From positions 1 to 37,318 of the IMG/VR virus record IMGVR_UViG_3300033155_000907: a DNA stretch of 37,318 nucleotides; one strand, written 5' to 3'. The notes beneath the pieces are model-generated. The model saw only the letters and a list, made by a program, of their open reading frames with translations. It was not told where the DNA came from and searched no databases. Made by a program: the position numbers and the translations under genes. This document shows, piece by piece, positions 1 to 37,318 of the stretch (within the stretch, counting starts at the first letter, position 1; the number at the start of each line of letters is the position of its first letter). The stretch comes from a virus.

Positions 1-114
1 CTGTTCTGTTCTTTCTTTCGTCGCCGCTCCACCGCCGTTCAAGCGCCGGATAGCGCCATCCTCTAGGGAATACTCTACTTGCTCCAGCCAGCCAATGTCA
101 ATCAGGATTTCGAA
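1..114. repeat. 114-bp terminal direct repeat, left copy
   Basis: Bases 1-114 are identical to 37205-37318. Both copies lie inside one reading frame, and joining the ends at the repeat restores a continuous gene. This is best read as the overlap of a circular or circularly permuted genome, not as a physical end. A true short terminal repeat cannot be excluded from sequence alone. Confidence 0.95.
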
Positions 115-420
115 GGAATTGGTGAAATGATCCGCCGGCAAGCGGGTGATCCTGGATAATGATACCGCATCGTGAGCGACCAAGGCGCCCCGTTTTCCAC
201 TCCGAATCAACAGCCCTCGAGGGTCACATTTGGACGCGACCTGAACCATCAAGATCCATGCGGAAAACAACTCGGCCGGGTTGTCCTGACTCATTAGATC
301 CGTGTACCCGTCACCGTCGTGTTGGTTCGGACACGGAAACCAGTTCAGGTTCTTTAGAATGCGACTCTTGTGATTCTCGAAGTGTTCGTCCCAGTCTACG
401 ATCTGATAGGCTTTGATCAT
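1..420 (-). CDS. Replication initiation protein, N-terminal part (continues across the circular junction to 36845)
   Basis: The ATG at 418-420 opens a frame that runs off the window start and resumes in frame at 37204, ending at 36845, for 259 aa in all. Residues 1-140 lie here. Residues about 40-125 look like the winged-helix DNA-binding region of phage replication organisers (DnaD, DnaT or lambda O type). Residues 130-150 form a charged linker encoded by a TTCTG repeat. An AAGGG ribosome site lies 6-9 bases upstream. The start overlaps the stop of a 33-aa leader ORF by ATGA, and promoter P3 lies 132 bases upstream. The likely role is origin binding and loading of the host helicase, inferred because no polymerase or helicase is encoded. 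Family membership is judged from overall pattern only. Confidence 0.75.
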   Translation of the reverse strand, partial: MIKAYQIVDWDEHFENHKSRILKNLNWFPCPNQHDGDGYTDLMSQDNPAELFSAWILMVQVASKCDPRGLLIRSGKRGALVAHDAVSLSRITRLPADHFTNSFEILIDIGWLEQVEYSLEDGAIRRLNGGGAATKERTEQ

Positions 421-518
421 TTGGTTGCCCTTAAATAAAGACGCCCCCGTTGAGCGGCAACCACAAAAACAGGAAGTCTTTGATGGAACTCGCGGGGGGC
501 TAACCTTGTTGATACCAT
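417..518 (-). CDS. 33-aa leader ORF upstream of the replication gene
   Basis: An ATG at 516-518 has a good ribosome site (AGGAAG, 7 bases away) and opens 33 codons. They end in a TGA that overlaps the ATG of the replication gene as ATGA. It is the first ORF after promoter P3. The product is basic (six Arg, one Lys) with a hydrophobic middle (LPVFVVAA). It could be a real small protein or a leader that couples translation into the replication gene. I recognise no family. The support is the ribosome site plus the overlap style shared with the rest of the genome. Confidence 0.45.
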   Translation of the reverse strand: MVSTRLAPREFHQRLPVFVVAAQRGRLYLRATK

Positions 519-551
519 GATCGTCTTCCTGTAGTAGTTGCCATACCGATC

Positions 552-580
552 ATGATAGTGACCTCTCATATCCTTGTCAA
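552..580 (-). promoter_or_regulatory. Promoter P3 (sigma-70 type) for the replication/nuclease operon
   Basis: On the minus strand there is TTGACA (575-580), a 17-bp spacer and TATCAT (552-557). It lies just after the stop of the HTH gene ending at 597 and upstream of the leader ORF and replication gene. A perfect 8-bp palindrome, ATCATGAT (549-556), overlaps the -10 and could be an operator. Confidence 0.75.
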
Positions 581-596
581 GCTTTCCGTTTTACCG

Positions 597-974
597 TCAT
601 GCTGTTGCCTTGCCCATGTCCTCTGGCTTCATGAACCTACCACAGCCACGGCACCTGTACGATGCGACGCGATAATCCCAGTGGCCGTGTGCGCTAAGGC
701 ACTCGATGCACAAGGGCGTCAATTGAAATAGACTCAGAGATCCTCTCTTGAAATTCTGGACCGCTATGCCGGCGCGCCTGATATCGCTGATCCTGGCGCT
801 GTACTTGAGCGCGATCGCGGCCAGGTCGTAGTTCGTAGCCGGCCCAGACCTCAAGCGATCGAGGACTATCTTGCATTGCTTCGACAGCCTGGGCCGTTCC
901 TTCGGATCTGGAACGTTCGGATCGAACGGGATCACGCCGCCTTCCTTCTCGAACTTCAGCTTTGCTTGTCTCAT
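597..974 (-). CDS. Helix-turn-helix protein with C-terminal zinc ribbon
   Basis: The product has 125 aa. Residues about 30-75 form a winged-helix or HTH unit (KIVLDRLRSGPATNYDLA, then SARISDIRRAG), a pattern common in small phage DNA-binding proteins. Residues about 88-112 carry CIEC and CRGC pairs, a likely zinc ribbon. The start at 974 has an excellent ribosome site (GGAGGGGG). It is the last gene of the P2 operon and is followed directly by P3, so a regulatory role on P3 is possible but not shown. Confidence 0.7.
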   Translation of the reverse strand: MRQAKLKFEKEGGVIPFDPNVPDPKERPRLSKQCKIVLDRLRSGPATNYDLAAIALKYSARISDIRRAGIAVQNFKRGSLSLFQLTPLCIECLSAHGHWDYRVASYRCRGCGRFMKPEDMGKATA

Positions 975-990
975 GCTTACCCCCTCCGGT

Positions 991-1470
991 TCAATAGTGG
1001 GCCTTCAGATCGCCGCCCTCGACCTGGGCTTTTGCCTCTGACAGTTGCGTAATTCTTCGAGCCGCCCACCGTTGCTTGTGCTTCTCTCCGTCCAATTCAT
1101 TGCGAATATCAGCCAGGATGGTTTCCTTGTCTATCTGCGCGCCCTTCCTGGTGTATGCAGCGCGGCACGATTCGCAACACCCGTGTTGACTTGTGAGCCA
1201 GACGATATCGTCCTGCTTGTATCTCTTGAGGTCGTGACGATGCGCGCTCTCGATGTCGTTGGTGTTGCAGATCAATTCAAGCTCCCCAAGTTCTGCGATG
1301 CGTTCCTCAGAGAACCGATTCTTCTTATCGTGCCAGTATCTATCGGCGAACACCCAGCCGTCGCCCTTTCTTTCGGCGTGAAGCTGGTTTTCGAAGCAAT
1401 GGTGTGAATAGGTGTGGTTCGCTTCATTGAATTTAATCCTGTAAATGTCTCCCTCTCGAATCTCGTCCAT
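991..1470 (-). CDS. Hypothetical protein with CxxC motif
   Basis: The 159-aa protein is not recognised. It is rich in charged residues, His and Trp. A HGCCESCRAAY segment near residue 100 could bind zinc, and the C-terminal third is probably helical. The ribosome site AAAGGAG contains the end of the upstream gene, whose TAG lies one base before this ATG, so the two are translationally linked. It sits between a small hypothetical and the HTH protein in the P2 operon. Confidence 0.6.
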   Translation of the reverse strand: MDEIREGDIYRIKFNEANHTYSHHCFENQLHAERKGDGWVFADRYWHDKKNRFSEERIAELGELELICNTNDIESAHRHDLKRYKQDDIVWLTSQHGCCESCRAAYTRKGAQIDKETILADIRNELDGEKHKQRWAARRITQLSEAKAQVEGGDLKAHY

Positions 1471-1471
1471 G

Positions 1472-1882
1472 CTATTCTCCTTTCTTGGCGTGGTGTACGG
1501 GATCTCTAAGGTTCAACCCGCACTTGGCACACCAATCAATATCCTCTTGGCCTCGGGCATCGTGACAATGGCGGAAAGTATCCTCCAACTGTTTAATCCG
1601 CTTGAGGCAATCATGATATGCGTTATAGCGGTAGACTAACAACTCGCCGAGAGAGTCGCCTGAGCCAGGGGCTATGCCAGCAACGCCCTTGTTCGGCTCA
1701 TCAGCAAAGACAATCTCATTGCCATTCCAGACGAGCTTGACCTCAGGAACATCAGCGGCGACCAACGCTTCCATGGTCAGGCCGTCCGTGATCTGGTTGA
1801 CGGCATCAAGCCCGGTACAGCCCGTCTCGTTGATCTTGTCCTGTACTTCCTTCGCCCCTTGTGCCGCCGGGTCGTTACTCAT
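1472..1882 (-). CDS. Hypothetical protein with C-terminal Cys/His cluster
   Basis: The 136-aa protein starts at the ATG at 1880-1882 because AAAGGAGAGG lies just upstream. A longer frame to 1990 has no such site. Residues about 25-75 are acidic to neutral. The C-terminus carries a coiled stretch, then HCHD and WCAKCGL, consistent with one zinc site. No function is recognised. It follows a 165-base spacer holding two direct repeats. Confidence 0.65.
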   Translation of the reverse strand: MSNDPAAQGAKEVQDKINETGCTGLDAVNQITDGLTMEALVAADVPEVKLVWNGNEIVFADEPNKGVAGIAPGSGDSLGELLVYRYNAYHDCLKRIKQLEDTFRHCHDARGQEDIDWCAKCGLNLRDPVHHAKKGE

Positions 1883-1925
1883 GTGGTTGCCTCTCCTTTC
1901 GTTACGGCGAGAGTGTGGGCCGGGG

Positions 1926-1963
1926 TGTAGCAGTCCCAGTGGTATACCTACTGTAGCACTCCC
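1926..1963 (-). repeat. Pair of 12-bp direct repeats 26 bp apart, candidate operator
   Basis: On the minus strand GGGAGTGCTACA (1952-1963) and GGGACTGCTACA (1926-1937) differ at one base. The palindrome GGTATACC lies between them. They fall in the non-coding spacer upstream of the gene starting at 1882. I see no convincing promoter here: a TTGACA at 1993-1998 has no -10 at the right distance. Confidence 0.4.
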
Positions 1964-2047
1964 ATTCCTGAGGACCCACACTGTCACCAAATTGTCAATA
2001 ATCCCTGATGCCCCCGGCCCAGTGTCCCAGACCGAGGGCGGCTCTCT

Positions 2048-3160
2048 CTATTTCTTCTCAGCCTTGGCCCGCTTCTTGAGGTAAGCGGGTAGTTCTTCCT
2101 TCAGCTTCTCAATGCCCTTGGCTATGACATCATTGGTATACTCACGGTGGAACTTATCCATCCGTTCCCAGTTCCTGGTCCCGACGGCGATCTCGATCAT
2201 GTCCGCCTTGGCCTTGGTATCAGCCCCGGTCTTTCCGGGGAACGTGTCAATCATGAGTTGCTTCAAATCAGACAGAAGAACCTCACGGGTGACCTTCCAC
2301 TCTCGGTAAGAGTCGCCGCCATCGCGCTCGAACATGTCGTCAGAGTTGCGATCGGTATCGATGCCCAGGTGGTCACCGCCAAAGTTCAAGGCTTCAATAT
2401 GCGGCATGAAGTCCGCGAAACTTGGGTTGTCGATCGCCTGACCATCCATTGACTTGTCATCCATGCGCCTGTCTTTGATGACGTGGCAACGATGAACGAC
2501 ACGGTCACCGATCTTGGCGCTCTGTCGGCCCTTGCCCTTTGTCGCGCCGACCTCAATACCAGACTCGGTCATTCGGATACGTTGCATCTCCAGAACAAGG
2601 GACGGCTCGAATCCGAACTCGCCTTCGGCCTTCATCTTCGTGCCGGTCTTGATCAGATCCTTGTGACCGTCTTCGTTTTCTTCCATGTCGTAGTCCCAAC
2701 CCGCACGGCCGGCAACCATGACATGCAACTTGCTATTGACTAGCGCCTCTGTGAACAAGCCCCATTCCTGCTTGATCGGCGTCCAGTGATAGATCTGCAA
2801 CTTCTTGATCTTCAGTTTCCGCTGGAACGATTCCATCAGTTCGCGCCAGTAATGTGAAGCTGAGTCAATGATCAGCCCGAAGCCATGTTCCTCAGCTTCT
2901 TTGATGCCGGTCATTAAGTCAGCAAATGCCCTGGACTTAGCGACGCGGAGAACGATACCCGCCTCTTTGAAGCGTGGGATCGCCCAGTCAGAACCCGTCT
3001 CTGTGTCCAGGAAATAAATCGGCTTGTCGGACTTCAAGTACTTATGCAATCCGATCATCAATTCCACGGTCGTGTACGTCTTTCCCGACCCCTGGAATCC
3101 ATAGATACCACCCTTGAAATACGCGGTGGTAGATACAGCGTCTACAAATAGGTTGCCCAT
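2048..3160 (-). CDS. RecA-fold P-loop ATPase, Sak4-like recombination protein
   Basis: The 370-aa protein has a Walker A motif GFQGSGKT at residues 21-28 and a Walker B-like GLIIDS at about 95-100. This matches the AAA_24/Sak4 phage nucleotide-binding family, RecA-like single-strand annealing or recombination ATPases. The C-terminal third (about 240-370) is charged and helical. The start is the ATG at 3158-3160, preceded by AAAGGGG. A TTG at 3175 is also in frame but lacks a ribosome site. It probably acts in recombination-dependent replication or repair with host SSB. No SSB or exonuclease partner is seen nearby. The Sak4 assignment is by motif and size. Confidence 0.75.
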   Translation of the reverse strand: MGNLFVDAVSTTAYFKGGIYGFQGSGKTYTTVELMIGLHKYLKSDKPIYFLDTETGSDWAIPRFKEAGIVLRVAKSRAFADLMTGIKEAEEHGFGLIIDSASHYWRELMESFQRKLKIKKLQIYHWTPIKQEWGLFTEALVNSKLHVMVAGRAGWDYDMEENEDGHKDLIKTGTKMKAEGEFGFEPSLVLEMQRIRMTESGIEVGATKGKGRQSAKIGDRVVHRCHVIKDRRMDDKSMDGQAIDNPSFADFMPHIEALNFGGDHLGIDTDRNSDDMFERDGGDSYREWKVTREVLLSDLKQLMIDTFPGKTGADTKAKADMIEIAVGTRNWERMDKFHREYTNDVIAKGIEKLKEELPAYLKKRAKAEKK

Positions 3161-3171
3161 CACGGCCCCTT

Positions 3172-3360
3172 TCAATATCTTTCCCAGTCTCCGGAGTACA
3201 CCATGTTGGTGACCTCTTCCTGTCCTTCAGGAGCCAGGTTGTCCGGTGACAAAATCACAACTTCGCTCGGTCCATCCTCTAAAACCAACACCCTGATCTC
3301 AACGTCGATGCTGGACCCATCATCACAAGGAACGGTAACGCCGCCGAGTTGCCAACTCAT
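3172..3360 (-). CDS. Small acidic hypothetical protein
   Basis: The 62-aa, acidic, beta-rich product has no recognised family. The start has AAGGGGGTGAG just upstream and overlaps the previous gene's stop by ATGA. It lies directly before the Sak4-like ATPase, with 11 bases between. Confidence 0.6.
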   Translation of the reverse strand: MSWQLGGVTVPCDDGSSIDVEIRVLVLEDGPSEVVILSPDNLAPEGQEEVTNMVYSGDWERY

Positions 3361-3497
3361 ATCTCACCCCCTTCCATAGAGAGGTGGGGAATCCCGTTTG
3401 TCAAGAACGATTGGGCAACCATAACTTGACGCCAGGGATTCCCCGGGTGTAGAAAATAAGAAGTGAGAACCAAGTGCCCAATCATTTTTGTGATCAT
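3357..3497 (-). CDS. 46-aa hypothetical protein
   Basis: The ATG at 3495-3497 sits one base after the TAA of the HTH gene, with AGAGG overlapping that stop as ribosome site. The product has 46 aa with a hydrophobic N-terminal half (MITKMIGHLVLTSYF). The same frame is open up to 3614, but that part lies inside the HTH gene. No family is recognised. Confidence 0.5.
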   Translation of the reverse strand: MITKMIGHLVLTSYFLHPGNPWRQVMVAQSFLTNGIPHLSMEGGEI

Positions 3498-3498
3498 A

Positions 3499-3693
3499 TT
3501 ACCTCTTGCAGTATTTGCTTTCACCCAGTTCACAGTGCGTGAACCGATCCAGTTGTTCTTGTGTAAAGCGGACGCCACCAGACGCCAGCCTTGTGATCTC
3601 GATCTTGCCGTCATGTATCCAGCGCCGGATCTGGCGCGCCTTCACGCCAAAGTAATCCGCCGCCTGTTCCACTGATTTCAGCTTTTCGTCCAT
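3499..3693 (-). CDS. Small helix-turn-helix DNA-binding protein (MerR/excisionase-like)
   Basis: The 64-aa product carries SVEQAADYFGVKARQIRRWI, a classic winged HTH of the MerR/Xis (HTH_17) type, followed by a wing (GGVRFTQEQLDRF). Two ATGs are possible, 3693 and 3702. I chose 3693 because AAGGGAG lies about 10 bases before it but is too close to the other. It is the first gene after promoter P2, so it may bind the P2 dyad. No integrase is present, so a role in excision is unlikely; regulation is more probable. Confidence 0.75.
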   Translation of the reverse strand: MDEKLKSVEQAADYFGVKARQIRRWIHDGKIEITRLASGGVRFTQEQLDRFTHCELGESKYCKR

Positions 3694-3727
3694 GCCTTTC
3701 ATACTCCCTTTGATGTCATCCTGGGAC

Positions 3728-3755
3728 ATTATACCCAGGGTTCCCGCTTTGTCAA
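3728..3755 (-). promoter_or_regulatory. Promoter P2 (perfect sigma-70 consensus) with operator-like dyad
   Basis: On the minus strand there is TTGACA (3750-3755), a 16-bp spacer and TATAAT (3728-3733). The stop codon of the upstream TOPRIM gene is part of the -35 box. A perfect inverted repeat, CCTGGG-N8-CCCAGG, brackets the -10, an arrangement typical of a repressor site. Transcription would begin near 3721, about 27 bases before the HTH gene. Confidence 0.8.
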
Positions 3756-4666
3756 GGGCGCGTGTCGCCATCAGCCAGTGATTCGATGACGTCGCCCCAG
3801 TTGGCAGAAACATCATTGAGCGATTCCCGTTCGTGTTCTTGACGCACTTCCATGTCACGCCATGCGTCCATGTCACAGAATGACTTGATGGTATCTTGAA
3901 TCAGCGTGTCGAGTACCGTTGGCTCTAACGCATCAAGCTCCCAGGAGTCGGACCCGTACTCGCCAATGTATCCCGCCGCCCTGGAGTCTGTCAGCTTTGC
4001 CGGGTTGGGTGGTGGTCCGTACTCTTCGATTTGATCCATGTTGAGCGCAATGCGCTTGACTTCCATTGGCATACCGAACAACCCCAGTCTGTCGTTGATG
4101 TCTCGGGTCATGTCTATGCCGGACGGGTCATGGTCGCCAAGGTGGATCACGACCGGGGTCTGGCCGTCATTGTTGTAGCCCGAAAAACGCTGTGCCGCCC
4201 TCCACATCTCCGACTGGCTGGTGTACCCTTTACACGCGAAACACTCAACGTCAAGCGGCTCACATGCCCTCAGGATGACGCCCTCAAGGGCTTGCTTTTC
4301 AACCCACACTTCGACCCGGTACTCCTGGTCCTGCCATTTGTCGATCGCGTAACTTCGCGCCGCGCTCCTGATGATGTCGGACGGGGAACTCCAGTGTGAC
4401 ATTGTGTTGAGACTACGACCACGATCCTCTATGGCTTCCCAGTCGATGAGGCCAGCCAGCCGGCCATCGTTGACGATGCCGCCAAGCCTCTTGTATTCGC
4501 TTTGCTTGTTCGGGATGAGATCCGCCGCCACAAACCTGTAATAGAGTTGCCGCAACGTCAGAGACAGCCCCTGTTCTGTGTAGTCATCTATGACAGCGTT
4601 GGCGTGCGCGATGATTGACAGACTTCCCGCCTTGAAATTTTTCGGCACATAACATATCTTTGCCAT
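3752..4666 (-). CDS. TOPRIM protein resembling Spo11 / topoisomerase VI subunit A
   Basis: The 304-aa protein has LTLRQLYYRF at residues 36-45, which resembles the catalytic-Tyr helix of the winged-helix domain of Spo11/TopoVI-A (Arg then Tyr-Tyr). WVEKQALEG at 121-129 gives the TOPRIM Glu (E123). ACKGYTS at 144-150 recalls the KGYP loop. LGDHDPSGID at 176-185 gives the TOPRIM Asp pair (D178, D180). Order and spacing fit TopoVI-A. No GHKL ATPase (TopoVI-B) is encoded, so strand passage is unlikely alone. It may nick or cut DNA, or act with a host partner. The ribosome site GGAAGGAG lies upstream of 4666. The last residues overlap promoter P2. Homologues are often left as hypothetical phage proteins. 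Confidence 0.65.
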   Translation of the reverse strand: MAKICYVPKNFKAGSLSIIAHANAVIDDYTEQGLSLTLRQLYYRFVAADLIPNKQSEYKRLGGIVNDGRLAGLIDWEAIEDRGRSLNTMSHWSSPSDIIRSAARSYAIDKWQDQEYRVEVWVEKQALEGVILRACEPLDVECFACKGYTSQSEMWRAAQRFSGYNNDGQTPVVIHLGDHDPSGIDMTRDINDRLGLFGMPMEVKRIALNMDQIEEYGPPPNPAKLTDSRAAGYIGEYGSDSWELDALEPTVLDTLIQDTIKSFCDMDAWRDMEVRQEHERESLNDVSANWGDVIESLADGDTRP

Positions 4667-4670
4667 GTCC

Positions 4671-4988
4671 TCATCTCCTTCCGTAATAGTTCAGTTTCTG
4701 GGCGGCCCACCAACGTGGAACGCCTATCACAAAATTATTGTCTCGTGATCCGTCCGTCAATATGTTGCAACGATTCCTCGGAACCCATGCGTGCTGGCGC
4801 TCATACTGATTGAAGCCAGTGCAACCCGTGATCACTCGGTATGCCTTGTCCGTCTTGTCCACTATCTGCAACTGGACGCCGATTTCATTTGTGATCTGAA
4901 TAACCTTCCAGTGACGCGCACCGAACACTTCGATACGTGCCTCTGGAAATTTGTTCTTGAGTGGTGCCGGTATTGTTTGTGATCTCAT
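4671..4988 (-). CDS. Hypothetical basic protein
   Basis: The 105-aa, Arg-rich product has no recognised family. The start at 4988 lacks a visible Shine-Dalgarno site but lies two bases after the upstream stop, so translation probably depends on coupling. Its own stop sits inside the ribosome site of the TOPRIM gene. Confidence 0.55.
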   Translation of the reverse strand: MRSQTIPAPLKNKFPEARIEVFGARHWKVIQITNEIGVQLQIVDKTDKAYRVITGCTGFNQYERQHAWVPRNRCNILTDGSRDNNFVIGVPRWWAAQKLNYYGRR

Positions 4989-4990
4989 AA

Positions 4991-5257
4991 TTAATATGAA
5001 GATGTTCTAGGACACATCGTCTTATCTTGGCATCCGTTGAGATCGTGTCCAAGGGTTGCAGCAATCCATCCGATTTCCTTGCCTACGCTCTCAGCCCACT
5101 TGATGAACCGACCCATTGCAGCAAGGCTCTCTGTTCCATGCGTCTCTTCAAAGTACATAACCGAGATCCCTACTGTCGATTTATCCCAGTCATAACCCGC
5201 CAAATATTTCTGTGCCTTCTTCAACACATCCAGGTACACCGATTTCTCCTCCGCCAT
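4991..5257 (-). CDS. Hypothetical protein, first gene after promoter P1
   Basis: The product has 88 aa. The start at 5257 is chosen for its strong site (GGAGGG, 7 bases upstream). The frame stays open to 5344, but that includes promoter P1. Another ATG at 5296 would give a nearly leaderless message. The sequence is helical and Trp-containing, ending in a Cys-bearing tail. No family is recognised. Being first after P1 suggests early expression. Confidence 0.6.
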   Translation of the reverse strand: MAEEKSVYLDVLKKAQKYLAGYDWDKSTVGISVMYFEETHGTESLAAMGRFIKWAESVGKEIGWIAATLGHDLNGCQDKTMCPRTSSY

Positions 5258-5301
5258 TTCCCTGCCCTCCGTATTGGTTGCCTCGTTCTTTACCATGCCT
5301 A

Positions 5302-5329
5302 AGTATACGCTTTCCCCTGGGGGTGTCAA
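5302..5329 (-). promoter_or_regulatory. Promoter P1 (sigma-70 type)
   Basis: On the minus strand there is TTGACA (5324-5329), a 16-bp spacer and TATACT (5302-5307). The spacer holds a short dyad, CCCC-A-GGGG. It heads the block of three genes at 5257-3752 and is flanked upstream by a tandem 10-bp repeat. Confidence 0.75.
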
Positions 5330-5335
5330 GCCTTC

Positions 5336-5355
5336 TTGGGTCATATTAGGTCATA
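5336..5355 (-). repeat. Tandem 10-bp repeat just upstream of P1
   Basis: On the plus strand TTGGGTCATA and TTAGGTCATA stand back to back, differing at one base, ending 7 bases from the P1 -35. Two more GGTCA words lie at 5457-5461 and 5463-5467. A 10-bp period places both copies on one DNA face, as expected for a cooperative activator or repressor site. Confidence 0.4.
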
Positions 5356-5587
5356 CTAGGGCCGAAATGCCTGAGGTCGTAGAGTATCAGGGCCACGGAG
5401 GCACCACGAGGCAACTTGCCCTCAGATTGCCCAGGGTTGAATATGGGGGTGTAATGGGTCACGGTCAAGGGGTGGCTGACGGGGGCACCCTATGCCAGGC
5501 GCCCGAAATTGATATTTGGGGGGGACGGTCCCCGATCAGCCAGGCCACGGCGTGACAGCCGGACCTCTCGAGGACCGTACCCGATTC
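5356..5587. other. Non-coding region between late-gene end and P1
   Basis: With the P1 area this makes a gene-free stretch of about 330 bases (5258-5587), the longest in the genome. It lies where the late operon ends and the early block begins. Short hairpins are possible, such as GGGGA-CCG-TCCCC read on the minus strand at about 5524-5536. None has a U-tract, so I cannot name a terminator with confidence. No ORF with a ribosome site is seen. It is a reasonable place to look for a terminator or origin. Confidence 0.5.
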
Positions 5588-6679
5588 TTACTCGGCCAGG
5601 CTGTCCGGGATCGTCTCGGTACCGTCCAAGACGTCGGGAAGCGGCCGCGTGAAGTGTGTCCGGAAGTACGACTGAAACAGACCGTTGTCATCAGACGCCA
5701 GGCTAAACTCGAACGTGTCGCCGACCTCAAAGTCTGTACTGCCGGCATCGATCTGAATGCCAAAGCCGGCGAGATCTTGAACGTCGCCGGGGAACGGTTC
5801 ACCCGTGGTGATCAGCCCGGAGGACCCACCGATCAGACCCCTGACCCTGGAGCGAACGCGCCACGTTTCAGACCCTGGCGTTCCGGCACCCTCACAGGTC
5901 AGGATGATGTCGTCGTCGATGGCCATCTGTGTCGCGTACCATGTGGCGATGTCGCCGTCTCCTGTCTGGCTTCCACGCCACGAGAACTCAACTTGTATGC
6001 CAACGTCCGCACCGACCACGCTGTCGATCAGTAGCTGGCCGCGTAGGCCGCTTGAGTTGTCCGGGGAGATCTCGACCCAACCTTCGGCGGTGTAGATCTC
6101 AGAGTGACCAACCAAGTCGCTGATGGTTCGCGCCGCGTCCTTGTACAGATCCAGGCGGAACTGACCACCGCCCAGGGCGACCACTTCAATGTAGAGACGC
6201 CGGTTCGCGTCCACCACGGAGTTGGTCAAGCCCCTTAGATATGAATAGCTGGACACCTGATCAAAGCTGTCGCCAGACTCGGCTGACTCTGGAACGATGC
6301 TGACAAAGTTGCCCTCGATCGTTTCGCCCGATCCGCCATAGACTAAGCCGCCCTCGTTCATTCTGTCGATAAGCAACAGGATGGTGTCGTCCGCCGTGCT
6401 GTATGCTGACTGGATCTTAACCTTCATGATGCTGTTCATGTACGTGGTCATCAGGCCGGCGACCGTCGTGATGTTGCCACCATACAGATTCTCAAAGCTC
6501 AACAACGCCGTCAGGCCCTGGTTCAGGAACGCCAGGTCTTCGGAGTCGTCGTCGTACTGGCCATGGAACTCGGCTTCCCTGGCCTCCAGTATGGCAATGA
6601 ATCCGTCAATATCGTCGCTTACCTTTACCAGCTTGCCAAGATCTCCAAAGATCTGATTCCAATTGTATACGGTCGGCAT
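5588..6679 (-). CDS. Predicted tail-tip or virion structural protein
   Basis: The 363-aa product is acidic, beta-rich and Gly/Ser-rich, with no catalytic motif visible. It is the last gene of the late operon, after four other proteins of this kind behind the tape measure gene. In siphoviruses this zone encodes distal tail, baseplate or fibre proteins. The N-terminal 85 residues look helical and could be an assembly or trimerisation part. The ribosome site AAGGGGGG precedes 6679. The function is inferred from position only. Confidence 0.65.
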   Translation of the reverse strand: MPTVYNWNQIFGDLGKLVKVSDDIDGFIAILEAREAEFHGQYDDDSEDLAFLNQGLTALLSFENLYGGNITTVAGLMTTYMNSIMKVKIQSAYSTADDTILLLIDRMNEGGLVYGGSGETIEGNFVSIVPESAESGDSFDQVSSYSYLRGLTNSVVDANRRLYIEVVALGGGQFRLDLYKDAARTISDLVGHSEIYTAEGWVEISPDNSSGLRGQLLIDSVVGADVGIQVEFSWRGSQTGDGDIATWYATQMAIDDDIILTCEGAGTPGSETWRVRSRVRGLIGGSSGLITTGEPFPGDVQDLAGFGIQIDAGSTDFEVGDTFEFSLASDDNGLFQSYFRTHFTRPLPDVLDGTETIPDSLAE

Positions 6680-6689
6680 AGTACCCCCC

Positions 6690-7640
6690 TTAATAAGTAG
6701 GTTTCACCATAGGTGAAAAAAACGGCGCTTCGGTTAACGTACTGAACCACTGTGTCCTGCTCTGTAATTGATTCGCACCCGGTATTATCATTTTTTGCCA
6801 GGGCCACTGATTGAAACCGCTAACGTCAGCGTTTTGCGTGTTCCACCTTCCACCCATTATAGTGGACGCGCTCGAGAATAGTATCTTCTCAAGATATATC
6901 TCGATGGCGTATTCCAAGCCGGCCACTCGCGTCTTCTTTGGTAGAAGCACAGAAGTCATGAGTCCGACCCTGTCGTCCCTCAGCAAGTCCTGAGTAGTAT
7001 TTGTGCGATCGGCCGGTGAGGCATCGACAACGAACTCGGCGTGAAGTTGTCCACTTCCCGGTACTCTGTCTGGCATATTGTTCCATGCCCATGTATTGCC
7101 ATCGCTCCACGCCTCGGCTAACCAATACGTCTTGAACTGGGCGGTGGCCCTCAAAAGGAAGGGTCCGCCAAAGTTCTCTGGATTCCAGTTCATTGTGAAC
7201 GCCCTGGAAAAAGAAGCGTGAGGGCTACCGACAATGTTGATGTATCGGTCTTCATCTTCATAGTATATTTGATTGTGGTTGTCCTCTGTAAAGAAAATGT
7301 AACTGTTGAATATCTCGTTATTTTCGTATCCTGCTGGGCCGCCAGCAATTGGTGTCATCCTTATGCCTGAAGTGATCTGGAAGTACCCAGGGACAAACAG
7401 GTTCGTGAGGCCGTCACCCTGCAATGCAGTTTCGGCCCTTATGTTATAATTGCCCGCTGGTGTTAGATCACCCCAATTGTGGAATCCGATTCGACCAGTC
7501 CAGCAATCACGCATCACTGGCAGTTGCATGTGGTCGGCGTTGCGATACGGGAAGTTGGCCTTGGCTATCTTCTCTTCGGTGACTATCTCGGCGGGGTTCT
7601 CTGTGATGATCCGCTTGCCATCTTCCGCGATGAGCTTCAT
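6690..7640 (-). CDS. Predicted tail-associated structural protein
   Basis: The 316-aa product is rich in Asn, Trp and Tyr, as in carbohydrate- or receptor-contacting beta proteins. The start at 7640 overlaps the upstream stop by one base (TAATG). A longer frame to 7697 lies inside the upstream gene. No domain is recognised. This gene and the next look more AT-rich than their neighbours, which may reflect exchange of host-range genes. Confidence 0.6.
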   Translation of the reverse strand: MKLIAEDGKRIITENPAEIVTEEKIAKANFPYRNADHMQLPVMRDCWTGRIGFHNWGDLTPAGNYNIRAETALQGDGLTNLFVPGYFQITSGIRMTPIAGGPAGYENNEIFNSYIFFTEDNHNQIYYEDEDRYINIVGSPHASFSRAFTMNWNPENFGGPFLLRATAQFKTYWLAEAWSDGNTWAWNNMPDRVPGSGQLHAEFVVDASPADRTNTTQDLLRDDRVGLMTSVLLPKKTRVAGLEYAIEIYLEKILFSSASTIMGGRWNTQNADVSGFNQWPWQKMIIPGANQLQSRTQWFSTLTEAPFFSPMVKPTY

Positions 7641-8374
7641 TATGGTGTGCCGCCCTGGTCCCACCACATAATCCACGCATCGTTCGGATACACCCACTCG
7701 CTGACGTCCATCTCGCCAAGAACGTTAAACTTGCCAAATAACATTTGCCAGTAATCAAAGTCTACTGTAAACGGTTTAGCGACAGGAATCATTGCGAACC
7801 CATAAATTATATCATTCTGAGTAATCACCTGGCCGCCAGTGACTTTGTAATTCCAATTTTCTGTGGTGACAGTTCTCGTCCACACTCCAGGCAGGGCGAA
7901 TGCATTTCTTGTCATTTGGATATTTGATCCGAGAGACTGCTGATAACCTAAGGCGGGCAAGTCATCGGACGCGAAGTCGTCTCTATAAGGCTCTAGGATT
8001 AGATAGTAATCCCATGCCGCCTTGTATAACGTGAACCCAGGATTCCCGTTCGCTTCATATGTCAACACCGCTTCGTAATTCGATCCAAAAGGCAATTGCC
8101 AATTGAACCAGGATTGTTGGTACGGGGGCGCTAGTGGTTCGATGGGACTCTTCAACCAACAGAACAAACCATCGCCGCCAACGTCATCCGTTGCGCCCTC
8201 ATATCGATATCGCAAGCTGATGTCTTCGCCGGGATCTGGAACATATATATCGCTTTCCGGAATACCGCCGCCGGGATAGTTGATCAAGTAGCAGTCGCAT
8301 GGCTGGCAGTCAAAGCGCCGGCCGCTGGTTTCCGGTACGCGCATGGCCGGCACAAGCGTTGTATCTATCGTCAT
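7640..8374 (-). CDS. Predicted tail-associated structural protein
   Basis: The 244-aa product is rich in Trp, Tyr, Pro and Asp with little helix expected. It has an N-terminal CQPCDCY cluster near residues 24-30. The start at 8374 overlaps the upstream stop by ATGA. An in-frame extension to 8437 is inside the upstream gene. It is unrecognised but lies in the tail-tip block and shares the lower GC of the gene downstream. Confidence 0.6.
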   Translation of the reverse strand: MTIDTTLVPAMRVPETSGRRFDCQPCDCYLINYPGGGIPESDIYVPDPGEDISLRYRYEGATDDVGGDGLFCWLKSPIEPLAPPYQQSWFNWQLPFGSNYEAVLTYEANGNPGFTLYKAAWDYYLILEPYRDDFASDDLPALGYQQSLGSNIQMTRNAFALPGVWTRTVTTENWNYKVTGGQVITQNDIIYGFAMIPVAKPFTVDFDYWQMLFGKFNVLGEMDVSEWVYPNDAWIMWWDQGGTP

Positions 8375-9291
8375 AGCGTTACGCGATCGGGAGCGACCGC
8401 AACGAACGTGCCGCCGATCGAGACACGGCCATACCACTGATCCTCAACGCTTCCAACCAGATCCCCAGCGTTCGCGCCACCATCGATCAACATGTCACTC
8501 GTTATGCCACGGTCCCAAGCTAGGCCGGTCCTTGTTGGTTCCACATCTGCCGTCAGTATGTAACAGGTCAAGGCGTTGTCCGCTTGCGGCTGTCTGAATA
8601 GATAGAATCCATCTTCATAGTCGTAGACCTCAGCGAAGCCACCCAGCGGCGCAAGCTGTGTTGACATGTTCCTAACAGGAATCGTCAAGGGCGTTCCGCC
8701 GGGCGCTCCGATATCAATGAAGATAAGCTTCTCGTCGATCTCGGTCGCTTCCAGGTCCGACGCTTCCGGTACCCATATGACCTTGGCAAATCCCGCCGGC
8801 CCGGTCTGTAAACGCGGCACCCCAATGTTCAGGTCGGCCCACTTGTCATCCTCGTTGACAACAAGCGCCCAAGCCGGGCACATCCCTCGAACCCATACCT
8901 GGGCGATCTCGCCAGGATCGTGACCGCCCGTAGAGATGACCCAGTTACCGCTATAATCCGCTTCTGGATCGTCCACCGGGTTGTATACCTTCAAGACCAA
9001 GTTACTAATGCGATCGTCGTCCGTGTCGTGGTCGAGGTCAATTATCTGGCCAGCAATTCCAGCGGGGCGGTTCGGCTCGATGCGAGTGTCGCCAAGGTTC
9101 TTGGCCCACGCTGTAATTGTCGGGAAGTTGAAGCGGCTATCATCGATCGTGGCAATGGTGCTGCCTTTGCCGGTCTGTCTGACAATGATTCCGTCGCCAG
9201 GTATGGGCGTCCCGTTACGAACAGCATCAATGATGGCATTGACGTCCTCGGCCAGAAGTTGGTCGCCCGGTTGTTTTTGATCGAGCGGCAT
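8371..9291 (-). CDS. Predicted virion protein (tail-tip block)
   Basis: The 306-aa product has a polar N-terminus containing QLLAEDVNAIIDAVR, a short helix frequent at the N-terminus of phage fibre or appendage proteins. A beta-rich Gly/Asp-rich body follows. The start overlaps the previous stop by one base (TAATG). No enzymatic motif is seen. A fibre-like role is inferred from context. Confidence 0.6.
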   Translation of the reverse strand: MPLDQKQPGDQLLAEDVNAIIDAVRNGTPIPGDGIIVRQTGKGSTIATIDDSRFNFPTITAWAKNLGDTRIEPNRPAGIAGQIIDLDHDTDDDRISNLVLKVYNPVDDPEADYSGNWVISTGGHDPGEIAQVWVRGMCPAWALVVNEDDKWADLNIGVPRLQTGPAGFAKVIWVPEASDLEATEIDEKLIFIDIGAPGGTPLTIPVRNMSTQLAPLGGFAEVYDYEDGFYLFRQPQADNALTCYILTADVEPTRTGLAWDRGITSDMLIDGGANAGDLVGSVEDQWYGRVSIGGTFVAVAPDRVTL

Positions 9292-10148
9292 TATGAAAGC
9301 TCTGACGCCAACCCGAGCGTGCTGAAGTCCGCTTCATCGTAGACGTTCGCCACGTGAATGCTCTTGGCCCGCTGTTGCAATTGCGTGATGTCCCCTATGT
9401 CCTCGGATTGGTTCTGGATTCTCTGCCAGAGATAATCCCAGCCCTTCTTGGGGACCGTGACAGTCGAGCCATCCGCCAGCTTGAACTCGAGGCTTCTGGT
9501 CGCCTCTCCCATGAAGCTATAAACCACTGGTATCTCTCCACTTTCAGCGCGTTGCATTCTCGCGCCCAGGAACAGAAGGTCGCCAGGATTCCAGCCCTTG
9601 AAGATCTGAGAGTTGACCTTGCCGCTAATGTTATAGATCGTATTCAGGAACGCGACACTGATGACGCTGACGTCCCACAACTTCGTGACGGTCAACGTGG
9701 CCTTGGGTACAAAGATGTCAACGCCCTCGACCTCAACGCCTCCGGACTTGTCCGCCCTCAGTCCGACGGCCGTGCCGACGTTCGAGCTTGCCGGGTAGTG
9801 AAGTTGTCTTTCGGGTTTCTTCACGTTGCTGATGTGTTCCGTGCCGGCGGTAAGATCCATCTGCCAGAACTCACCGTCAGAAGATACTGGCCCGATCGTG
9901 GGAACGCCCCAGGTCACGGTCAGCGAACACACGTCAGGAGTGGACTCGACCCGGACGGCTTCCTTCGACATTACGATCAAACGTATGCCATCGTGTGTCA
10001 TGGTATCGCCGAACGATGGACCGGACAGTTCTGCAACGCGGGGGTCGTCGGTACCGTAGACCGTGTAAAGGTCTATCGTCTCGACCTGGTTCCTTTGGTT
10101 TCGACGTATGGTCCGACTTTCAAATTTCTCTTCTAACGTTAAGGCCAT
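9291..10148 (-). CDS. Predicted distal tail / tail structural protein
   Basis: The 285-aa, mostly beta protein follows the tape measure gene directly, the usual place of the distal tail protein. A C-terminal helix-rich segment spans about 235-285. No motif permits a firm family name. GGGGGAG lies just before the ATG at 10148. The gene ends by overlapping the next start. Confidence 0.6.
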   Translation of the reverse strand: MALTLEEKFESRTIRRNQRNQVETIDLYTVYGTDDPRVAELSGPSFGDTMTHDGIRLIVMSKEAVRVESTPDVCSLTVTWGVPTIGPVSSDGEFWQMDLTAGTEHISNVKKPERQLHYPASSNVGTAVGLRADKSGGVEVEGVDIFVPKATLTVTKLWDVSVISVAFLNTIYNISGKVNSQIFKGWNPGDLLFLGARMQRAESGEIPVVYSFMGEATRSLEFKLADGSTVTVPKKGWDYLWQRIQNQSEDIGDITQLQQRAKSIHVANVYDEADFSTLGLASELS

Positions 10149-10157
10149 CTCTCCCCC

Positions 10158-12209
10158 TTATCCAAGAACGGCAATATTGCCGCGGCTAGTGTTTTTAACA
10201 ATGTCCGCCAGCTTGCCGTTCGAGTCTTCCATTACGTCCAGTTGATCCATTTGTATCCTGTCGGTGGCGCGTTGCAACTCCGCCGCCGCACCGCTGAACG
10301 TACCGACCACGGTGTCGCCAACATCCTCGGGCAATCCAAGCATCGGCATGTCACCGGCCAGCGCAACGTCTGGGATCGTCAATTCGAGTCGAGCAATCAG
10401 TTCCCGCAAGCCAGGAAGCGTAGGCACCAGGTCCAGTCCAAGGTCAACGAACTCACGCTTGAGAATGGCAAGTAAGTCCTTCAAGTCCTCAAACAGAAGC
10501 GCCTGTTTCGCTGTTGCGTCACGGATCTTGACCATGCCGGAGAGCCAGTTGTTTGTCAGCTTCCCAACTTCGTCATCGACACCTTTGATTGCCTTGCCCA
10601 GCTTGAGTGCCATTATCTCGCCTTGGCCGCCGCCGAACTTCACCAGGGCCTGGGCGATTTTGATCATCATGTCGCGCAACGTGACCGTCAACCCGATCAA
10701 CATCATGTTCCAGAGATCCGCAATCCTCAAACCCATTATTCTAAAGGACGTCACGAGGAGATCCATACCGGCCGACCAGGTAAGCTTGATGTCTTCCCAG
10801 ATCAGGCCAATGCGTGTGAGCAACTGCCTGACCGTCAGGGTTCCGATCCTTATGTTCATGATAAAGCCGTTCCATCGATCGACAATGTCATCCAGTGCGC
10901 CAGACCACAACATAAACAGGCCGAGAGCCACACCCAGGATTCCGCCAGGCGAAAGGAATACAGCGACAGCCTTCAAGATCCCACCAAGAACAATCAAGCT
11001 TGCGCCTATCAGGACAACCCACTTGACGGTGTCAGCCAGGCGCCGGACCAGTTCCTTGTTTTCGCCAATCCATTTCGTGATCCCGCGGACGAAACTTGTC
11101 ACACGGACCACGGCCTTCCGCACGTCTTCCTCGAGGTTGATGCCAATCTGCCGTAGTAGATCCACGAATGACTGGCGCAACTGCCGCACCGCGAACGCCA
11201 AGGTCTTGGTCCGCTTCTCGAACGCCTCTTCTGTCGATCCAGCCCGGTCCATCTGAATGCCGACGTCTTTGGTGAATCCCTTCATGTCGTTGAGCATTGG
11301 CAGAATACCACGGATTGCCCGTCGGTTTCTGAATACCGCCGACACCTGTTCCGTGGTGGCTTTTGATAGTTTCTTCAAGACACCTTCAAGGCCAATCGTT
11401 TTGAGCGTGGTAGTATTTAACTGAATGCCGAACCGCTTGGCCGCCGTGATCGCTTGCTCTTGCGGCGACAGGAATGTGGCAATTATGGCGTTGAGCGCCG
11501 TCACGGCCACGTTGGTCCTGACACCGTTCCGGGTCATGGTCGAGAGGGCCGCGCCCATCTCTTCCAAGCTTATACCAGCACTTGCGGCGGTGGATGCCAC
11601 CATTCCGATTGCCGGCCCCAGTTCTTCGAATGTGGTCTTGCCCCGCTTCACGACAGCAAACAGGAAGTCGGACACACTTGCCGCTTCGTTCGCATTCAAT
11701 CCGTAACTGTTCAATATGGTTGTGATCGCATCAGCCGAGACGGCGGTTGTTGTGAAGCCAGCCTGGGCCGCCTTCATGGAAACAACCAGCACGCCGGCCG
11801 CTTGTGAGGCATCGATCGACGCGGACAGGATATCAAACAACCCCCTGGAGATCGTGTCGGTTGACTCACCGAATGCGACAGACAGATCCCGCACTTGGTT
11901 TGTGAAGTCGGGCATGAATTTTGACATGTCGCTCTCTGTCAACATGGTAGATACAAAGGCCATCTCATCGCCAAAGTCAGAAGCGACCTTCAAGCCGGCC
12001 ACCATCGGCGCACCTATAGCGGCGCCCAGTGCGACCATCTTCGCGCCCAGCGTGGCGATCTTCGTTCCAAAGGCGTCGAGCTTCTTGCTGGCGCTTCCGA
12101 GGACCGCATCGAGCGGCCCCATTGTACCGCCTATCTCAACGAACGCACCGCCGGCCCTAACACTACCGGAACTCACAAACCTACCGCTCGACGGATCTCT
12201 TGCTGCCAT
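10158..12209 (-). CDS. Tail tape measure protein, TP901 family
   Basis: The 683-aa protein has an Ala/Gly-rich N-terminal region (about 25-330) with the pattern of the TP901 tape measure core. Hydrophobic segments at about 395-440 could insert into the host membrane, and helical amphipathic stretches follow to the C-terminus. It sets tail length during assembly. By the usual scaling of about 0.15 nm per residue the tail would be near 100 nm, typical of siphoviruses. It lies directly after the tail chaperone genes, and GGAG precedes the ATG by about 10 bases. Confidence 0.92.
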   Translation of the reverse strand: MAARDPSSGRFVSSGSVRAGGAFVEIGGTMGPLDAVLGSASKKLDAFGTKIATLGAKMVALGAAIGAPMVAGLKVASDFGDEMAFVSTMLTESDMSKFMPDFTNQVRDLSVAFGESTDTISRGLFDILSASIDASQAAGVLVVSMKAAQAGFTTTAVSADAITTILNSYGLNANEAASVSDFLFAVVKRGKTTFEELGPAIGMVASTAASAGISLEEMGAALSTMTRNGVRTNVAVTALNAIIATFLSPQEQAITAAKRFGIQLNTTTLKTIGLEGVLKKLSKATTEQVSAVFRNRRAIRGILPMLNDMKGFTKDVGIQMDRAGSTEEAFEKRTKTLAFAVRQLRQSFVDLLRQIGINLEEDVRKAVVRVTSFVRGITKWIGENKELVRRLADTVKWVVLIGASLIVLGGILKAVAVFLSPGGILGVALGLFMLWSGALDDIVDRWNGFIMNIRIGTLTVRQLLTRIGLIWEDIKLTWSAGMDLLVTSFRIMGLRIADLWNMMLIGLTVTLRDMMIKIAQALVKFGGGQGEIMALKLGKAIKGVDDEVGKLTNNWLSGMVKIRDATAKQALLFEDLKDLLAILKREFVDLGLDLVPTLPGLRELIARLELTIPDVALAGDMPMLGLPEDVGDTVVGTFSGAAAELQRATDRIQMDQLDVMEDSNGKLADIVKNTSRGNIAVLG

Positions 12210-12210
12210 T

Positions 12211-12570
12211 TTAATTGTTCTCCATGGCCTTCATCTGGCCCTTGATCTTGTCCCAGCGCAGATCGATGTTCTCGTTGGTGTCAGTGTCCGGCAAGAACTC
12301 GGCCGCGTCCTTGATAGCTTTCTCCAACTGGAACAAGTTGACCTCCTGATTCTTGCCGCGTAGTGGATGAAAGTTCTCGAAGCGCCAACGCTTCTTTGTG
12401 AACTTCGGTATCCACATACAGATCCATGCCGTTTGATCCCACTCGTGCATCTGTCTGGCGTGCGCCCGCCAGGCCAGTTCCTTCAAAGAGTATTCCCAGG
12501 GATCAACCCCAGCGATCGCGGCTAACTCGTGGGTTTCCTTCCATCCCCAGGGCCGCGCTTTGTAGGGTTT
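12211..12570 (-). CDS. Tail assembly chaperone, second part, probably made by -1 frameshift
   Basis: The frame overlaps the end of the upstream chaperone gene and lies one base back from it. Read from the putative slip at 12564-12570 it adds about 117 residues, including ELAAIAGVDPWEYSLKEL and WRAHARQMHEWDQTAW. This pattern is common just before tape measure genes, in lambda T-like or GT domains. The fusion would have about 264 aa. A stand-alone start would need TTG at 12486 without a clear ribosome site. The product guides tail tube assembly around the tape measure and is not in the virion. Confidence 0.7.
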   Translation of the reverse strand, partial: KPYKARPWGWKETHELAAIAGVDPWEYSLKELAWRAHARQMHEWDQTAWICMWIPKFTKKRWRFENFHPLRGKNQEVNLFQLEKAIKDAAEFLPDTDTNENIDLRWDKIKGQMKAMENN

Positions 12571-13004
12571 TCCTTCTTGCCATCCCCTTCTTTACCGCCA
12601 AGGTCTGTCATGCTCGGGAAGAAATCGAACAGGCTCGCCACGGCACACGTCAAGGCGTCAGAAACCTGTTCCGGCTGTATCGCGTCGCAGAAATTATCAA
12701 AGGTGACGGGGTGCTTGAATGCGTCCACCACGTCGCCCTCTCCATTTCTACAGCCCTCATACAACAGGACCGCCAAGCCTTCCATTCGACCAAACAACTT
12801 CTGGGCCACCTGGAACACTTCCTTGTAACTGGTTTCCGGCATCTCGGCGCCCTTCTTTAGTTGGCCGGCGTTAGTAACGAACGTGTCAAAGACCGCTTCA
12901 AACAACCCAATGCCCGAGGCTTTCTCAAACTCTCGAACAACCCTGACCGTGACAACTGGATGCCATTCTCGGTCACTTGCATCTGTAAAGGATGCTTTCT
13001 CCAT
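12522..13004 (-). CDS. Tail assembly chaperone, first part (G-like)
   Basis: The 160-aa protein sits between the tail tube and tape measure genes, the fixed place of G-type chaperones. The body (about 15-130) is helical. The last 25 residues are Lys/Gly/Pro-rich and unstructured, where frameshifting occurs in relatives. The ribosome site GAGGG precedes 13004. Termination at 12522 gives the short product, and a -1 slip gives the long one. Confidence 0.78.
   Translation of the reverse strand: MEKASFTDASDREWHPVVTVRVVREFEKASGIGLFEAVFDTFVTNAGQLKKGAEMPETSYKEVFQVAQKLFGRMEGLAVLLYEGCRNGEGDVVDAFKHPVTFDNFCDAIQPEQVSDALTCAVASLFDFFPSMTDLGGKEGDGKKENPTKRGPGDGRKPTS
12564..12570 (-). promoter_or_regulatory. 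Candidate -1 ribosomal slippery site (A AAC CCT)
   Basis: In the chaperone frame the minus strand reads GAA AAC CCT, giving the X XXY YYZ heptamer AAACCCT at codons 146-147. A GGAAAAC overlaps it. The -1 frame is open from just upstream (its last stop lies at about 12593) to 12211. CCC in the A-site half is less usual than AAA or TTT, so the exact slip site is uncertain. Confidence 0.5.
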
Positions 13005-13034
13005 AATATTCCCTCGCCGTTATAGGGTCTTTGA

Positions 13035-13433
13035 CTAGCTAGTTCCGGTAACAGGCGTCAGTGCGCCAGTACCCTTCATGGTGGCGTTAAGCTGGACGCC
13101 ATCGTCGAGCGGCTGAGGACTTCCAAGCCCGCTGACTATGACGCAACCAGACCACCCAAAACCGTCTTCATCAAGAACGGTGATCGCTACTTCAGTACCG
13201 TTCAGGTACGCATCGCGGATGGCTTGAAGCGCCGCGTTCGTGGGCACCCACAACTGGTCAGTCGTCAGGCCCCACTCTTTCAATCCCTGGATGAACTTCT
13301 TCCAGCCGCCAGCGTCCCGAGTTGTCACGTCAATCTCGGTAGCCGACATGGTCAGGTCAACGTCCTGGGCCTTTCCCACGACATTCCCGCCGAACGTCAA
13401 TACACAATCAAAACCCGGTAATGGTGCGGCCAT
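13035..13433 (-). CDS. Major tail (tube) protein, TP901-1-like
   Basis: The 132-aa protein contains TEIDVTTRDAGGWKKFI, a signature of TP901-1-like tube proteins, where a DVTT(R)D turn is followed by WK. It polymerises into the tail tube. It lies between the tail terminator and the tail chaperones, the standard order. AAAGGAG precedes the ATG at 13433, fitting high expression. Confidence 0.88.
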   Translation of the reverse strand: MAAPLPGFDCVLTFGGNVVGKAQDVDLTMSATEIDVTTRDAGGWKKFIQGLKEWGLTTDQLWVPTNAALQAIRDAYLNGTEVAITVLDEDGFGWSGCVIVSGLGSPQPLDDGVQLNATMKGTGALTPVTGTS

Positions 13434-13456
13434 AATTGTCTCCTTTCAAAGACACA

Positions 13457-13873
13457 TCACTCAATAATTTTCGTCCTACACTTCACCACATAGCCAGGGA
13501 AGCCGTCGGCATCAGTAATGCTTTCCGGTGCATCCGCCTGGCACAACACACTCACGTATCCCGTCACAGTCAAGTCCACTCGGTCGAGGAGTCGCCACAC
13601 ATCATTGGCGAGATCGATGAGCGCCTTGTCTGATTGTACTTTATCACCCCACACATTTACATCAACCCATATCTCGGCACCTCGTGCGTCTCGGGTGCCC
13701 CACGGTATGGCCGTGACTTGTTCGATGCGGATGGCCGTTCGCTCGGCGTCGTCTGGAATCACGCGAGATGTGAACACGGACGGCTTTGGACCAATCCCAA
13801 AGTCGTATGTCCCGAGTTGTACCGTCACGCCAGCGTCTGCAACTATAACGTCATATATAGCCTTGGGTATCAT
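13457..13873 (-). CDS. Tail terminator / completion protein (DUF3168-like)
   Basis: The 138-aa protein has a short N-terminal helix (AIYDVIVADAGV), then beta strands including RIEQVTAIPWGTRDARGAEIW and VDVNVWGDK, as in DUF3168 tail-to-head joining proteins. It likely caps the tail tube. It starts in an ATGA overlap with the HK97 gp10-like gene, keeping connector order. Confidence 0.75.
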   Translation of the reverse strand: MIPKAIYDVIVADAGVTVQLGTYDFGIGPKPSVFTSRVIPDDAERTAIRIEQVTAIPWGTRDARGAEIWVDVNVWGDKVQSDKALIDLANDVWRLLDRVDLTVTGYVSVLCQADAPESITDADGFPGYVVKCRTKIIE

Positions 13874-14340
13874 GATGAGGCCCCTTTACTGTTCAATAGT
13901 CTGCCGGCCCGAGTATTTGCCAGCTTCAAGCCCTTGAATAACGGCGCGAACCGCGCCTTTGATTTGATCAGGGCCGGGCGCATGAATGGGCGCTTGTCGT
14001 GACGCCGGCCGCCGAACTCGTGAAGCCGCGCATACCAAGCCCGATACGTTGGCCCGACCAACATGGTCCCATAAGATGTTTTCGCTACATGAATCGAAGC
14101 GCGGAGGTTTCCCGTCTGGACGTGAGGGGGTGCCGGCGCTTTGCTGGGCGTCTTGACCTTGCCGCCCCGTGGTCCCGCCGATCGACCGCCGGCCTTCATT
14201 GACCGCTTCGCCGCACCTTCCACAATGAACGCCGCCTTCGCCAATGGAGCAATGGAAGCTTCCTTGACGGCCCCCATGACTTCCTTGGGGTGGAAGTCGA
14301 TGGTCACCTTGGCAACTCCGAACCGCATGACTTTTTTCAT
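13870..14340 (-). CDS. HK97 gp10-like head-tail connector protein
   Basis: The 156-aa basic protein has PHVQTGNLRASI (73-84) and WYARLHEFGGRR, then RPFMRPAL, the conserved core of the HK97-gp10-like family. It acts at the neck during head-tail joining. The start at 14340 overlaps the stop of a 38-aa ORF. The frame ends in an ATGA overlap with the tail terminator gene. Confidence 0.88.
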   Translation of the reverse strand: MKKVMRFGVAKVTIDFHPKEVMGAVKEASIAPLAKAAFIVEGAAKRSMKAGGRSAGPRGGKVKTPSKAPAPPHVQTGNLRASIHVAKTSYGTMLVGPTYRAWYARLHEFGGRRHDKRPFMRPALIKSKARFAPLFKGLKLANTRAGRLLNSKGASS

Positions 14341-14453
14341 CGTACCTTTGGGTTGATAGGTTTCCGTACACGCTCGACAGCAAGGACCTTCCTCTTCTTG
14401 GCCGGCATCTTGCTAATGGCGGTAACTCTATATGAAGCTGTAACCGTTGGCAT
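14337..14453 (-). CDS. 38-aa basic small protein
   Basis: The ATG at 14451-14453 opens 38 codons and ends in an ATGA overlap with the gp10-like gene. GAGGGG lies about 10 bases before the start. The product is strongly basic (five Arg, six Lys). It fills the only gap between two connector genes, which supports it as real. No family is recognised; it may be a small head or neck component. Confidence 0.5.
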   Translation of the reverse strand: MPTVTASYRVTAISKMPAKKRKVLAVERVRKPINPKVR

Positions 14454-14456
14454 ATA

Positions 14457-14783
14457 TCACCATCCCCTCTTGAATATTACATAAGCCACGACCAGGGCAC
14501 AGACAACAGTCACGACAGCCTGGGCGACGTTTGCGACCGTGATCCGCTTGACCTCTTTGTGATTCTCCAGGTGTTCGACGACGTCCTTCTCGACGCCAAC
14601 AACAACAGCACACGGGCGGTTGTAGCTCTGCACTTCCCCCTCGACCCGCGTCACTTGAATGGCCAACCCGCTGACCTTCTCGCCCAGATCATCAATACGC
14701 TTGTGCGTGTCACGTGAATGAGTATCTATCTTTCCGTGAAGCCCGTTCACGCTTTCGAGTATGGCCCTTAGGTCATCAGACAT
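14457..14783 (-). CDS. Coiled-coil protein with C-terminal membrane segment (XhlA/holin-like)
   Basis: The 108-aa protein has residues about 5-52 as a heptad-rich coiled coil. Residues about 83-104 are a single transmembrane helix (VAQAVVTVVCALVVAYVIF) followed by KRGW. This layout is that of XhlA-type proteins that act with holins, but it is also seen in other phage membrane proteins. Its place among head-tail connector genes is unusual for lysis. The start overlaps the end of the upstream gene by 8 bases. Confidence 0.6.
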   Translation of the reverse strand: MSDDLRAILESVNGLHGKIDTHSRDTHKRIDDLGEKVSGLAIQVTRVEGEVQSYNRPCAVVVGVEKDVVEHLENHKEVKRITVANVAQAVVTVVCALVVAYVIFKRGW

Positions 14784-14973
14784 CTTCTTCCACCTGTATT
14801 ATGTCGCCCACTATAACGTCCTCCTCCGAATCGATGATAATGGTCGTCTCGTTCTCATACACCTTGATCGTGCCCCACACAGTTGTGAGCAACGCCGGCG
14901 CACCCTCGGTATAACCACCCTGGCCGTCATCTGTTCGGACAGCCCTGTAAACTGCAAGGGGTTGCGTCATCAT
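14776..14973 (-). CDS. Small head-tail joining protein
   Basis: The 65-aa product has RTDDGQGGYTEG and TVWGTIKVYE, the hallmark pair of head closure proteins (phage head-tail joining family). It is shorter than the usual ~110 aa, so it may be a minimal form. The start at 14973 overlaps the adaptor gene stop by ATGA. A longer frame to 15225 lies inside the adaptor gene and is not credible. Confidence 0.7.
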   Translation of the reverse strand: MMTQPLAVYRAVRTDDGQGGYTEGAPALLTTVWGTIKVYENETTIIIDSEEDVIVGDIIQVEEDV

Positions 14974-15515
14974 GAGAACACGCCATTGAACCTGTACGCA
15001 CGGAGCTTCTTGGCCTCGTCGCTCTGAAGCAGATCGCCCCACTGTTCCGTAAAGCCGGCGACCCTTTCCGTCTCGACGCCGCCGCGCTTGTCGTATGCTC
15101 GGTAAATCAACGACAGTAATACCGACTTCATGCCGGCCGGAATTGTGGATGTGGTATAGCCGGCTGTGTATACGACAGTGAACAGATCCGTGCCCGGACT
15201 CCACATGCCGCCATTGATAAACCATATGCGATGCTTGTTGTACCGCCAGAGCGTCGAGGACACATCACCGTCCGTCAGGTCGCGGTTCGTCACGCTGGCG
15301 ACCGTTACGATCGGGTGCCAGTTGGGCCGCAAGTTGTGAAGGCCACCGCTGATGTTTTCCGTTATCGTCGGGAGCGCGCCGTCCTCAAGCTTGACGCCGC
15401 AAAAGTCTCCGACCCACTCCTCGGCGCCATCGATCAGGATCTGAATGACGTTGTCTTCCTTGTCGTGGCTGATCTTCAAGAACTCCTTCGCCAGGGCCAG
15501 GCTAACTATTGACAT
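14970..15515 (-). CDS. Head-tail connector / adaptor (HK97 gp6-like)
   Basis: The 181-aa protein has an N-terminal SLALAKEFLKISHDKEDNVI followed by a helix with AEEWVGDFCG. This is the typical opening of the gp6-like adaptor that forms a ring under the portal. A beta-rich insert (about 60-115) and C-terminal helices (LLSLIYRAYDKRGG) complete it. GGAGGG lies before the ATG. It begins the connector block directly after the modification island. Confidence 0.88.
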   Translation of the reverse strand: MSIVSLALAKEFLKISHDKEDNVIQILIDGAEEWVGDFCGVKLEDGALPTITENISGGLHNLRPNWHPIVTVASVTNRDLTDGDVSSTLWRYNKHRIWFINGGMWSPGTDLFTVVYTAGYTTSTIPAGMKSVLLSLIYRAYDKRGGVETERVAGFTEQWGDLLQSDEAKKLRAYRFNGVFS

Positions 15516-15810
15516 CTTCTGTTCCCTCCGTTGTCTTCCGCCTTGTATACTTGCGCCGCGTCTTCTTTTTGACGGTTGCCTTCCCTCTTCCGAGGGTCCG
15601 CTTCGGCGCTATCTTCACTAGTGGTCCGACCAGATCCACCTGGCCGTTGATGATCATCTTCTTGGCTTTCGATTCTTTCATGATGTCCTCGTCTCCAGTG
15701 CGCCGGCGCAGGATCTCATTCTCGCCACCAAGCCATCCGTCAATCTTCCAGCGTACGATGACCTTCTTGGCGCTGGGACCCATGATCGGTTTAACCTTAT
15801 GCTTTGACAT
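15502..15810 (-). CDS. Hypothetical basic protein between the modification island and connectors
   Basis: The 102-aa protein has a middle holding a beta-like stretch (VIVRWKIDGWLGGENEIL). The C-terminal 25 residues are almost all Lys/Arg/Thr (KKKTRRKYTRRKTTEG) and could bind nucleic acid or an acidic surface. The start at 15810 overlaps the upstream stop by one base with AAGGGGGG before it. No family is recognised. By position it could be a virion protein or an accessory to the island. Confidence 0.55.
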   Translation of the reverse strand: MSKHKVKPIMGPSAKKVIVRWKIDGWLGGENEILRRRTGDEDIMKESKAKKMIINGQVDLVGPLVKIAPKRTLGRGKATVKKKTRRKYTRRKTTEGTEDVNS

Positions 15811-16364
15811 CAGTCCCCCCTTACAGAATACAGCCAGATCCCACGGCACCCTTCAACCCACGTGCCGCCGCCTATGTCCTCAAGCGCCTTGGTGACACCC
15901 TCGAGGTTGGTGGCATCATGCACGCCGACCATGACCTTGGCCACTCTCATTGCCTGGATGACGTCAGCGCGTGCGCCTTCATAGCTGTGATCGCCATCGA
16001 TCCACACAAGATCGACCGATCGATCTTGCAATCCCTCGAGGTACTTAACGGAGTCAGACGTATGCAACTGGACGTGCTTGGTCAACCCTGTCTTGGCCAG
16101 CCGTTCGGTTACGTGCTTCACCGATCCACCACCGCCGCCATGTTTGTGGGACCAGTTATCAACCGAGTGGATCTGACCCGTGCCGTTGTGCTTAACACCC
16201 AACGCCAACCATGTGGTCATGTGACCAGCCCTGACACCAACTTCAATGATGTGCTTGGGGTTGAGCATCCGGACGACCGAATACATAAAGAGCTTTTCCG
16301 GCAAGCTACTACCGGCTGACTTCGGGTTCTCTCTGTCGAATTTAATCAGTTGATCGATCACCAT
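15810..16364 (-). CDS. SAM-dependent methyltransferase (Methyltransf_24 type)
   Basis: The 184-aa protein has motif I IIEVGVRAGHMTTWLA at about 39-54, an acidic post-I site (HSVDNW) and LVWIDGDHSYEGARAD at about 119-134, as in class I methyltransferases of the Methyltransf_24 group acting on sugars. It likely O-methylates a glycan. Its start overlaps the upstream GT-methyltransferase by 7 bases and its end the next gene by 1. It resembles the methyltransferase at 17674-18168, so the two are probably paralogues with different positional specificity (inference). Confidence 0.8.
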   Translation of the reverse strand: MVIDQLIKFDRENPKSAGSSLPEKLFMYSVVRMLNPKHIIEVGVRAGHMTTWLALGVKHNGTGQIHSVDNWSHKHGGGGGSVKHVTERLAKTGLTKHVQLHTSDSVKYLEGLQDRSVDLVWIDGDHSYEGARADVIQAMRVAKVMVGVHDATNLEGVTKALEDIGGGTWVEGCRGIWLYSVRGD

Positions 16365-17677
16365 TCAATAACCCCACATATATGATTCTTTGCACCGGGA
16401 ACAAACCGGATCTTCCCGAACTGGCCAAATGACTTTTTGATGTCAGCTTCATCCGCCCACCACGCAATGTGCCCGTCGTTCCTGAAGTGGCACGGCTTGA
16501 AGCCCTCTCGCGGCACGCTGAACACCAGGCAATCGACCGCGACCTTCTTCAACATGGCAACGATCTCTTCCGGGTGGTAGAAGTGTTCCAGCACTTGCAG
16601 GGCGACGGCTGTCTTGAACCCACCGTGAAAGATGTTGACGGCTTCCCTTATGTCCGCGTGTAAGAACGTCCGCTTCGGGTATCTGCGCCGGGCCTCGGCC
16701 ACCATGTCGCCGGAGATCTCCACGCCTGTGTAGTGGGTCCTCTTTGGTAGGTACTCAACAAATGATCCGAAGGCACTTCCAAGCTCGAGAACCGGCCCCA
16801 CACATTCAGCCGCCAGGGCCTTGAACTCATCGGGGCGCTTCCTGTCATCCGTCTTGCTGAGATACTTCTGACCCTTTTCGTTCCACCAAGGCTCTGTATT
16901 GACCGGCGTCATTGTTGGCGGACGCAACCCGAAGGCGTCCATCGCCCCCTGGTTGACCTCTCGGCCGATGTGGTTCTCGGCGTGCTTGTTGCCGTGAAAC
17001 TTGCTCGTGTTCATGCCGCTCATCGTGCCGCAATAGATCCCGTCAGGTAGTGGGACCGCCGTGGCGTGCGACGCAAGCTTCTGGTGTCTGTGGTTGAAGT
17101 GCCACTTCATCCAGTACGCTTGGAGCGCCGCCTTGTTCTTCAGTGCTGATTTCGGGATGACGTACACGTGGAAAGACGTACAGCCTTCCGACTTCCACTG
17201 ATACAGTTTGTTGGCCTCGATGTCGTAGCAATAGCCGTTCCGGGTGACAAAGACCTGGCCATCCTTGAGCTTGTACTTGTCCAGTTCACGCCACAGATCC
17301 GACCGCCACATGTCGTCAGAGTCACAGAACGCCAGGAGTAGATAGTCGGCGTCCTTATACTTCAAGCAGAGCCGGCCGAACAATGCGCTGTTCTCCAGCC
17401 AAAAGTCGTCATCGTTTATAACGAACGAGCCGCCAGCCTTGACGATCGCTTTCTTTGTCTCGGCCGCCATGTCATTACACTCCGACCGGAACGACGTGAT
17501 CCAGTCCACCTGATGTCCGTTGGCCCTCATCGCCTCAATGCTGCCAATGGTAAATTGTTCCATAACGGGCAACCGAGCATTCCACCACTCGGCGTTCCCG
17601 ATCGTCTTCTCGTATCGCCAGGAGTCGAACCCCTCAAAGAGGTCGAACTTTGTAAAGATTGCCCGGGCTATATTCAT
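16358..17677 (-). CDS. Glycosyltransferase-methyltransferase fusion protein
   Basis: The 439-aa protein has two parts. Residues about 1-250 look like a rhamnosyltransferase-like GT-A domain: an R-x-W-Y opening, NDDDFWL, and the metal-binding DSDDMW preceded by a hydrophobic strand. Residues about 290-439 are a class I methyltransferase with LELGSAFGSFVEYL (motif I), GVEISGDMV and ALQVLEHFYHPEE. One polypeptide could thus add a sugar and methylate it or its neighbour. It overlaps both neighbours (4 and 7 bases). Substrates are unknown. Confidence 0.78.
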   Translation of the reverse strand: MNIARAIFTKFDLFEGFDSWRYEKTIGNAEWWNARLPVMEQFTIGSIEAMRANGHQVDWITSFRSECNDMAAETKKAIVKAGGSFVINDDDFWLENSALFGRLCLKYKDADYLLLAFCDSDDMWRSDLWRELDKYKLKDGQVFVTRNGYCYDIEANKLYQWKSEGCTSFHVYVIPKSALKNKAALQAYWMKWHFNHRHQKLASHATAVPLPDGIYCGTMSGMNTSKFHGNKHAENHIGREVNQGAMDAFGLRPPTMTPVNTEPWWNEKGQKYLSKTDDRKRPDEFKALAAECVGPVLELGSAFGSFVEYLPKRTHYTGVEISGDMVAEARRRYPKRTFLHADIREAVNIFHGGFKTAVALQVLEHFYHPEEIVAMLKKVAVDCLVFSVPREGFKPCHFRNDGHIAWWADEADIKKSFGQFGKIRFVPGAKNHICGVIEW

Positions 17678-18168
17678 TTCTTGCGCCTCATTACAGCGGT
17701 ACGGTGTTCCTTTTCCACCATCTCATAGAACCCTTCCGCACAGAACTCATTGACCGCACGCCTCACCGGCTTGCAGTTCGGGCCAGGTGCGTGATCGTGT
17801 GCCATGATCAGGCCGGTGTCAGTCACCAACAGCTTGGCCACTTGCAGATCGATGGAACACCATTTGAAGCTATGGTCACCATCAACGAACACCGCGTCGA
17901 ATGCGTGCGTCCAATCCCACTGGTTTAAGAACTCCACGGACGTGGCAATGTACAGGGCCTGGTTATCCTGGGCGTTCTTGCGCCAGTATTCGATACTGCC
18001 AGACGCGGCCATGTGACCATCCCTGAAGGGGTCAACGCTTATGACCTCAAGGTCTGGCCTCTTGGTAGCCCAGTACGACGCCGTAACGCCGTGGTGCGTG
18101 CCGATCTCAAGCACGCTCCCATCCTCTGGCAACAGGGAAAGAATCCAGTCCCTTTCCCTGTCATTCAT
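17674..18168 (-). CDS. SAM-dependent methyltransferase (Methyltransf_24 type)
   Basis: The 164-aa protein has motif I SVLEIGTHHGVTASYWA, a strand ending in ISVDPF, and DAVFVDGDHSFKWCSIDL, then HDHAPG, as in Methyltransf_24 enzymes that modify sugars or surface antigens. The ATG at 18168 is chosen although its ribosome site is weak. An in-frame TTG at 18192 lies inside the sulfotransferase gene. It sits between the sulfotransferase and the GT-methyltransferase fusion and shares the DGDHS motif with the enzyme at 15810-16364. Confidence 0.8.
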   Translation of the reverse strand: MNDRERDWILSLLPEDGSVLEIGTHHGVTASYWATKRPDLEVISVDPFRDGHMAASGSIEYWRKNAQDNQALYIATSVEFLNQWDWTHAFDAVFVDGDHSFKWCSIDLQVAKLLVTDTGLIMAHDHAPGPNCKPVRRAVNEFCAEGFYEMVEKEHRTAVMRRKK

Positions 18169-18175
18169 TTTGGAC

Positions 18176-18772
18176 TTACCAACCAAGGCCAAGTTCCTTC
18201 ATTACGCTGTCGTCGATCATCTCCTTGACGAACTCCAGAAGCCCGTCGCCATATGCCTTCATGTACTTTTTCTTGAGATAGAAGCCGGCCTTCATGGGCT
18301 TGTTGGTTTGCAGCCCAGTCCGTGACAGCTGGTGGTCATATACATACCCGTGCGCCTTCGCCTTTGGCTTGGCCGTCAACTTCAGATCCTTGGCAACGCC
18401 CTTGACCACCTTCTCGGGGCTGGCCAGCATCGCCTCGTAGTTGACGAAAACCATCTTGCTCCGGCCGGTCTTGACGTCCAACCAGTGCCGGTGCATGGCG
18501 TTCCAGTGTTCGATCATAAGACCACGCTTCACGTAATGGGCGAACTTGCACGGCTTGCCCTCATACTTCCACATGGAGATCAGCCAGGACAGGGGATGCT
18601 TGAAGACAACCACTGACGCGACGTGCTTGCCAAGCTTCTCTTTGACCTGGTAGCGGCCATGCTTCCAGCCACCCTTGTTGATCAGGATCTCAGCCTGGAA
18701 GTTTCCACCAAGCAACAACCTCATGTAGTTGGTGCCCGACCTATGCAGTCCGAATTGTTTGACTTGCTTCAT
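18176..18772 (-). CDS. PAPS-dependent sulfotransferase-like protein
   Basis: The 198-aa protein has FGLHRSGTNYMRLLL at residues 7-21, which matches the 5'-phosphosulfate-binding loop of carbohydrate sulfotransferases (RSGT). VVVFKHPLSWLISMWKY at 54-70 matches the strand-loop-helix with the 3'-phosphate-binding Ser. It is shorter than many sulfotransferases (usually 250-300 aa), with a basic C-terminal half. It would move sulfate from PAPS to an acceptor, probably the glycan built by its neighbours. The APS kinase two genes upstream can supply PAPS, which supports the call. The start overlaps the GT gene by 32 bases. Confidence 0.75.
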   Translation of the reverse strand: MKQVKQFGLHRSGTNYMRLLLGGNFQAEILINKGGWKHGRYQVKEKLGKHVASVVVFKHPLSWLISMWKYEGKPCKFAHYVKRGLMIEHWNAMHRHWLDVKTGRSKMVFVNYEAMLASPEKVVKGVAKDLKLTAKPKAKAHGYVYDHQLSRTGLQTNKPMKAGFYLKKKYMKAYGDGLLEFVKEMIDDSVMKELGLGW

Positions 18773-20777
18773 CTTTCAACCTCTCAATCGCTCTGGTTAC
18801 TATTTCGGGAATGTCCCAGTCCACCCGGGCAATGATCCCGTCACCGCAATCACCTTCCTTGCCGTTCCATTTATGCCAGGCCGATTGACGCTTCTTGCGG
18901 CCTGGTGTATCGCCGTCTCTGTTTCGATAGAACTCGTGCTTCGCCTTCATCACCGCCGGTGACAGTGCGTGTCCGACGTGATAGATGAGACAGCTTGGCA
19001 TCTCCTTTGCAATCATCCCGTTGTTGGGACGATGCAGTCTGTTGTCTTGAGAGTCTACGACAGTGTGGTGTTTCTTCCACCTGAAGCTTGAGCGCCACCA
19101 TGACCACCTGTAGTGCGGGCAAACAGATCCGCCTGACTTTATCTTCTTGCCCCAACGTAGGCCAGCCATCTTGGCGTTGTCATATACCCAATACTCAGCG
19201 CCGTGCCATAGGTTGACCCACCTGGGCGACGTGAATGGATACCCGGCCTCGACCCACTTATCCAGGCCGATCCAGATCTCATCCGCGTCGAGTACCAAGT
19301 GATAGTTGCCGGACATCTTGTCGGTACAGAACTCTCTCATCTGTTGTTTGTCAGCCCATTCCTTCCGGACCTCGAGTGTAATCTTGTTGTCAGGATCTGG
19401 AAACGCCTTGATCAATTCCAGGGACCCATCTGGCGGCACGCTCTTGTTGAGCTTCGTTGGTCCGTATGCGATCCGGATCTCATCCACGTAAGGGTAAACG
19501 CTCTCGAGTGATTCCGGTACGAAACCCCAATAACATATCATGTGACAGCTAACTGACTTACGCTTCATACTATGGAACGGCATCTTCTCGAGCTTATCCG
19601 CCATGCCCTCCATGCCGTGCGTAATTTGGATCCTTTTTACAACAGCGTCCGGCACGGCCGCCTTGGGCTTCGTCGCTATTTCTCTTACCTTTTGGGTAAA
19701 GGCTTTCCCGTCATCCCACGGCACGTATATGAGATCATCTCCATACGCTTCTCGGAGGACCGGCAGGTCGTACACCACACAGTTGGTACCGCTGGCCAAT
19801 GCTTCACCGGGCACCATGCCAAAGCCCTCGAACTTACTTGGCGCCAGCACGATGTGCGCGGCCTTCATGCAACCAAACTTTGTGGCGTCGCTATGGCCTT
19901 CCATTGCAACGAGTTTGTGCTTGTCGGTATTGGCCGGCGCGTGCGGAAGCTTCCCGAACACCACCAAATCGAACGGGACATCGAGGCCCCAGATCGTCTT
20001 GACGACCAAGTCGCCATTCTTGTACCCGGTCGGCCTGGACGAGAAGACAGCGAAGGGCCGCTTGTTGACCCGGACCTTGGCATCCTCTTCCAGTGCAAAC
20101 GTATTGACAGCCGGGTTCAGAACCTCGCCCGGCGTATCCTTCCCGACCCACTCGAGAAGGTGCTGCATTGAGATGTTACTGTTAGCAATATAGAAGTCCG
20201 CCCCCTGGAAGACAGCTTTATCATTGGCAAGGCGGCCGGCGTATTTCTTCTCATACTTGGCCACCCAGTTTGGTGTCTCGAAATTGAAGCATACGAACGG
20301 GATCTTCGGGAAGCGCTTCTTGAACTTCAACGCCTTCTTCCCGAGGTCCTGCTTGCTGTCGGTTACGACAAGGTCCAAGTCTGGCGGAATGGGATTGCTT
20401 CCTTCAATCAGTACAGTTAGATTCTTCTCTTTCGGATAATCCTTGCGCCAGACCGGGTTCCTATTCGTTATCAGAAAGACCTCGGCGCCTTGTTTCGCCA
20501 GGGTCCATGCGTATTGATACATGTGTATGCGTCCGCCTGAATAACCAGCTGATGTGGTGAGCCATATGCCGATCCTCTTGGTGTATGCGTAAGGCTTCGC
20601 CGGCTGTCCGATCTCGGCCCGCTCCCATGAGAACTCGCGCTCAGTAATAAGGCCGGAACTCAACAGCTTGGCAGCGTCATGACGGTTGAGGATGTCAACC
20701 AGGGTCCCCACTTCGTGGGCCTTCTTCTGGCCACGCTGATCGGGCCATGAGAATGGCTTGACAACCCTATACCACAT
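18741..20777 (-). CDS. Two-domain glycosyltransferase (GT4-like plus GT2-like)
   Basis: The 678-aa protein has residues about 65-400 as a GT-B fold GT4-type enzyme: a SAGYSGGRIHMYQYAWTLA start loop, then EGFGMVPGEALASGTN, which carries the donor-binding Glu pair. Residues about 405-600 look like a GT-A domain with the metal-binding LVLDADEIW. The start at 20777 (MWYRVV) overlaps the APS kinase gene by 11 bases. The frame extends to 20867 but only inside that gene. It is probably a bifunctional enzyme that adds two sugars, cytoplasmic because no signal is seen. Confidence 0.82.
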   Translation of the reverse strand: MWYRVVKPFSWPDQRGQKKAHEVGTLVDILNRHDAAKLLSSGLITEREFSWERAEIGQPAKPYAYTKRIGIWLTTSAGYSGGRIHMYQYAWTLAKQGAEVFLITNRNPVWRKDYPKEKNLTVLIEGSNPIPPDLDLVVTDSKQDLGKKALKFKKRFPKIPFVCFNFETPNWVAKYEKKYAGRLANDKAVFQGADFYIANSNISMQHLLEWVGKDTPGEVLNPAVNTFALEEDAKVRVNKRPFAVFSSRPTGYKNGDLVVKTIWGLDVPFDLVVFGKLPHAPANTDKHKLVAMEGHSDATKFGCMKAAHIVLAPSKFEGFGMVPGEALASGTNCVVYDLPVLREAYGDDLIYVPWDDGKAFTQKVREIATKPKAAVPDAVVKRIQITHGMEGMADKLEKMPFHSMKRKSVSCHMICYWGFVPESLESVYPYVDEIRIAYGPTKLNKSVPPDGSLELIKAFPDPDNKITLEVRKEWADKQQMREFCTDKMSGNYHLVLDADEIWIGLDKWVEAGYPFTSPRWVNLWHGAEYWVYDNAKMAGLRWGKKIKSGGSVCPHYRWSWWRSSFRWKKHHTVVDSQDNRLHRPNNGMIAKEMPSCLIYHVGHALSPAVMKAKHEFYRNRDGDTPGRKKRQSAWHKWNGKEGDCGDGIIARVDWDIPEIVTRAIERLKDEASQTIRTA

Positions 20778-21519
20778 TGGCCGCCTCTCTGATCTTGGTT
20801 GCGCTGATGGCTTCCGTTTCCTCATCCAGTCGGATCTGACGAATGCCCCATCCGACCTTGCGGCCATAACACACCTCTGTAATGTCGGGGATCTTCACGA
20901 CCTCGACACGCTTCCCGAACGCTGCCCTGACCATCCTGGCCCGTTCGTTGTAGGTGTACGGGTTACTCGAGGAAAGCTTTGTATCTCTGATAGCAACGAG
21001 GACCGGCTTGCCTTCTGCCAGCACATGGTTGATCAGCGTCTTGTGGCCGTCATGCAACGGCTGATATCGACCGATGAACATGCTGAACTCTTGATGACTT
21101 ACAGCGTCGTTGATTTTGCACGCTGACTCCTCCGCCGTGACCTCATCGTGGTCGATCGTCAGGTACCGCGTATCGTCCGCGTCGGGTTCTTCATAGAAGT
21201 GACCTTCACGTTCTGGGACGGTCCGCTTCAGATATACCCAGGCTGGGTGGCATATGTCGTTGATCAGTTCTCTTGTCTCTTTGATCGGTGCAATGACTGA
21301 CACGATCACGTTGGATTGTTTGGCCATCTGTTCGGCCAGGCGTGCCACTCTCAGGTTGTGTTCCGTTCTATCTTCCCGTGAAAAGCCCGCGCCTAATGAT
21401 ATGGATTCCCGCATCTCATCACCGTCGAGTATGATGGCGTCAAGGTATTCGGAAAGTTCCTTTGCGACAGTTGTCTTGCCAGCACCTGATGGGCCGGTGA
21501 GCCATACGATCTTTGTCAT
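20767..21519 (-). CDS. APS kinase fused to a nucleotidyltransferase
   Basis: The 250-aa protein has residues 1-140 as an APS kinase-like domain: Walker A GPSGAGKT (9-16), LDGDEMRES (31-39), GFSREDRTEHNLRVARLAE (45-63) and IAPIKETRE (76-84). These are the motifs that bind adenylyl sulfate. Residues about 146-250 are a small HxGH-superfamily nucleotidyltransferase: GRYQPLHDGH (150-159) and the closing ISATKIR (238-244). The kinase would make PAPS. The second domain is too small to be a normal ATP sulfurylase and looks like NMN adenylyl- or cytidylyltransferases, so its substrate is open. It heads the modification island, with AGGAGA nine bases upstream. Confidence 0.82.
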   Translation of the reverse strand: MTKIVWLTGPSGAGKTTVAKELSEYLDAIILDGDEMRESISLGAGFSREDRTEHNLRVARLAEQMAKQSNVIVSVIAPIKETRELINDICHPAWVYLKRTVPEREGHFYEEPDADDTRYLTIDHDEVTAEESACKINDAVSHQEFSMFIGRYQPLHDGHKTLINHVLAEGKPVLVAIRDTKLSSSNPYTYNERARMVRAAFGKRVEVVKIPDITEVCYGRKVGWGIRQIRLDEETEAISATKIREAANVV

Positions 21520-21540
21520 TCGCCGTGTCTCCTAATGTAA

Positions 21541-21585
21541 ACAGCTGGGGGCGGGGAGCTTTCGCCCCCCAACCCCCAAAGGCTG
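21541..21585 (-). terminator. Strong intercistronic hairpin between coat protein and modification island
   Basis: A 45-base imperfect hairpin has stem segments ACAGC/GCTGT and TGGGGG/CCCCCA plus an inner GC-rich stem capped, in the minus-strand RNA, by GAAA. It begins 9 bases after the coat protein stop. Only a short T-run (GTTTA) follows, so it is more likely a partial terminator or a 3' mRNA stabiliser than a full stop. Confidence 0.65.
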
Positions 21586-21594
21586 TGATGGTTA

Positions 21595-22986
21595 CTAGCT
21601 TTCGTCTCCGTCCAGAATCGACATTGCTCTCGGCTGAAGCAGACGACCACCAGCCACGAGGAAGAACTTGAACGCGACCAAGTTGTCCCTGAACTTGTAG
21701 TCATTGCTTCTCGCAATGGTGATTTCCTCTTCCATCGCCAGGACGTATTCCCTGGGATTTCCGAAGATGATGTCGCCACTCGTTCCAACGACGGGCTGGT
21801 TCGGTGCCGTGCTTACGACATACGGGTACCCGATCAGTCTGTCGGCGGGAGCGCCGGCAACAGAGGCCATGAGCAACGGACGGCCTTCATTGTCGAACAG
21901 CCCTTCGAGTGCCTGGAGGACACTGTCCTCGAGCGTGAAGATCGCGCCACTACGGTGGGCGGGCTTCACCAGGTGCTTGAGGTTGATCAGATCCTGATAC
22001 GTCACGGTGCCAGCCGTGAGTCTAGCTATGGACCTGATACCGGCCTCGTTGATGATGCCGGCCGGCTGGCCTGCACCACTACCACGGATGATCGCCCTGT
22101 CTAGCGTGTACGACAGCGCTCCGCGACCGAGGTTAGAAAGAAGCTGCACGATATCGATCGCTGACCTGGAGATCAGGCGCTCGGAGACTTCCGTGTAGCC
22201 ACAAAGTTCGTGCGTCTGAATCTGCTTCTGTGAGAAGGAAGGTTCTGTCTCGGGCTTTTCTGCGCCCTCACCCTTCCACTGGAAGACAATACCACCGTAC
22301 TCGTTGTCGTCGGTCTGATCAAGCACCGGCCAATCGATGGTTCCCGTTGGTGACGGGGTAACGGTTACCCTGTCCAACAGAGCCGCCATGTCGGGCGGCA
22401 ACGCCAGAAGCTGTTCCCTGAAGTCAGGCGGGACCAGGTTCTGTGCGTCACTCGGGTTGGTGTTCGGCGCGGCTGGTGAAGACGTGGAGTACATCGTCTT
22501 TCCGAACATCTTAGCATACCGCTTGCCCAGAAGGGCACAAGCGAGTATGTCAGGCAGCTTGACCGAGTCTTTTCCTTCGCCCTTGAGGATGGCGGCGGAC
22601 GTCGGTGTAACTGCTTTTCTCTCCTCGCCGGAGAGTTGGGTGCCCTGGACATACTTGCCCACAATGGCAACCTGGGCGCGAATATCTGCGCCGTGATCCT
22701 TCGCCGCTGCCGGAACAACTACGGGGATCACCTTGCCATCATCATCGAGCTGCGAGAGGTCGTCGATCTCATCGACAAGCTTCTTTGCAGCGACCAACGC
22801 CTTGGCGTCTTCCGCCTTGGCCTTCAGTCCTTCGAACGTCTCCCTCTCAGCGTCCAGGAGGGTCTTGGCGGCCTCGAATGCGGCGTCGTCCGTCGCGTCC
22901 TTCGCCGTCTCCATCTTGCCCTGGAGGTCAGTCATTACCTCGACTGACTTGGCCATGAGGGCCATCAACTTCTTTAGGTCGAACAT
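21595..22986 (-). CDS. Major capsid protein, HK97 fold, with N-terminal scaffold (delta) domain
   Basis: The 463-aa protein has residues about 1-110 as a charged Lys/Glu/Ala-rich coiled coil, the delta domain that serves as scaffold and is cut by the prohead protease. Residues about 175-460 are the HK97 core, with NLVPPDFREQLL, IDWPVLDQTDD, a C-terminal IIFGNPREYVLAMEEEITI strand set and VAFKFFLVAGGRL. The order protease, then coat is canonical. AGGAG precedes the ATG at 22986. Placement of the glycan island right after it makes it a candidate target for modification (inference). Confidence 0.92.
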   Translation of the reverse strand: MFDLKKLMALMAKSVEVMTDLQGKMETAKDATDDAAFEAAKTLLDAERETFEGLKAKAEDAKALVAAKKLVDEIDDLSQLDDDGKVIPVVVPAAAKDHGADIRAQVAIVGKYVQGTQLSGEERKAVTPTSAAILKGEGKDSVKLPDILACALLGKRYAKMFGKTMYSTSSPAAPNTNPSDAQNLVPPDFREQLLALPPDMAALLDRVTVTPSPTGTIDWPVLDQTDDNEYGGIVFQWKGEGAEKPETEPSFSQKQIQTHELCGYTEVSERLISRSAIDIVQLLSNLGRGALSYTLDRAIIRGSGAGQPAGIINEAGIRSIARLTAGTVTYQDLINLKHLVKPAHRSGAIFTLEDSVLQALEGLFDNEGRPLLMASVAGAPADRLIGYPYVVSTAPNQPVVGTSGDIIFGNPREYVLAMEEEITIARSNDYKFRDNLVAFKFFLVAGGRLLQPRAMSILDGDES

Positions 22987-23000
22987 GTCGTTCTCCTATG

Positions 23001-23900
23001 TTAGAGTGATAAACTTTCCAATTCCGTCCGACAACGTTCTGTCTCCACTATCGCAGCGTGAAGATCGGAGGACAGTGCGTCACCGTCCTTGGCCTTGCCG
23101 CTTGACTGTAGGAGTCGCGTCAACTCGGTGCCTAACGCATCGATTGCCGCCGTCAGATCCTTGCCGTTGCTACCCTTCAACGACTCCAGGGCGTTTGCGA
23201 CTTCTTCCAGCTGAAGCGCCACGGACCCTGCTTCCTTCTTGTCAGCCAACGACTTTACGCTGGCCGTGATTCTATCGACAGACTTGGCGGCTGTGACTTC
23301 CGCCAGTTCATTCATTGGGAATGGCGTTGCTGTAATCTCGTACAGCTTCGCCTTTGTGTGGATAAGAACTTCCTTCCCCACCGCCTCACGATCTTCGCCG
23401 GTCAGTTCGTTGCCATCGGAATCGACAAAGGCCCAATGATAATCAAGTGGGCCGTAGCCAACCGACAGACCGCGGACATGATCCTCTGCGATCAGCGTCA
23501 TGACTTCCTGGGCGGTGTGCGTGCTGGCGATCTCGGCCTTGAACAGCAAGCCGAAGTCATCTTCCTTGGCCTCGACAACTGTGCCGATACACTCGAGGGT
23601 CCCACCGCCATAACAGAAATGCTCCGCCATCAACTTGACCTTCCGTGCGGGGACGCGTTCACTCACTGACTGGGAGAACGTACCCTTGCGGATGATCTCA
23701 CCGCCGAGATCTATGTTGTTCCACACCGCGCCATATCCTTCGACGACGTGCTTGCCGTCACCGTCCTGCTTGACGGCCAGGCTCTTTCCTGCATCGTCAG
23801 GCAAGCCGCTCGTGCGCCTGGCGTTCTTGTCCACGATCCGCTTGGCCGGCACTGTGATCAACGGAATGCCGTCAACGATCGTTGTTCTCTCATCTTTCAT
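23001..23900 (-). CDS. Prohead protease, HK97 family (U35)
   Basis: The 299-aa protein has VEGYGAVWNNIDLGGEIIRKG near residues 53-73, the standard opening strand set. The likely catalytic His is in AEHF, with the catalytic Ser in VRGLSVGY. The C-terminal 90 residues are helical and may act as a tail that is cut off or scaffolds. It matures the procapsid by cutting the coat delta domain. AAAGGGG precedes the ATG. Confidence 0.9.
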   Translation of the reverse strand: MKDERTTIVDGIPLITVPAKRIVDKNARRTSGLPDDAGKSLAVKQDGDGKHVVEGYGAVWNNIDLGGEIIRKGTFSQSVSERVPARKVKLMAEHFCYGGGTLECIGTVVEAKEDDFGLLFKAEIASTHTAQEVMTLIAEDHVRGLSVGYGPLDYHWAFVDSDGNELTGEDREAVGKEVLIHTKAKLYEITATPFPMNELAEVTAAKSVDRITASVKSLADKKEAGSVALQLEEVANALESLKGSNGKDLTAAIDALGTELTRLLQSSGKAKDGDALSSDLHAAIVETERCRTELESLSL

Positions 23901-23922
23901 GTCCGACCCCTTTCAAATCTAT

Positions 23923-23931
23923 ATTATCACA
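23923..23931 (-). promoter_or_regulatory. Weak candidate: extended -10 promoter before the prohead protease
   Basis: TGTGATAAT on the minus strand is an extended -10 (TG-N-GATAAT) in the 63-base gap before the protease gene. No -35 box lies at the right distance. It could add transcripts for the protease and coat genes, which are needed in large amount. Confidence 0.3.
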
Positions 23932-23963
23932 AATGGCCACGCCTCACCATGGCACGCTCCAGA

Positions 23964-24383
23964 TTAATCGTCCAGGACCTTTTCCGCCTTCCTCTCAACG
24001 GCCAACGACGCCGCCTGTAGTGCAATCTTCCCGAGTACACCGGCAACGTTCTGACCACGAATAGCACGGCGCCAGAATCTCTTGATGGCCGGAACGTCCC
24101 CCGCCGGCTTCGGGTCTATCGTTGCCATGATCGCTGTGTTGACGTCCATCAAACCCGGTCTGTCATTGAGGTTCTGTCGAAGTATCTTCTTGACGATATC
24201 CTTGGCCTCTCCGGACTTCGCAAGTTCAATGGCTGTGGCGGCGCCTCTCGCATAAACGAGCGCGTTGTCTAGGTGCTTCTTGAGCTTGTATTGTTTCGCC
24301 TCGGCGTATGCAAGCGCCAAGCTGATGAGAACCGCGAAGATCTCAACCCAACTTATTCCCAAGGCTTCCATTAAAGCTTCCAT
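23964..24383 (-). CDS. Membrane-anchored hypothetical protein in the head block
   Basis: The 139-aa protein has one transmembrane segment at about residues 10-28 (SWVEIFAVLISLALAYAEA), then a basic helical domain. A site AAAGGGGAG precedes the ATG. Its place between the head morphogenesis and protease genes suggests a virion or assembly role. A holin-like role cannot be excluded. No family is recognised. Confidence 0.6.
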   Translation of the reverse strand: MEALMEALGISWVEIFAVLISLALAYAEAKQYKLKKHLDNALVYARGAATAIELAKSGEAKDIVKKILRQNLNDRPGLMDVNTAIMATIDPKPAGDVPAIKRFWRRAIRGQNVAGVLGKIALQAASLAVERKAEKVLDD

Positions 24384-24395
24384 AATCTCCCCTTT

Positions 24396-25262
24396 CTAAA
24401 CAATGACAGGAATCAAAGCACACCGACAATTCGGGTGCAAAGGTGGATGGAACACACCGAAGGGTATGTTCATCGTTGCGTCGTCCACCGTCAACGGATA
24501 CGGTTCCTCCATGGTCCCTTCCGGAAGGAACGTTGAGCCAGTCCGGATAATCATGCCATCGAGAGAAGCACAGAACGGACACACCAGGTCATCGGCTGCC
24601 GTGAACCACTCGACGGCCTGGACGCCGAACTTGCGATATGAATCAAGTGCGCCCTCGTTGTATGCCCAGATCGTCGTGGTCCTGGCCATCATAGCTGCTC
24701 GAGTTTCGTTGAGCGCCAGGCCCCGGTTCTCCATGCGTTGCGCGATCTCTGGTGGAGTCAGCCCCCTCGGCGGGTCGAACCTTTCGTCGATGAACTCATT
24801 CGCCTCGGCGAACAGGCGATCGATCGATTTCCTGCTCGTTTCAGTTTCAATTGCTGACGACTCTTCGAGCCAAGCTTCGATGTCGGCTGCACCAGCGGCA
24901 GACAAGAATCCTTCTTCGATAGCAACGTCAAGTTGCACCCCCTGTTTTGTTTGGATTTGGAAACCGGCCATTGATAATCCCTCAAGCTCGAAGTCGCCCA
25001 GTTCGACGCCAGCAATAACCATTGCCGTAACGAGTGGGGCCTTGACCTCGATCAAGCTCCGCAACCAGCGCACCATCATGTCATCGGTGACGGGGATCGT
25101 GATGCCATCCCTGACCCTGCTGGTTGCTTCCTTCAGTTGCGCGTTCAGTTCCTTGAGAATCGCCTTGAAGTATTCAGCATAGTGACGATCTGATCGCGCC
25201 GCCCTGTCAAGGACAAGCGCGTTGTCTCGAAAACTATTCTGTTTGGCTTCAGCGATCGTCAT
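24396..25262 (-). CDS. Phage head morphogenesis protein (SPP1 gp7 / Mu F-like)
   Basis: The 288-aa protein has a C-terminal Mu F-like signature: LVCPFCASLDG, then the conserved HPPLHPNCRCAL that holds Cys/His residues. The N-terminal 120 residues are helical. It is a minor head protein present in few copies near the portal. The ATG at 25262 overlaps the portal stop by one base. The order portal, head morphogenesis, protease, coat is standard. Confidence 0.9.
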   Translation of the reverse strand: MTIAEAKQNSFRDNALVLDRAARSDRHYAEYFKAILKELNAQLKEATSRVRDGITIPVTDDMMVRWLRSLIEVKAPLVTAMVIAGVELGDFELEGLSMAGFQIQTKQGVQLDVAIEEGFLSAAGAADIEAWLEESSAIETETSRKSIDRLFAEANEFIDERFDPPRGLTPPEIAQRMENRGLALNETRAAMMARTTTIWAYNEGALDSYRKFGVQAVEWFTAADDLVCPFCASLDGMIIRTGSTFLPEGTMEEPYPLTVDDATMNIPFGVFHPPLHPNCRCALIPVIV

Positions 25263-26635
25263 CAACCAGCCCCCGGTATCACTTCAAAGTCGTGGTCAAC
25301 TGGCGCACCTGGCGCCGGCAATCCCTTGCCGTCCTCCAGATCTTCGCGCCCTTCCTCGGGATCTGCTGTGGTTGACAGGACGAGGTTTATAGGTCTGGCC
25401 CACACGTTGCCGTCCGTACCTTCCAGCGGCACTTCACCGGCAATGCGTCGTCCTTCATTCCTGTCTACCAGACTGCTCAAGAACAACTTGGAGGCACGTT
25501 CGGCCGCTTCCGTGGCGTCCTCTTGCAACTGCCAGATTTTTGACAGGTTAAACTGCAACTCGACATCGGGTTCGTCCTCGTTCGTGAGCAAGCCCCGGGT
25601 CAGTCCAGTCTGAAGGGTCTTCCAGAACGACGTCATCGTCTGACGATAGAAGGACCGATCGGCCTGTTCATAGTTCGAGTAAGTCGCTGATTCAAGGCCG
25701 GCTCTCAGGCCAACAGTTATCGGCGGCACACCAAAGCAGGAACAGATCCGCGTCTCTGACAGTGACGACAGGCCCGGCCAGTCCAGGTCCTTCAGCGGCG
25801 CCATCATCTCGGCCTTGGCACCTTCACCATGCAAGAACAACGGCTTCCCTCTGTTCGGTTTGCCAACGAGGTCAGCAATCAACGCCCGAGCTTCGTTCTT
25901 TTCATCCTCTTTCCAACCATCAGGTTGGTACAGCGTAAGGCCAGGCATCTTCATATTGGTGACCATTTCGGCCATGTAGTTCATGCGCTCCACATCGATC
26001 TGAATGTCGCGCTGCGCTACGTGAAGCGGCCCAACGCCGTGCATTGGGTTGGATATGTCAGGCTGGTAGATCAGTGTCATGTCCTGAATCGGAACGAACT
26101 TCTGCAAGCCCCGACCCATGTTGACGTGATAACCGGCGACAGTGGCCGTGCCGTCTTCGTTGAGACGTTCAACCCACGACACCCAACTCTTTGGTATAGG
26201 CCATAACTCCTCGATAATGCCACCCTTGTTGCGCCATTCCCAGATGTACGCCTCACCTGTCGCCTTGAGGTTGCTAACCACAGTCTGCAACCAGGTGTCG
26301 TATGCCATCCGGGGGTTGGGGGTCTTCAGTATGCGCTGAAGATGATGGTCCGTCTCTTCGATGAAGCCTTCATCTGTCTGCTTGCCCACGATCAGCGGCG
26401 CCTCTGTCGTGGCCGTTCCGATCTTCTGGATACACGACCAGGCCACCGAGTAGTTGGTCGCCACCTTCTCAAGTTCAGCCGATGTCATGTTCTCGAAGAC
26501 ACTGTCGGCCTCTTTCCAGGTGATGTTCCCGACCATCGCTTGCCAGCTACCGGAAGGGATCAGGTCTGACATGGCCTTGCCCTTCAGAATGCCGAGGGCT
26601 ATCTTCGCCCGTGTCTTGAACTTAGAGCGTGCCAT
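25262..26635 (-). CDS. Portal protein, HK97 family
   Basis: The 457-aa protein includes the segments NYSVAWSCIQKIGTATTEAP, MAYDTWLQTVVSNLKATGEAY, LPIPKSWV-type strand and LSETRICSCFGVPPITVGL, which define HK97-type portals. It forms the dodecameric DNA entry ring. The start at 26635 follows AAGGGGG by six bases. The frame runs to 26713 but that part overlaps a small zinc protein. Confidence 0.92.
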   Translation of the reverse strand: MARSKFKTRAKIALGILKGKAMSDLIPSGSWQAMVGNITWKEADSVFENMTSAELEKVATNYSVAWSCIQKIGTATTEAPLIVGKQTDEGFIEETDHHLQRILKTPNPRMAYDTWLQTVVSNLKATGEAYIWEWRNKGGIIEELWPIPKSWVSWVERLNEDGTATVAGYHVNMGRGLQKFVPIQDMTLIYQPDISNPMHGVGPLHVAQRDIQIDVERMNYMAEMVTNMKMPGLTLYQPDGWKEDEKNEARALIADLVGKPNRGKPLFLHGEGAKAEMMAPLKDLDWPGLSSLSETRICSCFGVPPITVGLRAGLESATYSNYEQADRSFYRQTMTSFWKTLQTGLTRGLLTNEDEPDVELQFNLSKIWQLQEDATEAAERASKLFLSSLVDRNEGRRIAGEVPLEGTDGNVWARPINLVLSTTADPEEGREDLEDGKGLPAPGAPVDHDFEVIPGAG

Positions 26636-26795
26636 TGTCATCCCCCTTGAATCTGTAACGTTGACCGCACGTGGAACACGCCGCGATCTGTGATCCCGAA
26701 GACTTGACCGCAACCCCCGTCATACAACGCGGGCAACGGTGCGGGCTACTGCTGGCGGGCACGTCTATGATCGGTTGGTTCTGGTTCTTCTTCAT
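26622..26795 (-). CDS. 57-aa zinc-ribbon protein between terminase and portal
   Basis: The ATG at 26793-26795 overlaps the terminase stop by ATGA and the frame ends 14 bases inside the portal gene. The 57-aa product carries CPRC (21-24) and CSTC (40-43), a compact zinc ribbon, with polar flanks. Short Cys4 proteins between terL and portal genes occur in other phages. A role in packaging or regulation is possible but unproven. Confidence 0.65.
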   Translation of the reverse strand: MKKNQNQPIIDVPASSSPHRCPRCMTGVAVKSSGSQIAACSTCGQRYRFKGDDNGTL

Positions 26796-28219
26796 AAGCT
26801 CAACCCCATCCTCTTGTTTCTAACAAGCGCTTTGTAAGTGAGCGCAACCAAACTACCGATGGCGTCGTCGTGTTTCGCACCTGGGAAGCCTTTCATCCAC
26901 TTCATCCAGGGAGCGTTCCACGCACCACGTTGAATGGTCACATTTCCAATCTCGAATATGGGTTCGAGATACCCCGCCGTTGATACCAAGTCATGTTTCG
27001 TTCTGTGCGCCGTCACCGTGGCGATCCCCTTCAATGCTTCCTTCGCATAGTCGAATGCGTCGATCGCATCAAGGAAGACTTCCATCGTCACGTGACTGGC
27101 GCCGCTTGATTCGATCTTCTCTTTCATGAGTGTGTCGCGCTGGATCGCTGCTTTCTGCGTTTCAAATGCGTCCTTGATGAATATCTCGCGGGTCTTTGTG
27201 TCTACCTTGCCCAGCGTGCCATGCGTATAGTCAGGGTCATCCTTGACCCGTTCCTTCTTGGTGTGTGCCAGGTCAAGCCCCCACTCCCAGCCGTCCGGGC
27301 CGGCAATGGCGTCAATGTCATCTACGATCTTGACACAGTCAACCCTCAACATGTTTCCTATCCTGGGCGATGGGTCCTGTTGGAAGATGGAATCCCAGGC
27401 GTATGATCCCGCGATCGCGTGCTGGCTCTTGTACCATGAATCGTCAAATCGTTCGGGAAATAGCCAGTTGCCTTCCTCATCCTGGGCCGGGAACTTGATG
27501 ACGTCGAACTTGGGGAAGTCCGGGTCGTATGAGTCTGACTTCTTGTTTGAAGATTCCAAGATCCGGCCGACTAGATCATCCTCGTGCCATCTGTTGGCCA
27601 CGACAATGACAGCATGGACAGGCGCCAGGCGATTGAATAGGTTGTTCCGGAAGCAGTCCCAGAGCTTGTTTCTCATGACCTCACTGTCAGCTTCAGCACG
27701 GTTCTTGAAGTAGTCATCTATGACCAGCACGTTGGCGCCTCGGCCTGTAGCCGTGCCCATCACACCAACGGAATACATCGCGCCGCCGTCTGTCGTCTTC
27801 CAGCACGACACCTGGTCACGCTCCCGGCTGATGTCTAAGCCAGACAATGGGGCGAACTCCTTGAAACAACGACGCGCATCGAGCGCCATATCGCTGGCCA
27901 GATCTGCATTGTACGACGCCAGGATGACTTCCCACGTCGGGTGTTTCGTCAGTACATACGGTGGAAACCTTCTACTGGCAGCATCTGACTTGCCGTGTCG
28001 CGGAGGTATGTTGATGATCTTGTACACCGACTTGCCGTTCTCGACTTGAATCAGCGCGTCGTCAAGCTCGGCTATGACCTTCTTGGTGTGCCGGCCATAG
28101 TGATAAGGGTCTGACGGTTCGGACGCCGCAAAGAAACTGGCGAAGCTTTCCTTCATGGCAGCCATGGCAGCTGCACGATATAGCTCCTCCAGGTTAACTT
28201 CCTCAATCAATTCGGTCAT
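26792..28219 (-). CDS. terL: Terminase large subunit
   Basis: The 475-aa protein has an ATPase part with PPRHGKSD (Walker A), LVIDDYFKN (Walker B, then coupling motif) and NRWHEDD. Its nuclease part has GLDLAHTK, TMEVFLDAID and a C-terminal KHDDAIGSLVALTYKA with the conserved Asp pair. It pumps and cuts DNA at the portal. The start at 28219 overlaps the upstream stop by ATGA. The packaging type (cos or headful) cannot be told from this view. Confidence 0.93.
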   Translation of the reverse strand: MTELIEEVNLEELYRAAAMAAMKESFASFFAASEPSDPYHYGRHTKKVIAELDDALIQVENGKSVYKIINIPPRHGKSDAASRRFPPYVLTKHPTWEVILASYNADLASDMALDARRCFKEFAPLSGLDISRERDQVSCWKTTDGGAMYSVGVMGTATGRGANVLVIDDYFKNRAEADSEVMRNKLWDCFRNNLFNRLAPVHAVIVVANRWHEDDLVGRILESSNKKSDSYDPDFPKFDVIKFPAQDEEGNWLFPERFDDSWYKSQHAIAGSYAWDSIFQQDPSPRIGNMLRVDCVKIVDDIDAIAGPDGWEWGLDLAHTKKERVKDDPDYTHGTLGKVDTKTREIFIKDAFETQKAAIQRDTLMKEKIESSGASHVTMEVFLDAIDAFDYAKEALKGIATVTAHRTKHDLVSTAGYLEPIFEIGNVTIQRGAWNAPWMKWMKGFPGAKHDDAIGSLVALTYKALVRNKRMGLSL

Positions 28220-28572
28220 GCGGTAACTGTATCCTGTACCATGAACACACCGACTCGAGCCAGTGCAACCCCATTGATCCAACCAACCACGCGGCCCTTG
28301 GTCCTGTTGCCGCCCTCTATGCGATCAGAGTCTTCCTTTGACAGCGTGATCTCATACCACGGCGTGTTCGCCTTCATGAGAATGTCGCTGACAGTGAACA
28401 ATGACCTTGCCGGTGCCGGGACGATCTGCAATCCCTTACCTTCAGCGGCCGCCTTGGAAAGTTCACTTGCATCATTCGTTGGCATGATCGGCACGGAAGA
28501 CCTCAAGGCATAGTCCTTGCCAATCTCCAGTTCACGCCAGTCCGCCTGTTCATTCATCGGGCCTTCGTACAT
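28216..28572 (-). CDS. Hypothetical protein before large terminase
   Basis: The 118-aa protein has an AGGGGGGAG ribosome site. The C-terminal half is beta-rich. A central TVSDILMKANTPWYEITLSKED may form a helix-strand unit. No family is recognised. It overlaps terL by 4 bases, so it is probably made together with terL. Confidence 0.6.
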   Translation of the reverse strand: MYEGPMNEQADWRELEIGKDYALRSSVPIMPTNDASELSKAAAEGKGLQIVPAPARSLFTVSDILMKANTPWYEITLSKEDSDRIEGGNRTKGRVVGWINGVALARVGVFMVQDTVTA

Positions 28573-28581
28573 AGCTCCCCC

Positions 28582-28689
28582 CTAATAGTAAATCAGTTTT
28601 CCCATGATAGCATTCAGAAGCCATCCGAATGCAAAACCGAACGTCAGGCCAATCCCAACGCCCAGCCAAAAAGTTCCTAGATCTCTCAC
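28582..28689 (-). CDS. 35-aa membrane miniprotein with GTG start
   Basis: A GTG at 28687-28689 overlaps the previous TGA as GTGA and opens 35 codons. Nearly the whole product is one transmembrane helix rich in Gly and aromatics (FWLGVGIGLTFGFAFGWLL), ending KLIYY. The same overlap style as the accepted genes supports it. It may be a holin-like or accessory membrane peptide. No family is recognised. Confidence 0.55.
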   Translation of the reverse strand: MRDLGTFWLGVGIGLTFGFAFGWLLNAIMGKLIYY

Positions 28690-28940
28690 TCTTCCGGATG
28701 GTTCCAGTGAGGTGTCGCCAGTTCTTCAAGTATCTCGGCTCTGGTATACACCGTGTTGGCAACGCCGGCGTCATCACATGGGTTGCCAGTACCATTCCAC
28801 TTCAGAACAATTTCGTCTGGAGCGGTGACGCTGTGCCGTACCGTCTTCCACGCCGTTTCTTCAACGGCTGCCAGAAGGGCTTTCTTCTTGGCCCGGGTCA
28901 GGCCCTGAACTGCTGCCCACAACACGATCGCATAGTTCAT
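28686..28940 (-). CDS. Hypothetical protein
   Basis: The 84-aa protein has an N-terminal helix (NYAIVLWAAVQGLTRAKKKALLAAV), then a polar region. AAGAGGGG precedes the ATG. It lies between a small beta-rich protein and the membrane miniprotein. It is not recognised. Confidence 0.6.
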   Translation of the reverse strand: MNYAIVLWAAVQGLTRAKKKALLAAVEETAWKTVRHSVTAPDEIVLKWNGTGNPCDDAGVANTVYTRAEILEELATPHWNHPEE

Positions 28941-28952
28941 CAGCGTCCCCTC

Positions 28953-29240
28953 TTACGGTTGGAGTTGTCTAAAAATGTCCACGTTGTCGCCGGCGGTCCC
29001 TCTGAAGTAGAACACGACCGGCCCGATCCCTGCACCCTGGGCGTTGAAGCTTGCCAGGTCCAACGTCCGGCCAGCCTTCAGCCGGAAGTATGGAGCGCCA
29101 CTCGGACTCAACGAAATGTCGAGGTCGTTGTCGCCCTTGCTCTGTATGATCGCCAGGTTGGTACGATCGTCCATTGTCCACGTGGGTGTGAAAGTCCCAT
29201 CAAGTGCCACGTTCACGATCCTGAAAAGCTGTTGTGCCAT
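28953..29240 (-). CDS. Small predicted virion protein
   Basis: The 95-aa protein is a beta-sandwich-like sequence with alternating hydrophobics and no Cys. GAGGAG precedes the ATG. It sits next to the LamG protein and may be a decoration or fibre-associated protein. The function is inferred from context only. Confidence 0.55.
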   Translation of the reverse strand: MAQQLFRIVNVALDGTFTPTWTMDDRTNLAIIQSKGDNDLDISLSPSGAPYFRLKAGRTLDLASFNAQGAGIGPVVFYFRGTAGDNVDIFRQLQP

Positions 29241-29251
29241 GTCAAGCTCCT

Positions 29252-30739
29252 CTATTTAACTCGGGTTTTGGAAAAGCGCCGATAAGCTCGGCCTACTTTG
29301 AATTGATCCACGTCAACGACCGGCGGTATTGGTGGCACCGGAACGGGGGGCGCCAATAGCTGGACACCGTAAAGCCAATCAATGTTCTCCATGTTTGTGA
29401 TCGTACCATCGTAACCGTTGTCCGAATCGTCCACGGCGAGTGCCCCTATACCATCGTTGATCAGCCATGACCCCTGAAGGTTTGTATTCATCAAGACCAG
29501 GGTCGATGGGAACACGCAGGCCTTGTCAACGTAATAGGTCAAGAGATCCGCTATCTCAGCGTCAGTGAGGCCGCGGTTCCAGACGGAGATCTTCGTGCTT
29601 TGACCTATCATGAATGTAGCGGCGCTCGTGGCCCCTACCCGGAACGGCTCACCAGCACTGGCAACGTCGCCACTGACGTCCCCTGATCCTGGAACGTTGG
29701 TGTCATCTACGCCGTCAAGGAAGACCCGGCCCACACCGGCTTGCCTTCTGAAGGCAACGGCCCGCCAACCGGACGCCATGATATCCGTCGTCCCCTCTGT
29801 TTCCGCCGATGTAACCTCGTTCTTGAAGCGCAGTTCGCCGGTGGCGTTGTCAATGAAGAACGACCACCCTTTATTGGCCACGTCATCGCCCTTGGAAGCA
29901 AGCGTCTCGTCGGTTATGGTGGGCGCCGCTATGGGGTGCCTATTGAAGACCATCACAGTGAAGTCGCCGGCACCGAAGTCAAGGTTGGGCTGGTCACCCA
30001 TGTCGATGTATTCATCTACGCCGCCAAAGCTCAGGGCGTACTGTGGAGCGACAGGCGTCGGGATAACGCCAGCCACCCAGTTCGTTCCATTGGTCGGGAA
30101 GTTTGTGAGGACGCCGCTGTAGCCATTGCCTGAACGATCGGCCGTTGCGATTCCACTACCTTCATCAAGTCCCCATATGCCCTCAGTGTCCGCGTCGGCT
30201 GTTATGTAAGTGCCAACACCCGCGTTGAAGTCTGCCTGGACCTCTGCAAGACTCCACGCCTTACCTCTCAATATTGTCACGCCGTCAAGCGTTCCATCCA
30301 TGAACACGCCTGGCGCTCCGGCAAATTCCCTGGCGCCAATGTAGAATGGTTCGCCGGCCGTGTTGACGTTGGCGCTCATGTCGCCCGTCGAGAATGTGTC
30401 ATCGGCACCGTTCAGATACACCTTGCCGACGGCGCCCACTCTAGTACATACAGCGTGAACCCAGTTTCCAGTATTGACAGGCGTGGTGCCATAGGTGAAC
30501 TTGTTCGCGCCCGCCCTGTTCAAAAACGTAAGATTGCTGCCAATTCCCGAATTGACATAGAAGCTCCAGCCCTTGCCAGTATCGCCCTTTGAACCGATGG
30601 TGAGATTCGCCCCCGACGTGGTCCTTAGCCACGCCCTCACCGTAAAGTCACCGGCGCCTAGATCAAGGTTGGGCTGATCACCAATGCTGATAAAGTCGTC
30701 CACCCCGCCGAACAGAACACCGACTCCTCTATTTGCCAT
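29252..30739 (-). CDS. Double LamG/concanavalin A-like lectin-fold virion protein
   Basis: The 495-aa protein has two tandem LamG-like domains (about 5-220 and 230-440). Their starts match: FGGVDDFISIGDQPNLDLGA and FGGVDEYIDMGDQPNLDFGA. Each carries the GWSFYV or GWSFFI strand and a DGxxD turn. A Pro-rich linker (PPVPVPPIPP) and a basic C-terminus follow. Such domains bind glycans or other surface polymers and occur in phage fibres and head decorations. It may mediate attachment to cells or mucus. It lies between the two terminase genes. Confidence 0.75.
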   Translation of the reverse strand: MANRGVGVLFGGVDDFISIGDQPNLDLGAGDFTVRAWLRTTSGANLTIGSKGDTGKGWSFYVNSGIGSNLTFLNRAGANKFTYGTTPVNTGNWVHAVCTRVGAVGKVYLNGADDTFSTGDMSANVNTAGEPFYIGAREFAGAPGVFMDGTLDGVTILRGKAWSLAEVQADFNAGVGTYITADADTEGIWGLDEGSGIATADRSGNGYSGVLTNFPTNGTNWVAGVIPTPVAPQYALSFGGVDEYIDMGDQPNLDFGAGDFTVMVFNRHPIAAPTITDETLASKGDDVANKGWSFFIDNATGELRFKNEVTSAETEGTTDIMASGWRAVAFRRQAGVGRVFLDGVDDTNVPGSGDVSGDVASAGEPFRVGATSAATFMIGQSTKISVWNRGLTDAEIADLLTYYVDKACVFPSTLVLMNTNLQGSWLINDGIGALAVDDSDNGYDGTITNMENIDWLYGVQLLAPPVPVPPIPPVVDVDQFKVGRAYRRFSKTRVK

Positions 30740-30752
30740 AATCTATATCCTC

Positions 30753-31364
30753 TTAATTGCTGTCCGTGTGTTCGTACCAGTTCAATATTACTTGAGCTTT
30801 GTTGTTCGCGCCGTTGCTTGTGAAGATCATAGCGTACTGAGTATCCGGCTTTAATATCAACTCCTCCAGATCTCTCATACTTCCTGCTGACAGTTTGTCC
30901 TTTTTACCGAATGCCCATATGTTATGTATGTCAGTACCACCTGCTAAATTCACTGGATTGAGGATCAGATTATCAGAAGCAACGAACCCTACTTGCGCTT
31001 GATCTTCCAGCAATGTGGAGCTATTCATAACAGCTTCACGCTTACGATTGTAGATAGGATGTTTCGAGCCAGTCTGATTGTTCCAGGTAGGGCCTTCTAA
31101 CATTTGAAGATCACCGCCGACCAATGTACTGAACGACATAACTACATGTGTTCTCTTTGTTCCTGCTGGTGTCTTGAATGCAAGTATAAGTGTATCGTTG
31201 AGAGCCATAACTAAGTCTACAGCGTTACAAGTAAATGAATCACCTGCATGTGCTTCGTGATGTTCAAAGGATATCCAGACTAACGCATTGCTCATTGCGT
31301 CTGCTATAACTTGTACAAATGTCGCTACACCGATCTTTGCAGATATCGCTTTCCAAAGACTCAT
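30753..31364 (-). CDS. Predicted virion (head-fibre or decoration) protein
   Basis: The 203-aa protein resembles a family of phage virion proteins with an EHHEAHAGDSFTCNAVD segment, beta-rich body and an ILNWYEH end. It is probably exposed on the particle. The gene looks clearly lower in GC than its neighbours, so it may be a recent import. It starts one base after the upstream stop. Confidence 0.6.
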   Translation of the reverse strand: MSLWKAISAKIGVATFVQVIADAMSNALVWISFEHHEAHAGDSFTCNAVDLVMALNDTLILAFKTPAGTKRTHVVMSFSTLVGGDLQMLEGPTWNNQTGSKHPIYNRKREAVMNSSTLLEDQAQVGFVASDNLILNPVNLAGGTDIHNIWAFGKKDKLSAGSMRDLEELILKPDTQYAMIFTSNGANNKAQVILNWYEHTDSN

Positions 31365-31365
31365 A

Positions 31366-31803
31366 TCACCACCACCCTTCCGCTGACTCGAAATGAATGT
31401 CTATCACTTCACCGTCTGACAGTATAGACGATACCCCGGCGCCAGCGCCATACAACTCTTCCGCGCCATCTGGTGTCACCGTCAGGATCTCGCCGGCGTT
31501 CCCGGTGTTGATGATTTTGTAATGTGCGCCATCAATGCCCGCTGGTAGGGTGACGGCAAACGTTCCGCCCGTAGTATCACAGAAGTACACGCCATAGTCT
31601 GGCGTGATTGCCGCCGCCGCGTCCAGTCGAATGACCTTGGCGATCTTTAAGAAGTCACGCAGCGCGGAGATGTACGCCTTGCGGCTGAGATAATCGCCTG
31701 GATCAGTGCCCTCTGGCACGACATAGAATAGATCCGCGTCTATCAGTGCGCGCTCTACGAACTCCATTGTGCTGACAGCCTGTTCTCCTTCAGTTGCTGG
31801 CAT
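31366..31803 (-). CDS. Fibre-like virion protein
   Basis: The 145-aa protein has residues about 60-145 with the repeat type seen in phage fibres: YGVYFCDTTGGTFAVTLPAG, then a GHYKIIN-like strand and TVTPDGAEELYGAG, ending FESAEGWW. The N-terminal 55 residues may bind the particle. It lies between the small terminase-like gene and the other exposed virion proteins. Confidence 0.6.
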   Translation of the reverse strand: MPATEGEQAVSTMEFVERALIDADLFYVVPEGTDPGDYLSRKAYISALRDFLKIAKVIRLDAAAAITPDYGVYFCDTTGGTFAVTLPAGIDGAHYKIINTGNAGEILTVTPDGAEELYGAGAGVSSILSDGEVIDIHFESAEGWW

Positions 31804-31804
31804 A

Positions 31805-32230
31805 CTACTTCCCCGCCTTCTCGGCCGCCGCGATTATCTTCTTGAGCTTCTTGAGATCCATACCCTCGAGCGGTCCAAGACCAACAGCGCCAAGGACACG
31901 ATCAGGGACCTTGCCCTCGGTTCTGTTGAAGATCTCGATCATGAAGCGCGCATCACCACGGGAAGCGTACTTGATGCACTCCTTCAGCATTCGATCGCGG
32001 ACTGTTTGCTCTGGATTGTCCGGGTCAGCTGAGTTGAGGATCTCGGCTAGGCGCTTTGATACCGTTGCACCCTTGGCCCTACCCTTGGGATTGCCGGACT
32101 TGCCAGGCTTGAACATGTGGCTGATGAACTCTTCGGAGTAGCCTTCGAGTGGCTTGCCCTTTGAGGATGTCTTGCCGGTTGAATCGTCCGTGCTGTCGCC
32201 TTGTATGCTTGGCGGCTTCTTCTTCCCCAT
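31805..32230 (-). CDS. Terminase small subunit-like protein (DUF5681 type)
   Basis: The 141-aa protein has FKPGKSGNPKGRAKG at about residues 40-54, the mark of DUF5681-type proteins often encoded before large terminases. A helical segment follows. It probably recognises phage DNA for packaging. The start at 32230 lacks a good Shine-Dalgarno. It is the first late gene after promoter P4. Unusually, six genes separate it from terL. Confidence 0.6.
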   Translation of the reverse strand: MGKKKPPSIQGDSTDDSTGKTSSKGKPLEGYSEEFISHMFKPGKSGNPKGRAKGATVSKRLAEILNSADPDNPEQTVRDRMLKECIKYASRGDARFMIEIFNRTEGKVPDRVLGAVGLGPLEGMDLKKLKKIIAAAEKAGK

Positions 32231-32285
32231 CAGTTAGCGGTATCTCATAGTTAACGCCCATTGCCGTGAGTGGTTTATCTGCTGA

Positions 32286-32313
32286 AATATACCGTTTTGA
32301 AAGATCTTGTCAA
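32286..32313 (-). promoter_or_regulatory. Promoter P4 (sigma-70 type), late operon
   Basis: On the minus strand there is TTGACA (32308-32313), a 16-bp spacer and TATATT (32286-32291), in a 127-base gap before the small-terminase-like gene. A perfect palindrome, AAGATCTT (32301-32308), follows the -35 and could bind a regulator. No other strong promoter was found in the late genes. Confidence 0.75.
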
Positions 32314-32357
32314 GGGGGTTCTACACAATATAGAGCGGAGCGTTCGTCAGGATTGCA

Positions 32358-32588
32358 CTATACCGAGGGGGTATCCTTACTTAACGCCGCCCACTCATCC
32401 CACGCCACCTCAAGGGCTTCCGCCTCGGCCTTCGAGTATCGCTGAATGAAGTCGCACTTCCGGTCAGTCACTCTCTTGCCTCTACGGCTACACTCGAGCA
32501 TAACGCTGTTCTTTGTCTCGCGTTGCACAAGCTCTCCGACCTTACAGTCTGGGCATGGACTACCAAGCCTCACCGCCTGGCGTGACAT
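32358..32588 (-). CDS. Zinc-finger protein, topoisomerase C4-like
   Basis: The 76-aa protein carries CPDCKVGELVQRETKNS, a later Cys and RKCDFIQ, which follow the C4 zinc ribbon of topoisomerase I C-termini. The start at 32588 overlaps the previous stop by one base. An upstream ATG at 32627 would extend it into the membrane miniprotein gene. It is the last gene before P4. It may bind single-stranded DNA. Confidence 0.65.
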   Translation of the reverse strand: MSRQAVRLGSPCPDCKVGELVQRETKNSVMLECSRRGKRVTDRKCDFIQRYSKAEAEALEVAWDEWAALSKDTPSV

Positions 32589-32695
32589 TAACTGAACAAC
32601 CAGATCGCTATATCCACCAGCTTCCATACGGCCAGTGGCGTTCCGAAGAAACCGAGTACTGCCAGAAGCGCTATCGGTCTAAGATCTATATCCAT
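32588..32695 (-). CDS. 35-aa membrane miniprotein
   Basis: The ATG at 32693-32695 has a very good ribosome site (AAAGGAG, 8 bases away). The product is one hydrophobic helix (IALLAVLGFFGTPLAVWKL) with an acidic N-terminus. The strong site argues that it is made. It may be a holin, inhibitor or host-membrane effector. No family is recognised. Confidence 0.6.
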   Translation of the reverse strand: MDIDLRPIALLAVLGFFGTPLAVWKLVDIAIWLFS

Positions 32696-32709
32696 TAACT
32701 ATTCTCCTT

Positions 32710-32940
32710 TCATACGATAGGGGTCTTGGCGGATAGACACCGCTTGCAAGGGCGCTTTCCCTGGGGTGCGTCGAAGTGGGTGTTCGCAAATACACGCCTG
32801 AAGCCGCACCGCGTTACAATCATACGATAGGCTGACCCACTCTTCGGGGCAATCCCCTCAATGACGTGATAGGTATCAATACCTGGCCCCGGGGACGTGC
32901 AATACTTCGGTCGCCTCTTCTTTCCCTTATCCTTTCGCAC
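32710..32940 (-). CDS. Small basic Cys-rich protein
   Basis: The GTG at 32938-32940 is chosen because GGGGA lies six bases before it. An ATG at 32967 is possible but has no site. The 76-aa product is basic at the N-terminus and carries CTSPG, TRCG and RPCKRC, a likely zinc-binding set. It overlaps the MmcB-like gene by 14 bases. The function is unknown. Confidence 0.55.
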   Translation of the reverse strand: MRKDKGKKRRPKYCTSPGPGIDTYHVIEGIAPKSGSAYRMIVTRCGFRRVFANTHFDAPQGKRPCKRCLSAKTPIV

Positions 32941-33751
32941 TGTCGTCCCCTTCTGTGATTGCGGCATTCAATGCGGCCACGAGGTCCGTCAACTTCTTGG
33001 CGCACGCGTCCGCCTGGTCGATCAACTTTTCATCAACGCCATGGATTGCCCTCTGGACGCACTCCTTCACCTTGTTCTCAAGACCCCAACTGCTCAGGCC
33101 ACGGCCCTGCTCGTCTATCACCTTGAGATCACACAGTATCTTCTTGCAGTCGGCCAGGTGTTCATTCTCTTTCTGAAGTCGATGGTTCTCCACATCGACC
33201 TTATCGATGCGCTCGGTAACCAACTCGCGGATCTTCTTGGAAACATCCCAGCCCAATTCCTTCTTTTCGTCCTTCCGAGCCAGCCACTTTCGCCAGAATC
33301 TTTCATTGTAGGTTGTCTCCTTGCGGTCTTCCTCATCTCCCATCGTGGCCCGAGAGAACAGGATGTACTTGAAGACAGCGACGGGATCATCGACTGCCCG
33401 GTGTGGAGCTTTCTTCTTTTGGTATAACCGCGTCATGTTCTTAGAGGATACGAACAGGCCGGCTTCCTCTGGGACTTCCTCTGGCTTGATGATGCCGGGC
33501 GGCGCGACGAAATACAGTTGATTGCACGTGGGCAGATACGCCATCCACTTCTGATCGTTCATGAAGTCCGCTCGAGTCACCTTGATCTCATACGCTGTCG
33601 TACATGGCTTGGTATACGATCGGCGCAATACCCAGAGATCCATTCGGAACGATTCCGCCCGGGTCCACGTGGCACCGTCCTTGCATTCTGGAACACAGAG
33701 ATCGTTCGAGTGCTTTGCCAGCAAGCAGTCCAACAGCTTTGACGCGCTCAC
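32927..33751 (-). CDS. PD-(D/E)XK nuclease-fold protein, MmcB-like, with coiled-coil tail
   Basis: The 274-aa product starts from a GTG that overlaps the upstream stop as GTGA, with AGGGG before it. Residues about 3-130 match MmcB-type proteins: D38 in FRMDLW, E55-I-K57 in YEIKVTR and ADFMNDQKW, then LYFVAPPGI. This gives a PD-(D/E)XK core. Residues about 175-270 form a charged coiled coil. MmcB-like proteins are linked with DNA repair. The frame is open to 33886, but that part overlaps the previous gene. Confidence 0.72.
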   Translation of the reverse strand: MSASKLLDCLLAKHSNDLCVPECKDGATWTRAESFRMDLWVLRRSYTKPCTTAYEIKVTRADFMNDQKWMAYLPTCNQLYFVAPPGIIKPEEVPEEAGLFVSSKNMTRLYQKKKAPHRAVDDPVAVFKYILFSRATMGDEEDRKETTYNERFWRKWLARKDEKKELGWDVSKKIRELVTERIDKVDVENHRLQKENEHLADCKKILCDLKVIDEQGRGLSSWGLENKVKECVQRAIHGVDEKLIDQADACAKKLTDLVAALNAAITEGDDSAKG

Positions 33752-33957
33752 CTCTTGTCCCCTGGGGCATCGAATGAACTGCATTGAATGCCGACCGCCG
33801 AATCCGATTCGCTCAACGGTATCATCTGCAACGGTAGCCCGATCGCCGCCGCGATGTTCCGTATCGCACGAACGTGCTTCTCGCAAGCGACCGCCTCGGG
33901 CTTACCAGGCCATGTATACCTATGCGTCCCGTTCTTCTCACACTGCTTCTCTGTCAT
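33748..33957 (-). CDS. Small Cys/His protein
   Basis: The 69-aa protein has CEKNGTHRYTWPGKPEAVACEKH, a zinc-finger-like pattern met in many phage genomes, followed by a helix (IRNIAAAIGLPL). It is probably DNA- or protein-binding. It overlaps the nuclease gene by 4 bases, so the two are likely made together. Confidence 0.6.
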   Translation of the reverse strand: MTEKQCEKNGTHRYTWPGKPEAVACEKHVRAIRNIAAAIGLPLQMIPLSESDSAVGIQCSSFDAPGDKR

Positions 33958-33959
33958 CT

Positions 33960-34586
33960 CTATTGCTCCTCCTCTGGGGATTGCGTGGGCAGTATCTCGT
34001 TTCGTAAATCACGTGCAATGTGACACTGGCTGTCCCTGGATAAATCTCCGGCCTCAAGAAGGTTTATTACCCCAGCCACCAACTCTTCAAGCTCCTCAAT
34101 TCTCTTGTCCTTGGTGGTGATCCGCTTGTGAAGCTCATTGTTACGCGCGACCATCTTCTGCCCCCAAACAGTTGTTGCTGGACCAGTCACATGATCACCC
34201 ATGTGAAGCTTCTCAATCTCCTTGTCGCGTTCGGCAATGGCGCGCATGGCGTAGCCAACAACGCCAGCGTCAGTCCCAAGAACCTCGCAGAGTTTCCGGA
34301 ACTGCTCGTGTTCGGTTTCCATGCGTTCATCTGCCGACTTCATTTCAACACTTTGTGGTTCTCCACAGTGTGCATTCATGCAAGAGCCACTGATCACTGG
34401 ACCACCACATTGAAAACAGCGACAAGCGTCTTCCGCTTTCAACCGCTCAATCTCAGCCCGAAGCTCGGGGATGATCTGGCACGCCGTGGCGTCCCTCTCT
34501 TTGAGGTCGGCGATCTTCGCACACGCCTGTTCTATTGTCTGGAACGACTTGACCAACGCATCCATTGTCCTGTCACTCACAATCAT
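33960..34586 (-). CDS. Coiled-coil protein with central zinc knuckle
   Basis: The 208-aa protein has coiled-coil regions at about 5-55, 80-130 and 145-185, flanking CRCFQCGG, then CMNAHCGE (about 55-77). The start at 34586 overlaps the upstream stop by one base. The frame to 34631 lies inside the nuclease gene. The function is unknown, and the shape suggests a DNA-binding or scaffold role. Confidence 0.6.
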   Translation of the reverse strand: MIVSDRTMDALVKSFQTIEQACAKIADLKERDATACQIIPELRAEIERLKAEDACRCFQCGGPVISGSCMNAHCGEPQSVEMKSADERMETEHEQFRKLCEVLGTDAGVVGYAMRAIAERDKEIEKLHMGDHVTGPATTVWGQKMVARNNELHKRITTKDKRIEELEELVAGVINLLEAGDLSRDSQCHIARDLRNEILPTQSPEEEQ

Positions 34587-34915
34587 TACCCCTTTGCCGT
34601 TGGGCTTCGACCGCCCCACGTGGCTTTCCATTTCAATAGTTCATCGATCGTATCGCGGACCTCGATGTGTCTGGCGCCACGGGCAACGACGGCGTCACGG
34701 AATGCCCGCTGTCCCTTCGTCTGCTTGCACTTGCCAGTCTTGCACTCGAGGAACACGTCAATCTCATAACAGTAATAATCAGGGAAGTCGGCGGCGTCTT
34801 TGTTGAGGATCTGCCCGCACCCAAAACACCGATATTCAATCCTGATATACTCGATGTTGTGCCACTGTAGAAAGTTCCTGGTGGCCAGTTCTAGTCCTTT
34901 GCTACGTTCGGTCAT
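34586..34915 (-). CDS. VRR-NUC / Holliday-resolvase-like nuclease
   Basis: The 109-aa protein has E9 in an N-terminal helix, D53 and E57-C-K59 in IDVFLECKTGK and Q68 in a following helix. This is the set of catalytic residues in small VRR-NUC enzymes of the PD-(D/E)XK group. CFGC (30-33) adds a zinc site. It could resolve branched DNA before packaging. It overlaps both neighbours. Confidence 0.72.
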   Translation of the reverse strand: MTERSKGLELATRNFLQWHNIEYIRIEYRCFGCGQILNKDAADFPDYYCYEIDVFLECKTGKCKQTKGQRAFRDAVVARGARHIEVRDTIDELLKWKATWGGRSPTAKG

Positions 34916-35294
34916 GCCTCACCGTTGATACCGTGGCCTCAAGTTCTGACAGGATGAAGACGGAGATCGCGGCCATTCGGACAAGCTTCACGCGGATACG
35001 CATAGCCCGATCGTCGCTGATGACGCGGTCGTATTCATTCCTGGTGGCAAGCTCAAGCGCCCGGATCTCATCCAACAGCGTCCAGATTCCCGACAGATCG
35101 ACTTCGCGCCAAGTCGCGCTGAACTCTTGGATCTCTTCAGCGATCGCGTTGATGACCTCAAGCGGGATGGGTGCGTCAGGGTTGACGACTTCCACCGTCT
35201 CGTGATCGCACTTGATGAAGTCATGCCCGGTCATGTGGCAGCTTCCGAAGTAGAAAAATGAACAGCTATCGACGCGGTCTTTGCAGCTTCTCAT
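34902..35294 (-). CDS. Hypothetical protein with N-terminal Cys/His cluster
   Basis: The 130-aa protein has Cys at 4, 11, 19 and 29 and His at 20 and 24, which may bind zinc. The rest is helical (LDEIRALELATRNEYDRVI). I keep the start at 35294, with GAGGA upstream, because the Cys pattern spans it. A start at 35234 is the other choice. No function is recognised. Confidence 0.6.
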   Translation of the reverse strand: MRSCKDRVDSCSFFYFGSCHMTGHDFIKCDHETVEVVNPDAPIPLEVINAIAEEIQEFSATWREVDLSGIWTLLDEIRALELATRNEYDRVISDDRAMRIRVKLVRMAAISVFILSELEATVSTVRHDRT

Positions 35295-35475
35295 GTGGGT
35301 TCCTCTTTTCTTGGGTTGTCATATGCCAGCCTTCACAGTACCGGCAATAGTAGGCGCGACAGTGGCGCCCTTGAAGATCTTCAGCGGTCTTCGATCGTCG
35401 CGCTGTATCCAATGCTCGGCTGGCGCCTATCAAGGCATCTTGCTTTGACATGTACCGGCGCTTTCTACACGGCAT
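35266..35475 (-). CDS. Small zinc-binding protein
   Basis: The 69-aa protein has MPCRKRRYMSKQDALIGASR, then YYCRYCEGWHMTTQ, a frequent phage fold in which the Cys and His residues hold zinc. A site AAGGGGG precedes the ATG. It is probably nucleic-acid-binding. It overlaps the next gene by 29 bases. Confidence 0.65.
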   Translation of the reverse strand: MPCRKRRYMSKQDALIGASRALDTARRSKTAEDLQGRHCRAYYCRYCEGWHMTTQEKRNPHEKLQRPRR

Positions 35476-35487
35476 TATTTCACCCCC

Positions 35488-35748
35488 TTAAAATGGGACG
35501 CTGTCTTCATCGATTTCCGTCTCTTCATCCTGGGACGGTGTCAGGGCCTTGGCCACGGTCAGTGCGATCGCGGGGAAATCATCCTTGTGTGGTTCGCCGT
35601 TGATGTCGTACCAGAAGCAACGGACCATTAGAAGCGTCTCGTTCACGTTCATCCCGTGAATACGATCAACATACTCAAGCGCCAACATCTCTTGCGCTGG
35701 CAGCAAGTTCGTCACTGTTACAATATCGCCTGTTCTTATCTCGGGCAT
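35488..35748 (-). CDS. Small beta protein, DUF2158-like
   Basis: The 86-aa protein has IRTGDIVTVTNLLPAQEM, later VRCFWYD, then DDFPAIAL, in the manner of DUF2158/YodC-type SH3-like proteins. The acidic C-terminus (DEETEIDED) resembles SSB-type tails. AAAGGGGGG precedes the ATG. The role is unknown. Confidence 0.55.
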   Translation of the reverse strand: MPEIRTGDIVTVTNLLPAQEMLALEYVDRIHGMNVNETLLMVRCFWYDINGEPHKDDFPAIALTVAKALTPSQDEETEIDEDSVPF

Positions 35749-35768
35749 AGTGCCCCCCCTTTCATCAA

Positions 35769-35897
35769 TCAGTTGTGCCGCTGTTCTCCTTTCTTGCGCG
35801 GCCTGAAAATATACATTAGAACCATAATCCCGATGAGGATGGCCAGGAACATACCCAGCGACATGCGCTCATCGATCAAGTCAAATAGCTTATTCAT
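35769..35897 (-). CDS. 42-aa membrane miniprotein next to the cell-wall enzyme (holin candidate)
   Basis: The ATG at 35895-35897 overlaps the end of the LysM gene by 8 bases, with GGGTGA seven bases upstream. The 42-aa product has one transmembrane helix (residues about 13-30, LGMFLAILIGIMVLMYIF) and a basic C-terminus (RPRKKGEQR), predicted inside. Its tight linkage to an exported cell-wall enzyme makes it the best holin or pinholin candidate. Confidence 0.6.
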   Translation of the reverse strand: MNKLFDLIDERMSLGMFLAILIGIMVLMYIFRPRKKGEQRHN

Positions 35898-36525
35898 GAA
35901 TGGTCACCCATATGTCCTTATGGCCGAATCGGTAGTTCGCCCGATGACCTTCGCCGGTACAGATCTCCACCTGGACAATCCGCCGGCGCCGGTAGAGACT
36001 TCGAAGTCCTCCGCCGGTATCGTTGACAACCTTGTATCCGAAGCCAGGTATGTTCAGGACCGTGCCACGAGGGAAGACCGCTTCAGGTGCGGCAACGCCG
36101 TTGTGTTTATACGCGCTCTCTCCCGTGGACGTCCGGCCATTGGTCTGGCAGATGCGACAGTTGTCACAATACTTGCGAAGCCTGACCTTGATCCGGCGTG
36201 GCGTGCGCGCCCTGTCAGGGATCGTCAGCTTCATCCCCTTGAAGATCCTGTTGGGATTCTTGATCGTGTTCCTGTTGGCCGCGTAGATCCTGGGCCACTG
36301 GCTTCCGTTGCCCCATGTCTTCTTGGCAATCTTCCAGAGTGAATCATTTGACCTGACAACATACGTGCCGGCATGTGCGGTGGTGCATAGAAGCAACGCC
36401 AGAAGCGTGGCCGGCAACATCCTCAAGCGGAACGCCTCTCTAATGCTAGTGACTAAAGCATCGATTAGGACCTTTACGTTCCTTGGCGATATCCGGCTCA
36501 TATCCCGCTCCTGGCATTGGCTCAT
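35890..36525 (-). CDS. Exported LysM-3D domain cell-wall enzyme (endolysin candidate)
   Basis: The 211-aa protein has a hydrophobic export segment at about residues 36-52 (MLPATLLALLLCTTAHA) with an AHA cut site. LysM follows at about 54-103 (TYVVRSNDSLWKIAKKTWG... KGMKLTIP), then a 3D domain at about 118-206 with GRTSTGESAYKHNGVAA, PRGTVLNIPGFG and NDTGGG. 3D domains occur in lytic transglycosylases. The start at 36525 (ATGA overlap) gives a long N-terminus, perhaps a signal anchor. A TTG near 36426 with GAGAGG upstream would give a plain signal peptide. It likely degrades peptidoglycan. Confidence 0.78.
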   Translation of the reverse strand: MSQCQERDMSRISPRNVKVLIDALVTSIREAFRLRMLPATLLALLLCTTAHAGTYVVRSNDSLWKIAKKTWGNGSQWPRIYAANRNTIKNPNRIFKGMKLTIPDRARTPRRIKVRLRKYCDNCRICQTNGRTSTGESAYKHNGVAAPEAVFPRGTVLNIPGFGYKVVNDTGGGLRSLYRRRRIVQVEICTGEGHRANYRFGHKDIWVTIHE

Positions 36526-36848
36526 ATGATCAACCCTTTCGCAACGGCTCTGTGATATCGGCCAAGGAAGTGTTCGGCGATGCGCCAGTCTTCACTTGCC
36601 CGGATAAAGAACCAATCCTCGAACAGTGCAAGGTGACGGTTCTCATCGAACAGCGTGTGACATTGGTTCGGCGCTATGCACAAGAGTGCAAGGTTCCAGC
36701 TTTCGTCAAGCGTCTCGTCCCACGGTTGCCGTGGAATCAAGTGTGCTGGCGCGTATCCCGGTGATAGCTGATGGCCGCATGATTCACACGTTCCGCCGGC
36801 ATTCTCCCAGGCGTCGAGCGACATCTTTTCCCAGTCTCTCTTTTTCAT
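36522..36848 (-). CDS. HNH endonuclease
   Basis: The 108-aa protein has the zinc Cys pair C21-C24 (CESC), AHLIPRQ with H36, WNLALLC (N52, C57) and NQCHTLF (C63-H64), the residues of a small HNH nuclease. It may aid packaging or cut host DNA. It overlaps the replication gene and the LysM gene by ATGA at each end. Confidence 0.82.
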   Translation of the reverse strand: MKKRDWEKMSLDAWENAGGTCESCGHQLSPGYAPAHLIPRQPWDETLDESWNLALLCIAPNQCHTLFDENRHLALFEDWFFIRASEDWRIAEHFLGRYHRAVAKGLII

Positions 36849-37318
36849 GATGTGTAAATATACCCCTTACCGGCGCACGTTGTACAGCCTTTCCGGTCCT
36901 CATCAGGTTTGTTAGAACAATCGGGGCACGCACGCTGGATCAGGTCCTCTCGCATTCTGGGCGGCGTATCTTCCCAACGCTCCCCCTCCAACCAGTTGAT
37001 GGCATCAGGCTGGAATCCACCCTTCCATTGTTTTGTCTTTGCCTGAACCTCTATGCTGTAGAGCATTCGATCAAGTAGGTCAACGCTGGGAGATCTCTTG
37101 ATCCACCACGCCAGGGCGTCTTTTCTCTTTACGTCTTTTCCGTAGGCTTCCCAGAAGATGGCAAAATCAGACTCCAATTCGGTTCTGTTCTGTTCTGTTC
37201 CCTTCTGTTCTGTTCTTTCTTTCGTCGCCGCTCCACCGCCGTTCAAGCGCCGGATAGCGCCATCCTCTAGGGAATACTCTACTTGCTCCAGCCAGCCAAT
37301 GTCAATCAGGATTTCGAA
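36845..37318 (-). CDS. Replication initiation protein, C-terminal part (continues at 420 across the junction)
   Basis: The frame enters at the window end (repeated DNA) and stops at 36845. In the circular gene these bases encode residues 103-259. FAIFWEAYGKDVKRKDALAW followed by KQWKGGFQPDAINWLEGERW is the common C-terminal unit of phage replisome organiser proteins. A closing zinc motif, CPDC-x10-CTTC, is followed by AGKGYIY, as in DnaJ-like ribbons. The TGA overlaps the HNH start as ATGA. It likely binds helicase or loader. Confidence 0.75.
   Translation of the reverse strand, partial: FEILIDIGWLEQVEYSLEDGAIRRLNGGGAATKERTEQKGTEQNRTELESDFAIFWEAYGKDVKRKDALAWWIKRSPSVDLLDRMLYSIEVQAKTKQWKGGFQPDAINWLEGERWEDTPPRMREDLIQRACPDCSNKPDEDRKGCTTCAGKGYIYTS
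37183..37217 (-). repeat. Pentanucleotide tandem repeat (TTCTG)n inside the replication gene
   Basis: On the plus strand seven TTCNN units stand in tandem, five of them exact TTCTG. They encode the linker TEQNRTE-type sequence. Gain or loss of one unit would shift the frame and remove the C-terminal domain. The contig ends fall in this repeat. Confidence 0.8.
37205..37318. repeat. 114-bp terminal direct repeat, right copy
   Basis: These bases are identical to 1-114. Removing one copy gives a circle of 37,204 bp. Confidence 0.95.

Follow-up and report, generated by a model that had tools for sequence, protein, structure and literature searches.

Introduction

The closest described counterparts of the enzyme proposed here are the PAPS synthases (human PAPSS1 and PAPSS2, and the bacterial Sat-APS kinase fusions), in which an APS kinase and a nucleotidyltransferase of the HxGH class are carried by a single protein of ∼600 aa. 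In PAPSS the kinase is N-terminal, and the ATP sulfurylase of human PAPSS uses the motif HNGH (PMC11697783). Phage-encoded glycosyltransferases have been described for virion glycosylation in mycobacteriophages (Che8 gp110, Corndog gp38, Myrna), where the capsid and tail tube are the known targets and no sulfotransferase is mentioned (PMC12363180). Sulfation of an N-glycan has been described in Halobacterium salinarum, in an mBio paper which makes no mention of PAPS supply (PMC11980604). Within the open-licence part of PubMed Central, which leaves subscription journals and preprints outside, we found no description of a minimal enzyme of the kind proposed below, and nothing relevant on a phage sulfotransferase together with an APS kinase.

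Here we report the analysis of a 37,318-nt viral DNA (positions 1 to 37,318 of IMG/VR record IMGVR_UViG_3300033155_000907; hereafter the window) that encodes glycosyltransferase, methyltransferase, sulfotransferase and APS kinase genes side by side. Like the PAPS synthases, its gene 20767-21519 joins an N-terminal APS kinase to an HxGH-class nucleotidyltransferase (NTase); in contrast, the product is only 250 aa long, and its ∼110-aa NTase is apparently NadM-derived, with no Sat/MET3 domain. The locus shares phage-encoded glycosyltransferases with the mycobacteriophages but adds a predicted sulfation module.

Results

Six minus-strand ORFs, each overlapping or abutting the next, form an island flanked by the genes for the major capsid protein and the head-tail adaptor:

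21595-22986, minus strand: major capsid protein (major head protein), upstream flank of the island (PHROG 10, 8e-59)
20767-21519, minus strand: bifunctional kinase-nucleotidyltransferase, 250 aa (Pfam; AF2; VIA)
20770-21102, minus strand: NTase domain of the preceding protein, ∼110 aa, candidate minimal ATP sulfurylase (alignment; MJ0541 similarity; haloarchaeal distribution)
18741-20867, minus strand: 708-aa protein with a GT4-family (GT-B) glycosyltransferase at residues ∼110-420 (Glycos_transf_1 2.7e-10, Pfam; PHROG 2170 glycosyltransferase, 4e-16)
18176-18772, minus strand: divergent sulfotransferase, 198 aa (subthreshold Pfam; iterated sulfotransferase profile)
17674-18192, minus strand: SAM-dependent methyltransferase, 172 aa (Methyltransf_24 1.2e-11, Pfam)
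16358-17677, minus strand: 439-aa protein with a C-terminal SAM methyltransferase (Methyltransf_25 2.3e-10, Pfam)
15810-16364, minus strand: SAM-dependent methyltransferase, 184 aa (Methyltransf_24 2.3e-20, Pfam)
14970-15515, minus strand: head-tail adaptor, downstream flank of the island (PHROG 442, 5e-25)

The ORF coordinates and the two PHROG matches thus bear out the gene arrangement described in an earlier, sequence-only reading of this DNA, as well as its estimate that the island takes up about 15% of the genome (5.7 of 37.3 kb). A small ORF at 15502-15849, without identified function, sits between the island and the adaptor. A 114-bp terminal direct repeat indicates that the record is probably a complete genome. 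No polymerase was found among the ∼35 window ORFs scanned; domain scans outside the island covered part of the remaining genome. No break in base composition sets the island apart (GC 54-57%), a simple promoter scan gave no minus-strand promoter-like site inside it, and PADLOC returned nothing notable for four island proteins, with a weak mads_2 match to a methyltransferase.

Pfam recovered all three of the methyltransferase domains that had been read from the sequence (Methyltransf_24 twice, Methyltransf_25 once). That reading also gave two or three glycosyltransferase domains, of which the GT4 domain stands, whereas the second and third consist of motifs only: the C-terminal ∼270 aa of the 18741-20867 product carry a DADE motif and look GT2-like by eye only, and the N-terminal ∼270 aa of the 16358-17677 product, not assigned to a family, carry a glycosyltransferase-like CDSDD motif, again by eye only. 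Neither segment had a Pfam match even at E 10 or a convincing PDB relative, and we accept neither the GT2-like domain nor the third glycosyltransferase domain as established.

In the product of 20767-21519 the APS kinase occupies residues 1 to ∼137 and the HxGH NTase residues ∼140-250, and Pfam detects both domains, as the sequence-only reading had claimed (APS_kinase 1e-20, 74.7 bits against a cut-off of 21.1; CTP_transf_like 6e-10). The APS_kinase match pairs residues 3-91 with profile positions 3-97 of 152 only. The AF2 model is confident (pLDDT 93.8), and its kinase domain superimposes on the APS kinase domain of human PAPSS1 (2ofw) with a VIA Z of 19.7 and an rmsd of 1.6 over 140 residues; the top matches of this domain were all APS kinases, with gluconate kinases at 17.5 and adenylate kinases below 14. 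Among the matches listed in this PDB comparison of the whole fusion, all run through the kinase half, and ATP sulfurylase chains align via their kinase domains; the comparison speaks to the kinase fold and not to the closest relative of the NTase fold. The APS kinase motifs are all present (P-loop GPSGAGKT, DGDxxR as DGDEMR, GFSxxDR as GFSREDR), and on fold and motifs we regard the domain as a putative APS kinase. The alignment also shows that the canonical lid KGLYKKARxGEIxxFTGID is absent from the window kinase and its close relatives, which have a short EREGHFYEEP instead.

The NTase half carries the motifs GRYQPLHDGH, CYGRKVGWG and ISATKIR, in that order, including the HxGH adenylyltransferase motifs of the NadM class (compare the HNGH of human PAPSS). 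By profile, its nearest PDB relative is the NadM-type NMN adenylyltransferase (NMNAT) MJ0541 (1e-12), with which it shares the HxGH fold and motifs, and the family as a whole matches haloarchaeal NMNATs with 98.5% probability (hhalign). A Sat-like identity by sequence was ruled out, the probability against three haloarchaeal Sat sequences being 0.4% (hhalign). Compared with MJ0541, the NTase is shorter, has YGRxVG in place of the VWVSHV segment and the region that follows it, and is linked to APS kinase and sulfotransferase. Its inter-motif spacing is 87-102 residues across the family, against 119 in a haloarchaeal NMNAT, and most of the NMN-binding region, VWVSHV included, is missing; such a shortened domain is consistent with a small second substrate. 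This loss also argues against the view that makes the kinase-fused NTase an enzyme of NAD metabolism (an NMN adenylyltransferase or other), serving nucleotide metabolism or counter-defence while sulfation draws on host APS. Although NadM-type NMNATs are its closest sequence relatives and a Casjensviridae relative adjoins a NADAR-domain gene, the NTase associates with APS kinase and sulfotransferases, and the haloarchaeal genomes that bear it encode an NMNAT of their own, so that we hold this view to be very improbable. The papers searched contained no assayed enzyme of the NTase family.

An indication of function comes from haloarchaea. An APS kinase was present in 28 of 391 genomes sampled. 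Nine have a stand-alone kinase, each beside a normal ATP sulfurylase (Sat). In 18 genomes, of unstated completeness, the kinase occurs solely as a fusion to the NTase, and searches for Sat, CysD and AprA found none there. In one genome (G227) the APS kinase stands alone, without Sat or NTase in its vicinity. A sulfotransferase neighbours the fusion at 20 of 20 loci and lies in the fetched flank of three of the nine Sat cassettes. With Sat absent and a sulfotransferase alongside, the NTase would appear to occupy the place of Sat. The complementarity of fusion and Sat has a p value of 2e-5. It does not represent many independent events, however, since it involves two lineages only, with fused and stand-alone kinases falling into separate clades; moreover, few of these genomes have Sat at all. 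The case for the NTase as the APS source lies in there being no other source detected rather than in this p value. Since the same domain is found in haloarchaea at the place expected of the normal enzyme, the NTase probably represents a type of ATP sulfurylase that has so far gone unrecognised. We further consider it somewhat more plausible than not that this ∼110-aa domain is a third ATP sulfurylase class, NadM-like in origin and sharing no sequence relationship with Sat/MET3 or CysDN, which together with APS kinase makes unusually small PAPS synthases for sulfation and not for sulfate assimilation. The haloarchaeal cassettes resemble the phage module in setting a sulfotransferase gene beside an APS kinase-NTase fusion, but they are cellular, and their full-length canonical APS kinases keep the lid.

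Outside haloarchaea the NTase is common in phages and occurs in several candidate phyla, and CysD-like genes are present in some of the non-archaeal genomes that have it. Viral contigs yielded 559 relatives. At most of the 80 loci fetched from these, the NTase is fused to, beside or a few genes from an APS-kinase-like domain, with the two in either order. Among 150 neighbour genes, the Pfam families seen most often are those of sulfotransferases. Within three genes of the module, sulfotransferases account for 20 of 200 genes, against 2 of 145 at least seven genes away (p 0.001); at one locus (L007) an APS kinase-sulfotransferase fusion adjoins a methyltransferase-NTase fusion. This enrichment and the APS kinase model give good support to the earlier proposal that sulfate donor and user are both encoded.

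The NTase also has a second branch, represented by SAR11, Casjensviridae and phage DLP6, where it is paired with a divergent kinase in contexts other than sulfation, which suggests that its substrate may vary. The corresponding family, PHROG 10255 (annotated "kinase"; Casjensviridae, Stenotrophomonas phage DLP6), has the same kinase-NTase architecture over the full length (9e-29), but its kinase motif diverges (DADEVR/NGDAVR..WDF) and its surroundings are those of DNA metabolism, including genes for NADAR proteins or phosphatases. SAR11 was dropped as support for the APS argument, its genomes having AprA, a possible APS source, together with a divergent kinase.

The existence of this branch, the shortened lid of the window kinase, and the methyltransferases and glycosyltransferases that accompany the module would also suit a different 3'-phospho-nucleotide donor, with the NTase activating another small anion, the kinase-like domain adding the 3' phosphate and the sulfotransferase-like enzyme transferring the group. 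A parallel exists in Campylobacter, where the cytidine diphosphoramidate kinase is an APS kinase homologue that adds a 3' phosphate during O-methyl phosphoramidate synthesis, although that pathway uses a different type of nucleotidyltransferase. The literature already places that kinase in the synthesis of capsule phosphoramidate (a reference cited by PMC10919079). In Pfam searches, the glutamine kinase, phosphoglutamine cytidylyltransferase and amidohydrolase of the pathway were absent from the six island genes, and haloarchaea fuse the same NTase to full-length canonical APS kinases beside Pfam-level sulfotransferases. Another donor of this kind is thus unlikely in our view.

The candidate sulfotransferase (18176-18772) falls below the Pfam cut-offs (Sulfotransfer_3 1.7e-4, 22.4 bits against 27; Sulfotransfer_1 15.9 against 22), and on these scores we call it sulfotransferase-like. 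The sequence-only reading, which had described it in the same terms, finds independent backing in an iterated sulfotransferase profile, trained without this protein, that recovers it at 7e-9 as the sole window ORF matched, and in an ordered alignment of the 5'-PSB loop (GLHRSGTNY), the 3'-PB strand (VVVFKHPLSWLISMW) and NYEAMLASPE (NYE..L..P). The AF2 model, which addresses the refuting condition named in the sequence-only reading (no sulfotransferase fold), has low confidence (pLDDT 48.8), coming from a shallow alignment pieced together from distant sulfotransferases, and it has no meaningful PDB match. Comparison of the single sequence with five sulfotransferases gave 2.2% (hhalign), an equally uninformative figure. 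Searches for related sequences located just a sibling contig, identical to this one; in GenBank phages we found no relative of this protein, nor of the two long glycosyltransferase/methyltransferase proteins.

Discussion

We favour, at somewhat better than even confidence, the interpretation that this NTase is a minimal ATP sulfurylase of NadM descent, and that 20767-21519 encodes a 250-aa PAPS synthase feeding a sulfotransferase that acts on a methylated glycan. The sequence-only reading took the NTase as a separate domain and left its role unexplained; it probably carries out the first half of PAPS synthesis. The island would then be a cassette that decorates glycans and includes a sulfate-activation module of its own. 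In this module the C-terminal HxGH NTase would convert ATP and sulfate to APS, and the N-terminal kinase, on the strength of its fold and motifs, would phosphorylate APS at the 3' position to give PAPS. From family and linkage, the GT4 glycosyltransferase (18741-20867) is predicted to build a glycan, to which the sulfotransferase would add sulfate taken from PAPS and one or more of the three methyltransferases would add methyl groups. That the product carries both sulfate and methyl groups can fairly be inferred. A module of its own would free the phage from the sulfate-activation state of its host.

The acceptor is the weakest step. Given that the genes lie inside the head-tail operon, the likeliest acceptor is a glycan of the virion itself. 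Enzymes by which phages modify glycans commonly have sugars of the host surface as their substrates, and a sulfated glycan on the host cell surface, for receptor masking or superinfection exclusion, is an appreciable but less probable alternative; it concerns the target only, and its likelihood overlaps that of the favoured interpretation. No acceptor was identified here, which leaves room for a host-surface target, but the genes lie between the capsid and adaptor genes, and mycobacteriophages use phage-encoded glycosyltransferases on their own capsid and tail-tube proteins (PMC12363180).

If the favoured interpretation is true, it would give a function to a common but unnamed phage domain, and would explain the source of PAPS in those haloarchaea that have sulfotransferases without a detected ATP sulfurylase. 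It would also mean that phages carry a self-contained pathway of sulfate activation and sulfation for glycan decoration.

Gene order and domains of the island

The 37,318-bp record carries a 114-bp terminal direct repeat and is therefore probably a complete genome. As the sequence-only reading had proposed, six genes lie between the capsid gene and the adaptor: ORF coordinates place six minus-strand ORFs from 21519 down to 15810, every one of which overlaps or abuts the next. Since terminase, portal, minor head, protease and major head genes lie transcriptionally upstream, and a small ORF without assigned function, the head-tail adaptor, a tail completion protein, the major tail protein and the tape measure lie downstream, the island is placed inside the head-tail operon, and no break in GC content was seen across it. 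Elsewhere in the window, 3752-4666 strongly matches (383 bits) the phage DNA topoisomerase family PHROG 6247.

Domains of the island genes
20767-21519, minus strand, APS kinase half (Pfam 1e-20)
20767-21519, minus strand, cytidylyltransferase-like half, the nucleotidyltransferase (NTase) (Pfam 6e-10)
18741-20867, minus strand, GT4 glycosyltransferase (Pfam 3e-10)
18176-18772, minus strand, sulfotransferase-like ORF (Pfam 1.7e-4, under cut-off)
17674-18192, minus strand, methyltransferase (Pfam)
16358-17677, minus strand, methyltransferase at the C-terminus of the protein (Pfam)
15810-16364, minus strand, methyltransferase (Pfam)

Pfam thus recovered the APS kinase, NTase, GT4 and three methyltransferase domains of the earlier reading, but the regions read as further glycosyltransferase domains, at the C-terminal end of 18741-20867 and the N-terminal end of 16358-17677, matched no family in profile or PDB searches; the label there is a tentative one, taken from DADE and CDSDD motifs picked out by eye. 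For the sulfotransferase, the GT4 protein and the 439-aa protein alike, the GenBank phages in the collection contained no relatives.

The sulfotransferase-like protein, below the Pfam cut-off, was nevertheless matched at 7e-9, as the sole match in the window, by an independent profile built from neighbours of related modules and iterated without the window sequence. Three segments align: the 5'-PSB GLHRSGTNY, the 3'-PB VVVFKHPLSW and NYEAMLASPE. Its predicted structure is a low-confidence model. In a sibling contig from the same metagenome (L011, 300-400), 49 bp are missing relative to the window, among them the GT4 stop codon and the first 16 sulfotransferase residues with the 5'-PSB loop, which leaves one fused GT4-sulfotransferase frame. 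Because this deletion lies at the contig end, with only 97% identity to the window before it and 100% after, strain variation and an assembly chimera are both possible.

The kinase-NTase protein

The AlphaFold2 model of 20767-21519 has a pLDDT of 93.8. The best structural matches of its N-terminal half are APS kinases (VIA Z 19.7, rmsd 1.6 over 140 residues), followed by gluconate kinases (Z 17.5); compared with canonical APS kinases, this half has a shortened lid. The NTase half is an HxGH-class adenylyltransferase, nearest to NadM-type NMNATs (1e-12 to MJ0541, hhalign 98.5%). It is shorter than these, with an HxGH to IS[AG]TxxR spacing of 87-102 residues versus 119 in an NMNAT, and it has a conserved YGRxVG where haloarchaeal NMNATs have VWVSHV.

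Linkage to sulfotransferases

An NTase profile scan found 559 relatives in viral contigs, and 80 loci were fetched. In most of these an APS-kinase-like domain is fused to the NTase in either order, adjacent to it or a few genes away; one locus (L007) carries an APS kinase-sulfotransferase fusion together with a methyltransferase-NTase fusion. Two overlapping sulfotransferase families (12 and 10 members) top the Pfam tally of 150 neighbour genes, followed by glycosyltransferases and methyltransferases. Up to three genes from the module, the sulfotransferase profile picks out 20 of 200 genes, against 2 of 145 at a distance of seven genes or more (p 0.001); because this profile was trained partly on the genes it counts, the Pfam figures are the cleaner ones.

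Distribution in haloarchaea

If the NTase makes APS, genomes that carry it need no other ATP sulfurylase. In a first look at 16 NTase-bearing genomes Sat was absent and CysD exceeded the cut-off in one; CysD-like genes occur in some non-archaeal NTase genomes. Among 145 haloarchaeal genomes, eight have APS kinase and five a true NTase (189-258 bits), with housekeeping NMNATs cleanly apart at 26-42 bits. The three APS-kinase genomes lacking the NTase were expected to carry Sat or CysDN, and the five that have it to carry neither; this prediction was formed before the Sat and CysD searches and recorded alongside them. Precisely these three proved to have Sat, and CysD exceeded the cut-off in none of the eight.

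In an extended sample, APS kinase was present in 28 of 391 genomes. In nine, a stand-alone kinase lies next to Sat, and one of these (G353) has the fusion as well; 18 have the fusion only, with Sat and CysD not detected (genome completeness not stated). The exception (G227, locus L235) has a lone divergent APS kinase: Sat, CysD and AprA are all absent from its genome, and the flank fetched contains no NTase. AprA, another possible APS source, was found in 0 of 20 haloarchaea tested and in 5 of 5 SAR11 controls. A sulfotransferase lies in the fetched flank of all 20 fusion loci and 3 of 9 Sat loci, Pfam-confirmed in six and three respectively. The Fisher value for the substitution pattern, 2e-5, overstates independence because fused and stand-alone kinases form two clades; what carries weight is that these genomes combine a canonical APS kinase with a sulfotransferase, and that the NTase is their only detected APS source. 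A YqcI/YcgG-family gene directly follows the fusion in L186 (722-1474, Pfam 9e-75), L187 (722-1501) and L188 (726-1472).

A divergent branch

In SAR11, Casjensviridae and DLP6 the NTase is paired with a kinase without the DGD motif, in non-sulfation neighbourhoods that include a NADAR gene, and the family may therefore have more than one substrate. The SAR11 (Pelagibacteraceae) pair (L108, L115, L121, L134 and L168 among others; NADEVRK..WDFSxEGR) adjoins methyltransferase, M24 peptidase, halogenase-like and enoyl-CoA hydratase genes; in the SAR11 genomes tested AprA was present, and Sat and CysD were not found. In Casjensviridae (L013 6565-7741, also L014 and L015) the divergent fusion directly follows a gene annotated NADAR-domain in Bhz60, which suggests a different nucleotide-related role. 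A gene annotated DNA topoisomerase is also close to this fusion.

Proposed pathway

The genes and their order, the domain families listed above, the kinase fold, the linkage and the distribution in haloarchaea are observed directly. We propose that the NTase half of 20767-21519 would form APS and the kinase half PAPS, with 18176-18772 carrying out sulfation, and glycosylation and methylation falling on the same molecule, for which the virion is the candidate target. In mycobacteriophages, glycosyltransferases encoded by the phage add sugars to its own capsid and tail tube (PMC12363180), so decoration of the virion is a known theme; the literature searched described no self-contained PAPS supply serving it. 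The NTase stands a good chance of being a new class of ATP sulfurylase.
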